Assembly (NCBI GenBank): GCA_023053545.1
Contig: JAKZAN010000003.1
Span: 1,701,501 to 1,765,500, forward strand
DNA length: 64,000 nucleotides
DNA from: Lepidurus packardi
Lineage: Eukaryota > Arthropoda > Branchiopoda > Notostraca > Triopsidae
Direction: 5' to 3'
Positions 1-64,000 of this stretch are shown piece by piece (position 1 is the stretch's first letter; every line of letters begins with the position of its first letter). The translations under genes were made by a program, and so were the position numbers. Under the pieces are notes generated by a model. The model was not told where the DNA came from. It saw nothing but the letters and a program-made list of their open reading frames with translations, and did not search any database.

Positions 1-968
1 CCACATGGGTTAATTCAATACCGTAAAATTGACCAATAATATCTTCATTTTGGAGATCAACTAAATTGTAAGTTACAGGTTGAGTAAGATTCACCGTTTC
101 AATCTTGTATATCTCGTATGTTTTAAACAATATAGCCTTTATTAAAAAATGGTTTTGTATCGTTTTTAATCCGTACGTAATCACCTACACTGAAGGTGGG
201 CTGACGAGTTTTAACAGCTGCACTGCGCATCTTATGAATATGTCGAGCTACCTCATCTTGGTTTTCCACGGTGACTTCCACAGGAGCCCGACCAATGGTT
301 CGATGGTAACTCCGATTGTAGTTATCCACTAATTGTGGCAACACATCTATGAAACGTTCGGTATGATGTTGAGTCATGTAACGCGAGATTCGCTCTAGGA
401 GGGTGCGATGGACTCGTTCCACAATCGGTGCTTTAGTTTCTTGAGTCCGAGTTAGATAAAATTTGACACCTACGTCTTTAAGATATTTTTGGAACGCGTG
501 ATTGAGAAATTCTGTACCCTGATCCGTGTTGAAATGTTTGGGTATTAATCTTGTGTTTGTAATATGTTGTTGTAAGGTTGCGAGTACAGTAGGTCCAGTC
601 TTGTTGGAGATAGGATAGACCCAGAGATAACGACTATGAACATCAATAATAGTAAAAAGAAAGTTCATTCCATTATTCATTCGACTCCAGCGTTGTACAT
701 CAACCAAATCAGCCTGCCAAAGATCATGAAGCGTAGAAGTGATTACATATCGACGTGGAAAGCGACGAGGATTGTTCCGATGTAGAGTATAACTATTAAG
801 ATAGCTCAAAGCTTGGCGGGCGGTGGTAAGGTTAATATTAGCGGCTTTCGGGTATTGCTGTTTGGCGTAACGCAACAAACGTTGTAAACCACCATAAGCA
901 CCCAAAGACGAAGGATCCGTATAGAGTTGATGCCAATCGTCTCGAGTAAGCCATGTCTTTTCTACCAT
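1..968 (-). pseudogene. Polinton integrase (DDE), frameshifted near the C-terminus
   Basis: A retrovirus-type integrase that would join element DNA to the host chromosome. The first 281 residues are open from ATG at 968. The catalytic core shows D in QADLVD, D in NTDQGTEF and E in VERVHRTL, the expected D,D,E layout. A stop at 123-125 follows a one-base shift near 118-125. In another frame the C-terminal tail continues to the window edge (ending near GIELTHV), as expected for the chromodomain-like tail of this family. It lies 1 bp after the stop of the 970-1830 gene. Minus-strand reading is clear. The native C-terminus is outside the window. Confidence 0.85.
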
Positions 969-969
969 T

Positions 970-1830
970 TCAAGCTAAATTTTGCCACTGAGGACTTGAT
1001 CCAGCTCGAGCGCATTTATACGATCGGGTGACTCTAGGGCTGGGTGGAGTGATACCGCGCGAATGGAGCAGTTTCAAACGTTCAATCTCTTTTAGCCGTT
1101 TCTCTTTAACAATAAGCTGGGTGGGAAAATTAATATCGGCTAACGCGCGTGAAAAATCATCCATTCGAGGTAAAAAGCGACCCTTGTTGTGTGAAAAGAG
1201 ATCTCTCATGTAATCTGACACATGGCTGTTTTCTATAGTTTCCCCATATAGTTTTAGAGTACTGTCAGGATTAACTGTAATTATGTGTGCATATTCAGGT
1301 TTCGTAAGATACTCGCTAGCTGTCAACGCTTTCTCACGATATTGGTCGTCCACTTTAACCATAAATTGGGTAACGCTGGGGGTCTCTTCAACACTTGACT
1401 GCAATGGACTATCATACATGTCGGGTTTAGAAATGTTATTAATCGGTGTTTGAAAGGGTTGTGGTGAAAAGCTGCGAGTGTTGTTTACACGTGTGGGTGT
1501 TAAATCACTCTCAACACCCCCATGTTTTAAAGATGGAACCGTGGGAACAGAAGGTAAAGAAACATGTGTTGACGATGCAGCCCTCTCATGACCTGGGTGA
1601 GCAGCCTTGTAGCGTTGAAACGTTTTTTCAAACAGGTGCAACTTATTCTCAATGCTTAATTCAGGATTATTGAGAATATTCCGCATTTCCTCTTCCGCCC
1701 GATAAAATTCTGTTAGTTTGAAACTGGGGGGCGGTTTTATGGCAGACTGCGATTCCCGATGCAAAACTTGATCAATTTTGTTGGCTATGTCTAGCGGCAC
1801 TAACCGCATGGGACGCGCTGCTTTGGCCAT
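970..1830 (-). CDS. conserved Polinton/adintovirus-associated protein of unknown role
   Basis: An open frame of 286 residues starting MAKAARP. The N-terminal half has a possible helical segment (about residues 40-80). The middle is low-complexity and Ser/Pro/Thr-rich. The C-terminal third carries a compact motif (LYGETIENSHVSDYM, then DINFPTQL) that I recall from uncharacterised proteins placed between polymerase and integrase in animal Polinton-like elements. Its start lies inside the 3' end of the upstream small basic gene (59-nt overlap, different frame), suggesting compact viral-style packing. No enzymatic motif is visible. Function is unknown; a structural or DNA-packaging role is only a guess. 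Open throughout, unlike its neighbours. Confidence 0.6.
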   Translation of the reverse strand: MAKAARPMRLVPLDIANKIDQVLHRESQSAIKPPPSFKLTEFYRAEEEMRNILNNPELSIENKLHLFEKTFQRYKAAHPGHERAASSTHVSLPSVPTVPSLKHGGVESDLTPTRVNNTRSFSPQPFQTPINNISKPDMYDSPLQSSVEETPSVTQFMVKVDDQYREKALTASEYLTKPEYAHIITVNPDSTLKLYGETIENSHVSDYMRDLFSHNKGRFLPRMDDFSRALADINFPTQLIVKEKRLKEIERLKLLHSRGITPPSPRVTRSYKCARAGSSPQWQNLA

Positions 1831-2149
1831 GGCGACGTAAAAAAGCTAAAGCGGGATTAAGTACGTTTAAAATAAATTCTCCACCCTTCTGTACTATTCG
1901 TTTATGACGATAGCGGAAACTCTGTTTGGATTGAGCCAAATCTCGAAGAATAGACTTGAAACGACGTAGCTTTTGTTTCTCTTTTTCCTGAAGAGGGATA
2001 ACACCCTTGACTAAATTCAAGATGATTTCGCAAATAACGTTAATAAGGGGTCGGTCAGCGTTCTGAAGGATAATTTGACGGAGTTTGGGCTGACAGCGAC
2101 ATAAAGTTTTCAAATAAGGTTTGTATTTCTTCACCTGTTTAAGACACAT
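1772..2149 (-). CDS. short basic protein, adenovirus pX-like family of Polintons
   Basis: 125 residues, very rich in Lys/Arg, with a central basic run (KQKLRRFKSILRDLA) and a Gly-Gly-containing segment (QKGGEFIL) near the C-terminus. Similar small proteins sit beside polymerase and integrase in many animal Polinton/adintovirus elements and have been compared with the adenovirus core protein pX/mu, which condenses DNA. The family assignment is from memory of the pattern, not a search. The gene overlaps the next gene downstream by 59 nt. The first codons contain several Cys (MCLKQ, CRCQ). No frameshift is seen. Confidence 0.55.
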   Translation of the reverse strand: MCLKQVKKYKPYLKTLCRCQPKLRQIILQNADRPLINVICEIILNLVKGVIPLQEKEKQKLRRFKSILRDLAQSKQSFRYRHKRIVQKGGEFILNVLNPALAFLRRHGQSSASHAVSAARHSQQN

Positions 2150-2340
2150 CCTCTCGTTGTCTGTTTACCTCCAAAGCCAGTGTGCGACTAAAGGTTTACC
2201 CACTCGAAGATCGCGCTTTAAAGGCTAAAATAAGACGCGTCATAATCGACAACCATTCAGCTAGAGTTTGAAGGGTTTGCGTGGCAACCTGTCGACAGCG
2301 AGTGCTCCATTTCTTCCCAAATCTTTTATCATGAACCATC
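2150..2340 (-). other. short spacer in the Polinton remnant, no gene seen
   Basis: About 190 bp between the basic protein gene and the duplicated polymerase 3' end. No ORF or recognisable motif was found on either strand. It is probably what remains of sequence once placed between polymerase and the small genes. Confidence 0.4.
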
Positions 2341-3682
2341 TTGCAGCTTCAAAGGTTGAGTGACAACTAAACTAGACATGGGTTATAGACACAATTTAAA
2401 CTTTATTCATCATCTTCATTACAATATCCGTAAGCGTGACTGGTAACAAAATCTGGGAGCCAGAAACGTTTATCATCAAGAGCAGACAATGACAACTTAC
2501 GAGTTTGATAAGTATAAATTTGATGGTTGAATGAGCGGAGAGTGGTATTGGTAGTATATACCTCGCTGCGCTCACCATACAACACTTGACGGTAAAGGTC
2601 TAACGATAATTCACGACGGGTGGCTTCTCGGGTAGTGCCCTTGGCCTTTCGTTGTTCTTCACCCGTGTCAAAACGTATACAATAGAGTTTGGGTCGTAAA
2701 GCTACAATTTCCACAATACGGTTTTGTCCAGCCTCGTTCTTAAACATGCCTAGACGTTTATCGTTGTCAGCATAGTAATATGGACTGGATGGATGTTGGT
2801 TGGAGGTATCAAAGTGGGTGGTTAGACGATGACGCATCTCTTCCCAGAATCCGGTAGGGCTTTCCACACTGTAGCAAAAACTGTCGGTATCGGTAAAAAC
2901 CAAGCGGCAGCGCGAACCAAAATGTGGGCGAATAATGTTGTAGTGGAAATCGTACATATGCATTTTGGCTAATTCCAATATTGCAAAACCTACAAGGATT
3001 GGTTTGTTTGCAGTTTGCAGCTTCAAAGGTTGAGTGACAACTAAACTAGACATGGGTTATAGACACAATTTAAACTTTATTCATCATCTTCATTACAATA
3101 TCCGTAAGCGTGACTGGTAACAAAATCTGGGAGCCAGAAACGTTTATCATCAAGAGCAGACAATGACAATTTACGAGTTTGATAAGTATAAATTTGATGG
3201 TTGAATGAGCGGAGAGTGGTATTGGTAGTATATACCTCGCTGCGCTCACCATACAACACTTGACGGTAAAGGTCTAACGATAATTCACGACGGGTGGCTT
3301 CTCGGGTAGTGCCCTTGGCCTTTCGTTGTTCTTCACCCGTGTCAAAACGTATACAATAGAGTTTGGGTCGTAAAGCTACAATTTCCACAATACGGTTTTG
3401 TCCAGCCTCGTTCTTAAACATGCCTAGACGTTTATCGTTGTCAGCATAGTAATATGGACTGGATGGATGTTGGTTGGAGGTATCAAAGTGGGTGGTTAGA
3501 CGATGACGCATCTCTTCCCAGAATCCGGTAGGGCTTTCCACACTGTAGCAAAAACTGTCGGTATCGGTAAAAACCAAGCGGCAGCGCGAACCAAAATGTG
3601 GGCGAATAATGTTGTAGTGGAAATCGTACATATGCATTTTGGCTAATTCCAATATTGCAAAACCTACAAGGATTGGTTTGTT
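2341..3682. repeat. 674-bp-period tandem duplication of the polymerase 3' end
   Basis: Bases 2341-3008 recur at 3015-3682 (668 bp, offset 674). The only difference I find is C2496 versus T3170. The unit holds the last ~200 codons of DNA polymerase B, including the FTDTDSF active-site motif and the stop codon, plus about 60 bp downstream. The duplicate is therefore a second headless polymerase tail. Near identity implies either a very recent event or an assembly artefact (two haplotypes or overlapping reads placed in tandem). Confidence 0.9.
2403..3053 (-). pseudogene. duplicated C-terminal piece of Polinton DNA polymerase B
   Basis: The second copy of the polymerase tail, downstream of the complete tail. 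It encodes the palm motif C region (FTDTDSF) and the native C-terminus (ending CNEDDE), identical in residues to the other copy from NKPILVG onward. It lacks a start, the exonuclease and palm motifs A and B, so it cannot give an active enzyme. Its open frame runs about 45 nt upstream into duplicated spacer sequence and means nothing there. Confidence 0.85.
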
Positions 3683-5385
3683 ATAAGAAACGTCGGTTTT
3701 TCTCATCTGGATGAGTGCTAAATCATTCGAAATGCGTCGTGCATGGCTGAAGGTTGGACTGGCTGTTAAACTCACAAGAGTTTTCTCGTTGTTTATTACG
3801 TAGACGTTGACTCAGTTGTCTACGTTTTCTACAGTTTTACCTGAAATGTTAACCGAAGGTTAGTCAAAAGTATGAGTTTAAGTTAGAATGATTTTACCAA
3901 AGATGGAATTATTCATCAGTTTGAATGATTCACGATCAGCGTCATTGGTGGCGGCAGCTCGCAAAGCGGTGTTGCATTCGATGTAGGGCTGAAACAGCGT
4001 TGTCTGACGAAATCTGATACCACCATGCATTCGGATCACTAACAATCCGTGACTTAAAGCCAGCTGCAACATTCTGTAATGAATCAGATATTTTTCTTTA
4101 GCGTTTAAGGTGACACATAGTTTTTCAACACGAGAGGGAAATGTTTTCCCATCCTTCAGATAATGCTCTTGGATTGCGGGGCTTAGCATATCCCATGTTA
4201 TTTGTTCTTTGCGAGACATAAAGGGAAAATCGTCGTGTTCTTCGTGTAAATGGGCAGGATATTCCATGTCGACTAGTAGGGCATAACCATAGAGCGAATC
4301 TGGGGTTAACGAGAGGATTTCGTTCAAACTGGGGCATTCTTTGGTTGATAACCAGCAAATTCCATCGGTGGGTAAAGCTTGAACCATCGCCCATCCATAC
4401 AAGTTGTTAGCATCGATATATTCGATGGAGCTATTAGGGCGTGTAGGATCATAATGTGGCAAGTCTGGTAAATTGGCTACAGCATGACGTTGGGACACCA
4501 TGGTTAGCCCCCCTCGCACGTTTTGTTTAACCATACTATGCATGGTTACATCGGTCATAAGTTCCATCGTCACCCCCGTTGTGTACAAACAGGCGTTCCA
4601 GCTAAAATGCGAAATGCTGTAAAAATGGGCTACATCCAAACCCGAATGGTGATAGGTTGTTTGACGTAAGGTGGAAAAGCAGTCGGCTAGAATGCGGACA
4701 TCGCACTCTAAATACAAGTTGTGATAGTCGCGTAATGTGCGACATTGGAAAGTATCCCAAACGTTTTGTGCATGAATGTAATCCTCATCTGAAACTGAGC
4801 AACCAGTTAGGGTGGAGAAAAAGGCCAGTTGAGATGGTAAATGTGGTAAATCAAGAGCTGTCAGACTAGTCATGAACTCGTAGGGAAATATCCCTTTGCG
4901 CGCTAAGAGTTTGAGTTTCTCTTGATTCCCCGCTACCGCAGCCGCACGGTTCAAACATTGAAAGGAGTGGAGCCCCTTTTTCAAGAGAACTTGAGCCCAA
5001 CGTTCCAAACTAGTGTTCATAAATTGAAGACTGTCCAGAAAGCGAACGTTATCAACTTTAAAAGTCAAGAACTTTTCCATGGATTTGGGGATAATGTCAA
5101 TGTCTTGCCCGTAATGCTCCAATGCTTGACAGATGAAATGTCCATCGTAATTCCTAGAAACAACAGATTATTTGGATTCGGTTTATCGGTTTTCACAGAT
5201 ACTTACTGTAAATTGTGGAAGAAGACAGGTAATTCGTAGTTTTCCAATTTACAATGGAGATTACAACCTCGGTGAGCAATACCCCGGAAAGAACCGTCAA
5301 AATGATCATGATCTATCATACGCTCGGACAAATCTTGGGGTAGAAAATACATTTCGAAGGTTAAACTTACAAAAAGTGTCTTTAA
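3077..5385 (-). pseudogene. protein-primed family B DNA polymerase (Polinton PolB), two introns, broken
   Basis: A replication polymerase of the protein-primed type. Reading the minus strand from about 5385, an exonuclease segment ends in VFFHNL and continues as NYDGHFI only after removing a 53-bp GT-AG intron (5154-5206); unspliced reading hits TAA at once. Palm motif A is seen as EYIDANNLYGWAM and motif B as KLMNNSIFG. A second GT-AG intron (3841-3897, 57 bp) interrupts motif B just after the SIFG codons. Motif C is FTDTDSF and the C-terminus is at 3077. A frameshift and stop near 3810-3820 break the exon after intron 2. The N-terminal exonuclease region before 5385 is missing, truncated by repeats. 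Confidence 0.8.
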
Positions 5386-5664
5386 CTTAAATGTCTATTT
5401 CCGAAAAAGTGTCATTAACTTTAATGTCTATTTTTGAAAAAGTGTCTTTACTTAAATGTGTGTGTATTTTGTGAAAAAAGTGTCTTTAACTTAAATGATG
5501 AATCTCGAAAAGTGTCTTTAACTTTAATGTCTATTCTCGAAAAAGTGTCCTTAACTTTAATGTCGAATCTGAAAAAGTGTCTTTAACTTTAATGGTAATC
5601 CTGAAAAAGTGTCTTTAACTTTAATGTCGAGTCCGAAAAAGTGTCTTTAACTTTAATGTCGTTT
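5372..5664. repeat. minisatellite, about 30-36-bp period
   Basis: Roughly eight imperfect copies of a unit reading like GAAAAAGTGTCTTTAACTTT followed by AATGTC and a few variable bases. Copies differ in length (deletions at the junction) and in TTTAA/TTAA content. The array starts where the polymerase reading frame ends, so it marks the truncation point of the Polinton remnant. Confidence 0.85.
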
Positions 5665-5712
5665 GTTAAGTCGTTAAGTTAAGTTAAGTAAGTTAAGTAA
5701 GTTAAGTTAATG
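5664..5712. repeat. TTAAG-rich simple repeat
   Basis: Short run of GTTAAGTTAA / GTAAGTTAA units directly after the minisatellite, in the same strand register. It probably arose by slippage from the TTAACTTTAA core of the neighbouring array. Confidence 0.7.
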
Positions 5713-5849
5713 TCGGTAATTAAGTTTGTTTGCGGAGGACACTGTTGTCGACACGAGAGCTGCTCAATTGTGAGGACAGCGCCAACGTGAAAGTGGCGGA
5801 AACGCTAGAAACTAGGTGTTGTCAAAGCATACTGCGCAGGCGTCAGGGC

Positions 5850-5945
5850 GGGGACTAGGGGAGAAATGAAGGCATCCTATTGGTGCAGCCATAAAAGGGG
5901 CGGGGCTTGGGAGAAATGGAGGCTTCCTATTGGTGCGGCAGTAAT
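5850..5945. promoter_or_regulatory. promoter-like duplicated CCAAT / GC-box block
   Basis: Two tandem copies, about 47 bp apart, of a block with GGGAGAAATG, then CCTATTGGTGC (an inverted CCAAT box) and, in the first copy, CATAAAAGGGGCGGGGC (TATA-like plus GC box). The preceding sequence has GCGCAGGCGTCAGGGCGGGG. This resembles a polymerase II promoter, but no intact gene follows on either strand. It could be a relic promoter of the neighbouring Polinton or P-like element, or of host origin. The function is inferred from motifs only. Confidence 0.4.
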
Positions 5946-5974
5946 GGAGGTGGGAGTAATGGTGGTACCTATAC

Positions 5975-6282
5975 TACTCTAAACATAACGCATAACTAAA
6001 ACCTGGCGAGCCATCGAAACGTCTATCCAACGTGTGATGATGGCCTTAGAATGCGACACAATGTTCATTAGCTTTGATCTGACATAGGCTCTTTGGAGAA
6101 TGAAAATGCACAGTGGTAGCAAAAACCTTTAAATCATCACTAAAAGTAATCTTTGAACATTTCTTTCCTCGGTCAAGCAAATCGGTTACAAGCGTACCAG
6201 CAAATATTCCTGAAAAACTGCTGTTGAGAGGATTGAGAGCTTCTGCTCCAGTTTCCGACAAGCTTTCTGTTCTTAAGGCCAC
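5975..6282 (-). pseudogene. P-element/THAP9-like transposase fragment
   Basis: In one minus-strand frame the text FSDDLKVFATTVHFHSPKS matches the family pattern 'LR.FA.TLHF.SPKAY' of P-element/THAP9 transposases. After a stop at 6046 the same frame continues with DRRFDGSPGFSYA, matching the next conserved piece (WYSSIDGSPGFT). Two family motifs in the right order and spacing support the call, despite the stop. About 100 residues remain of a roughly 700-residue protein, with no TIRs. A second P-like fragment lies at 44616-45470. Confidence 0.6.
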
Positions 6283-6660
6283 GGTGTAGTGGAACTCCTT
6301 ATGGCGCTATAGTAAAGGAAAAAGGCGTCGAAAATTCTCAGTCCCTTTGCAATATAATCAAATTGTATTGTGACAGTAATGTAGGGCATGTATTTTTCAA
6401 TAGAGTATGAGCACTTTTCACGTGGAGTATCTCAGTCAGCGGAATAAACAAATCCGGTTCCTCGTCATCCTGAAAACCTTGTTTATGGTCGGAGGTACGA
6501 TTTTGTTACTTTACCGATGAACTCGAATAGTAATCGAATAGTAATCATTACCAATAGTAATCTTTGAACATTTCTTTCATTTCTTATATAAAAAACCCGA
6601 ACCCAGATTTATCGATTTATTAAGATATAAAATTTTTTTTTTAAATTATCTCTTACTGTT
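6283..6660. other. no gene recognised
   Basis: AT-rich sequence between the P-like and hAT-like fragments. A short duplicated phrase (AGTAATCTTTGAACATTTCTTTC) echoes 6148-6170 at about 6557-6579. No ORF of interest was seen. Confidence 0.4.
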
Positions 6661-6664
6661 TAGT

Positions 6665-7030
6665 TTAAAGACATTTCCCAAGTTTATGAAATTGGGACAG
6701 GATGCTGACGATGGAAGAGTGAGTGTTCTACTTCCTAAAGAGCTTCTTCAGCGTCGGATATTTCTCAATCTTGTCACTTGAGTCTGCCAGATAGAGCTCA
6801 ACTTCGATTAATTTACTCGCTGATTCCTTTCCTCTGGAAAGAGACTGGGAGAATTCCTTTTTAAGCCTCTTTGGACTGTCGCAGTAGTCTTGAGTACCTT
6901 CAGAGTCTTCAGGTATAGAAGCGCTATAGAAGTAAAAGGCAAAAGTTATTGTGTTTTCAAATCTTTGATTTATCGTCTTACCATATTGGGTTTTCAGATT
7001 CTTGATCGTGAGCCACTGAAGAATAAGCAA
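6665..7030 (-). pseudogene. hAT transposase C-terminal (dimerisation) fragment
   Basis: The minus-strand frame has an acidic stretch and then EKYPTLKKLFRK, a stop at 6728, and in the same frame SSIVSILSQFHKLGKCL. That is the decayed form of the hAT dimerisation signature (LF.KYNT.LPSSA.VERLFS..G). The first stop replaces the Tyr expected after FRK. Roughly 110 residues of a normal 600-residue hAT transposase remain. No TIR or target duplication is visible. Confidence 0.5.
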
Positions 7031-7337
7031 TCAAAGACTTAATATCTCTCTGACACAAACAAATAAATCTAGTTAATAAAGCCCCATCATTCTAACTCTA
7101 ATAATAAACGGTGCCCGTCCGCCATTTTGTGGCAGTAAGTTTGGACGTGTTTGAAGTGCGCTCTTGCTTTTATCGTGTTCCATTGGTGTACCCGAGTTTT
7201 GTTTGGATTGATTTTGTTACCAGGTGTTGTTCGGTGCTTTCTGCACCTTTGTTGATTATTTTTATAACGTCTAGTCCCTGCTTTGTGTATGAACGAGGTC
7301 CTTTAAGTGACTATTTAGGGCTTAGCCCAGTGACGAA

Positions 7338-8702
7338 ATGTTAAGAACACCGGAAAACTCGCCCGTGAAAGGAGGAATCCGTTTTTCTCAAGCCGGCCCG
7401 TCCCGCGCTATGGAGGAAATTGAAATAGACTCGCCCAATCCAACCGTCACACTACAACCTCAAGTCAAATGTCAAACCTGCGGGGACCTCTTTCAAAAAG
7501 ACAAGCCTGCGGCAAAAAACTGCAAATCGTGTCGGGAAAAGAAAATGAACCCAGCCCAAGCTCAGAAACACCCCATGCTTTCCCCTTCGGACGACCTAGC
7601 GTTCCGTAAAAGGTCCCTTTCAATCGATGACCCTACTCAAATGTCTACTATGGATTTCATCGTATCCACGCTTAGGTCGCTGAAAGACAGCAACGACCAT
7701 CTAAATCAGGAAATTTTGGCACTCAAAGCAGAAGTTGTGGGACTTCGTAAAGACCTTGTAGAAGAACGCGGGAAACCGACTGTTAGTGACAATCATCTAA
7801 ATCAAGGCCAAGCCGCCTCGCCTTCTGCTCAATCCGGAACCTGGGCTCAGGTAGTCCGCAAGAAAAGGAAAACACTGCAAACCAGGGAACCTAATGAAGC
7901 TATTGCCACCCCCGCTGGTCAAGAAGTAGACAATAACGATGATGACGGTGTCACGATTTTCATCCAACAGGAAGACGAGGCGAAACGGAGCATGGTCATT
8001 CCTAGGAAGGACCTCCTCAAAACAATGGATGAAGACTTAGCCAAGGCGTACCCGAATGCACCGAAGCCGGTATTAGTAGGTAAAACCCGCACCAACAGGC
8101 TTGCACTCACCTTCCGAAGCCGGGAGGAAAAGATCATTTCGGAAGCCATATTTCAGTCAGCAACCTTACCAAACCTGGGACCGGTCAAAACAGTAAAAAG
8201 ACAACCCAATCTGATGGTGGTAATCCACCAACTCCCAAAGGAGTTGAGCATGCCGGAAATCTGCCAGCATATCCCTGACAAGAACTCCAACCTTGAGGTA
8301 ACGTTTGAAGCTGACCGAACCAAATGGCTAAACCCGGATTCCACAAAAGCGCATGGGTCAGTCAAGTATACATGCAAATCGGTAGGAGAGAAGCAGAAAC
8401 TAATTCAAGTGGGTGGAATCTTCGCGTTCAACCGGCTAGTCCAAATTGAAAACGCCAGAACCACCAACATCATTCAATGCTTCAAATGCCAGGCTTATGG
8501 CCATATTTCAGCGTCGTGCCAAGAAAAGACCCCAGTCTGCGGCAAAAGTTCGAAAAACCACGACACGAGACAGTGCACAGACGCAGCAAAGAAATGTGCA
8601 AATTGCAAAGGTGCCCACCCCGCCTTCGACCCTAACTGCCCTGTTCGAATAAACGCGCAAAAAAGAAGTGAAAAACAATCCACAGCAACAAAAAGCACTT
8701 GA
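7338..8702 (+). CDS. LINE ORF1, gag-like nucleic-acid-binding protein
   Basis: 454 residues from ATG 7338, coating element RNA in the ribonucleoprotein. Near residue 45 there is a CxxC...CxxC pair (CQTCGDLF, CKSCREK). A predicted coiled coil lies at about residues 105-150. A PRE_C2HC-type segment runs about residues 280-340. Three C-terminal zinc knuckles begin CFKCQAYGHISASC and end CANCKGAHPAFDPNC. The middle knuckle reads VCGKSSKNHDTRQC and lacks its second Cys (AGT Ser), which the other copy of this element keeps. The stop codon overlaps the ORF2 start, suggesting coupled translation. Confidence 0.85.
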   Translation: MLRTPENSPVKGGIRFSQAGPSRAMEEIEIDSPNPTVTLQPQVKCQTCGDLFQKDKPAAKNCKSCREKKMNPAQAQKHPMLSPSDDLAFRKRSLSIDDPTQMSTMDFIVSTLRSLKDSNDHLNQEILALKAEVVGLRKDLVEERGKPTVSDNHLNQGQAASPSAQSGTWAQVVRKKRKTLQTREPNEAIATPAGQEVDNNDDDGVTIFIQQEDEAKRSMVIPRKDLLKTMDEDLAKAYPNAPKPVLVGKTRTNRLALTFRSREEKIISEAIFQSATLPNLGPVKTVKRQPNLMVVIHQLPKELSMPEICQHIPDKNSNLEVTFEADRTKWLNPDSTKAHGSVKYTCKSVGEKQKLIQVGGIFAFNRLVQIENARTTNIIQCFKCQAYGHISASCQEKTPVCGKSSKNHDTRQCTDAAKKCANCKGAHPAFDPNCPVRINAQKRSEKQSTATKST

Positions 8703-11700
8703 TGACAACGAACCAGTTGTTGATACAGAATATAAGGAAGAGCTACCAACAACTTACCGAACTGATCCGCGAGGCCACGAGCAAGGGAACAAGCATAGTC
8801 GTAGCGTTAGAACCACCACAGAACCTAACATGTTCAAGTTTCGGAAGCTTCGAATTGATCAGACCCCCCCTCAGCTACAAAGGAGTGCTACTCCTCCAAA
8901 AGAGGGATAGCCCTTTTTACATAATGGAAATATCAGAACTGTATGTGGCACTGAAATTACCCAGAACTGGCACCCATTGCATAACCATCATTGCACTTTA
9001 CCGGAGACATGCGGCTGATACTACAAATCTACTTTCCGAAGTTTGGAAGAAATATGGTCAAGACGACTGTATGGTTGTCACCGGGGACTTTAATGCCCAT
9101 CACTGGTTGTGGGAGGACAAAGCCGCGGACCTTGCGGGTACGCAGCTTTATAACTTTGTTACGGAACATGGTCTCACATTGTTAAACATGTGGAACACAC
9201 CAACTTTCCTCAACGAACGTGGGCATATGTCTACCATAGACCTCACGTGGATATCTGCGAATCTAAGTACACAAGTCGAGTGGAGCATGTTAAACGACGT
9301 CGTGTACTACAATGAGTCCGATCACAAGGCAATTGCTCTCCTATTCACAACGTATGTTCCCCGCAAAGACAAGACCACGTGGTGCTACAGCAGGGCAAAC
9401 TGGGGCAACCTAGGATCCTACATGTCGTCAAGTCTACTGAGTGCACGCTCGATGTTCTCGAACCTCTCAGACCCACAGGCGGTTGACACAGCGGTCGGAG
9501 CTCTCACCACGACCATTCAAGAGGCAATGCACATGCACATACCAACAAAATCAGATTCAACCCGGATTAAGCCGTGGTGGAATGGAGAACTTCGCAGACT
9601 GAGAAAGGAAGCTTCAGCAGCGCTTCGGCTGTATCGCGCCGACAGGAATCCACAAAGCGAAAAGGTTTGGAAAACAAAACGTAACCTCTACCGCAAGCAA
9701 ACCAGAGATCGGAAAGAACAATTTTGGATGGCGCAGATGAAGTCCTCTAGTTGTAAGAAGTTATGGAACCTAGATCGATACCTGCGATCTAATAGCAACA
9801 ACCGATTCGAACAATTAAAGCAAGCAGATGGCAATCCTTTTCCTGACATCAAATCCAAACTAAACTGCATGGCAACAAGCTTACTGAATGGGGTACCAGC
9901 TGACGGTACAGACAGGCCTGAAAAGTCGTCACGTCATAAGATCATATCTAAGCAATTGAGAGCCTCCACTTCTGACGCGGAGTTTTCCTTTGGGGAAATT
10001 ACGGAGATTCTAAACGATCTACGACCCAACAAGGCGGCAGGAATGGACAACATACAGGCTATAGTCCTAAAAAGCACCTGGAAAATCATCGGTCCATATG
10101 TCCTGAACATCTTCAACGCTTCTCTTAGGCTAGGTCACTACCCTAATGCGTGGAAGACAGCAAAAATCATTCCACTCCCCAAGCCTGGAAAACCAAGTTA
10201 CGAGAACGCCAAGAGCTTTTGTCCCATATCTCTCCTCCCAGTACTGGGGAAGTTATTAGAGAAAGCAATCGCAAATCGCCTCAAAGCGTTTCTAACGGAA
10301 AACAACGCGCTGTCTGACATGCAATGGGGATGCAGACCTGGCAGATCCACGACAGACGCGCTGGTCAATTTCACGGATTCGATGCTCCAGAGCTTCGAAA
10401 ATAGAAAGGTTCACACCGCGCTTCTACTCGACATAACGGGAGCCTTCGACAACGTCAACCATGCTAAACTCATTCAAGAACTTCGGAAACTTAAGACCCC
10501 AGGCAACATAGTTTTGTGGATCGAAAGCTTCCTGAAACGCCGAAAATATTTCGTGGTCTTCAGAGATGACCAAAGCGATTTATTTTCATTGGCAAAAGGC
10601 GTACCTCAGGGATCACCGCTTTCTCCTCTACTGTTCTTGGTGTACATCGACAGCGCGTTGAGTATCATTAAAAGGAAGCGCCTAAATGTGCAGGCTTTTG
10701 TAGATGATCTCCTCCTTCACACGTCTGGTACCTCAAGTGAAACGAATGTTAAGCTGTTAGCCAACAACCTCAGTACACTCGTGAAGTGGGGGAAAAGGCT
10801 ACATTTAGAGTTCGCAGAAAACAAAACTGAGCTAATCCACTTCTCCCGTAGACACAAGAAAGAAACGGCGCCGCTAAAATGGAACAATACTATCGTACAC
10901 CCAAAAGTCTCTGTGAGATACCTTGGCCTGATTTATGATAGTCGGCTAACCTGGAAACATCACGCTAACCATCAGGCAGCGCAGTGCTCCATGGCTCTTC
11001 AAAGGATGTCATCGCTGACTAAATTCTCAAGATCTGTTGAATGCAGACAGCTTCGCTCCATCTTCCAAGCATCAGTCCTGGCAAAAGCGCGGTATGCTTA
11101 CCCCGCATGGTGTAACATTTCCACAGCCATGCTCAAACCCCTTGCCCACATCTATAGAAGGGGCCTGCTATCTATAACAGGTGCCCTTTCAACGACTCCC
11201 ACTTCAGCCTTAGAGGTGGAGACGGAGCTGTTACCATTCGATCTGCTTCTTCAGAAAACTGCAGCCAAGTATTACGCCTCAAGGAAATGGACTGAGTGGC
11301 CTATCCCTGAAGACATTCCAAAGCGCAAACGGTACACCAAGTGCCTAGAGAGAGCAAGGCAGTTTGCGGCTAAAGCCTGGTCGTCTCCGCCTGAATCACT
11401 AAAAGTGGCTGTGATAGGCATCGAACGCTCAGTTATGGATCAGTGGTCAACCCGATGGGGTACGTGTAAGAGTCCACTTCATGATTTGCTAACAAATCCT
11501 GGAAATCGAGGTATCACGTACACGAACCTCCCTCGAAGCACAATTTCAAAAATCATCCAACTACGAACTACGCATTTCCCCACCAAGACCTACCTTAAAC
11601 GTATTAAGAGAACTGATTCTGACCTGTGTACATGCCACGACCAAGATAGACAAGACCTCTCTCACCTCCTCTTCCACTGTCGTAAACTAAACAAGGAAAG

Positions 11701-11827
11701 AGCTATCCTCCTTCGCGAACTTAGCAGATCAAAAATCCACTTCAACGCCAGAGAAATGCTATCGAGAGAGAAGGCCTTTCCCGCCATCGTCACCTTCTTC
11801 AGGCATGCAGTGAAAGTATGCGATTGA
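8702..11827 (+). CDS. LINE ORF2, APE endonuclease plus reverse transcriptase
   Basis: 1041 residues from ATG 8702. The N-terminal exonuclease/endonuclease/phosphatase domain shows GDFNAHHW (about residue 127), IDLTW and ESDHKAI (about residue 205), which nick target DNA. The reverse transcriptase domain contains PNKAAGMDNI, LLDITGAFD, GVPQGSPLSPLLF and the catalytic AFVDDLLL (about residue 665; FVDD in place of the usual F/YADD). The C-terminal region ends with a CxC...HLLFHC cluster (about residues 975-1000) typical of Jockey/I-type ORF2. No RNase H domain was seen. TTG directly precedes the ATG, but ATG is the sensible start because of the TGATG overlap. Confidence 0.9.
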   Translation: MTTNQLLIQNIRKSYQQLTELIREATSKGTSIVVALEPPQNLTCSSFGSFELIRPPLSYKGVLLLQKRDSPFYIMEISELYVALKLPRTGTHCITIIALYRRHAADTTNLLSEVWKKYGQDDCMVVTGDFNAHHWLWEDKAADLAGTQLYNFVTEHGLTLLNMWNTPTFLNERGHMSTIDLTWISANLSTQVEWSMLNDVVYYNESDHKAIALLFTTYVPRKDKTTWCYSRANWGNLGSYMSSSLLSARSMFSNLSDPQAVDTAVGALTTTIQEAMHMHIPTKSDSTRIKPWWNGELRRLRKEASAALRLYRADRNPQSEKVWKTKRNLYRKQTRDRKEQFWMAQMKSSSCKKLWNLDRYLRSNSNNRFEQLKQADGNPFPDIKSKLNCMATSLLNGVPADGTDRPEKSSRHKIISKQLRASTSDAEFSFGEITEILNDLRPNKAAGMDNIQAIVLKSTWKIIGPYVLNIFNASLRLGHYPNAWKTAKIIPLPKPGKPSYENAKSFCPISLLPVLGKLLEKAIANRLKAFLTENNALSDMQWGCRPGRSTTDALVNFTDSMLQSFENRKVHTALLLDITGAFDNVNHAKLIQELRKLKTPGNIVLWIESFLKRRKYFVVFRDDQSDLFSLAKGVPQGSPLSPLLFLVYIDSALSIIKRKRLNVQAFVDDLLLHTSGTSSETNVKLLANNLSTLVKWGKRLHLEFAENKTELIHFSRRHKKETAPLKWNNTIVHPKVSVRYLGLIYDSRLTWKHHANHQAAQCSMALQRMSSLTKFSRSVECRQLRSIFQASVLAKARYAYPAWCNISTAMLKPLAHIYRRGLLSITGALSTTPTSALEVETELLPFDLLLQKTAAKYYASRKWTEWPIPEDIPKRKRYTKCLERARQFAAKAWSSPPESLKVAVIGIERSVMDQWSTRWGTCKSPLHDLLTNPGNRGITYTNLPRSTISKIIQLRTTHFPTKTYLKRIKRTDSDLCTCHDQDRQDLSHLLFHCRKLNKERAILLRELSRSKIHFNAREMLSREKAFPAIVTFFRHAVKVCD

Positions 11828-12059
11828 CACAATCAAAGAGCGCTGTTTTGTTTCCCTTCCCTCCTTACCCCCTGTTCCCTTTTCCTGTACACCCCCCCCC
11901 TGACAGGGTAGTATCTTGATGACTACCCGATATGTGACCCTTGTGCTGGGATTATTGACAATGCATGTAAAAATCGTATGCTTGAAATATAGTGAACGGC
12001 AATAGGCGCGAGCCTACGCCGGTAAAAAGGAAAAATTAAAAAAAAAAAAAAAAAAAAAA
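11828..12059 (+). other. LINE 3' UTR and poly-A tail
   Basis: A pyrimidine-rich stretch, then a short hairpin-forming segment (AATAGGCGCGAGCCTACGCC, 12000-12019), then AAAAATTAAAA and an A run to about 12058. The hairpin core (ATAGGC...GCCTAC) recurs just before the poly-A of the 146-bp insertion at 50378-50523, so it is probably the part of the 3' UTR that the reverse transcriptase recognises. Confidence 0.7.
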
Positions 12060-12061
12060 GC

Positions 12062-12202
12062 TATAAATCTTTTATTGTTAAAATTTATAGACCAATATTA
12101 TTTCCAATTACATTTTTTCTTATTTCCTATCTTCTACTATGTTTATTAATTGTAGTCAATCTTACTAAATTTGATAGAAGACCTCTTCGGTTGCAAAAAT
12201 AA
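12062..12202 (+). pseudogene. nad6: nad6 3' fragment (mitochondrial origin)
   Basis: The last ~46 codons of NADH dehydrogenase subunit 6 under the invertebrate mitochondrial code. It has a hydrophobic helix (FFLISYLLLCLLIVVNL) and a terminal PLRLQK before TAA at 12200-12202. The stop shares bases with the cob ATG (TAATG), a junction typical of arthropod mitochondrial genomes. The N-terminal three quarters is missing at the LINE junction. Confidence 0.8.
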
Positions 12203-13341
12203 TGTTAACCCTACGAAAATCCCACCCTATAATTAAAATTACTAATAATGCACTAATTACCTACCTGCCCCATCAAACATCAATATTTTATGAAATTTTG
12301 CTTCTCTTCTAGGTTTATGCCTAATAATTCAAATCATCACTGGTCTATTTCTCGCAATACACTTCTCTGCCCATTTAGACCTAGCTTTCTCTAGTGTAGC
12401 CCACATTTGCCGCGATGTTAATTATGGCGGACTTTTACGAACTTTGCACGCAAACGGAGTCTCTTTTTTCTTTATTTGTTTATACCTCCATATCGGGCGA
12501 GGTATAGACTACGGATCCTACTTATTCACTCTAACATGATTTGTGGGAATTATACTTGTACTATTAGTTATAGGAAACGCGTTTATAGGCTATGTATTAC
12601 CATGGGGGCAGATATCTTTTTTTTTGGGGGGGGGGGGGGCAACAGTAATCACCAACCTAGTGTCAGCTATTCCGTATGTAGGAGACAACATCGTCCAATG
12701 AATTTGGGGGATTTGCAGTTGACAGTCCCACATTAACTCTATTTTTTACAGTCCACTTTTTACTCCCCTTCATCATTCTGGCGATTACAATAATTCACTT
12801 ACTATTTTTACATCAAACAGGATCAAATAACCCTATTGGAGTGCCCAGAGATATAGATAAAATCCCATTCCACTCTTACTTCAGAATTAAGGACTTAGTA
12901 GGATTTATAATTATACTAATACTTTTAATAATTCTTAGTTTATTAGAACCATACCTCTTAGGGGATCCCGACAACTTCATCCCAGCAAACCCCATAGTCA
13001 CTCCAGCCCACATTCAACCTGAATGATATTTTTTATTTGCATATGCTATTCCTCGATCGATCCTTAATAAATTTGGGGGGGTTATTGCTTTATTAATATC
13101 TATCCTAATTTTAAGCACTCTACCTATTTTCAATAATAGAAAATTTCGGGGGTTAGAATTTTACCCTATTAATCAAATCTATTTTTGATTATTAGTAGCT
13201 ACTGTAATTTTATTAACTTGAATTGGTGCACGACCTGTTGAAGAACCCTTTATTTTAACAGGACAAATCTTAACTATAATATACTTCTCTTATTACTTTG
13301 TTAACCCCTTATTACTCAAATTATGAGATAACCTAATTTAA
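12202..13341 (+). pseudogene. cob: cytochrome b (mitochondrial origin), frameshifted
   Basis: Cytochrome b of respiratory complex III, essentially full length (ATG 12202, TAA 13339-13341). Clear landmarks are [27 protein letters not shown], the haem-ligand helices, [14 protein letters not shown] and [12 protein letters not shown] one-base shift occurs near 12258-12262 (before LPAPSN). The SFWGA motif is expanded to SFFLGGGGA by a 9-T/14-G homopolymer (12617-12639). A second shift lies near 12705 (WGG/FAVDSP). It cannot be translated by nuclear ribosomes because of many TGA codons. Confidence 0.9.
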
Positions 13342-13342
13342 A

Positions 13343-13412
13343 AATTATTTGGCTGAAAGGAAAGCGCTTGTCTTGAAAATAAGATACAAAGGTTCAAATC
13401 CTTTAATAATTT
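13343..13412 (+). tRNA. trnS2: mitochondrial tRNA-Ser(UGA), intact cloverleaf
   Basis: Acceptor AATTATT pairs with AATAATT. The D stem is GCT/AGC, and the anticodon stem CTTGT/ATAAG encloses loop CTTGAAA with anticodon TGA. The T arm is AAAGG-TTCAAAT-CCTTT. It lies one or two bases after the cob stop, as in arthropod mitochondrial genomes. Boundaries are good to a base or two. No stem-disrupting change was found, in contrast with the neighbouring cob. Confidence 0.85.
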
Positions 13413-13446
13413 AAATTTCTGAACATAATGAATTAAAATAACATTA

Positions 13447-13709
13447 TGTTAAGTTACGCCAGGGTTACCTGTTGGCATCTGACCTACGTCAGAGCTGGCT
13501 AGGTCAAGGGGGAGAAAGCAGGGAAAGAAAGGTAGTCGAGTACAGAGAGTTGAGCGAGAGCAAGCGAGAGAGTAGCAGTAGCAGAGTTGAAAGTAGCAGA
13601 GCCGTAGTTAAGCAAGTGATAGGCTAGTTAGATCCATATTATTCCAATCAAAAGTGTACGAGTGTATCAGGCTTTGTACGCTAAATACAGGAACATTCTG
13701 TCATTAACA
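13447..13709 (+). repeat. Gypsy 5' LTR
   Basis: 263 bp, from TGTTAAGTTACGCC to TCATTAACA, with short terminal inverted ends TGTTAA/TTAACA. It matches the 3' LTR apart from a few substitutions and small indels. The sequence after it (ATCAGTGGTGGGATCAC) should hold the primer-binding site, but I could not assign a tRNA. Confidence 0.9.
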
Positions 13710-13919
13710 ATCAGTGGTGGGATCACTTCAGATCAATTGAAGTTGGAATTGTGGATCCAAGTGGTTGTCTGGGGTTGGTCTATTTTTAGCGCTAACCGGT
13801 GTCCGAGTTGAAGCTTGACTACGTGGCTGGAGTGCACGAGAACTGCAAGGTGGATTCAAGTAGCATTGTGGAGAGTGCTGCCTTACGAAGGATTGGTCTG
13901 GGAAGACTTCGAGTTCGCT

Positions 13920-14365
13920 ATGGCTACAGGCAGTCGCGGCGTTGTGAATCCTCCCGAGTTCGATGGGAAGGCGGATTTTTCCAAGTTTCTGGCGCGTTTT
14001 GCTCGTGTAGCAACAGCCAACGGATGGTCCGACAACCAGAGTTTGCGAATCCTACCGGCCTTGCTGATTGGGGAGGCAGAAGGGGCTATGGATAGCCTAG
14101 CCGAGGAGCCCACCAGTTTTGCTGCCCTTAAGTCGTCGTTGAGCGAAATATTTCAACCAAAGGAAGCGCTTCGTCTGAGATTGACTGAGTTTTATAACCG
14201 AACTTCGGATAAGGAAGAATCTGCCATTCTTATGCAAGTGACCTGAAGCGGTTATTCAAGGCAGCAAATCCGGACATTTCAGCAGAAGATATCGTCGATC
14301 GTTTCGTCATGGAGCAGTTCGTGAAGGGCCTACCAGTGGAGTGGAGACCTCGCTTTTATTAAGCA
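13920..14365 (+). pseudogene. Gypsy gag, frameshifted
   Basis: A gag-like protein starting MATGSRGVV at 13920. It contains a retrotransposon gag pattern (FDGKADFSKFLARFARVA, LRILPALLIGEA). A one-base shift near 14225 moves the reading to a second frame (SYASDLKRLFKAANPD) that ends at TAA near 14360. The next segment (QLETVRGLVEKV) continues into the pol frame. The matching zinc knuckles are encoded in the downstream frame. Non-functional as it stands. Confidence 0.75.
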
Positions 14366-14368
14366 CAG

Positions 14369-17300
14369 TTGGAGACCGTCCGTGGTTTGGTGGAGAAGGT
14401 CACTACGATGCGAATATCCCGCGAGGTGGTGCGACAGAGCCTTCCGGCTAAAGCTCAGACGAATCGTCACAACAGGGTCAAGAACAACACCGAGACCCAG
14501 CCAAAGGGATCCAGCAGGCCCGAAGCATCAGGTGGAGTTAAGGGAGCTGTTTATTTTGGCTGCAAGCAGAGCGAACATTTTAGACGGGATTGTCCCTTAT
14601 ACTGTACGTCGTGTACATTGAAGGGCCATTCCGCAGATAGTTGCCGCACCAAGTGTAGGAAGTGTGGGCAGACGGGACATATTGTCAAGTCGTGTTCAGG
14701 GGGTGGTTCGAGCCACAAGGGAACCGTTCCCGAGAAGAGCACCACTAGTCGCCGGGTAGCCGTGGAGCCTTGTCCCATGTTGGCCGTAGAAGTAGCAGGG
14801 ATAAGTTGTCGAGCTGTAGTGGATAGCGGGAGTGAGTGTACACTCCTCAGCAGGAAGGTAGCTGATAGGTTACCAGGTTTAAGAGTTCGTGATTCTGGTC
14901 AGCGGGTCATGACAGCAGATAGAGCACTAGAGTTGCAGACAGAAGGGGTAGCACGCATCCCAATATCTTGGGGTGGGGACTCTAAAGTCGAGTTGGATGC
15001 TATACTAGCCGAGTGTAGCGACGACATTATTTTAGGCGTAGATTTTCTTAAACTCACGTCCGCCAAACTTGATTTTGGGGGTGGCTTTTTAGAATTAGAA
15101 GGCAAAAGGGTAGGGGTTAGCTACATGCAGGGTCAAGCACGAGTAAGGGAAGCAGTAGTTCTTCAGCCCGAGACCGAAGTAGTTATACCCATATCAGTTA
15201 GGCGTCCGTTCGTGTTTCGGCGTCTGGTAGCACAGGAGCTTTTCGTGATAGAACCCAGCATTGATTTACAGCAGCGTGATTTGTGGGTCGCGCGAGCCTG
15301 TGTAAACGATCAGCAGGAGATAGTCCCAGTAAGAATATGTAATGCGTCCGCAGAGACAGTGAGTCTCGAGTCAGGAGACGTAGTAGGCGAGATAATAATA
15401 GCCACACTGGCGGAGGATATGTTGCCTCCGGGAGATAGGAGTCAGGGGGTAAGGAAGTTACCGGAATTAGGTCCACTCGGTGAACAGGAACGTAGACAAG
15501 TAGGGTGTTTATTGGATGAATTCCAAACTATCTTCTCGTACGACGGAGAGGTTGGTCGGGTGTCGGGCGTGGATCACAAGATAGTGGTGGAAGGACCTCC
15601 TGTTAAGCAACGCCCGTATCGAGTCCCTGTACACCTTCGTGAAGTGGTGAGGAATCAGCTGAGCGACATGCTGCGGCAGGGCATAGTGGAGCTAAGCAGT
15701 TCGCCTTGGGCGAGTCCCATCGTTCTAGTGAAGAAGCGGGACGCGAGTTATCGGTTCTGTGTGGACTTCCGTAAAGTGAACGCCGTGACGAAGAAAGACA
15801 GTTATCCCTTGCCGAGGATAGACGACCTGTTGTCGGCAGTAGGTGCCGCATCCTGGTTCACCAGCTTAGATCAACGTTCGGGATATTGGCATGTTCCCGT
15901 AGAAGCTGGGTCCAGAGAAATCACCGCCTTTACCACTGGAGAGAGCTTGTACCAGTTTCGGGTCCTGCCTTTTGGACTTTGTAACGCCGCAGGTACTTCT
16001 CAGCGCCTAATGGACCGGATCCTTGGAGGATTGAGATGGCAATCCGCTTTGGTGTACTTAGACGATGTCCTGATCTATAGCCCAACCTTCGAACAGCACC
16101 TGTTAGATGTTCGAGAGGTACTAGAACGGTTGCAGCGGGGAGGGTTGAAATTAAATCCAACGAAGTGCCGTTTCTTCGTGCGGGAAGTCAATTTCCTGGG
16201 CCATATTATTAGCGAGAGAACGGTGAGACCGTTGTCACATGACAAAACAGCCGACATACGTAGTTGGCCGGTGCCGAGCAACGTCAGAGAGGTACGGCAG
16301 TTTCTGGGGCTCTGCAGTTATTTTCGTCATTTTGTAGCCCATTTTGCTACTATATCGGCCCCATTGACCAAGTTAACGAGGAAGGACGTCCCTTTCTTGT
16401 GGTCTGCAGTGTGCGACACCTCTATGGCAGCTCTGAAGGCAGTGTTATGCTGTAGTCCCGTTTTACGCAATCCAGATGCGAACCGTGGTTTCATCCTAAC
16501 CACCGATGCGTGTAAGGAGGGCTGGGGAGCGGTGTTGACGCAGCGAGACGACGATGGACAAGAGTATGCAGTTTCATACGCCTCGGGTTTGTGGAAGCCG
16601 GCTGAGCGCAACTATACTACGACGGAGCAGGAGTTGTTAGCGCTGTTGAATGGAGTGGAAAAGTATAGGCATTATTTGTTGGGGAGACAGTTCGATGTGG
16701 TGACGGGTCACCAGGCCTTGAAATATTGGAAGACATTAGGAGGGCGTTCTCCGCGGTTGGCCCGATGGGTGGCATGGCTGGGGCAATACAGTTTTACCAT
16801 TCAACATAGACTGGGTGTGGAGATTCAGCACGCCGATGCCCTTTCAAGAAAATGCAGGAATGTGGTGACATTTCCGGGAGACATCAAGATCGCGACGCAA
16901 GAATCAAAAGAGTTCCAATCGTTCGTACGTTATTTGGGAGCCCAGGACCGAGAGGCGATGGAGTCCCTTGTACCGTGTTCAGAGGAGTTGGCCTTTTACG
17001 TGGGTGAAGTCGAGAAGTATTCGGTTCAGGATGGAGTCATTTATCGAAGTACGCCAGGGATACGAGGTGGAGTTCCTCAGAAGCTAGTACCAATGTCGTT
17101 GCGTCCAGATGTGTTGAGACTGGCTCACAACGTTCCGACTGCGGGACATCTGGGGGTGCGAAAGACGTTGAGCAGGGTTACTCCATTTTACTACTGGTAT
17201 GGACTGAAGAAGGACGTGCGTGAGTATTGCCGAAGATGTTTGGATTGCATGAAGGTGAAGCCCGATACACCGCCTAACCGTCCGAGGATGGGGACTATAC

Positions 17301-18526
17301 CGGTGTTGGGGGAGCCTTTTGCCCACATATCGATGGATGTTCTTTCGGTGACGCGTAGCGAGCTAGGAAACCGCTATGTGTTAGTGGTGTCAGACTTATT
17401 TACTAAATGGGTGGAGGTCTACCCGATGCAAGACCAGTCGACTGAGACGATTACTAAGTGTTTGATAGAGTTTGTGTGTCGATATGGAATCCCAAAGACA
17501 ATTTTGACGGATCAAGGAAGGAACTTTGAGTCCGGGTTAGTTCGTCTTTTGTGTGAGCGTTTGGAAAAGCTGAGAACAACACCCTATCATCCTGCAACAA
17601 CGGACAGACAGAGCGGTTCAACCGGACTCTTTGCCAGATGTTGACACAGTATGTGGCGAATTCGCAAACCGATTGGGATCGTTGGTTGGACGTGGTCGTG
17701 ATGGCGTACCGGACCGCGGCTCATGCAACCACGGGAATTAGTCCCTACGAGCTAGTATTTGGAACGGTGGCGCGTACTCCGATCGTCAGTGAACTGCAAG
17801 CGGACGAGGAGTGGGAGGCCCTAGCGGTGCAGTCGTCCTACGAGACCTACGTGGCGGAGTTAGATGAAAAGATAGGTGAGGCGCAGCGCCTGGCCAAGCA
17901 AGCGATCGAGTCGTGTCAGCGGGAAGTAGTCGATCGGGTGGAGCCCCGTGGTACTTGAAAGGTGGGAGACTGTGTGCTGCTGAAAGTACACCAGATGAAG
18001 AAGGGTCTGATGGCGAAGCTAGCCGAGCGGGCGGAGGGACCTTATGAGGTCGTAGGTGTCCAAGGTCCTGACTACGTCATCAAGAAGGGACGAACTAGGC
18101 GGCGGGTGCACGGGTCTAACCTAAGGCGCATCCCGGATGGGTTTCATGGCGTGTTAAAGGAAAGAGCCGGACCGGATAGAAGTGAAACAGTACGGGTTGA
18201 GACAGGCGAGGTAGAGCGGTTCAACGTGGAGGAGTCTATATCAGATGTGAGGACGGTGGCTCCAGCAGAAGACGACGAAACGGAGGAAGACGAAACAGAA
18301 GAAGAAGAACTCGAGGGATTAGAACCAGAAGCGCAAGTAGAAGGAGCGTTGGAGCGGGGTTCCGGACGTAGCAGTCCCGGCTGAGGTGGGGGAAGCGGAG
18401 GACGAAGAAAGGCGATTTTTGGAGCGGGAATATATCAGCACGCGTGGGAGACGAAGACGCCCTAACAGGCGGTTCCGAAGACTGATTCGTGTTTTAAATT
18501 TGCTTTGTTTTGTGTTTTGTTTGTAG
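14369..18526 (+). pseudogene. Gypsy pol (protease, RT, RNase H, integrase), broken
   Basis: One long frame runs to 17644. Three zinc knuckles come first; the first has lost its leading Cys (YFGCKQ), and the other two (CTSCTLKGH, CRKCGQTGH) are intact. Then come protease DSGSECTLL and RT FCVDFRKVN with catalytic YLDDVLIYS. RNase H has a conserved Asp changed to Gly (TGHQAL, codon 16706-16708). The integrase has an HHCC finger (HNVPTAGHLG...CRRCLDC) and DDE core. A shift near 17600 moves reading to 17638-17958, which ends in TGA. A further frame (17962-18384) and another shift near 18350 give an acidic then Arg-rich tail to about 18526. Clearly dead. Confidence 0.88.
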
Positions 18527-18568
18527 ATGTTATGGTCACTTATGAGTGTCCCCCCTAGTGGAGGAGAA

Positions 18569-18827
18569 TGTTAAGTTACGTCAGGGGGTTACCTGTTGGC
18601 ATCTGACCTACGTCAGAGCTGGCTAGGTCAGGGGGAGAAAGCAGGGAAAGAAAGGTAGTCGAGTACAGAGAGTTGAGCGAGAGCAAGCGAGAAAGTAGCA
18701 GTAGCAGAGTTGAAAGTAGCAGAGCCGTAGTTAAGCAAGTGATATTTAGATCCATATTATTCCAATCAAAAGTGTACGAGTGTATCAGGCTTTGTACGCT
18801 AAATACAGGAACATTCTGTCATTAACA
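18569..18827 (+). repeat. Gypsy 3' LTR
   Basis: 259 bp, same termini as the 5' LTR. It follows the purine tract at 18558-18568 and is followed by the ATTA target duplication (18828-18831). Confidence 0.9.
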
Positions 18828-18834
18828 ATTAAAA

Positions 18835-20366
18835 ATGCTTTCCCATTCGGACGACCTAGCGTTCCGTAAAAGGACCTTTTCAATCGATGACCCTACGCAA
18901 ATGGCTAGTATGGATTTCACCGTATCCACGCTTAGGGCTCGGAAAGATAGCAACGATCATCTGAATCAGGAAATTACGGCACTCAAAGCGGAAGTTATTG
19001 GACTTCGTAAAGACCTTGAAGAAGAACGCGGGAAACCTTCCTGGAAACCGACTGTTAGTGACAATCAACTAAATCAAGGCCAAGCCGTCTCGGTTTCTGC
19101 TCCGGAACCTGGGCTCAGGTAGTCCGCAAGAAAAGGAAAAGACTACAAACCAAGGAACCTTATGAAGCTATTGCCACCCCCGCTGGTCAAGAAGTAGACA
19201 ATAACGAAGATGACGGTGTCACGATTTTCATCCAACAGGAAGACGAGACGAAACGGAACGTGGTCATTCCTAGGAAGGACCTCCTCAAAACAATGGACGA
19301 AAACTTAACCAAGGCCTACCCGAATGCACCGAAGTCGGTATTAGTAGAAAAACTCGCCTCCACAGGCGTGCCCTCACCTTCCGAAGCCGGGAGGAAAAGA
19401 TCTTTTCGGAAGCCATGTTTCAGTCAGCAACCTTACCACACCTGGGACCGGTCAAAACAGTAAAAAGACAACCTAATCTGACGGTGGTAATCCACCAGCT
19501 CCCAAAGGAGTTGAGCATGCCGTAAATTTGCCAGCATATCTCAATATATATCTCATATGACAAGAACTCCAACCTTGAGGTAACGTTTGAAGCTGACCGA
19601 GCCAAATGGCTAAACCCGGATTCCACAAAGGCGCATGGGTCAGTCAAGTATACATGCAAATCGGTAGAAGAGAAGCAGAAACTCATTCAAGTGGGTGGAA
19701 TCTTCGCGTTCAACCGGCTAGTCCAAGTTGAAAACGCCAGAACGACCAACATTATTCAATGTTTCGCATGCCAGGCTTATGGCCATATTTCAGCGTCATG
19801 CCAAGAAAAGACCCCAGCCTCCGGCAAATGTTCGAAAAACCACGACGCGAGAGAGTGCACAGACGCAGTCAAGAAATGTGCAAATTGCAAAGGTGCCCAC
19901 TCCGCTTTCGACCCTAACTGCCCTGTTCGAATAAACGCGCAAAAAGAAGTGAGAAACAACCCACAGCAACAAAAAACACTTAGATGACAACGACCCAGTT
20001 GTTGATACAGAATATAAGGAAGAGCTACCAACAACTCACCGAACTGATCCGCGAAGCTACGAGCAAGGGAGTAAGCACAGTCGTAGCGATAGAACCACCA
20101 CAGAACCTAACATGTTCAAGTTTCGGAAGCTTCGAACTGATCAGACCCCCCCCCCCAGCTACAAAGGAGTGCTACTCTTCCAAAAGAGGGATAGCCCTTT
20201 TTACATCATGGAAATATCAGAACTGTATGTGGCACTGAAATTACACAGAACTTGCACCCATTGCATAACCATCATTGCACTATACCGGAGACATACGGCT
20301 GACACTACAAATCTACTTTCCGAAGTTTGGAAGAAATATGGTCAAGACGATTGTGTGGTTGTCACG
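18835..20366 (+). pseudogene. second LINE copy, truncated at both ends
   Basis: Aligns with 7576-9083 of the full-length LINE, covering the ORF1 middle and C-terminus plus the first ~125 codons of ORF2. ORF1 is split by frameshifts (around 19115 and 19380) and by a small insertion with ATATATATCT near 19540. The zinc-knuckle text is still readable (CFACQAYGHISASC; ASGKCSKNH). ORF2 stops matching at GGTTGTCAC, just before the GDFNAH motif. There is no poly-A, so the 3' side was lost by deletion rather than formed by retrotransposition. Confidence 0.85.
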
Positions 20367-21050
20367 CTATCAACTTCCATAACGTTTTTCGAGGATTTAG
20401 GAATGCAAATACGCTGATTATAGATTGGAACTATTTTGGTGAAATTAGTACGTTTTCAAATTGTGCGCCAAACAGTTTCCTGAATGTTGTATAGTCTAAA
20501 AGGGTGCGTTCCAATTGCGAACTCGACTAGGCAGTTGAGTTTTCCGGACTCGGGCTGGGTAAACCCGCGTCCAAATAGGCAAAAGTACAATTCAATCGGG
20601 TTATAGTTGGAATCGATATAACTTGTAATCAGAGACAATGAATCGCTGTATTGCACTCAATGATACAATACTACTTGATCAAAATTGTAAACAAAAACAA
20701 AGTGTTTGGAAATATCGCAACGTGCGTTTTCTGTAAATAAATAAACTGAATGATGGACGAAACATCTATATTTCTTTTTCTTCAAAAAATGGTTATGGAC
20801 TTTTCAGTGTCGCAGCAAAGTAATACCTTTAAATTAGGAATGAAATATGGACTTACGTTAAAATATTATGTACGTTTTAGATTGCATTTCAGCAAGTTTT
20901 CCTGCGAGGCTTTCCCAACAAATAAGAGAAAATCGTGACATTGAGCTGCTCTTGGCTCTTTCAAGCATTGCTGAAATTCGAAGGAAACGCCCGTATATGG
21001 TATTCACCCTGGCTTTAGAAATCTTGACAAGATAATCTGCTCGTCGATCA
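20367..21050. other. left flank of the PIF-like element; possible 5' end
   Basis: No gene was recognised. AGGGTGCGTTCCAATTGCG at about 20501-20519 resembles terminal sequences of Harbinger-type elements and could be the 5' end of the transposon whose transposase lies at 21050-21893. A matching inverted copy was not found downstream, so this is weak. Confidence 0.3.
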
Positions 21051-21893
21051 CTTCGGAAAATTCACAGGACGGAAACTTTCTGGACGGAGTTAACGGAGAT
21101 CATAAACAAGACCTGGACTGACAAAGAATGGAAAACCAACATCCGTGTAACACGACGCACTTTCCAGTACATTTGTGATCTCCTGCGAGGAAACCTAACC
21201 AAAAAGAAAACTAACTTCTGTGTACCCATCTCTTGTGAGAAACAAGTTGCCCTCACGCTATGGCGCCTAGGAACAAATATCGAATTTCGGTCTCTGGCTA
21301 CCATTTTTGGTGCAAGCAAAACAACAGCATTCCATGAAACTCGCGACGCCCTGGTTGTTCTCCTAGGGTACTCCATAGTAACAATGCCAAAAGGTGACCG
21401 GTTGCAAGAAATGATATCGAGCTTTCAGAGGAGAAGATTGCCCCAGTGTGTTGAAGCCATTGATGGATTGGTTTTGGCACCGAAATAACACAGTTCTGAT
21501 TATTACTGTGTACGAAAGGGTACGTACACGTTTGTAGTTCAAGCTGTTGTGGATTTCTCAGGGCGTTTTATCGTTGGCTGGCCTGGCTCGGTGCACGATG
21601 CAAGAATTTTTGCAAACAGCAAACTGCACCGGCTTGGCCAGCAAAATCGTCTATTCCCCAATCTAAGAAAACTTGTCAACGGGATAAATGTCCCATGTTA
21701 TATCATTGGTGACGCCGCTTATCGACTCTTATCTTGGCTTATGAAGCCGTATCCTACACATGCGATTACTGACGAGAAGGAACGTTTCAACAACATTTTG
21801 AGCAGTAATCGCACGGTAGTAGAACGGGCCTTCGGGAAACTGAAAGGCCGATGGAGATTCCTAGGTCAACTCCTATTTGCTAATAGTTTTTGA
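21050..21893 (+). pseudogene. PIF/Harbinger transposase (DDE_Tnp_4)
   Basis: One frame reads WTDKEWKTNIRVTRRTFQYI, then LTLWRLGTNIEFRSLATIFG and CVEAIDG (first Asp). TAA interrupts at 21486-21488. The same frame continues as SSDYYCVRKGTY, GWPGSVHDARIF, IIGDAAYRLLSW (second Asp) and NRTVVERAFGKLKGRW (Glu). This is the complete D,D,E order of a PIF/Harbinger nuclease. The nonsense codon, an altered DG(TH)I segment and an ill-defined N-terminus make it a pseudogene. The usual Myb/MADF partner gene was not found nearby. Confidence 0.8.
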
Positions 21894-22313
21894 AGTTTTT
21901 GAAGCCGTCGCCTCAAAAGCGTCCGAGTGTCGTCCCTGCGACGAATGTAGCTGTCGCTAGGAAGTAAGCAATACGACAAGACGTGTTTTGGCAATACGTA
22001 GACCTTTACATTCGCACCTATCCCTCTTAACAGGGTAACCCGTGCCTCTACTGCCCCAGCGACTGTTACCAAACCCACTACGCCGGAGTCCCAGCCTCCG
22101 CAGAAACGCTAGTCGCCCAGGAACCTCCTGCTGCTGCCCATCCTACGCAGGAGCAACTGATCGATGTTACCCCATTGCCCTCCGTTTTTTGACGTTGGCA
22201 CAACTTTGACGTACGTTGGCACTTGCGTATTCTTTTACTACTATTATTATTACCAAGAGTTTAAAAGATAAGCTTCACTAAAAGCCCTGGCATTCCACAG
22301 TTTCTGAGTACCG
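21894..22313. other. spacer with Pro/Thr-rich coding-like traces
   Basis: A short frame around 22030-22110 reads Ala/Thr/Pro-rich (APATVTKPTTPESQPPQKR) before a stop. It might be a decayed upstream exon of the pseudogene at 22314. GACGTTGGCAC and GACGTACGTTGGCAC near 22190-22225 form a short direct repeat. Nothing else was recognised. Confidence 0.3.
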
Positions 22314-23336
22314 ATGGTGACCCCCAGCATGGCCACGCCCGTTCAGGCTCCAGCTTCAGAGTCAGAGCCAGTACTTCCTGGCGCTGACCTTGTGGAGCTG
22401 GAAGCTTCGATAGAGTCCACCGCGACTGCTGCAATGTTCAGCCCTGTTCCTGAGGTAGATTATTTATTTTTCCGTTGCTACTTTAAGAAAGAGAGGGGAG
22501 AATGAAATGTCAAACAAATTTCTCTCTAGAACAGAAGCGTAGAATTCCTCTACCAGCAAACTGGCTGGACCATTCCCACGGATGACACTGCAGTCGATGA
22601 GGGATTGACGAGGGTGTTCAGGACATGGATGTCTTTTTGGAACCCGATTCCCTCACCGTGCTGCAGGAGCCGGAAGAGCTGGACGACACCATTCCGGGGA
22701 ATCCGGTGGAAACCGGAAGACGACAGGGACAGCGAGCTGACTGTCGAGGCAATGCCAGAACCAACTGAAGAAGCCTTGGATTACCGATTGATCGGTGGCT
22801 GGGACAAGGTGGATCAGTTGGCAGCGGCGTTGATCAAGACAGAAGACCTTGCTGTCAGCAAAACCCAGGCTGACGAAGTCATTCGACGAAGTTGGAGGAG
22901 TACGAGAAACGGCCTCTGAAGTACGGGCGCATCCTGCGCCACGACCGTCTCGGTCCCAGTCTAGGACTGGATACGTTGGAGTGGAAGCCATGCAGAGGTA
23001 AGCGTTGTTATGTCGTCTGGTTCTTTAAGCATGCTTTGGAATCTAAAACCCTTGCTTCCGATTTGTAGGTGCTTTATAAGCGCTGGTTTGCCTGTCATCT
23101 CTCCTTCCAAGAGTCGTGTAGTGGAGGCAATTTGCATTCGCCTTTGCAACACATACACGGCACCAGTCCCAGGTCCTCCTTACGTGTCTCGCTAGAAGCT
23201 CATTCTGGGCAAGTCCAACGAGATGCGGAGTCGTGTCCTTCTAAGTGGCACCCTCTTAGAAGGTACCGGCCTGGTTTTGTATCCCATTAACGAGACTACC
23301 TTGAGCCTGTGCTAAGTTTTGTTTACTTCGATTAAG
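22314..23336 (+). pseudogene. unrecognised multi-exon pseudogene
   Basis: From ATG 22314 an exon (MVTPSMATPVQAP) joins across a GT-AG intron (22455-22529) in frame to NRSVEFLYQQTGWTIPTDD. After frameshifts near 22595 and 22710, an acidic region leads to LDYRLIGGWDKVDQLAAALI. After a third shift near 22895 come EEYEKRPLKYGRILRHD and a second intron (GTAAGC near 22997, TTTGTAG near 23068). The next exon reads SPSKSRVVEAICIRLCN, is cut by TAG near 23193, and continues LVLYPINETTLSLC to TAA near 23337. Exon phases agree, so it was once a real gene. I recall similar uncharacterised, possibly transposon-borne proteins in invertebrates but cannot name the family. Confidence 0.5.
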
Positions 23337-23371
23337 CGGAGATTCTAATAACCGAAAATCGGAAATGTGTA

Positions 23372-26207
23372 CAGTAGGGGAGAGTGGGGCACGTTCGGAA
23401 TTTGGAGATATCTAGTGACAGACTGCAAAAATACACTGTAAAAAATTCACATAGCAACTTCTTAACTAGATGGCTCTTGTGGGTTAAAAGGGGTGAATTT
23501 AACCACGCGTTCAGAAGTTATTTGGCGTTGTCTAATAACAACAAGCGCGAGTAAAAAATTCCCTCTTTGTTTCAAGCTTCGTTTTTGCTCTACCGGTTAC
23601 CAATTTTTTTACAGTAAAAGGCTCCTCAGCAAGTATGATAAGCTATAAGTGTACAAAGGGGGGTAATGAAACCTTTCTTTCACTCCAAGCTTTGAATTTT
23701 CGAAGTTCAGAATGGTGTTTGGATCACGTCCGGACAGGGCTGTTGGGGCACGTTCCGGACACCAACTGAACTTGCCGTGTCTTTAGAAAATAAAGATTGA
23801 CGGCTTTGATATTCAGCTGGAGGATATTTTACGTTCTTATTTTGATAGCTTTGTTGTCTCTAGGTCAAGAAATGGTTAGGAATCGCATAAAGAAAAGAAA
23901 AGATCATGAGCACATCCAGGAAGCAGTGATGGAAGTGCTCGAAAATAAAGCGCAGATTCGTGAAACAGCGAGAAAATACGCAATTCCTACATCAACTTTA
24001 GCCGACAACGTCAGACACGCTAAAACGATGTTAAGTAACAAACAAGGCGAAGTCGAGCAGCAGACAATTGAAGTTGCGACCAGGTGTAAAAGACTGGCTA
24101 CGCGACGAGTATTTACCGAGAATCAAGAAACTGAACTTGCCAACTATCTACAAGTCTGCTCGAAAATGAACTACGGTCTTACAGCGCGTCAGACAAGAAA
24201 ATTTGCGTATGATTACGCGACAAGTCTTGGCAAGGTATTTCCAAATAACTGGACAAAAGACAAAATGGCAGGCGTAGATTGGCTTTATGGGTTCATGAAG
24301 CGGAATCCGAGCTTGAGCCTGCGGAATCCCGAGAACACAAGCCTCGCCCGCAGCTCCAGCTTTAACAAAACGAATGTTACTCAATTCCAAGATAATCTTC
24401 AGGCCGTTTTGAGAAAATATGAGATAACAGCAGAGCGTATATGGAACTGTGATGAAACTGGGGTAACAACAGTTTTAGACAACCCAAGAGTAATAGCCAC
24501 CAAAGGGATGAAGCAGGTTGCCCAGGCTTCCACAGCAGAAAGAGGAGAAGGTCACCCTCTGCTGCTTCATTAATGCCACAGGAGGAACAATTCCCCCTGT
24601 TTTTATTTTTCCAAGAGTGCATTTTAAGGATCACATGCTTTTCGGAGCACCGACTGGAAGCCTCGGTCTTGCCCATCCCAGTGGCTGGATGAACGGTCAA
24701 TTGTTTCTTCAAGCTCTGAAGCATTTTAAGAAGCACGTCAACTGTTCCCCAGAAAATCGGGCTCTTTTATTATTAGACAATCATGAGAGCCACTGCTGTC
24801 TCGAAGCTATCCTATATGCTTGAGAAAATGGCATTGTGCTCTTGTCTTTCCCCCCGCATTGCAGCCACCGTCTGCAGCCATTGGATGTTGCCGTTTACGC
24901 GTCCCTAAAAGGTGCGCTCAAACGCGCTTTTAATGAGTGGATGATCTCCAATCCACACCAGAGGATCACTATTGCGCACATCGGCAACCTGGTTTGGGAT
25001 TGCGTACTCATCTGCATTTACTATAGAAAATATAACATCCGGATTTTCGAAGCCAGGAATCTGGCCTTTTAACAGAAATGCCTTTAGCGAAGAAGACTTC
25101 TTCGCTGCATCAGTTAGCGATCAGCAATTTGACTCAACGCCTCTCAGTGTCGCTAATATTCAGGCTGTTGTTCCTCTTGACAAGGATGAAACACTTAACA
25201 CAAGAAGTCCCAATACCGACGCCAACAGCTTAGTAGCAGTGTCTCATGACGACTTGGTTAGCGACCATTCGTTTGAGGTAAGTCTTGCCAGTAGCACCTC
25301 AGGAAGACCAATCTCGGTGTCTCCCCATGACATACGTCCATATCCCAAAGCTTTACCTCGCAGGAACACAACTCGAGGTGCAAAGCGGAAGAAATCTTCA
25401 AAAGTTTTAACAGACACTCCCGAGAAGAAAAGGCTAGAAGAGGATGCGGCAGTTAAAAGAGCAAAACTTGATGCGAGGGCATCAAGACAAGCTAAGAGAA
25501 ACGTTTCGGTTTTGCTTAGTACTCAGAAGAAAAAAAAAATGTTGCCAAGGAAGTATAGAAAATGAGCCGTCAAATGGTAACGCTTCTCGCATGTGACAAC
25601 GAATCTGATTTGGAGAAGCCGCTACCTTAGTGCTGGAATGATTGAAGCTTGTCACCGACTTTTCAAGTCTTTGCATCCCCTAGTTGCCCAATTAATGTAT
25701 TTTTTCTCTTGTTCAATGTATCTGGTAACTCAGTGAGTTTAAATGTTTGATCTCTTGTCGTTTGCTTCCAAAGATTTTTTACTTAATCTGCTGTTCGCTT
25801 AATGTAAGTGCAATCGTTACCAAAGATGTTGCTGAATTCGGGACTCGTGACCCCCAAAAAATTTGATTCATTGTTCAAATGTTCGATACTATGTTTCCCG
25901 GTGATCTTATGAATAAACAAAACTATTTTTAATGTATTTTACCGCTCAAAATCGTCGAGAACGGAGGTGCCCCAAGCCCGTGCGAACCTGCCCCGTGCTC
26001 GGGGCTCGTTCGGAACAAAAGTGACCTTTGCAAGATTTGGTATATCTCCGGTTTTATAATTCAAAAGCGGAAAATTCCAACTGTACAAATAGGGCAGAAT
26101 ACATGGCTTCCTAAAGCGTGTAAAAGATTTGCGTTTAAGTGCATGTGGCGAGCTGCAGAACGAAAAAAGTAAAAATTGTGCGAAGGTGCCCCACTCTCCC
26201 CTACATG
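23372..26207 (+). mobile_element. pogo/Tigger-like DNA transposon with TIRs
   Basis: The left end CAGTAGGGGAGAGTGGGGCAC (23372-23392) is preceded by TA. The right end is GTGCCCCACTCTCCCCTACATG (26186-26207), its inverse with one extra base. Related GGGGCACGTTC / GGGCTCGTTCGG phrases recur subterminally (about 23745-23760 and 25970-26015). The interior carries a pogo-type transposase pseudogene. The length (about 2.8 kb) and TA-flanked CAGT end fit Tc1/mariner-pogo elements. The right-hand TA is not preserved (TG follows). Confidence 0.82.
23872..25565 (+). pseudogene. pogo-like transposase (HTH_psq + DDE_1), broken
   Basis: ATG 23872 opens a pipsqueak-type helix-turn-helix (KAQIRETARKYAIPTSTLAD, residues ~25-50) and a CENP-B-type second DNA-binding segment. 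The DDE_1 catalytic domain shows D in IWNCDETGVTTV, D in LLLDNHESH and D in HRLQPLDVAVY. Breaks are a frameshift near 24535, TGA at 24821-24823 and a frameshift near 24990. The C-terminal tail is Lys/Arg-rich (RRNTTRGAKRKKSS). It lies centrally between the TIRs, confirming ownership. Confidence 0.85.
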
Positions 26208-27185
26208 TGCGTAGGTTGTTTTATGATGTAAATAAGAAAATAGTGATATTAAGAACGAAATGACATTTTCTTGTCTATACCAAATGACCATATTCTTTAT
26301 TTTGCAACGATTTGTCAACAATTTGGATAGAGATGATTGAGGAATTCCTAAATTAACGCTTCCCTTTGTTGCAAATCTTTTAAATTCAACTTGTCGTTTC
26401 AATGCGAGCCACAACTGCTCTGTTACATTTCAATCAACGCTTATTTTCTTGTTCTTTTCCTGTTATTTCCGCCATTTCTATAGAACCACACGTCTAAAAC
26501 ACAACCAACACTGCTGAAGACTAGGGAGGGCTCTCAAAACGGTTTGAATCAGTCCGTTCAAAGTTAATTCCATAAACCTGCTGATTCTTACAACCAGGGA
26601 TCGCAATAAGTGGCATCTACTACGGGACCTTGACTATAGTATAGGATATTTTTTAAGAGTCGCAATATTTTGTGTTCTCTTGCAGTTGATTGGGAGCTTT
26701 GAACGGCAGCTTCTCCTTTCCTTTTACTTCCCTTTTTAATTTGCTCCGTGTTTTCTCGTCATTGGATTGTGTAACTTGCACGCCGGGTTTTTTTACAGGT
26801 AGGTTCGCTTCATTAACAGAACTCGTCAGCTATTCTGCACGAGCTGACCGTAGTTGTGGGGTGGGGGAAGGGGAAGCCAGCTCTAAACTGCGTCAGTTCA
26901 ATGCACAGATTTCGAGTCGGGTAGACTTTTGAAATGGCCCACTATTAGGGTGAGGCCGGGCAACGTCGGGTGGCACTGATGCAGGAAGCGTACGAGACAG
27001 TGATGACTCCCCGACGGGTGCTGTCTTCTTCTTACAAGATGGCTGGAGTCGCGCGGCGGCTAATTCGTATGGCCGCGACATATTTATTTATTTGTTTTCC
27101 CCCTTTTTTTCTTCTCTTCCTCCCGGTGACCGAGAACATCATTAACTGACCACTGTTACCACTGTCCACCTCTGAGGAAAAACCG
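26208..27185. other. no gene recognised
   Basis: Unique-looking sequence right of the pogo element. Short ORFs on both strands have no recognisable motif. A pyrimidine-rich block (about 27080-27125) precedes the tandem repeats. Confidence 0.4.
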
Positions 27186-27189
27186 AACG

Positions 27190-27445
27190 TTTCAAAAACC
27201 GAACAGTTAAAACGTTTGACAGCTTAAATGATATTGCATGGGGACGTAACAGGTCGTACAAAAGGGGGAGAAACCAAGCCAATGCTTGCGTCTAGGAAAG
27301 GGGAGGAAATCGAACGTTTCTCGTCAGCTTAAATAACTTGCATGGGGACGTAACAGGTCGCGCAGAAGGGAGAGAAACCAAGCCAATGCTTGCGCCTAAA
27401 GAAGGGGAGGAAATCGAACGTTTCTCGTTAGCTTAACCAACCTTG
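27190..27445. repeat. about 104-bp tandem repeat, ~2.5 copies
   Basis: GCATGGGGACGTAACAGGTCG starts one unit at 27236 and another at 27340. The units share GAGAAACCAAGCCAATGCTTG and GGGGAGGAAATCGAACGTTT. A partial unit precedes (AACGTTTGACAGCTTAAATGA) and a degenerate one follows (CTTGCACGGTTC). Confidence 0.85.
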
Positions 27446-27999
27446 CACGGTTCTTTATGAAGTCAGAAGATGGGGGGAATCTAGGCAATACTTGCTGTGA
27501 ACTTGCCTGGGAACACTCGGTGCTGTTACCTTTTTTTTAGCTTTTAGTCTGGTTAAATCCCTCCCCCCTTTTTTTCCTTTTTCTCTTAGTTTCGAAGTCA
27601 CACTGGTGGTATCGAAACTTTTTTTTTCGCCATTCCCAACCAGTAAGTTAACAGTAAACAGTCACTGATTACTTAACTTCAGACCCAATAAATAGGCGGC
27701 AACCAGTAGTGCTCATGCTGAGATAATTTAAAAAAAAACAAAAAAAAAAACAGTAAACAGACTCCATACACTCTGGTCACCCAAAGCAACTAACCAACAA
27801 GTTAGGGAAAAATCGGTACTCAACTTTCCGTTAAAAAAATGTGTACAGAAGAATATAAAAATGTAAAAACCCCAGTGGATTCGATGACCAGTCAATAAGA
27901 TGAAAGGGAAGGAAATAAAGAAATTCAGAAAGAACCAATTTTACCAGTAAGACCTTTTACCAGCTAGAATAAAACATCGTTTAGAAACGTAAAAAAAAA
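27446..27999. other. low-complexity flank, no gene recognised
   Basis: A- and T-rich sequence with runs of T8 and A9-10. No coding or RNA feature was recognised. Confidence 0.4.
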
Positions 28000-28900
28000 A
28001 AACAGAAAAAATGTAGAAGCATAGGTTCCCGAGAAACTGAATCCCGAAAGGTTATTTTGAATACCCAAGAAACTATATCCCCCCTCTCCTCATTAAAGAG
28101 AAAGTAGAACACCCAACTTTGTTAAATCCTATTCGCTAACTAAAGAAAACCTATCCTCCCCTCAAAAAAAAATATTTAGAAACGTAGTTTCCAAGAAACT
28201 GTCTGATTACCAATAAGTTGTTTGCTTACTAAAAATAATAATTAAAAAAGAAACAAGCATAAGTTCCCGAGTAACTGTTTGAATTCCGACAGATTTTCAG
28301 GAATACCCAAGAAACTGTCCCACTTCTCCCCATAAAAAAGAAAGTAGAACACCCAACTCCTATTTGCTAACTAACTAAATAACTATTTGCTAACTAACTA
28401 AACTATCTAGAAACGTAGTTTCCCAAGAAACTGTCTGTCTGTCTGAAGTTGTTTGCTAACCCAAAAAAAAATTGTCCCCCACCGTTGTCCTTATATTTGA
28501 CAAAAGTAGAATTCTATAACAAATGAAAAACAGCAAAAATGTAACACTAACCTGAAATCTAATAGTTTTTGAAGAAAAACAATGTAATGGACGCATCAAC
28601 AGTAAAAGCAGAAGACGTGGAGTAATTTGCATCTTACAGAAGGCTCAAGAAACTGGCTGATTACCAATAAGTTGTGTGATTACCCAAGCATCTGTTCCCC
28701 TTGTCTTTAAATTCCCTTGACTTTATATTTGCCAAATGTAGAATCCTGGAACAAATGAAGACCATCAGAAATGTAACACTAACCTGGAATCTAACAGTCC
28801 CATATTTGAAGAAAAACAATCAACTAGACGCATCCACAGTAAAAGCAGAGGAAGTGTATTGTGTTGCATCTTTCGGAAGCCTACACAGGATTGCTTAAGA
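28000..28900. repeat. diverged tandem array, ~230-bp period
   Basis: Four diverged units. Units 1 and 2 share AAGCATA(G/A)GTTCCCGAG, CCCAAGAAACT, AGTAGAACACCCAACT and AGAAACGTAGTTTCC (28017 versus 28253). Units 3 and 4 share AATGTAACACTAACCTG, GAAGAAAAACAAT and AGTAAAAGCAGA (28540 versus 28770). A linking phrase, ACCAATAAGTTG, occurs at about 28210 and 28662, with a decayed version between. No ORF is conserved between units. Confidence 0.7.
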
Positions 28901-29465
28901 GACGAAAATTTTTTCAAACCACCATAACATCAACAAAGGCATTCACTACAGCGAATTGTAGGCACGACTTTGGATACTCAATGCAGAATTACCCCACCAC
29001 AAAGTCAAATCATACTCGTCATTGCCAGACCGAACATGCCCAGCAAGGAATAGATGGGCTAAGCGAAGCAAAACAGGAGAGAAATGCATGCGAATGGAAA
29101 AACAGATTTAAGTACACCCGAACGCAAAACAACGACGAAAGCTTAAGCCTGCCAAGAAGAAGTTAGAAAACAAAAGAAGCCCACAGGCGTAGAGGTCTTC
29201 CAGTACTTCTGAGATAAGGCTCCCCGAATATTGTGACTTTCATCAAACCCAGAACACACTCACTCAGAGAGGCCAACAACGCAGGCAATAAATGTTGTTC
29301 CATGGGCAAACGCGAATACAGTGACAAGTTGTTAGGAAAAATGAGGCGACCATGCGTCCCCCTGTATCACAGAAAGTAACCTGCAAGCGATGAGCATTTT
29401 ACTTCCATTATGTGTAACCCTCGTATAGTCAAAATTATTCAGCTTACAATTGCAATACAATTGAA
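28901..29465. other. no gene recognised
   Basis: Contains an open frame to 29166 (Thr/Asn/Arg-rich, no motif) that overlaps the last repeat unit. I see no support for it being a gene. Confidence 0.35.
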
Positions 29466-29493
29466 TTTTGAAAAAAAAAAAAAAAAACTCCTG

Positions 29494-29541
29494 GAAGTCA
29501 AGGTGCGTCGTGCCCGGTCAGTACTTGGATGGGTGACCGCC
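29494..29541 (+). rRNA. 5S rRNA gene fragment
   Basis: GAAGTCAAGG followed by CCCGGTCAGTACTTGGATG and GGTGACCGCC matches the second half of animal 5S rRNA (internal control region through helix IV) over about 48 bp with few mismatches. The first half and the 3' end are absent. It follows A17 (29471-29487) with only 6 bp between. Not a functional gene. It could be a 5S-derived repeat or part of a 5S gene interrupted by a retroelement. Confidence 0.7.
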
Positions 29542-29565
29542 CATTTTTATACTATTGTAGACTAT

Positions 29566-30019
29566 TGTAAGAATGTGCTTTTATTCTCCCGCTTGTTTTT
29601 GAGTACCCCACCTATATTCTCCCGAGAACACTAGATGTCGCCCTCCACATGCATGAAGCCATGCATGTGTCTGATTAGTCCGCTATTGCCCAATACTGTG
29701 AATCCCCTTATTATGTACGAACCGCCCACACCAACGAAGTAATAGCTCAGCTTACTAGTTAATTGTTTTCCTGGTGGCTTTCATTTTATCAATCAGGGCA
29801 GTCAGAATTTGCCTTTAGTAGGGGTCGGTATTCGCCTTTGGTGGAAAGTTGGTGCTCGCTTTTAGCAGAGGGTGTTAGAGTGTGTATGTACAAAATACAT
29901 CCGTGAACCAGAGTCTAAGTCCTTTTTCGGACTCTAACTTTACTCCGTGAGTCCTGATAACCACAGCCTCTCCTTCCGCCACAAAGAACCTACTATAATT
30001 TGTAAGACACTTTCTTACA
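29566..30019 (+). repeat. errantivirus 5' LTR
   Basis: 454 bp, TGTAAGAATGTG to CTTTCTTACA (inverted ends TGTAAG/CTTACA). Contains a potential hairpin GAGTCTAAGTCC...GGACTC near the 3' end. Identical in length to the 3' LTR. Confidence 0.95.
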
Positions 30020-30021
30020 AC

Positions 30022-30039
30022 TGGCGCAGTCGGTAGGAT
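30022..30039 (+). promoter_or_regulatory. primer-binding site, tRNA-Ser(UCN)
   Basis: TGGCGCAGTCGGTAGGAT, two bases after the LTR, is the 18-nt complement of an insect-type tRNA-Ser(UCN) 3' end including CCA. The tRNA match is from memory of the fly tRNA. Serine priming is known among errantivirus relatives. Confidence 0.85.
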
Positions 30040-30225
30040 TGGCTTTTAGGCTCGTGATTATTCCCTGTTATTCTATATAACCTTTCGAATATTAAAACAT
30101 TTAAGTGAAGCAGTGATATTGTGGTTTCAGACGTCGAGTTCTTTTAAGGTCATTCTTGTATATCGATGATCGTGAAGATAGTGTCCCATCGTCTCGCTCG
30201 TTCTTGCAATCATCTAGACGACATC

Positions 30226-31605
30226 ATGGACGCCCGCGGCAACCCATTGCCTACAGGTAACCCAAGTACTTCTACTGCCCTTCTCAACCTCCCACCCCTT
30301 CCATCGGTGTTTGCACCCGCCGCTGCACCTACGATGTCTACTACTGGCATCACTCGTCCAACTGCCCCTAGCTTCACGTTTCTAGGACAACCTCTCGCTC
30401 TTGACGATTCCGACTTAATCACCTTCTCCCGTCCAACTACCCCTTCCAATACCCGTAGCAGTGAATCAATCATTGCCATACTAAACCAGATCCCAAAATA
30501 CGACGGTGGACCTCGAATCAAAGACTGGTTAGTTGCACTAAGTATGCAATTAAGCAGCTATCCAGACCATAGTGATAGGATCCTGAGAGCCGTTCACGGA
30601 AGACTCGAGGGAGAAGCCCTCATTTTTTATCGAATGTTGGATGGCCCAACGAAAACTAATTGGGACACCTTTCGAGAATCCTTCCTCACCCGGTTTCATT
30701 ACCCGGAAGTAGATGAGCAGGAACCACCTACCCAAGGCCCAACCGAAAAAATAGCGCAATACGCGCAAAAACTACTCTCCCATTCTCGAGATCATCACGG
30801 GAAACTTTACCAACGTCTAAACCAAGGCGACGCGGGTGCAGCAACCGTCATCGAGGAAATCAATAAATCAGCTTTCCTCCGAGGCTTAAATGTAGCCCTC
30901 AAACCTCTTGTCCGACGAGCTCTTGGCGATCAAGATTTGCGATTTGACGAGATTGTCACCCTTGCCCGTACTGAAGAGAAAAATGTTATTCCCCTCCCAA
31001 CCTTCCCCACCGAATTTATGGACACCGCCAACCGCTACCTTCAGCAGATTAGAGACATGGCGGCCGAACAAAAAACTCTCCTGCAGGAGACAAAATCTAG
31101 GATCGCTGGTGTTTTTTCAGAGTTCGAGGAGCCTTATTCCCATCATCCTGTAGCCGCCTTCGATTCCCAACCACCCGGCCCTCCCTCTTACCGTCCAAGT
31201 GGTAATGGACAAGGAAGAAGCGTTAACCCTCGTCCCCACCTGTCACCATCCCACCTTCCTGCCCGAGATGGACGGAATCAAGGTCCTTTCCGCCCCACTT
31301 TCCGCCCAGCCTATCACCCTTTCCAATCCCGAGGCTTTAACCAACGCCCACAACAACCATTCCACCACCCGCAAGGTTCCCAGGGTAATCCTCAGCCTCC
31401 CCGTAACCCGGTTGACACGCGCAATGACAATACTCCTGTTTGCAAATATTGTCATAACCAAGGACACATTGTAAAGACTTGTCCATTCCTCCAAGATGCT
31501 TTAGCCGCCAAATGGGGAACTAGACCTCCGTTTCCCCTTCCCTCCTTGGAGCAGCAGAGAGAAGTCGAGAAAGTCCTTTTCGGTAACAACCCCCCAAAAA
31601 ACTAA
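30226..31605 (+). CDS. gag: errantivirus gag
   Basis: Capsid/nucleocapsid precursor. ATG at 30226 (MDARGNPLPTG) is my preferred start; an in-frame ATG at 30166 would add 20 residues. A retrotransposon gag domain lies at about residues 80-260 (ESIIAILNQIPKYDGG, WDTFRESFLTRFHYP). A Pro/Gln/Arg-rich linker follows, and a single CCHC knuckle CKYCHNQGHIVKTC is near the C-terminus (31441-31482). The frame ends at TAA 31603-31605, immediately after a slippery heptamer. Open throughout, so probably functional. Confidence 0.9.
   Translation: MDARGNPLPTGNPSTSTALLNLPPLPSVFAPAAAPTMSTTGITRPTAPSFTFLGQPLALDDSDLITFSRPTTPSNTRSSESIIAILNQIPKYDGGPRIKDWLVALSMQLSSYPDHSDRILRAVHGRLEGEALIFYRMLDGPTKTNWDTFRESFLTRFHYPEVDEQEPPTQGPTEKIAQYAQKLLSHSRDHHGKLYQRLNQGDAGAATVIEEINKSAFLRGLNVALKPLVRRALGDQDLRFDEIVTLARTEEKNVIPLPTFPTEFMDTANRYLQQIRDMAAEQKTLLQETKSRIAGVFSEFEEPYSHHPVAAFDSQPPGPPSYRPSGNGQGRSVNPRPHLSPSHLPARDGRNQGPFRPTFRPAYHPFQSRGFNQRPQQPFHHPQGSQGNPQPPRNPVDTRNDNTPVCKYCHNQGHIVKTCPFLQDALAAKWGTRPPFPLPSLEQQREVEKVLFGNNPPKN
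31596..31602 (+). promoter_or_regulatory. gag-pol -1 frameshift site (A AAA AAC)
   Basis: Gag codons read CCA AAA AAC TAA, giving a canonical X XXY YYZ heptamer directly before the gag stop. The -1 frame stays open from here to about 31800. The protease-RT frame (open from 31676) is one further base away, so a one-base change in the C9 run at 31707-31715 separates them. Confidence 0.75.
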
Positions 31606-31675
31606 AAAGGCCCACCGCCGAGGGTCGGATGGGAACCGCTTTACCCCGCAAAAAGCCCTTGCCCCCTCGAGTTAA

Positions 31676-34600
31676 AACCCAACCTCACCTCTCAATTATT
31701 CCTCCACCCCCCCCCAATTTAGTGATGACGCAACGTCATCACCAAATAATGCTACCATACCCGCTAACGTTGTCCGCCCCCCAGTTTATTTTAACGATGT
31801 CGTAGCCGAAGTATCCACCGGTGTCAAGACTCCTGTGTTAAAGGCAGATGTTGGACAATTTTCATACTCTGCCCTTGTCGATAGTGGAGCAGGGGTTTCA
31901 CTTATGAAGGAATCCGTCTATAATGAACTAAAAAATAGCGGATTCATCTTCTCCCATACCCCCTCAAATGTCCGCTTATATTCAATTTTGAATGCGGAGT
32001 TGCTAACAAAAGGAGCCGTTCACGCCGAAATCGGTCTAGCAGGACGAAGATTTAGACATGATTTCGTGGTTAGCCCCCACATAAATTGTGACATGGTCTT
32101 GGGAATAGATTTTATTTGCCAACATGACCTAATTATAGACGGAAAGTTGCAACTCGTAATTTTTCGTAACCCCCCAAGCCAACCCAAAGAAAAGGCTGAT
32201 GCTCCATCACTATCGTTACCTTACCCTTGCCCTACCATTACCCCACCAACTACTCCAATGTGTCCATCCCCCAATCCCCCTTCCACAAATCCCCCTATTC
32301 CAACCCCAGATCATGTTACCCGTCAACTAGAGTTATTATCTAGCCTTATTGACTCTGTCAGACAAATCCCTGCCCCTCTCAAAATCCCAACCCCAGATGT
32401 GCCTGAAATTCCGCACATAGAAAAGTCTAGGTACCGTGTCTTTTTAGACAAAAATATCTCCGTGTTGCCCTACACCAGTCGAACCGTTTACGGGAGAATC
32501 GAGATCCCTAAACGAGCTGATAAATCAAGTAGTTTTCGCTTTATCCCGCGCTTCGGGAAAACCGGCATTCTCGAACCCGCTGATTTGCTACGACCCAATG
32601 TCTATGTTGAACCAGTCATGGTGCTAACGGATGGCACTACAAAAATACCCATACTAATTACAAATCAATCTAACGAAATCCACAATTTCATGACGACCGA
32701 TTTCATGGGTATCTTAGATCTTGAAGTTAACCCTAGCGCTAGCTCCTTTCCAGTCAATCATGTTAAGATAACTCGTCAATCCGAAAACTCTGACGAGAAC
32801 CTCCGTCCCTTTGACCCCAACAAGTTCAACATCGGTAATAACATTTCCTCCGATCAAAAATTCAAACTGCTTGAGCTCCTGGAAGCCAATTCCGACATTT
32901 TCGCCCAAGGTGACATGGACATGGGACAAACTTCTAAGGTTCGACATAGAATAGATGTTCAGGGTAATTCCCCTATTCATCAAAAACCCTATCGCGTCCC
33001 CGAAGCTCTACAACCTGTGATGGAGAGCAAAATTAAAAGCCTATTGGAAGTAGGAATTATCAGGGAATCAAATTCACCTTGGGGAGCACCCGTTCTTTTG
33101 GTTGACAAAAAGGATGGAACCAAACGTTTAGTGATAGACTACCGAAAGCTAAACGCGATCACGAGAAATGATCAGTATCCCTTACCCAATATCCACGAAT
33201 CCTTTAACTGTTTAGCTAAGTCTAAATATTTTTCCCTGTTCGACCTCATCAACGGTTTTTGGCAGATCGAATTGGAACCGGAAGATCAAGAAAAAACAGC
33301 TTTCTCGTCTCCATACGGGCATTACGAATTTAACCGCATGCCCTTCGGACTTTGTAACGCCCCTGCCACTTTCCAGCGATTAATGAACAACGTACTCCGA
33401 GGCCTAGTGAATAAAATCTGCCTAGCTTATATCGATGATATCATTGTCCATAGTAAAACCTTTGAGGAACATCTGGAACGCTTAAATCTGGTCTTTGAAC
33501 GATTACGGGATGCCGGATTAAAATTAAAACCATCCAAATGCGAATTGTTTAAGGACCGGATTAAATACCTTGGTCACTTTGTCTCTCAAAACGGAGTCGA
33601 ACCCGATCCCGATAAAATTAGCGCTATAGTTGCATACCCCACTCCCACTACCGTAAACGAAGTTCAAACCTTTTTGGGAATTGCTGGTTATTATCGCCGT
33701 TTTATCAAAGGATTTTCAAAAATTGCAGCCCCTCTTCACAAATTGACGGGGAAAGACGTAGATTTTCGATGGAATGCAGAAGAAGATGAAGCCTTTTTAC
33801 GACTCAAGGGTCACTTAATGACCTGGCCCATTCTAGCTTACCCAGACTTTGAGCAACCCTTCTTCCTCCACACGGATGCTTTGGATTTTGCTGTTGGAGC
33901 TGTCCTTGCTCAAACCCAAGAAGGTAAAGAAGTTGCCATCGCCTATGCTAGCCGCTTGTTAAACAAAGCTGAGAGAAACTATGCAACGACGGAAAAGGAA
34001 GCTTTGGCAATCGTTTGGGCTGTGAAACATTTCAGGACATTCCTGTACGGCCGACATTTTTCCGTTTACACTGACCATAATTCCCTCCGATGGTTAATGT
34101 CAGTAAAAGACTCATCCCCTCGTTTAGTGCGTTGGTCATTAACTTTAGCAGAATACGATTATGACATACAATATCGTCCCGGACGTCTGAACAAGAACGC
34201 TGACGCTCTTTCCCGTATAGCCTTACCATCCTGTCCAAGCCATGAAATAGCACAGATTAATTCGGCTTCACAGGATGGACGACTCAAATTAATGGAGATA
34301 ACAGAAACCCAGCTTCGAAAACTTCAATATGCTGACTCTTATTGTCGCCCACTCTACGATTACATTTCACGTGGACAAAACCCTGGGAAAGGAAATCAAC
34401 ACCCACCCTGGCTTTTCGAAGTTGAAAACTTCTTTATAGATCCTGACACCAAGCTATTATATCACTATGCAATGCCTCGACCAAATTCCCCTCGTCATGA
34501 AATCCTCACCCAATTAGTCATCCCCCAAGTTCTCGTCCCCGAAATTTTGGAATCTAATCATGACCATGATTTAGCCGGACACCTTGGTATTTCGAAAACA

Positions 34601-36421
34601 TTCACCAAAATCCGCAGTCGCTTCTTCTGGAAAAGAATGTTCAACGACGTGGAGAAGTATTGCAAATCCTGTGATGTCTGTGCCCGACGAAAATCCCCCA
34701 CCCCTCAAATTAATGTCCCACTCGGGACGCTCCCCCCTGTTCGTGAACCGTTTCACCGAGTCGCCGTTGATGTTTTGGGCCCATTTCCCCCCACCTTAAA
34801 TGGAAACAAATATCTATTGGTTTTCGTGGATCACTTTAGCAAATGGTCTGAAGCTTTCCCTATGCAAACCCAAGACGCGAAAACCGTTGCTCGCATTTTC
34901 GTAGAAAAAATTATCTCGCCATACTGTCGCCATGGTGTACCTATAGAGCTACTGTCTGATAGAGGAACAAACTTCCTATCAAGTCTAGTTAAAGAGGTCT
35001 GCACCTTTTTCAATATCACCAAAACCAACACTACCGCCTACAACCCTAAATGTAATGGTATGGTAGAACGACATCATCGCGTTTTAATGGATGGATTAGC
35101 CAAAATGTGCGACGGAAACCAACGGTCTTGGGACGAACGATTAGACTATGTTTTCTTCGCGTACAGAAAATCCGTGCACGCTAGCACAAACGAAACCCCC
35201 TTCTTCCTCATGCACGGAAGAGACCCCATTCTCGACGTAAATCCTATTTTAATCCCCCCCCCCCGGAAGAATTACGCCATCGACGAGGACTATAAAGCAG
35301 AAATGGTCCAACGCCTACACAATGCTTTCTCTTATGTCCAAACGCAGCTGATCTCTGCTCATGAGACGCAAAAAAGGACTTACGATCGACGCGTCAAATC
35401 CCAAACCTTCCATGTCGGTGACAAAGTGTTAAAATTAAATACCGCTTTGAAAATCGGAGAGTCCCCCAAATTAACGATGAATTCTTGGTTGGGCCCCTAT
35501 CGAATTATCAAACAGACGGGAGATGAAATTTTCGTGATACAAGACATCAAAACCAAAACCGACGAGAACGTTAACGTAAATAGATTGAAACATTACGTGG
35601 AAAGATCCTTCTCAGGAGATGCCCCAATTACCGAATCCATAATTGGACAAATGGAAGACCCCAAGGGAGCGGAATCCCCAAAACCCAAGAAACCCCCAAC
35701 CACAGAAAAACTCGAAGAACAAACGGATAAACTCCTCGATCAGATCGATCAATTACTAAAATCCGCCGCAGAATTAACACCCCCCACCGTTGAAATCTAT
35801 GTACCCCCACCCCCGGCCCTTAACTTTCCTACTCCCCATCCCAACACCACCCCCTCCCGACCATTGACGCCACCTCCCGCCTTCCAAAACCTGTCCCCCG
35901 CTCCAGCCAGCCCGGAAAATTCCTCGGACTCCTCAGATTACTCAAACTTCTCGATGCCCGAATCTAGGCCTACCAGCCCTACTTCTTCACCTACTCCCGC
36001 CTTGACAGATAAGCAAACCTGGTCCACCCATCGAAGTCCAGCTCTCGACCCAAATTCTTCTACGAGTACTCCCTCCTCCCCTGATGTTTCCACCCCTTAT
36101 CAAAGTGATCTCCAACCCCCATCTAATTTCATTGTTTCTGATGATTCCTTCCCGACTTACAACTTTCCTCATGCTTTCCGACCCCGAACCGTTAGTACAC
36201 CTGCAGAAATTTGTGCCCCCCATTCTTCTTCCTCCGAGCCCATGTCACTCCCCACAGAAGTATTAATACGCTCCCGTTCCATAAGTGACCCACCCTTACC
36301 AGTAGTGCAACCTCGATTATTGTTTCCACCCATAGATAACCGCCCAGCCCTAACCACCCGCTCGGGAAGAGTCGTAAAGCCCCGCGTACGTTTCTCTCAA
36401 GACGTACAGTATTTTAAATGA
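31676..36421 (+). CDS. pol: errantivirus pol (protease, RT, RNase H, integrase)
   Basis: A single frame open from 31676; homology starts near 31850. Domains in order: protease VDSGAGVSLM; RT LVIDYRKLNAIT and catalytic AYIDDIIVHS; RNase H HTDALDFAVGAVLAQ, TTEKEALA and YTDHNSLRW; integrase HHCC (HDLAGHLG, CKSCDVCARR) and core D (VAVDVLGPF), D (LLSDRGTNF), E (NGMVERHHRV). A long C-terminal extension of about 250 residues (35650-36400), rich in Pro/Ser/Thr, follows the integrase. All catalytic residues are present. Expression from gag would need the -1 site plus correction of a one-base shift in the C9 run at 31707-31715. No ATG is needed. Confidence 0.92.
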   Translation, partial: NPTSPLNYSSTPPQFSDDATSSPNNATIPANVVRPPVYFNDVVAEVSTGVKTPVLKADVGQFSYSALVDSGAGVSLMKESVYNELKNSGFIFSHTPSNVRLYSILNAELLTKGAVHAEIGLAGRRFRHDFVVSPHINCDMVLGIDFICQHDLIIDGKLQLVIFRNPPSQPKEKADAPSLSLPYPCPTITPPTTPMCPSPNPPSTNPPIPTPDHVTRQLELLSSLIDSVRQIPAPLKIPTPDVPEIPHIEKSRYRVFLDKNISVLPYTSRTVYGRIEIPKRADKSSSFRFIPRFGKTGILEPADLLRPNVYVEPVMVLTDGTTKIPILITNQSNEIHNFMTTDFMGILDLEVNPSASSFPVNHVKITRQSENSDENLRPFDPNKFNIGNNISSDQKFKLLELLEANSDIFAQGDMDMGQTSKVRHRIDVQGNSPIHQKPYRVPEALQPVMESKIKSLLEVGIIRESNSPWGAPVLLVDKKDGTKRLVIDYRKLNAITRNDQYPLPNIHESFNCLAKSKYFSLFDLINGFWQIELEPEDQEKTAFSSPYGHYEFNRMPFGLCNAPATFQRLMNNVLRGLVNKICLAYIDDIIVHSKTFEEHLERLNLVFERLRDAGLKLKPSKCELFKDRIKYLGHFVSQNGVEPDPDKISAIVAYPTPTTVNEVQTFLGIAGYYRRFIKGFSKIAAPLHKLTGKDVDFRWNAEEDEAFLRLKGHLMTWPILAYPDFEQPFFLHTDALDFAVGAVLAQTQEGKEVAIAYASRLLNKAERNYATTEKEALAIVWAVKHFRTFLYGRHFSVYTDHNSLRWLMSVKDSSPRLVRWSLTLAEYDYDIQYRPGRLNKNADALSRIALPSCPSHEIAQINSASQDGRLKLMEITETQLRKLQYADSYCRPLYDYISRGQNPGKGNQHPPWLFEVENFFIDPDTKLLYHYAMPRPNSPRHEILTQLVIPQVLVPEILESNHDHDLAGHLGISKTFTKIRSRFFWKRMFNDVEKYCKSCDVCARRKSPTPQINVPLGTLPPVREPFHRVAVDVLGPFPPTLNGNKYLLVFVDHFSKWSEAFPMQTQDAKTVARIFVEKIISPYCRHGVPIELLSDRGTNFLSSLVKEVCTFFNITKTNTTAYNPKCNGMVERHHRVLMDGLAKMCDGNQRSWDERLDYVFFAYRKSVHASTNETPFFLMHGRDPILDVNPILIPPPRKNYAIDEDYKAEMVQRLHNAFSYVQTQLISAHETQKRTYDRRVKSQTFHVGDKVLKLNTALKIGESPKLTMNSWLGPYRIIKQTGDEIFVIQDIKTKTDENVNVNRLKHYVERSFSGDAPITESIIGQMEDPKGAESPKPKKPPTTEKLEEQTDKLLDQIDQLLKSAAELTPPTVEIYVPPPPALNFPTPHPNTTPSRPLTPPPAFQNLSPAPASPENSSDSSDYSNFSMPESRPTSPTSSPTPALTDKQTWSTHRSPALDPNSSTSTPSSPDVSTPYQSDLQPPSNFIVSDDSFPTYNFPHAFRPRTVSTPAEICAPHSSSSEPMSLPTEVLIRSRSISDPPLPVVQPRLLFPPIDNRPALTTRSGRVVKPRVRFSQDVQYFK

Positions 36422-36472
36422 GGATCGATTTCCCACCAGTAAAATTATCACCCACCTGTAGAAAGTTGCCGT

Positions 36473-38539
36473 TTGCTCATCCTCTTCAAAAAATCCCTTC
36501 TAGGACCGATAGCATTTTGGATATGCGTCTTTCTTGTCATGGTTGGACCAGTCAGCCCAGAGTTGGAATCCCACCGTATAACCCTGGGAAGTATCTTCAA
36601 ATACGAAGATCAATTAACCCTCACCAATTCGAAGTGGACCATAGTCTCCGATATAGATCTTACGCCTTATGACATCATTATGGAAAATTTGGCACAATAT
36701 CTAAGAAACTTCCGTCCCATAGACACCCACATCGAAACCAAAGTCACGGAATTCCAAAACTTCTTGGTCTTAGTTAACCTTACCATCAACCGAGAAAATC
36801 GCCTATTTACGAAAGATTTCAACGAGATAAAAATCAAACTAGAAAATATCCGACGTATAACAACCCTCAATGACCGGACCAAACGTTTTGTACTCATCCC
36901 TGGCGGAAGTACGATACTACACTTCCTTTTCGGTACCGCGGGTGACGGAGATATCGACCAAATTAATAGCCGAATCGATAGTATGACCAAACAGACAAGC
37001 AGCATTGCTCATGTGCAAGAATTACAAGCCTCCCTGATTCAAACCACACATGATGACATCCTACGCAATCGTGGAACGCTCCATAACCTAACCCAAGCGA
37101 TTAGCCTGGTCGGACAAACCATAGATAATATTCGATCCAATCTACAAACCCATCAACATAATTCCGATCAAATATTAGGAATTACTTCAGCTACGGCAGA
37201 AATACAGACGAACCTACGGTTGACCAATAATTTATTACAATACCTAAATGATGACCTCACTCTAATCTCAATTGGACGTATTCCCAAACATCTCCTACCC
37301 CCAACGAGGATCGTTCCTGTACTTCGAGAGATTGAAGGACGATTGCCAACTGGTTGGACCATCATGACCAACTCGAAAACAAAAAATTTCTGGGAACTGT
37401 ACACCTCCGTCAACGTCAAAGCAGCGTCCCTCAACCATGGTTTACGTCTGTTCATCGAAATCCTTATCTCCCCCCAACAAAATGATTTCGAATTGTACCA
37501 TTTCTCGCCTTTCCCTACTCCTGTTCCGGATACTGACATGTACGCCTTGACACAAATTGATCACCCTTACTTGGCTATCTCCGCGGATTGAAAAAACTTT
37601 ATCGAACTACGTCAGGATGATTTAAAAAACTGCCTTCAATTGGATAAGCGCTGGTGCTTAACACAAAACCCTATAGTCCGGCATAACACCGCTACCTCTT
37701 GCCCGATATCCCTTTACTTGGATGATAAAGCAAGAATCAACAATGAATGCGACACGAAAATTATTCGTCGGAGCCGAATTACCTTACTTCCGGTAGGAGA
37801 GGGTAAGTGGTTGTATTCATCGCCCGTATCTACAAAAATTTCTCTTCTGTGCCCGCATGTTTCACTAACCTCTCGAGTCTTAGAAAAGCGGACTGAAATA
37901 CTGGGAGTAGGATTTTTAGTGTTGCCGCCGAAGTGTACTTTGCAGGCGCCTACGTTTTCGATTCCAGCCACTTACTCCGAATATACCAACGTGCGATCGC
38001 AAACCTACGAACTGAATTTGATGCCTTTGACTCCCTACTTCGGGAACGCCACGCTGAGTCCATTTGAGCCTCGTCAGTTACCCAAGATTAAGGAACTTTT
38101 GGCTGATCTCAACGCCACTGATGATTGGGAGATCTCTGTTGCCAAAATGAAGGAAGCTGTCGCCCAACAGAAGTTACTATTCTTGGACGAAAATTCCGAA
38201 ATTCAACACCATGTTTCTGCCCGACTCAACATCTACCTCGCGGCCGGGGTAGTTTTCTTTATCGTGCAGATCGCCTTGTTCGCCTTTGGTGCATACAAAC
38301 TATGGAGTTACTTCAGCCAACGAAACGACTTAGTCCAGACCGACCAGCAACGGGATCTGAACCAACGAACTGCTGACCTTCTAGAAGCCCAGAAGAACTT
38401 AACCCAGGAGCTGAATGCCCTAAAGAGTCGGAATTTAGAGCTGGATCTAGAGGTCGGAAGACTAACCACCATCATGAAGCTGGAGTCCGAAGTAGTTAAA
38501 GATCGACTACTAGCCTTTGAACAGAAATTGTTTAAATAG
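36473..38539 (+). pseudogene. env: errantivirus env (fusion glycoprotein), one nonsense codon
   Basis: A membrane glycoprotein related to insect errantivirus/baculovirus F proteins. It has a hydrophobic signal segment (IAFWICVFLVMVG), a furin-like site RTKR at 36875-36886, then a fusion-peptide-like stretch containing LFGTAGDGDID. A transmembrane anchor lies near 38230-38300 (AAGVVFFIVQIALFAFGAY). The cytoplasmic tail is about 80 residues and strongly coiled-coil. The frame is interrupted once, by TGA at 37589-37591; the same frame resumes. No ATG begins the frame, and CTGTAG at about 36455-36460 is a likely splice acceptor, since env is normally made from a spliced RNA. Confidence 0.85.
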
Positions 38540-38592
38540 TTTGGCTGTTTTCGAGGTTCTTTTCTTTTACTCCGGGACGTAGTTTTTCCAAT

Positions 38593-38603
38593 GGGGGAAG
38601 TGA
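38593..38603 (+). promoter_or_regulatory. polypurine tract
   Basis: GGGGGAAGTGA directly precedes the TGTAAG start of the 3' LTR; it serves as plus-strand primer in reverse transcription. Confidence 0.75.
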
Positions 38604-39057
38604 TGTAAGAATGTGCTTTTATTCTCCCGCTTGTTTTTGAGTACCCCACCTATATTCTCCCGAGAACACTAGATGTCGCCCTCCACATGCATGAAGCCAT
38701 GCATGTGTCTGATTAGTCCGCTATTGCCCAATACTGTGAATCCCCTTATTATGAACGAACCGCCCACACCAACGAAGTAATAGCTCAGCTTACTAGTTAA
38801 TTGTTTTCCTGGTGGCTTTCATTTTATCAATCAGGGCAGTCAGAATTTGCCTTTAGTAGGGGTCGGTATTCGCCTTTGGTGGAAAGTTGGTGCTCGCTTT
38901 TAGCAGAGGGTGTTAGAGTGTGTATGTACAAAATACATCCGTGAACCAGAGTCTAAGTCCTTTTTCGGACTCTAACTTTACTCCGTGAGTCCTGATAACC
39001 ACAGCCTCTCCTTCCGCCACAAAGAACCTACTATAATTTGTAAGACACTTTCTTACA
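38604..39057 (+). repeat. errantivirus 3' LTR
   Basis: 454 bp, offset 9038 from the 5' LTR, one mismatch (A38754 versus T29716). Followed by CTAT (39058-39061), the target duplication. Confidence 0.95.
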
Positions 39058-39064
39058 CTATTAC

Positions 39065-39858
39065 ATGTCGGCGCAAGCCGTCGTGGACAAGGTTCTTGTT
39101 CTCAAGGACTTTGGTGACCAGTGTCTGCCTTTATCATTGCCAAACAAGCGCGCCTTGATACGCAAGACCAATCGTGTAAGGGAGAAAAAGCGCCCGAAAC
39201 ACCCCACGGAATTGGACTTTGTACTCAACCAGGATTTTGTGGGGGAAGACTTCCTGAAAGAGGACATGTTAAAGATGACGACAACCACCAGTTACCTATT
39301 TTTTGCATCCTTAACCATGCTCACAATGTTCGCGAACGCTAAAGAATGGTTTTGCGACGCTACTTTTTATGTAGTCAAGAAGCCATTTGTACAGTTCTTT
39401 TCGGTGCACGCATTTATTAAATCTGAAGGCAATCTGAAGCAGGTTAGTTACTCGGGTAATATCAGATGAACCACGCGTCAATTACTTGAATTATCTTCTT
39501 TTTGTAGGTACCACTCATCTTCGTACTCATGTCGGGCAAAGTTTGGTCAAGCTACGGACAGACAATCCGTACGAACAATGATGTTGAATCGTGGCACGCA
39601 AGTCTGAAGAAGAAGATCCGACAGAAGGCCCCAAACCTCTATTTCTTGATTAGTATGCTTTACGACGGAAGCAAGCTTGTAGCGATTACTAGGAAGCTAC
39701 TGTCTTCTCAACGTATAGCTCGCATACAGCGGTCAAAACAAAACGCCAAAGAAAAAGTATTACAAAAATTGTTTACCGAGTACAATGACGGCACAATTAA
39801 TGTGAATGGATTATTGGACAAATATTGTTACATGTACAGTCCAGTACTTGCTGAGTGA
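39065..39858 (+). pseudogene. MULE-type transposase with internal deletion
   Basis: The first part reads HPTELDFVLNQDFVGEDFL and DATFYVVKKPFVQFFSVHA, then KQ. A GT-AG-like gap (about 39440-39508) leads to VPLIFVLMSGK, matching a MULE transposase N-terminal and early catalytic region. It then jumps straight to WSSYGQTIRTNNDVESWHASL, normally about 120 residues further on, followed by the family's C-terminal helices. The segment carrying the later catalytic residues is missing, so the protein cannot be active. The errantivirus LTR lies 7 bp upstream. No MULE terminal repeat was found. Confidence 0.75.
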
Positions 39859-39979
39859 GCTATATTTATCATATATTTACTTATTACATTATTCTTTGTG
39901 ACGCGTGTTCATTATGTTTTTGAAAGATTTTGAACATATTTTTTTTATTGTTGTATATGATTTTTGTATTATTGTATAT

Positions 39980-40768
39980 ATATTTCTTTTTTTATTTTTT
40001 ACAAAGAGGACCTTGACCTCTGCATGGAAAAAGCTGTGGCCTGAAGCTGTAGCTGAAAGGATCTACGAAGAATTGGAACCCGGTATGTCAGTAGAGGAGC
40101 AGATTGTGTCTCTGGGGAAATCCATGGGTCTAGAGGTGGAAGAGAGAGACGTGAACGAGCTCGTCGAGGAGCACACCCAGGAACTGACGACTGAGGAGAT
40201 ACAAGAGTTACAGTCACAGCAGCATACGGATGTTATGCAAGAAATTGGTTTCGAGGAGTCAGAGGAGGAGGAGGTTATTTCTACAAGTGAGATAAAGGAG
40301 ATCTTAGGAATGTGGGAGAGAGTTTCACAGTTCGTGGAAAAGAAACATCCAGAAAAAGTTGCAACAGGTCGTGCATCTGATCTTTTTAATGACACTTGCC
40401 TAACTCATTTCCGGAACATTCTGAGAGGGAGGAAGAAACAAACCTCCTTGGACATGTTTTTTTCTTAACGGCCTACAGGTGAAAGCGAGAAAAATGTAGC
40501 GAAAAAGGCAAAGACCAGTGAGGATATCTAATTTATTTCTTTACATTCTCTTTTTTGTTTTTGTACAATAAATATTTGTCATTTATAAATACGTTTTTAT
40601 TATTCAAAACCACGTAACAAAAATAACTGGGGCGACATTTTGGGGGTTGGAACGGATTAACGGTAGTTCAATTGTTTTTTATGGGGAAATTTGCTTCGAG
40701 ATAACAAGTAATTCAAGATTCGAGCAAGGTTGCGGAACGAATTAAACTCGTATGTCGAGGTACCACTG
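39980..40768 (+). mobile_element. Tigger-type transposon, 3' half with TIR
   Basis: A frame to 40468 encodes the C-terminal tail typical of Tigger/TIGD1-like transposases: LTSAWKKLWPEAV, IVSLGKSMGLEVEE, ISTSEIKEILGMWE, FNDTCLTHFRNIL. The downstream end ATGTCGAGGTACCACTG (40752-40768) followed by TA is the inverse of the classic Tigger TIR CAGTGGTACCTCGA. The N-terminal DNA-binding and catalytic part is absent; the left side joins MULE remnant sequence near 39960. Dead fragment, but the 3' terminus is intact. Confidence 0.82.
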
Positions 40769-40810
40769 TATATCGCAATTTCTTTCAAGATGCAAGACGG
40801 GCGAGGACAG

Positions 40811-41089
40811 ATGGCGGACCTATTGCTTACTGAATGTGCTGCGGATTGCTTTTTGGGTACATTTTCGAGTCATTTATTTCCTAGTTTTTTCGTTTTGACT
40901 CATTTCGCTTTCTTTGTTTAACTTCTTGAAGGAGTGCCTGCTTTTGCCTTCATGAATGACGAAGATTCGAAGCAGAAACTGATTGCCAATCTCGGGAAAT
41001 TATCTGGACAAATTGCTCGCGGCCAGATTGTGATCTCTTCAGGATGCCAGCCCAACTTTTATATTGTGAACCCACAGAACGAATTTTGA
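40811..41089 (+). CDS. small two-exon hypothetical gene
   Basis: MADLLLTECAADCFLG begins at 40811. A 75-bp GT-AG intron (40857-40931) joins in phase (G|GA) to VPAFAFMNDEDSKQKLIANL and ends ...NFYIVNPQNEF at TGA 41087-41089. About 67 residues. Frame continuity across a clean intron is the main support; I recognise no domain. It begins 40 bp beyond the Tigger TIR and may be a fragment of a larger gene broken by that insertion. The function is unknown. Confidence 0.4.
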
Positions 41090-42235
41090 TTTCTTGTTTT
41101 TCTACTTCTGCTTGTCAAACCTTGCCATGTACTAAGGATTGGAAAGCTAACTATAACCTAGTTTACGTTTTTGAAATGATAATATCGGATTATGTTCAAA
41201 AAGAGGATTTGAACGGGCTCAGGAACTTTACTGTGCTTGGGGAAGTTGTTGTTTCGAAATGCTCATTTATCCTAGAAATGTATGGATGTCAAAAGCTCAT
41301 ACGTACCTTACATTCGTTGCACCCATAACCGGCTACATAGACGGCGCTAAGTGCGTTTAAAATCTTTACTTGAAATTTTGTACTGTGCCATGTACTGGGA
41401 GCATAAATATATATAACCTAGTTTACTTATGAACGAAATGAAGCGGACGTAATGATAGGAATTTTAGTCATTGTTCATTGAGTGAAGGGCAGTGTGTAGC
41501 TAAGGGAGGGAAAAAGCTTGAAAACGTTCGAAAAATTGTTCGAAACCTACTGACGCCTACCCACGGGAGTCATGTCGAAAATGATCAATATTGCTACTTT
41601 TTAATTACCAAAATGTGAGAAACGCATGTTGATTGCACAATACTTAAGCTTTGATTGCCTTCAGATTCATAAAAGTCGGTTGGGAGTCGACAAACTTGAA
41701 ATAAAACAAAAACGGGAGCAACTTACCTGGCGTGTTCTTACCTGGGTTTGGCTTTTGTTCACAAACTGGTTGGCGTTCTCTAATTCCGTCGGCTAGGCAA
41801 AGTGGCGGTAAGCGCCGACAGAGGGCTGTATCGCTCCGCCAAACAGGGCATATAAACACTAGCAACGAATAACGTGATTGGGCACTACTTTGGGTGGTTT
41901 ATGATTTTTAATTATGTTAACCAATAAAGTCAAGAAAAGCCTTACAAAAAATAACAAGTTCTTCTTGCTTCTTAGTTCGTTCGCAAGTGAGTTCTTAGCT
42001 CGTTCATTCGCAAGTGATTTCGTTCGTTCACAAGCGAGTGAGCAGTTCGCTTGAAGTTCGCAAGTTTGCTCGTTTACTGCCAAGAAAGATTATGGACGAT
42101 AGACAATTAATCGTTGTCGAGAATAGTGCTAGTAAACTGTGTAGTAATTAGTGTTTTTGTGTAGTGTTTGTTTTTAATACATTAGTGTTAGTTTAAGCTC
42201 GACTTCGTGTTGAGTTCCCTGTCACCGCTAGCGTG
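41090..42235. other. no gene recognised; possible BEL LTR near the right end
   Basis: AT-rich sequence with a GTTCGCAAGTGA-type short repeat cluster (about 41970-42065). This stretch directly precedes the BEL/Pao gag and may contain its LTR and leader, but without a second copy I cannot set limits. Confidence 0.35.
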
Positions 42236-42239
42236 ATTC

Positions 42240-44395
42240 TGACGGCGACATTGCTGGTGCATCGACCGGGAAACTCAACGATCGACACTTCGAAACTGTA
42301 AGTACGCTTTTTGCCCACCTTTCGTACAATGGCGCTCGCGAATCCGCCAACCGTAGAACCGACTTTTCCGGCGACGAAAGGGACGAGTCAAAGGATGTTC
42401 ACGTTCTACGCAATCTTCGCAGCGTAGCGAAGAAGCATGCGTTGGCTTATATTAAGCGCATTGACACCCTTATACAAAGTCGCGGCAGCCGCAGTGTACT
42501 CGAAATGCTAAGGCAACAGCTGACCGAAAATCTCAACAAAAGTGTGGATCTGAACAAACGATACGTCAACGCCCTGGGGCCCGAGGAATCCCAAAGAGCG
42601 AATTCGGAGGCTTACATAGCGAAAGTTGAGAGAGATGCATTCGCCTCGTTTTTATCCATCGAACAATATCGTTCTTCGCGAGCCAACGACGCCCCTTCGT
42701 TCATCGCTCGCATGCTAGTACCCGTAGTTCATGCAGACCAGCCGCAGAGGGCAGCATCGCCAATTTGCCCTCAAGCTTGCGGCGTCGGGAAACCCAACTA
42801 CGATTGGCCTCTGCCGAATTACGTCTCCTTCGGTTAAAGGAGGACGCCGCTTAAGAGGAAGCCAACCGTAAGAGGATTCGGGACTTGCAGACACGACTGG
42901 AAGAAGAAGAGCACAACGCACAAATCGCGAAAGAGTTAAAATTCCACGAACGCGAAGTCGACCAGCTACGCCTCGAAACGGAGTTGTCTCGCGAAGATGT
43001 TGAAGAGCCGACACGCGTCATAGGGCCGGCGACACCACTCTCTAATGTGTCGCTCCGCATACCAGAGAAAATAGATCATCGAATCCCCATGAAACCGACG
43101 AACGTTCCAACAGCCCACTAACTTCCGGCCGTCATGTAGCAATAAACCGCGAAGATGCGTGGATTTTCGAAGACCACGAAAACCATAGAGGAGTCAACTT
43201 GTTCTCCAGTTCCGGACTCCCTAAGGTAAAAATCGCTCCGTTCAACGGAGATCCTCGTCGCTGGACAATGTTTATTGCAAATTTTAGAGCTCTGATACAC
43301 GAATCAGGCTGCTTAGATGCCCAAAAACTCGCCTATTTAAGAGAGCTCTTGGACGACAAAGTCAGGGAATCTATCGCAGAGACCTTGCATAGTCCGTCCA
43401 TGTACAAAATGGCTCTTGCAGAACTGCAACGACGATACGGCCACCCACATTTGATTGCTAAGTCCTTCGTTTCGAAGCTACTCAACATTCCTCCACTTCG
43501 CTCGGAAGATTTCGACGTCCTCCGAGACTTCGCAAACACCGTCCAGGGCGCCGTTACCTCCCTTGAACATTGTGGGTACCACTCAGACCTCCAAGCGAGC
43601 GCGACACTCTCACAACTCGTACATAAATTACCCAAGACCCTAAAGAATAGATGGGGGAAAAGGGTTTTTCGTATACAACCTCGTGTAGCTGACCTGAATT
43701 ATTTCGACACCTGGCTTGATGAACTCGTTTCAAGCCTAGCAACAGTTCAATAAAACGACCAGTTTGAAACGAAACCAGAGCCTTTTAAGAAGTCACTGAA
43801 GGCTGCAAAACCACCCCAGTCAAGACCATGTCCACACAACGAGAGAAACACCCACTCCAAAAACTTGCCAAGTATGCGGGAAAGTAGGGCACAGTATATC
43901 TAATTGTCGAAAATTCACCGCTTTGCAGCCGAAAGAGAGAGCCGAAGTAATTAAGGAGAAATCACTCTGTTTCTCTTGCCTCGAAGAGCCACATCGAAGT
44001 CGCGAATGTGGTCGAAAGCAGGCATGTTCGGTAAATGGCTGTAAAGAAAGTCATCATCCATTCCTGCACGGCGCACCTCTAGTCTACCCGAATCGGACAT
44101 CACCAAAGGAGCAGCCAGGCCCCGCTGTCTACCACACGAGACTAGAGCCCGACAAGGTCGTACTCCTTTCAGTAGTCCCCGTTAAAATATTGAAAAACGA
44201 TAAATCTCGACGCGTAAACGCCTTACTCGACACTGGTAGCGAAGTTTCTCTCATTAGAAGAGAAGTGGCTAAGAAGCTTTCCGTAACTGGCCCTGAGACA
44301 AAGATTCAACTCGAAACGTTTCACGGCAACGACCCCGTGTTACGCGTGACAGCAGTTACCTTTGAAGTCTCCTCCCTCGATGTAGGGATCCCGGA
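42240..44395 (+). pseudogene. BEL/Pao retrotransposon gag and protease fragment
   Basis: An open stretch without a clear start (about 42240-42837) includes ALAYIKRIDTLIQSRG. After shifts there is a coiled coil (EEEEHNAQIAKELKFHEREV), then a DUF1759-type gag core (KVKIAPFNGDPRRWTMFIAN, LRSEDFDVLRDFANTV, 43199-43753). After another shift come zinc knuckle CQVCGKVGHSISNC and a second Cys cluster (CFSCLEEPH). Protease motif ALLDTGSEVSLI lies near 44220. The sequence ends abruptly near 44395, before RT. Several stops and shifts; no LTR identified. The domain order is diagnostic of BEL/Pao. Confidence 0.85.
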
Positions 44396-44536
44396 ATTTT
44401 TTTCAAATTCGTCTTCTGAAAATAAAAAAAATATCAAAATGTATGTTTCCTTATAAAATACAGTATTTGGAAACCCGAATCGATTTCCTTTTATAATAAA
44501 GTCGCAGTAAAATAAAAACCGTACGTTTCTCCAATA

Positions 44537-44607
44537 GGAAAGTCTATATTGAAGCCCCATAAGCCCCCGTGTAAACCGATGTAATAGGAAATGAGAAAGC
44601 GGGCAGC
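44537..44607 (+). repeat. dispersed ~70-bp repeat, left copy
   Basis: ATAGGAAAGTCTATATTGAA through GAGAAAGCGGGCAGCCCA recurs almost exactly at 51986-52060 (T/C difference in CCCGTG(T/C)AAACC), same orientation. It ends right where the P-element fragment begins. Confidence 0.85.
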
Positions 44608-44615
44608 CCAAGCTA

Positions 44616-45470
44616 AGCCAAGACCATCTAGAGGTCTTCTTCTCAGCTGTTAGAAGTAGGGGCGGTTTTTCGACTAATCCGACTGCTCGACAGTTCGAAG
44701 GGGCCTGGAAAAGACTGCTTTTGCAACATGGGATTAAAGGGAGCAATTACGGGAACTATTCTAATGCTATTTCTGCCATGCCAATTTGTACGGTGACCTC
44801 TGCTACTTCCAAGGCCTTACTAGTAAATGTGGAAAATTTAAAGCAGTCGGTGGAAGATAGTTTTGGGGAAGAAACCTTAGAGAATTTACAAGCGATCGAA
44901 ATGGGAATGTTTTCAACCCAAGTTGTTGGGTACATTGCAGGTTAGAATTTATATTTAGGAGTAGTTAGTAATTAGTAGAAGTTAGTAGTTAGTAGAATAG
45001 TTTACGACTTTATAGTAACACAAATTCTAGGAAATGTGGTTCGAAGTATTTCAACCAAATTAGCTTGCTCGAAATGCAAAGAAGCCCTAAGATATTTCAA
45101 ATGCATCACGTCATCTGACCTAACACTCATTAAGTATAATGGTGGACTTACGTATCCCTCTTCAAGCGTTGTTAAAATTTGTCAAATGGCGGAAAGATCC
45201 TTCAGATCGAGGACTGAAAACGAATCTGTGACTAGGATTTCTCACAAAGCTTTCATGGCTATTGACTTCGAAAGTGTTTTTACGGATCTGACAAACCATT
45301 TGTTTGAATGCGATCCTTTGGATAATCACGTCTTAAAACTAGTCAAACTAGTGATAGAGTTTTACATCAAAGTGAGATACTACCACCACTGCAAGGAACA
45401 ATTTCAAAAAATGAAAATTCAAAGGATTCGAAACAGACTGACAAAGACAATACAGTTCAAAGGTCAGTAA
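44616..45470 (+). pseudogene. P-element/THAP9-like transposase, C-terminal exons
   Basis: The first exon reads SQDHLEVFFSAVRSRGGF, NPTARQFEGAWKRLLLQH and ends VVGYIAG. A 90-bp GT-AG intron (44941-45030) joins in phase to NVVRSISTKLACSKCKEAL, then GGLTYPSSSVVKICQMAE, to TAA at 45468-45470. These are the successive C-terminal motifs of P-element/THAP9 transposases. About 250 residues remain, open apart from the intron. THAP domain and catalytic core are missing upstream, replaced by the dispersed repeat. No TIR was seen. Confidence 0.8.
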
Positions 45471-45708
45471 AAATGTAACTTTTAAAAAAGAAAACTTAAG
45501 CGTGAGCTGATGTTCGTTGCCGTTGTTAAATTACATTGTTTCACTTGTACAAATTAGAGGGTTGGTACTGTAGCTGTAACGTTTCTGACCCATAAAAGAT
45601 TCAAAAATCGCGCCTATTTTCCCCACAAAGATGGCGGCTGAGTTTGAGTTATGTCGACCACAGCCGTCCATATGATATAGCCATGCCCTATCTAATCTAT
45701 AGTGTATA
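45471..45708. other. spacer between P-like fragment and hAT element
   Basis: No gene recognised. It ends in AGTGTATA (45701-45708), the left copy of the hAT target duplication. Confidence 0.5.
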
Positions 45709-46822
45709 CAGGGGCGGCGGAGCCATGGGGGCAGATGCCCCCATGAAAATGCTGCCATGGGGCAGTTCCATACAAACTGCCCCCATGAAAGTTTGGTAGG
45801 ATATTATCAAAGTTGTATGCTTTTGTGTTGTGTTTGTCAAGCGCCGAGTAGGTACAGTAGATACTTGTCCTATGTAATCGAAGTAACGATTCTTAATGCA
45901 CCTGTAGACTGTATTTCTCACTTGACGCAAATTCCTTTATTATTGACCAGTAGGGGCATGACACACTCACACGTGTGTGTACACATTGTAACTTTGTACG
46001 CGCCTGTACAGTATAACCTCAGCCAACTCATTTCTCCTGCCTGCAGGGGCAGGCTTCCCCAGCAGGAGGGCAATGTATAGTTGCTGCATGTGACGATAGA
46101 GTGGTTCCACCCAAACGCACGCACACATTCATTCACACACACGCTACGCACACACAACAACTCTTCCTGATGCTTTATGCTTAGTATTCTATTTATAGGC
46201 GAACTGTCATTATACGAGTAGAACGTCTGCAGCAGCGAATAGCCAATTGAAATGCTCTATCTTTTAGATGTAAAGCCTTGTGGATGGTTAGACAGTTTCA
46301 GCACATTTTTTGATGAGCCAATTACCCTTATAGTGCACCTGTGCTAGCTAGCTGTACTGTCTGTACTCATACTTGCAAACAGAAAAATGGCTAAACGAGA
46401 AGGTACCCTCATTACCACTTTCTTTAACAAAGTGCCACGTCATGCAGTTACTGAAGGGGCATCGACCACATCGTTACCAGTGCAGGCTTCACCAAAAGTA
46501 TTACAACACATTCTTACAAGTGAGACGCCTACCTCAGCCTCTTTGGTTTCCTATCCACCGAGTAATCCACTACCAGCGGATGTGGCATTTCCTGTAACTC
46601 CTGATCCTCATCAGCCATGTGACTCATACACGTTTCCTCTCCGTAAAGGTCGGCGCTTCAATTCTGGATGGTTTAAGGACAATCCCTTTCTACACTACAT
46701 TCCTGAAAGTGACACGCTGGTGTGTCACACGTGTTGTGCATCCTATGCTAAAGGGATTATTCCAGAAACTGCAATCACAAAAGACGAATTCTTGAAAGGA
46801 TTCTCTAATTGGAAAAAAGCTA

Positions 46823-47212
46823 TTGAGCGCTTTAGAACTCACGCACAGTCTCGCCTTCATCAAAAAGCTTCTCTATGTCTCGATGCGTTGAAACGAACAC
46901 CGATAAATGCTCAAATGAATTTTGCTATCCAACGTCAACAGGCTGAAGCCAGAACTGCCTATTTAGAGGTGGTTGGGACTCTTCGTTGTCTGGCTTTTCA
47001 AGGATTGGCCTTCGTGGTTGAGCGCTTTAGAACTCACGCACAGTCTCGCCTTCATCAAAAAGCTTCTCTATGTCTCGATGCGTTGAAACGAACACCGATA
47101 AATGCTCAAATGAATTTTGCTATCCAACGTCAACAGGCTGAAGCCAGAACTGCCTATTTAGAGGTGGTTGGGACTCTTCGTTGTCTGGCTTTTCAAGGAT
47201 TGGCCTTCGTGG
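46823..47212 (+). repeat. perfect 195-bp in-frame tandem duplication
   Basis: Bases 46823-47017 are repeated at 47018-47212 with no difference found. 195 bp equals 65 codons, so the reading frame is kept. It encodes ERFRTHAQSRLHQK to GLAFVV twice. Confidence 0.95.
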
Positions 47213-47924
47213 TTATGCTGATGATGAGGGAAACTTGATGGCTTTCTTGGTTGAACGGGCAAATGGCTGCAAAGAATTGGATGCTTGGCTACAAAGGCGA
47301 AATAATATCCTCAGCCATGATGTTCAGGTGAGTCGTGAGAGTGTGTTTACTGTGCTCTCTTGCTTAATAATTTTCATTTACTTGTTGATATCAGAGACCA
47401 ATTTGATTTTACAGTTTTGCTTTTGTAGAAAATCTAAATATTGATACATAAAATCAAAATCCGTACTAATATATCTTTTCTTCAGGATGAAATCTTTCAA
47501 ATCATGGCTCGCGACATTTTACGTTCAAAAGTGAAGGACATCAACACTGCCCCATTTTTCTCTATCATTGCGGATGGAACAACGGACGTAAGTGGTAAAG
47601 AGCAGCTCTCTGTTGTGCTTCGTTACGTTCCTGCTGATGATCTGCAGCCCAAAGAGGCGTTTGTGGGGCTTTGCGAGCCTTCCGATTCTACGGCGTCTAC
47701 TCTTTTCCTGACGATAAAGGACGTTCTATTACGCCTGGGAATAAATACGGCTCATTTGCGCGGTCATTGCTTTGATGGTGGCAGCAACATGGCTGGTCAC
47801 ATCAACGGAGTCCAAGCTAGATTCACTGAGGAATTCACACTGTCCCTCTTTCTTCACTGTGCAAATCATTCCCTTGACCTGTGTTTGGTTGAAGTAGCTC
47901 GTCAGGTAAATCTCCAGACTTCCA

Positions 47925-48415
<491 letters not shown>

Positions 48416-49723
48416 AGTGAACCAGAAAACAGATTCATCTTTATTTCATGATGTATTCTGTACTTTTTATTGATAATTTGTCCATTTCTGTACTCATTCA
48501 GATTCATTTCTGTGGAGCGCATTCTGTTGGATCAACACTTCCAAGATCACAGCACCACCACGGATTTAGAAAACGCATTGGGCAATCATGCGGAAGATTT
48601 TAATCTCCGTAAACTCTCAGCACAAATCATCATGCTGAGATCTTTGTCGGAGACGCCCTTTGACAGTGTCAAATCAGTAGCCGAATGCCTTCTAAAGGAA
48701 TCGTCAGGCGTCCGAGCAATGTTATCCGAGGTGGTGAAGCTCGTACAACTGATTATCACCCTACCACCATCTGTTGCCTCTGCGGAGCGATCATTCTCTG
48801 TGTTCAGACGCATAAAAACCTATCTTCGCTCCCAAATGAAAGAATCGCGACTGACGCACTTGATGCTTTTGAACATACACAGAGAAGATTCTCGCCGACT
48901 TCATCTCAGTAAAGTGTGTAAGGAATTTGTGTCTCGCAATGCTGAGAGACGAAATGTGTTTGGCTCATTTGAGTGATTACTTACTCTACTGTTTGGCTGC
49001 TAATCTTTCATTTGAGGGCAGCCGATTTTGAATTAGGACGACTATTAGCCATTCCGAAAAGTTTGTGTATTCATTAATGCTTGCTTATACGTACGGTATA
49101 TAGATGTTATAGATGTATCTCGTCTCATAGACCATTCCAACAGGGTGAAAAATAGGTAAGTGCAATTTTTTTACAGTTTTTCACGAATACATTACATATA
49201 AAGAAAAATAGGTAAAATATTTTTTGTGGTACCGCGCACCTAACCCCCACTCCTCGGTAGAAGGTATTGAACTGCCCCCATGACGAAATTGTAGTTCCGC
49301 CGCCACTGAGTGTATATGATCTAAGTGGAATAAGCCCTATAGCAGAGGTTGTCAACCTGTGAGCCGCGGCTCCCAGGGGAGCCGCGAGTCTTATGCAAAA
49401 GCAAATAATCTATCAAAGATTGTTCCACTTTCGCTAGCTTTGGAAAAATCAAATCCCTGTAATAGCGCGTGATAGTGTTTCTGAGCCATAAAACTTCATC
49501 GTAGAAACGTTGCGATAGACTGAAATCATGTCTACTTCTACCTGAGTGTAAAAAATAACGTCAATTTCCCAAATATGGCAGTAAGCTACAAGTTATGCGC
49601 TAGCAACGCCTAGCGGACAAGCTAGACATTCTTGTTGTTTTCGTCTGTAGCGTAGTAGCTTAGATTTTTCGCATGTGATTCTTTATCTAAATGTGTTTCT
49701 TTGTGCAACTTCCTAGTCAAAAT

Positions 49724-50495
49724 GGATAAATATCTAACGACAGGAGTAAAACGGGTGATTGAAGACAATTCGTCTAGTTCTAAAGACGAACAGAAACGTA
49801 AAATTCGCAAATACGACGATTGTTATTTGGATTTTGGATTTACGTTCACTGTTGTAGGTGACGAAGAACGTCCACAGTGTGTAATTTGTTGTAAAGTATT
49901 GGCTTCTGATTGCATGCTCCCCAACAAGCTAAAACGTCATTTAGAGACAGTCCATGGTAGTTTAGTGAATAAACCACATGAGTTTTTTGCTCGGAAATTG
50001 GAGGAATTCAGGCAACAGAAAGCTAGTTTCACAAAACAAGCTACAATTCCTTCCAAGGCTCTTTCCGTGTCATATAAAGTCGCTTACCGTGTAGCAAAGA
50101 GCAAGAAACCTCACCCATAGCACAGGACCTAATTTTACCTGCTGCGATGGACATGGTGTCCATTATGATTAGCGAGTCGGCTGCTAAACAATTGCTCAGA
50201 ATACCTTTGTCCAACAACACCATTAGTCGTCGAATTCTTGATATTGCAGAAGATATCAACGAACAACTAATCCAGAAACTCACTTGTGATTTTGCCATAC
50301 AGTTAGACGAGGCTATTGATTCGCATAATGATGCGCATCTCATTTGCTATGTACGTTATATTGATGAAAGAAATTCCTCCCCGGTTAATCTACCCTCCCT
50401 TCACTTATGTTTATAACATTTGCTTAAAAGAGCGATGTAATAAAAGACATTTAATAAAGATAACCAACAATAGGCGGAAGCCTACGTTGGTATTG

Positions 50496-50528
<33 letters not shown>

Positions 50529-51720
50529 AAATTCCAAGTTTTATGAAGACCTTCTCTTCTGCAAAGGAATTAAATCTGGAACCAAAGCGAAAGATCTTTT
50601 TGAAATTCTGCAGTCTTTCATGGAAGAGAATAGCATCAACTGGGAGAAATGTGTAGGTGTCTGCACAGATGGAGCTCGTTCTATGTCGGGGCGTTACGGC
50701 GGTTTGCAAGCTTTGATCCGTGACAAAGCTCCTTTCTGTGTTTGGACTCACTGTATCATTCGCAGAGAAGTACTGGCATCGAAAAACCTTAGCACTGCCC
50801 TTAATGAAGTCCTCACATCGGCAACGGAAGTCGTGAATTTCATAAAAACACGGCCATTGAAGTCGAGGCTTTTCGGACAGATATGCCGTGACATGGGAGC
50901 GGAGCATACTTCGTTGCTCTATTACTGCAATTCTCGCTGGCTTTCTCGCGGAAATGTCTTGAAGAGAGTATACGAACTCAGAAAGGAACTTTATTCCTAC
51001 CTTGCGGAGGAAAAACACCCCAGTTCGGACAAGTTTGTCGACGATGATTTTTCAGTAAAGCTGGTGTATCTTTGTGATGTCTTCGAAAAGCTCAACATCT
51101 TGAATCTTTCTCTGCAAGGGTCTGAGACGCATATTCTGCAACTTTCAGACAAAATCTCTGCATTCAAAAAGAAGCTCCTGCTGTGGACTACAAAACTGAA
51201 CGAAGACGACTTCAGCTGCTGCTTTCCAGCTTTGTACGCTTGCTTAGATGAGAACAACTTGGTTTTGAGCATGGAACTGAAAGCGGTGTTTGTGGACCAC
51301 CTTACGCAACTCAATGTTTTCTTTGGGAAGTACTTTCCGGATAATGTGGAACAGCATTATTGGATAAAAAATCCTTTTGACGCAGAACTCCCATCAACAC
51401 TGCCCCTTGGAGAGCAAGAGCAATTCATTGATATCTCTTCGGACTCCGGATTCAAATCGAAGTTCTACGCCTTATCACTGCCAGAATTCTGGTCTTCGGT
51501 TAAGCGAGAGTACCCAGAAATAGGGAAGAGGGCCCTGCGAGTACTGATTCCCTTTGCGACGTCTTACTTGTGCGAGGCAGGTTTTTCTGCACTAGCAGCA
51601 ATTAAAACGAAATACCGGTCGCGACTATACGTTGAAAAGGAAATACGAGTCGCAATTTCTAACATCCAGCCAAGATTTGAGGAACTGATGAAAAAAAAGC
51701 AAGCACAACCTTCACACTGA
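49724..51720 (+). pseudogene. hAT B transposase, interrupted by a LINE insertion
   Basis: ATG 49724 (MDKYLTTGVKR). A BED-like finger follows (CVICCKVLASDCMLPNKLKRH). A one-base shift near 50110 leads to LPAAMDMVSIMISESAAKQL. At 50378-50523 a LINE tail interrupts; without it and one target duplication the frame is continuous (RNS to KFYEDLLFC). Catalytic text: CTDGARSMSGRYGGL, then WTHCIIRRE, where the second His of the usual HCIIHRE is Arg. Dimerisation tail FATSYLCEAGFSALAAIKTKYR; ends 51720. The family looks like the ZBED5/SCAND3 type of hAT. Confidence 0.88.
50378..50523 (+). mobile_element. severely 5'-truncated LINE insertion with poly-A
   Basis: About 120 bp of 3' UTR plus an A tail (50502-50526) flanked by AAAGAAATTCC direct repeats (50367-50377, 50524-50534). 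Its hairpin AATAGGCGGAAGCCTACG before the poly-A resembles AATAGGCGCGAGCCTACGCC of the LINE at 7092-12059, so the same or a sister family supplied it. Confidence 0.88.
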
Positions 51721-51985
51721 TTTTTTGTCGAATTAAAGGTAGTAGAATTTTCAGTCCAGTTTGACTTTTTGTAAGCATTGTAATCCAAATTAACGCCAGA
51801 ATAGCTTGATTTGTGCTTCTGTGATTTCGTGAGCGTAGCTCGGAGCAAATGTAAAATACAATACACATAAGTAATGGAAACGTAAATTTTTGCCACTTGA
51901 GTTGATTTACTTTCAGGGGAGCCGCGATGGGTTTATACTTATGTAGGGGAGCCGCGGACCAAAAAAGGTTGACAACCACTGCCCT

Positions 51986-52060
51986 ATAGGAAAGTCTATA
52001 TTGAAGCCCCATAAGCCCCCGTGCAAACCGATGTAATAGGAAATGAGAAAGCGGGCAGCC
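51986..52060 (+). repeat. dispersed ~70-bp repeat, right copy
   Basis: Matches 44537-44607. hAT B inserted at its left edge (CCCTATAG overlaps the repeat start). After removing both hATs, the two copies lie about 1.2 kb apart around the P-like fragment. Confidence 0.85.
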
Positions 52061-52553
52061 CAGCGGGTGTAGGGAGGAGGGGGGTCGGGTGCCGTGTTGG
52101 AAGGGCGGTGTATGGCGCAAGGAGAAAAGGGGAGGTCCCAGGACAGCGAAGTTGCGGGAAGCCGAGTGAAAGAGTGACTAAGAATAAGGAAAACACCACA
52201 TGTTTATGAACACACGTGGCGCTCATGCTTGCACCATGGCATAAATACTTTTAAATCAATTTTTTACCAATGCTTGTATCCTCTTATGATTATAAATAAA
52301 TAGTAAAATAACACTACGCAATACTAATTCGCAATACGTATCATGGAGATAGCTTAACCTGTAATAGCTTAACAATTAACTTTTTGCGTGCACTTTGGAC
52401 ACTTTGCAACATTTGAAAGTTGGCGCAATTGTGTTTACATAATCGTCGAGGATGTAGGAGGCGCATGAAAGAGTTTAACACATTTACCCGCGCTCCATCG
52501 CAAGCAAGCATAAGACGATTGCATTTTTGTGAATTTGTGAGCGTAAGTTAAGT
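52061..52553. other. no gene recognised
   Basis: A GC-rich purine stretch (52061-52150), then AT-rich sequence leading to the first exon of the interrupted gene. A promoter for that gene is expected here, but no clear TATA or initiator stands out. Confidence 0.4.
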
Positions 52554-53016
52554 ATGGCATCCAATTCTTCAGAGCTCGCCATTGAACCTGGTATTGTATT
52601 CCCTTTATAAACATTCGTAAAGTATATAATTAGAACTTTCTTAGGCGAAGTTCGTGTGGATTCGTTCGTCGACATCAATTTGGCAAATATTATAGCAGGG
52701 CGAACTAATAACTTGCCTCTTTCGCTACTAACTAATGGCTTGATTTTGAAGCTTCACAAAGAGCAATCCGTATCCCGGGTCCCATTTCGAGATTATTCAA
52801 AGGCTCTGTATGACGCCTTTGCTGTCCCTTTTACGGAAACCTGCACGTACTCTCTAACGAAGAAGATATCACGAAAGCACACGGAACGTAAACGTCTTGA
52901 AGACTTATTAAAAAATCGAGCCTGTCCAGATAAAATTATAGCCGGTAAAAGGATTGATAAATTCAACGAAGACGCGTTTTTTCTGCCGAAATCATGCTCG
53001 ACTCATTTGTTGTCTG
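52554..53016 (+). pseudogene. interrupted gene X, part 1 (N-terminal exons)
   Basis: ATG 52554 (MASNSSELAIEPG). A 54-bp GT-AG intron (52591-52644) joins in phase to EVRVDSFVDINLANIIAGRT. Exon 2 runs to 53016, where a CACTG-ended transposon enters. Text includes LTNGLILKLHKEQS, and exon 2 ends FFLPKSCSTHLLS. No domain recognised. Joined with part 2 the frame is continuous. I read parts 1-3 as one gene of an uncharacterised coiled-coil protein family seen in many invertebrate genomes, possibly itself transposon-borne. Confidence 0.7.
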
Positions 53017-53229
53017 CACTGTAAAAAAAGTGAGTAAAAATACAAAAATGTACTTAAAGTTTTTGTTTTTTTTACAACAAATTCTAAGTAAAATTAAATG
53101 TTTTTGTTAAATTACATAAAATTTTTGGTTAAAACAAGTACAGTTTCAACTTTCATTTTTACTCAGAAATTTGAGTTCTTTAACGGTAAAGTTTTGTATT
53201 TTCACATCAAAGTTAGGTAAGTTAAGCCA

Positions 53230-54784
53230 AAATTACTAGCAAATTTAGTTTAATGTTACGTAAAAGATCTACTAGACATTCTATGTAAATTAACATACAT
53301 AGAGTTATTATATTAAGGAAAAACAGAGGTAGATATACTCCAACGTTCTTTTATTTCACGCACACTCGATTGTAAAAACACGTAGTTACAATTTACATAA
53401 AATATCTACTTGGAATTCCGAATAAACCGAACGAAATAGGACCAACCTATCATGTCGACTATCCTAAAAATCTTTTTTTGGAAGACAGCATTTTTTTTTA
53501 ACTTGCATTACCGCTGTCAAAACCTTAAACGGCAAAGAAGAAGAGAAAGTATCTGTCTTTGCACATGCGTGCACGCACCCGCGCAATACACCTAGAAATC
53601 GTTCGAGACCTGTCCATGATTTCGAGAACTGTCCATATATCCATTGGATTTACAACCCATTCCAGCAGATGATTCCAAAGAAATGCCAACTACAGATCAG
53701 ACATGAAGCAAGTGCCCTTCAAGAAAAGCGGCACAAGAGGCACGATTGAAAATACTGGCCTCCGCTTTGATGGATAATCCGTGAACATTATATCGCGGGC
53801 GGGAGAATGTCGAAAATTATGACTAAAAGACCTACGATTTGACGTTGACTTTTCTTAACCCCCCTTTTACGACGCTGCCTTTGTTTCTTTTCCAAGAACA
53901 GTCTTTTTCTGAAAATCTCTATACAGTACTATACAGCTGTTTAAGCCATTGTGACGTCGTACGAAAAGTAACCTTCGTAACGTCATAAGTAACGTCATAG
54001 CAGAAGAAACCTGCACATGACGTCATACGAAAATAATTGCTTTCTTTGCGTTTATTTAACGCATTTGTTTTCAATGAGTTGAATAGATTTATCAATGACA
54101 TACATCTGTACTCATGGATGTTATATGGTCTTTTTTGCATTTTTTCGTAATAAAGTTATTTGATCGTTTGCTCTTCAGCCTATAGAATTTTTGTGCGCAG
54201 TTTTCACATTAGCGAAATAAAGAAGAATAATTAAATGAACTTATGCATGACTTATAAAGAAAAACTGATATCAGACGTCGTTGCTGAAAAGTGTGGGAAA
54301 TGACGAGTCAAGGAAGTCAAAACGTTTTTGCTCCCAGAGAGATAAGAACACCTGCATAGAACGCAAAGGGTCTTCTACCAAGTTTGCTCCTCGCCTGTCA
54401 TACGCGCTTCAAATTTATGAGCTTTGGGGAACAACTAGGACGCTCTATGAGAGAGGACTTCAATGTTACCGCGAGATATGGGCAAAAGTTGTCGCAACTA
54501 ACCCTATGTAGAAGTTTGCTGGAGACGGATGAGAAATAAAAACGGTATATACTGGTAGGCAACGAGACTACCGCTACTACATCAGTGAAGTTTTGAAGCT
54601 ATAGGTTAGTGCGATATTCTTGTGTAACCAGACGGTCCATCCAGTCATCCAGTCCGTCCAGTCAATACAGCAAGCGGTCCCTTCAAGTGTGCAGTTCCTT
54701 CAAACACTGCACTAGTGAAGCTTAAAACACTGCATTATTACTGCGTTAGTGATCTACAGAGGAGCTGCTTCCGGTAAGTCGAAA
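53230..54784. other. 5' non-coding region of the CMC element
   Basis: About 1.5 kb without a recognisable gene. TCCATCCAGTCATCCAGTCC near 54640-54660 is a short simple repeat, and GGTAAGTCG just before the transposase ATG could be a 5' UTR splice donor. Confidence 0.4.
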
Positions 54785-57504
54785 ATGAGATTTTTTAATT
54801 GCAATATATGTAAACAAGAATGGTTTAAACGTGGAGCTTTCCAAAATCATTTGAAATTGCACGCATCTCTGAGGAAAGGAAGTTTTTCATGTACTGTTTG
54901 CAGTGTTTCATTCCTAACAGCTAGCTCTCTCGGGCGTCATGTATCTCTTTGTCACGGTAGTGTTTTCGATCGTAAGGTTTCTAGACACTATGCGCATGGC
55001 TATTCTTTACAATGCAAACTTGATTACTGCCAAGCGGAAACATCTACATTGCGTGAACTCCTCAATCACTTAAAGTCCCACATTAGCAAAGATAGGAAAG
55101 TTGTTCATTGTCCGTATAATGGTTGCCAGTTTTCTAGCCGTATTATTTCCACATTTACCAGCCATATGTGCCGAAATCACAAAAGTGCTGCTTATCAACA
55201 AAGCTGTTCGCGTGAGCCATGTAGAGACGAATTGGCTAGTTCAAATGATGCTGCTATTTCTTGCTCTGAAGCTGCTGAAGACATTGTTTTAGAGAATTTA
55301 CAGCTAGTTGTAAGCGAAAACCAAAGTAATAAGATTGGAAGCGTAGCACGTGCTTTAGCAGTTTTCTACCTACAAATGGAGGTGCGATTTTTTATACCCC
55401 AAAGTACAGTCGACGCAATAATTTGTAATTACGAAGGAATCCGCTCTTCTGCTGTATCAAATTTCGAAGATACGGTTAGGCAATCCATGTTAAGGAACGG
55501 TATTCAAGATGATTTAGTAGATAAAGTTTTCCAAGAGATGCAGAGTGGAAATACTCTTTCTATTTTACATTCTGCCCAAGGAGAATTAAGCACTACATAT
55601 CGCAGGCGTCAGTTTTTTTCTTCAAATTTTGCTTATGTACCTCCTCTGGAATTGCTCGCGAACAATGATTCCTATCACTACGTGCCGATTACGGACACCC
55701 TACTTTCTCTTCTCAAAATCCCAGCTGTTAAAAATGCAGTAGATCAACACGAAGTGTTGATCGACTGCGCAAAAGACAACTATAAAGATAATGACATAAT
55801 AGCCGATGTCTTCGATGGCACTTGCTTTAAATCTTTACCAGAAACGCGCAAAAAAGGAGTGCTGTTGATTCTGTATACAGATGCATTCGAGATCGTAAAT
55901 CCCATTGGCTATGCTGCAGTCAAGCATAAGGTTTTCGCTGTTTACCTAGTTCTAGCAAATCTCCCCTATCATTTAAGATGTAGGGTAGACCATATTCAAC
56001 TGGTTTTGCTTGTGAAGGAGAAAAAAATGGAACTTACTCAACATTTTAGAAGGTTAATACAAGATTTACGCAGTCTTGAGCAAACCGGTGTTGAACACTC
56101 GGGTAAGCATTATGAAGTCACGCTGTTGTCGGTGTTAGGAGATAGTTTAGGTAGCCATACTATTGGTGGCTACCAAGAAAGTTTTTCTCGAAACCAGTAC
56201 TATTGCCGGTTTTGCCTTGCCACTCGAGAGCTTAACGACGAAGACAGGAGACACGTAGTAAGGGTGGTCGCGGATGCTATTGAAGAAGCCACAGGAAGCA
56301 AAAAGGCTTGCTGGTCAAACATTGAACACATTGTCAAAGACATGGTACAAAAGTACCCGGACACTTTTGGTGATCTTGATGTAGGTGCTACAAATGTCCC
56401 GACGAGACCAACCTGCAACTCCTTTGTTATGGCAGTATACCGTAGGTTACAGAATGAAGCGAAGAAAGAAAAAAGAAAATTGCCTGCATCAACAACGGCA
56501 GAAGCAGCTAAACGAAAGAATTTCGTGTCAGCTGATACGTATGGGTGTAAGAACTATTCACCATTGTTACCAGAGTGCGAGTCTGAAGAAACGCAAGGTG
56601 CCAAAGCAGAAGAGCTCCTACGCTTGTATGAAATGCGTGAGCCGAACAATGATGAAGTAACACGTCTGATGCGTGAAACGTACTAGTACCAACGTAAATT
56701 GATTGAGGACAAGAAACCAGTCGAAGATGTCAAGTCCAAATTTCCGTTTCTCTTCAACGAAGAGCTCTTCAATTTGCATTTGTCTAGTTTGGTTGGTATT
56801 CCAGATGTGATGACTATTGCAAAAGCAAATTTAGAAACAGAAGCTGCCATCATATGGAAAAGAGCCCGAGAGGTATTGACGAAAGGTTCCAAAGACGTGG
56901 AACTCATGGAGCTTGTAAGCAAGGCGGAAGTCTTCAATGCCATCCAACGTTCACAAGTTGTTTCCGTCCACGCCGCGGTGCCAATCATTACACGACTTTT
57001 CCGGGAAAATCTCTCACATTTGATACACTTATTTGAGGTATTTTTAAAATAGACCAAAAATATCAAGTACGTTTTGAAATATATGAATCTTCTCTTTTTT
57101 TGTAGGAGACTGTTCGTGACAAAGATGCGTCAAATGGTAATACGCACGCCCAGGTTTTTGCGTTTGGACCAAGCATTTTTGAAGCAAAAAGGTACACCGT
57201 GGTTGTCGACGCAGTCATGTTGAAGGAGTTCAACAATCTAACCGATGCGATACTTATGGCTTTTGGATGCTATTTTCTTTTTTGGCTAAAATACCCAGCC
57301 AAATTACAGGCAACAATGGAGTTTCTTGAGCGGTAAGAATTTAGAAACATCAGTGGTTAGGTATATTCAGGACAAAATCTAATTAGGAACATCTTTACGA
57401 TTAAAGCTCAAAAAGGAAGTAAGGGAGAACGTAGGAAATCTGCAACCATTCACCCGAAAGTAGCAAGACATAATGAAATTAAATTGCGCATGTCAAATGA
57501 ATAG
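54785..57504 (+). pseudogene. CMC/EnSpm-like transposase with C2H2 fingers, one nonsense codon
   Basis: ATG 54785 (MRFFNCNICKQEW). Four C2H2 fingers at residues ~6-135 (CNICKQEWFKRGAF...HLKLH; CTVCSVSFL; CKLDYCQAE; CPYNGCQFS). The central region has ILYTDAFEIVNPIG and GDSLGSHTIGG, and YYCRFC is a second Cys patch, a pattern I associate with animal EnSpm-type elements. TAG at 56684-56686 interrupts; the frame resumes (QRKLIEDKKPV). Introns 57038-57105 and 57333-57386 join in phase; the last exon (IFTIKAQKGSKGE, IHPKVARH) ends TAG 57502-57504. About 860 residues if read through. The superfamily is from memory and should be searched. Confidence 0.72.
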
Positions 57505-57859
57505 CGGATTCATTGCCAATTTTTTTAGCGCATTTTGTTTTATGTTTCAAATGCTGTGTTCATTTTTTAATCTATGTGGTTTGTTTTTGTCACCATTCTT
57601 TACTTGTGCTTTACTTGGTCCGCATTCGGAAAGACATTTATATGAGCGCTCATATAGATGCCTTTTCAAGTGACCTATATATATAATATTTGAAATAATG
57701 TTACACAGAACATTGCAACTTGTCCTATCCAAGAAATGTGCCTTATCATTCGCTTATCATTTTCTGGTATTGTATAATTATAATTATGTCATATTGTGTT
57801 ATACAGTCAGGATCGGTTTTTGAAATCGACGGATGTTTCAGCAATGTTTCCCTTATTAC

Positions 57860-58075
57860 GGTGTGTTCTGAATGTTTTACTCAAAGAACGTGTATAACTT
57901 TTACTCAAAGGACTAGTAAAATTTTTACTCAAAGGATGTGTAAAACGTTTACTCAAAAATGTTTTTTACACAGAAAAAGTTTAAAATTTTTACTTAAAGA
58001 ATGTGTGAAATTTTTACATAAAATGTTGTTTAAAATTTTTACTCAAGCAACAAGTAAAAATTTTACACATAAATA
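57860..58075. repeat. subterminal direct repeats of the CMC element
   Basis: At least six copies of TTTTACTCAAAG-RAYGTGTAAAA-like units, 25-40 bp apart, within 300 bp of the 3' terminus. Inverse motifs (GAGTAAAAAT, AGTAAAATTAAA) lie after the 5' terminus. Subterminal arrays like this bind the element's own protein in plant En/Spm. Confidence 0.75.
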
Positions 58076-58164
58076 TGATTTTTTATTTTACTACACTTTT
58101 TAATGGTGAAAAATGCTGTACTCACAATTTTGAGTAAAACGAGATAATTTTTTTTTACAGTGTG

Positions 58165-58899
58165 GCAAAGTATTCACACCTTCGGTATGTTCCCCTCCAA
58201 TACCGGGAAGGAAACGTAATCATACCAGTACTGACGAAACTAGGAAAAAACGAGCCCAATTACTAATAGCAGAGAAACTAACTGAAAATCGAATATGTAA
58301 GCGTAAACTACATAGAAGAGAAACTATGGTAGCCTCGTTACTAAAGCAATTAGAAACGCGAAAATCTCGCTGCCCCTTCAAAAAGGTAAACCAACTACGC
58401 GCGCGATGTTTCAGATACCAAAAATCCCTTGCCGAATTAAAGGCAATGCTAAAACTTGACGCAGAAAACGAAAATCAACGCCGAAAGTCATATAAAACAC
58501 GAGTTTTGCGCCTGACAGCCAGAACTGTGTACATGAGGAACACCATTGCCCGACTTAACGAAAGTAATAACAGCGACACTGTATTACGCTTTCGCCAAGA
58601 AAAATGAGAAACTTAGAGCCACATTGCAATATCTTGAAGTCGCTAACGAGAAGATGAAAGAAGATCTTGCAGAACTCTCCAAGGAAAACTTCATGTTCTC
58701 ATGGATGGCAAGTCTTATTCCAACAAGACGGCCATGACTTACGCACGGCTAAGTGCGGAAGGCGTTTCAACGAAGCGAATTCGGAATGTAGTTCAGATCG
58801 TTTTGCAGAATCTCGTAGGCATTTCAGCACCTCGACTACCCGGTGCCACTTTTGCAGCAGATGCCATACTGGTTGGAAGAGAGATATCTCAGGTCCACG
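58165..58899 (+). pseudogene. interrupted gene X, part 2 (coiled-coil region)
   Basis: Continues part 1 in frame from GCAAAG (GKVFTPSVCSPPIPGRKR). A strongly basic/coiled-coil region follows (residues ~150-290: LLKQLETRKSRC, LRARCFRYQKSLAELKAML, LQYLEVANEKMKEDLAELS). Two compensating one-base shifts lie near 58601-58605 (A5 run) and 58697. Then SNKTAMTYARLSAEGVSTKRI and IVLQNLVGISAPRLPG lead to AADAILVGREISQV, where a hAT element begins at 58900. The pattern 'coiled coil, then Y...RL...G.S..R...VV..VL..' is shared by the family. Confidence 0.7.
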
Positions 58900-61800
58900 C
58901 AGTGGCGTAACTAGGGTGGGGCAGCCGGGGCACGTGCCCTGGGCGCCAACTTGAGGGGGGCGCCATTTTCATGTTTCACCATTAAATTACAGAGTAGGAA
59001 AAAGGATTTGAAAAGCAACTATGAGCTGGGAAATGTACTTGGATGATTGCGTGAAATTAACATTTAAGTTACTGCGTACATTACGTATCTTTCTATGTGA
59101 CCTACCCCCCCCCCCTTTCTGTACAATGGTTGTTACGGTCGGCTACCCGACACATAAAGAACCCCAGCAAATTTCCCATGCCTAACGCCACGATAGTTGC
59201 GCGAGCGTGTCCCACTCCTGTCTCTTTCGAACGCTCTTATTGTCCCGCAGCTTCCTTTTTTTTACATAGAGCCGTGCCGTTAGCACGGGGCGCTTTGTTG
59301 GGCATTTTTTGTGACGGTCATTTTACTGCTTAGTCTGTTCCAAGTTTCCTCATGGTTTGTAGCACTCTTAGCTTTGCGGCATTACAGTACTATATGTTTT
59401 GTGTTACTTTTACATATGTGAGAATTGTGTTCGGATTGAATGTCACTTTAATGGTTAACTGAAGGTATTTATTGCTACAATCATAAAAATCTAGTAATTT
59501 TCCCTTCATAAAAGTTAAGGCATGAAACGAACGGCGCAAAGAACGAAACTGAGCGGAGCGGAGGGTAGGAAGCGAAAGAAAAATCAGGAAGAAGAGGCTA
59601 AAAAACTAAGTGGTCTTATGAAGGCCTTCATTTCAAACCAAGAAAGTAGCTCTTCGTTACCATTAAGAGATGAAGGTATTATTTAGACAGTATAGAAAAG
59701 ACCAGTAAACTTAAAGTGCATTGTTAATTTCTGCTAGCTCAAGAAACGGGTCTGTCATCACAAACAACAGACACGATAGAAGTGGTTGCGGATCAGAGTC
59801 GTGGATCAGATCCACTTGGTAGTATGTCTGAAGAGCTAGGACGAAATGAACCTGACTTGCCAACACATGGGCCAAAAGAAACTACCTTTACAAGCAGTGG
59901 AGACCAGGAATTAACGCTGACAACAGAAGATGTGATTCGCTATCGCGATGTAGGCTACTTGGAGTTCGACAGCCAATCAGGTAAAGCTCGTATATCGAAC
60001 TCACTGAAGGTAGAAATGATAACGCTGGGATCAAAGTACTTCCAGAACAGTGACGGACCTTTCTTGCACACGCAAAATCGTTCAACGAATGAAAAATGGT
60101 TCAAAAGAATGTTGGGGAATGGAAACAGCGAAGTCTGGCGATCTTGGCTGGTTTATTCACTAAAAAAGAATGCAGCCTTTTGTTTTTGCTGCATGCTGTT
60201 TTCAAAAATGGACAATCAGTCCAAACTGGAGCAAGAAAGCGGTTTCACTCACTGGAAGGCACCTGAGAGATTTATTCTACACGAAAACTCACAGAATCAT
60301 CGCCTTTCTTTTACTCAATGGAAAGAAATGGAGGAATCTATCTGAAAACAAGGGGATAATTGATGCCGAGTTTCAAGCTCAAATTGCTAGTGAGAAGCAA
60401 GGGTGGCGAGAAATTCTTAAAAAGAATATTGCATTGCGTCAAATTCTTAGCAACGTAGAATCTCTCCTTTCGTGGTCATAGAGAATCGTTACGAGAAGAA
60501 GGCGACGGAAACACCGGTAACTTTCTCGAGCTTCTCAAACTGTTGTCACATTTTGATCCTGTCGCCAAAGAACACCTCACTCATGTAGAAATGAACCCCG
60601 GAAAATTGTCTTATTTATCACCTGCGACTCAAAATGATTTTATACAGCTCATGGCTTCCGCCGTACGACAAAAACTGATTGAAAAAATCCGGAAAGCAAA
60701 GTATTACGGACTCATGTTTGATTCGACCCCGGACTTGGCTCACAGAGAGCAAATGGCTCAAACTGTTCGATATGTTCATATCGACTTTGAAAACTGGACT
60801 GTCAGTATTAAAGAGTCATTTCTAGGTTATCTTGAATTAAAGCAAAAGGATGCGGAAAGCATTGTAACTGAAATTTTGGAACAGCTTCGTAAGGACAACA
60901 TGTCTTTAGAAGACTGTCGTTCACAATGTTACGACAATGCTGCTGTAATGGCTGGGCGCAAAAGCGGCGTTCAGCAGAGAATTCTTGAAAAAAGTCCCAA
61001 AGCTACTTTTGTCAACTGTGACAATCACACTCTTAATTTGGTTGGAGTCCGTGCAGCTACACATGCCCCGGTGATCGTTACCTTTTTCGGTGCCATAGAC
61101 TCGATCTATTCTTTTTTCGCTCGTTCTACTCACCGATGGCAGAAGTTGAAAGATTCAATGCCTCTAGTCTAGTCAGGTTGTGAAACTCGTTGGAGTTCAA
61201 GAGCAGAGGCTGTGAGACCAGTCTCGGATTATTTTAATTGTTTAGTAGAATTGTTACAGTCCATGGTAGATGACCAGTGTGAGAATGTCGACACAAGGAA
61301 TGACGCACAACAACTGCTAAATCGGATATTGTCATTCGATTTCGTAGCATTGCTCGAATTTTGGAACGCATCCTTAACTCGTATAGATCGCGTTCAGAAA
61401 CGGTTGCAAGATCCTACAATGAACTTTCAAGACGCCGCAACAGACCTGAAAGCATTGCAAAACCATATTCTAGTCAATCGAGATTTGCTTGCTAGCTAAT
61501 CGCTACAACTGGGGCTTCACTTGTGTGAGCAGTGGGGCATTGAAGTTGAACAACGCCGTAGGAAGAAGAAACACATGCCTGGCGAGAAAGCGAGTGACGA
61601 GGGACTAGGGGCTCAGGACGAGATGAGCAGAATTATAAAGGAAACGGTAGACCGCATTCGTGTTGAGATTGACGACAGATTCTCTCGTCTGAATCAATTA
61701 GATTCAAAATTTGGATTTTTGTTAGACCTTAGCGGATTACTCGATTTTATGGACTTCCTAGCATTGAAGCCCAAGATAGGTTAAGAAGAAGTTGTGTAAA

Positions 61801-62200
61801 CCTTGGCCAGGAGTATAGTACTGACGTTGAAGGGCTCCAACTTTACGAAGAAATACTCGACTGCCGGATGCTTTTGAAAAGCCGCACGAATATTCAAATA
61901 TCGAATCCACGGCAGCTTCTTTTGTTTATAGTCCAGTACGGGGATGAAAACGTTTTTCCAAATTTACGGGTGGCTATTCAGATTATGCTTACAATCTCTG
62001 TTTCAATTGCCAGCTGCGAAAGATCTTCTAGCAAGCTCAAATTAATTCTTTCGTACCTTAGAGCATCAATGGGAGAAGAGATTTTCAGCTTTGGCTTTAC
62101 TGAGTATTGAGCGTGAAGAAACGGAGCTGATGAATTTCGATGCAATTATTGACAAGTTTGCTTCAGAAAAGGCAAGGAGAGTAACATTGCATAAATGATT
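58900..62200 (+). mobile_element. hAT transposon C (ZMYM1-like), 3' end missing
   Basis: The left TIR CAGTGGCGTAACTAGGG starts at 58900 after candidate duplication GGTCCACG (58892-58899). A palindrome GGGGCACGTGCCC follows. A decayed transposase fills the interior. Neither the inverse TIR nor GGTCCACG is found before gene X sequence resumes near 62530, so the right end was lost by deletion; the stated end is approximate. Confidence 0.75.
59522..62110 (+). pseudogene. hAT C transposase, heavily mutated
   Basis: Exon 1 from ATG 59522 (MKRTAQRTKLSGAEGRKRKK) joins across a 62-bp GT-AG intron (59676-59737). Zinc finger region: NEKWFKRMLGNGNSEVWRSW, AAFCFCCMLF. Stops near 60343, 60479 and 61170; shifts between. 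Catalytic text: YYGLMFDSTPDLAHREQM, CRSQCYDNAAVMAG, FVNCDNHTLNL. Dimerisation remnant NVFPNLRVAIQIMLTISV, SIASCERSSSKLKLI. At least six lesions make it the most decayed of the three hAT genes here. ZMYM1-type hAT. Confidence 0.85.
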
Positions 62201-62540
62201 CTGTAATCCTTCCAACGTTCGTTAACTGTATTAACCAAGAATTTTTTAAAGGTCTATGCGTCACTCCTTGTATCGGCAATTAAATTCTTCCTCTTCTGTA
62301 TTAGTGCAATTACATGCTGATTTCTAACGTTACGAGTGAATATCCTCGTTAATGTAGTATTTCCAAGCTGCCAAATTTTTGTGATAGCAATGTTTCGAAT
62401 GATTGTAATGTGATCCATTAAAGTTCCCTATGTTCCCTATGCGAATAAAGTATGCTGGTTAACATAATTATGAATTGATTCAAACGAATTTCAGCTCCTA
62501 TTACACTGTATACAAAATAGTATAGTGCCTTCCTTCAGGA
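62201..62540. other. AT-rich junction, probable intron of gene X
   Basis: No gene. It ends in TGCCTTCCTTCAG, a good splice acceptor at 62538 for the next gene X exon. It contains the undefined deletion point of hAT C. Confidence 0.4.
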
Positions 62541-63581
62541 TTGGTTGACACGGCTGACGGGACGGCGAAGACGTATCTCGATGAGCTTAAGTCCATTCTT
62601 GCACAAATTGGAGAAGCTCACGAATGCCATAATAGCAACAACCCCAATTTTATGCACAGAGCTATTGTAAACATAAAAAACACGATGAGTGATCGACACA
62701 TTGTCCAAAAGAACATCAATGCTGCGTTCCAACAATACCGGGAAGAGATCCTCCCCGAGGTAGTGGACCATTGGGATGAGCTGGACACACTTGAAAAGGC
62801 TTCTTTTGCTCAAATGAACAACTTTTTCTCTGGACTGCACGTTTTGGTGGCATTTGCCGACAAGGCAAACCTCAGCGTGTCAGTTTACGAGGAATTAATT
62901 TATGACAAAACCCCATTTGGATCATCAAAGTTGCCTTTCGCCAACAGATCGGGAACAAACAGTGCCACTGTTCAAGCGATCTTCAACCTGGTCAAGTGCA
63001 TTCATCCCCGCGCACGAGGGTCAGACAAAAGCGGGAAAGCGGCGCAGTTCGCCCTGTTTTGTTCACGGGAACACTATGGGATAACAGCTTTGCCCGTTCA
63101 GCCATTCAAAGGCAACAGATTTAATATACTTTTCCACAATGGGGGTGGTATTTTCTATCTGTACTCCACCGGGGCACTCGTGGATTTCTTCAAATATGGC
63201 GCTTTCGTTGCCAATAATCTCACAAAAACCATTGTGGAAGACTTGTCCGTACCTGAGATTATCGCAGGTGCAAGCGCATTCGGCATTGTAGACAAGAGGA
63301 TTACTGGTCCACTCTGGAGAAAAATCGTCGCAACAAGGCACGTTGCCGACATCGCGTCGGAACAAAGTACTACTTTCGAAATGCAAGGAAATGGCCATCG
63401 ATGCCAGTAATGTGTTGAAGGGAGACTTCTTCATTTTTGGCGAGGAAAATATAATGACAAAATTTCGGATGCGCTATTCGCCCCATCCGAGGAACTGGAC
63501 GAAATAACCAAGAGTATCCTCGAATGCATTGCTGCTTCATTTGTAGCCACTATTGAACACCTTCTCGCTGACCATCTAGAA
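62541..63581 (+). pseudogene. interrupted gene X, part 3 (conserved C-terminal domain)
   Basis: From the acceptor at 62538 the frame reads VDTADGTAKTYLDELKSILA, then VNIKNTMSDRHIVQKNINAA, FQQYREEILPEVV, FFSGLHVLVAFADKANL, RGNRFNILFHN-like text (KGNRFNILFHNGG), PEIIAGASAFGIVDKRITGP and LWRKIV. I recognise this order from uncharacterised invertebrate and fish proteins that also carry an N-terminal coiled coil. A one-base shift near 63385 leads to KGRLLHFWRGKYND and ILECIAASFVATIEHLLADH; then hAT D begins. The 'DE' segment expected between parts 2 and 3 is absent, probably removed with the hAT C deletion. Family function unknown. Confidence 0.65.
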
Positions 63582-64000
63582 CAGTGGTCTTCAACGTGGG
63601 CAGTAGTCTTCAACTACCGCCCACTTGTGGGCGTTTTGAATTTTTCAGTGGGCGATTAGCCCGTGGTGGGCGGTAGGGGGGCGCTGGGCATAAAATGCCC
63701 GGCGAATGATTTACCAATTTTACTTGAAAGGTAAACTACAGAGTACTTGTTTTCTCTTCAAGATTCAGTACCATTTTATTACCTAAAGCTTTAAAAGCAC
63801 TACAGATTTGTGTGTATGGGGGGGGAAAGTTTAAGCAAAGGGAGAGCTTTCCAGGGCGCCTTCCTTTTCAAGCGAAGTATACGAAACTACTCCACACAAC
63901 CGGCTGGTTAGTTTTTTTTCCAGAATTCTTCCCCCTTTCCTAGTTTTTTTTAAGAGGAAAGAGAAGCTTGGATTTGCTGAAAGGAAGAGTTCGCAAGTAA
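63582..64000 (+). mobile_element. start of hAT transposon D
   Basis: CAGTGGTCTTCAACGTGGGC begins a hAT-type end, followed by stem-forming GTGGGC / GCCCAC repeats (63594-63680). The preceding 8 bp (ATCTAGAA, 63574-63581) are the candidate target duplication. The element extends past the window; no coding region was seen in the first 420 bp. Confidence 0.6.

What the first reader, a model, noticed from the sequence alone, without database searches (positions are those of the whole stretch)
52554..63581. An uncharacterised coiled-coil gene is cut by three different transposons, and removing one restores its frame exactly
Exon 2 ends ...CAT TTG TTG TCT G at 53016 and resumes GC AAA GTA TTC at 58165. 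Deleting 53017-58162 and one TG gives an unbroken frame (THLLSGKVFTPS). A hAT (58900) and a second hAT (63582) cut it further. The protein has an N-terminal coiled coil and a C-terminal domain (FFSGLHVLVAFADK, IAGASAFGIVDKRITGP) that I know only from unnamed proteins. It may be a new DNA transposon superfamily or a multi-copy host family.
Basis: partly seen in the sequence, partly recalled or inferred. Interest (0 to 1): 0.75.

Follow-up and report, generated by a model that had tools for sequence, protein, structure and literature searches.

The report
Transposon with a Spindlin-like tail
The broken gene is one copy of a jumping DNA element, still present elsewhere in the same genome in nearly identical copies, whose uncharacterised enzyme is predicted to combine a DNA-moving core with a tail resembling human proteins that read histone marks.

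The parts
44383..44610 (+). left end of an E1 copy: TIR TAGGGATCCCGGAAT plus 213 bp
   Evidence: 96.5% identical to positions 1-231 of the C5 E1 copy; exact TIR hit C16:1745883. It may be the same copy, split by nested insertions (inference); an 80-bp stretch of it recurs at 51983
51983..53016 (+). E1 5' region, exon 1 (ATG 52554) and first part of exon 2
   Evidence: 98.3% to C5 copy positions 152-1188
53015..53016 (.). TSD TG, left copy
   Evidence: direct reading
53017..58162 (+). inserted CACTG-ended DNA transposon (ends CACTGTAAAAAAA / TTTTTTTACAGTG) with a 645-aa ORF at 54749-56686
   Evidence: direct reading; absent from the C5 copy and the C16 copy L026; ORF; Transposase_21 hit below cut-off
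58163..58164 (.). TSD TG, right copy
   Evidence: direct reading
58163..58899 (+). rest of E1 exon 2 (coiled coil and start of catalytic region)
   Evidence: 96% to the C5 copy, up to its position 1916
58900..62535 (+). hAT-like insertion (left end CAGTGGCGTAACTAG; DUF4371 ORF); right TIR not found; 210 bp of E1 with the first catalytic D (SDGTT) lost
62536..63581 (+). E1 exon 3, first part: second D (SDRHIVQ), S in place of C in C-x2-H, helical insertion domain
   Evidence: 98.2% to the C5 copy positions 2127-3175; 289-aa ORF; other copies
63582..64000 (+). second hAT-like insertion (runs to window-equivalent 66197)
   Evidence: ends CAGTGGTCTTCAACG / ...GAAGACCACTG, 8-bp duplication with one mismatch

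Best explanation
The gene is a decayed copy of a cut-and-paste TIR DNA transposon (E1; a sister family E2 lives in the same genome). Its transposase has an N-terminal coiled-coil region, an RNase H-fold DDE core interrupted by a helical insertion domain as in hAT transposases, and a C-terminal pair of Spindlin-like Tudor modules. Shown: TIRs, 7-bp TSDs, near-identical copies, an intact four-exon ORF, purifying selection in exon 3, conserved D-D-C-x2-H-E. Predicted: the folds. Inferred: excision and insertion by the DDE core with a 7-bp stagger, and target choice or tethering through methylated-histone (H3K4me3-type) binding by the Tudor pair.
Against: 3 of 6 E1 copies, all on contigs under 300 kb, lack matching TSDs. 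The ninth E2 pair (C6:706168/724107) has no TSD because another TIR follows directly. In the C5 copy the 7-mer recurs 8 bases beyond its right TIR instead of abutting it, and the 981-bp short copy matches at 6 of 7. No transposition or histone binding was observed. The fourth cage aromatic is not conserved in module 2, and 5 of 19 sequences have L or C at the first. p41 alone reaches Agenet only below cut-off and its tail alone gives SETDB1 at 0.007 and Spindlin-1 at 0.68. The two modules together superpose poorly on Spindlin (TM 0.33, 14.6 A); only module 2 fits closely. The core was modelled from an E2 copy that itself departs from the family at three conserved positions (H224Y, W383E, R503Y), not from E1. 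TIRs and TSDs were seen only in this genome.
Confidence: 0.85

Rival explanations
1. It is a very divergent clade of the hAT superfamily rather than a separate superfamily.
For: Hermes is the best structural match over the core and insertion domain; TIR TAGGG fits the recalled hAT end rule (T/C)A(G/A)NG; fungal hATs with 7-bp TSDs exist (hAT7, PMC12730594, passages seen).
Against: No hAT or BED Pfam model hits p41 (E up to 5) or the 16 relatives scanned (E up to 0.5 and 1); hhalign with a 25-sequence alignment of one hAT clade finds nothing (probability 0.2%); C-x2-H lies 46 residues after D2 in 72 of 72, against about 20 in Hermes (recalled).
Confidence: 0.45
2. It is a member of the P superfamily.
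Against: No THAP match; the match is far weaker than Hermes.
Confidence: 0.04
3. It is a multi-copy host gene family that transposons happen to hit.
For: Some copies lie in tandem, for example three E2 copies 5,565 bp apart on C5.
Against: Defined TIRs with 7-bp TSDs at dispersed sites, and near-identical copies whose similarity stops at the TIRs.
Confidence: 0.01
4. The C-terminal Tudor pair has no histone-reading role and only serves protein folding or DNA contact.
For: Cage residues are only partly conserved across relatives; 24 of 121 proteins gave no module hit, though several of these look cut short.
Against: The closest structure is the H3K4me3-binding Tudor 2 of Spindlin1; F, W and Y of its cage align in E1; W is kept in 19 of 19, and Y or F in 19 of 19.
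Confidence: 0.35

Closest known systems
hAT superfamily (Hermes transposase)
   Different: 7-bp not 8-bp TSD, no BED or hAT dimerisation Pfam hit, no profile similarity to the hAT clade tested, extra C-terminal Tudor pair
P superfamily (P element, Galileo, THAP9)
   Same: DDE core with insertion; Galileo has 7-bp TSDs
   Different: no THAP domain hit; weaker structural match
Dada
   Same: 6-7-bp TSDs, DDE with D/C-x2-H, introns (PMC3706591, passages seen)
   Different: Dada has no TIRs and inserts into small RNA genes; D2-E spacing is 176 in Dada-U6_DR against 322 in E1
Spindlin family (SPIN1-4)
   Same: Tudor-like modules, closest to Spindlin1 Tudor 2
   Different: two modules in E1 (one found in most relatives) against three in Spindlin; fused to a transposase
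Tudor-bearing Gypsy retrotransposon of Ectocarpus
   Same: mobile element with a C-terminal histone-reader-type domain; its authors call it, to their knowledge, the first reported TE with a Tudor domain (PMC12477816, passages seen)
   Different: LTR retrotransposon, not a DNA transposon

Membership tests
TIR (cut-and-paste) DNA transposon | terminal inverted repeats | tested here: met
   15-bp (E1) and 16-bp (E2) perfect TIRs
TIR (cut-and-paste) DNA transposon | target site duplication of fixed length | tested here: met
   7 bp exact in 8 of 9 E2 pairs and 3 of 6 E1 copies
TIR (cut-and-paste) DNA transposon | DDE transposase fold and catalytic residues | tested here: met
   (prediction, not activity)
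hAT superfamily | RNase H core with helical insertion domain as in Hermes | tested here: met
hAT superfamily | 8-bp TSD (5-7 bp in named sub-groups) | tested here: not met
   7 bp; hAT7 with 7 bp is known in fungi
hAT superfamily | hAT C-terminal dimerisation Pfam domain | tested here: not met
   no hit at E up to 5 for p41, nor in 9 (E up to 0.5) and 7 (E up to 1) relatives
hAT superfamily | N-terminal BED-type zinc finger | tested here: not met
   no Pfam hit
hAT superfamily | sequence-profile similarity | tested here: inconclusive
   none with one animal hAT clade; Ac and Hermes clades not tested
P superfamily | THAP domain | tested here: not met
   no Pfam hit
P superfamily | GTP-binding insertion domain | tested here: inconclusive
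Dada | no terminal inverted repeats | tested here: not met
   TIRs present
Dada | insertion into small RNA genes | not tested
   target sites were not annotated
KDZ (Zisupton and kin) | 8-bp TSD (Zisupton) | tested here: not met
   7 bp; Zisupton value from PMC12730594
KDZ (Zisupton and kin) | KDZ transposase domain | tested here: inconclusive
   no KDZ-named Pfam hit for p41; no profile comparison made
Spindlin-type Tudor domain | Tudor-like barrel fold | tested here: met
Spindlin-type Tudor domain | aromatic methyl-lysine cage | tested here: inconclusive
   3 of 4 positions in E1 module 2, and W, W, Y at three of the module-1 positions, by alignment (cage residues from PMC7864079)
Spindlin-type Tudor domain | binding to H3K4me3 | not testable with these tools
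   needs peptide binding

The most novel reading that the evidence does not exclude
A previously undescribed, superfamily-level lineage of animal DNA transposons (proteins in echinoderms, sponges and the window's invertebrate) whose transposase carries its own Spindlin-like H3K4me3 reader and so chooses or tethers to active chromatin. Vertebrate Spindlin genes and this tail share ancestry, possibly by domestication of the transposase tail or by capture of a host gene.
Probability: 0.35. Interest if true: 0.8.

Novelty: new variant of a known kind. Interest (0 to 1): 0.62.

Why it matters
A large family of proteins without a functional name would be explained as transposases. A DNA transposon with a built-in histone-methyl reader would be the counterpart of chromodomain retrotransposons and would make the question of how DNA transposons pick chromatin directly testable. 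It also offers a lead on where Spindlin genes come from, and near-identical copies with an intact frame exist for activity tests.

Tried and rejected
Host gene family: rejected on TIRs and TSDs. Dada and P: see membership tests. Scans of IMG/VR viral contigs and of GTDB genome contigs with the family profile gave 55 and 59 pattern matches, none a relative; so no viral or prokaryotic source was found at that sensitivity, and no other genome's DNA was available to check TIRs. Sequence similarity to one hAT clade: none.

Rows left out: one search listed 120 of 135 homologues; 71 of the 120 plus the E2 core went into alignment A1, 17 of 120 plus the E1 tail and an E2 protein into A2. In one search five of six E1 copies were compared base by base (the C46 copy was not). 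In one search the pair C6:706168/724107 was printed but left out of the TSD loop because its right end is a tandem junction; it is counted here as the ninth. Of 61 E2 TIR hits, most are unpaired or in arrays and were not read.

Host identity: a nuclear COX1 fragment read with the invertebrate mitochondrial code is closest, among named records, to arthropods (84% at most, a blowfly and a shrimp); this does not name the species. The right TIR of the window copy was not found up to window-equivalent 73,000. KDZ and other families absent from the fold lists are not thereby excluded.

Paper searches for such an element showed none in the titles and abstract starts listed (20 of 36 papers listed, 15 of 32, every match listed in the other five); they cover open-licence PMC papers, and Repbase was not searchable. 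on Spindlin gave a listing of 12 of 43 papers.

Full report
What was checked. The finding describes a coiled-coil gene cut by three transposons. The bases are as stated. The insert 53017-58162 ends CACTGTAAAAAAA / TTTTTTTACAGTG and is flanked by TG on both sides. A further copy on C16 also lacks the insert. The second insert starts at 58900 (CAGTGGCGTAACTAG) but no matching right end was found, and 210 bp of the gene are missing at its right side; in the C5 copy the missing piece holds the first catalytic aspartate. The third insert starts at 63582, ends at window-equivalent 66197 and carries an 8-bp duplication with one mismatch.

The gene is a transposon. Searches of the same genome (108.6 Mb, 344 contigs, unnamed) found 9 DNA matches to the first exons and 16 protein matches to exon 3. 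Six of these are copies, 99.86-100% identical, of a relative at 80% aa identity. They start and stop together at perfect 15-bp inverted ends TAGGGATCCCGGAAT; five are 5,653 bp and the C46 copy is 39 bp shorter. Three of six have exact 7-bp duplications (GAACAGG, CGCAAAG, CCTATAT); the other three, on contigs of 25 to 296 kb, do not match. Two copies are identical over 5,653 bp. The C5 copy spans 6,341 bp; its 7-mer CTAAACG recurs 8 bases beyond its right TIR. A 981-bp copy on C3 has both ends and a 6-of-7 match. The TIR pattern has 28 hits genome-wide at up to one mismatch against 1 for the reversed control.

A second family supports the rule. Seven further matches at 34-37% identity belong to a relative, E2, with the coding region in one exon in the longest copy. 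Its full copy on C3 is 7,092 bp with 16-bp ends TAGGGAGGCCGGTCGA and TSD ATTTAAA. A genome scan found 61 end sequences against 0 control hits. Seven further pairs have exact 7-bp duplications, and one more pair, on C6, has none because its right end abuts another TIR: 8 of 9 in all. E1 and E2 ends share TAGGGA-NN-CCGG.

The protein. The intact E1 copy L041 encodes 1,194 aa in four exons with GT-AG introns. Exon 3 evolves under constraint: dN 0.102, dS 0.868, ratio 0.117 between L041 and the C16 copy; between the window and the C16 copy the ratio is 0.45 on 13 changes. The cysteine of C-x2-H, kept in 72 of 72 relatives, is serine in the window and C16 copies and cysteine in the C5 copy. One database search returned 135 proteins with E up to 0.001, of which 120 were listed; named ones come from Lytechinus, Diadema, Strongylocentrotus, Holothuria, Patiria, Dysidea and Sycon, plus one entry under a bacterial metagenome bin; no printed name gives a function. 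No Pfam transposase model hits p41 or the 16 relatives scanned.

Mechanism. Best reading: the DDE core cuts at the TIRs and inserts with a 7-bp stagger (TSDs shown, fold predicted, catalysis inferred); the coiled coil and helical parts assemble the complex (inferred); the Tudor pair guides or tethers the complex to methylated H3 (inferred, about even odds). The window copy cannot make this transposase: D1 deleted, C-x2-H changed, frame broken, three insertions in the coding region.

Known or new. A 2025 paper reports a Gypsy retrotransposon with a Tudor domain as the first TE with one known to its authors (PMC12477816, passages seen). My paper searches listed no DNA transposon with a Spindlin or Tudor tail. 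Repbase could not be searched, so this lineage may already be catalogued under hAT or another label.

Noticed in passing
window 53017-58162: CACTG-ended element with 2-bp TSD TG and a 645-aa ORF with sub-threshold C2H2 and Transposase_21 hits; probably CACTA/EnSpm-like.
   Followed up: partly
G000 contigs C20, C21 and C6:724107-724139 (loci L068-L072): E2-type ends lie head to tail with 0 or 1 base between right and left TIR (five junctions read: four with one T, one with none; more in the hit list), with many units of roughly 12-23 kb: tandem arrays as if from circular intermediates.
   Followed up: partly
G000:C5:10491690-10503626 (L035, L036): Three E2 coding copies exactly 5,565 bp apart, with 2,840 identical bases in the overlap compared: a tandem amplification.
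   Followed up: partly
window 44383: The left end of E1 sits inside an ORF (43923-44456) that looks like a retrotransposon gag (label recalled); between 44610 and 51983 lie hAT-like ORFs (label by eye), and an 80-bp E1 stretch is duplicated.
   Followed up: partly
G000 C1, C2, C4, C6 and others: Many COX1 fragments with TGA read through (nuclear mitochondrial copies), and COX1 frames without stops on C43, C52 and C214 that may be bacterial, so some contigs may be contaminants.
   Followed up: partly
window about 47900-48450: A long TA-dinucleotide run, giving a YIYI ORF, interrupts a hAT-like transposase ORF.
   Followed up: no
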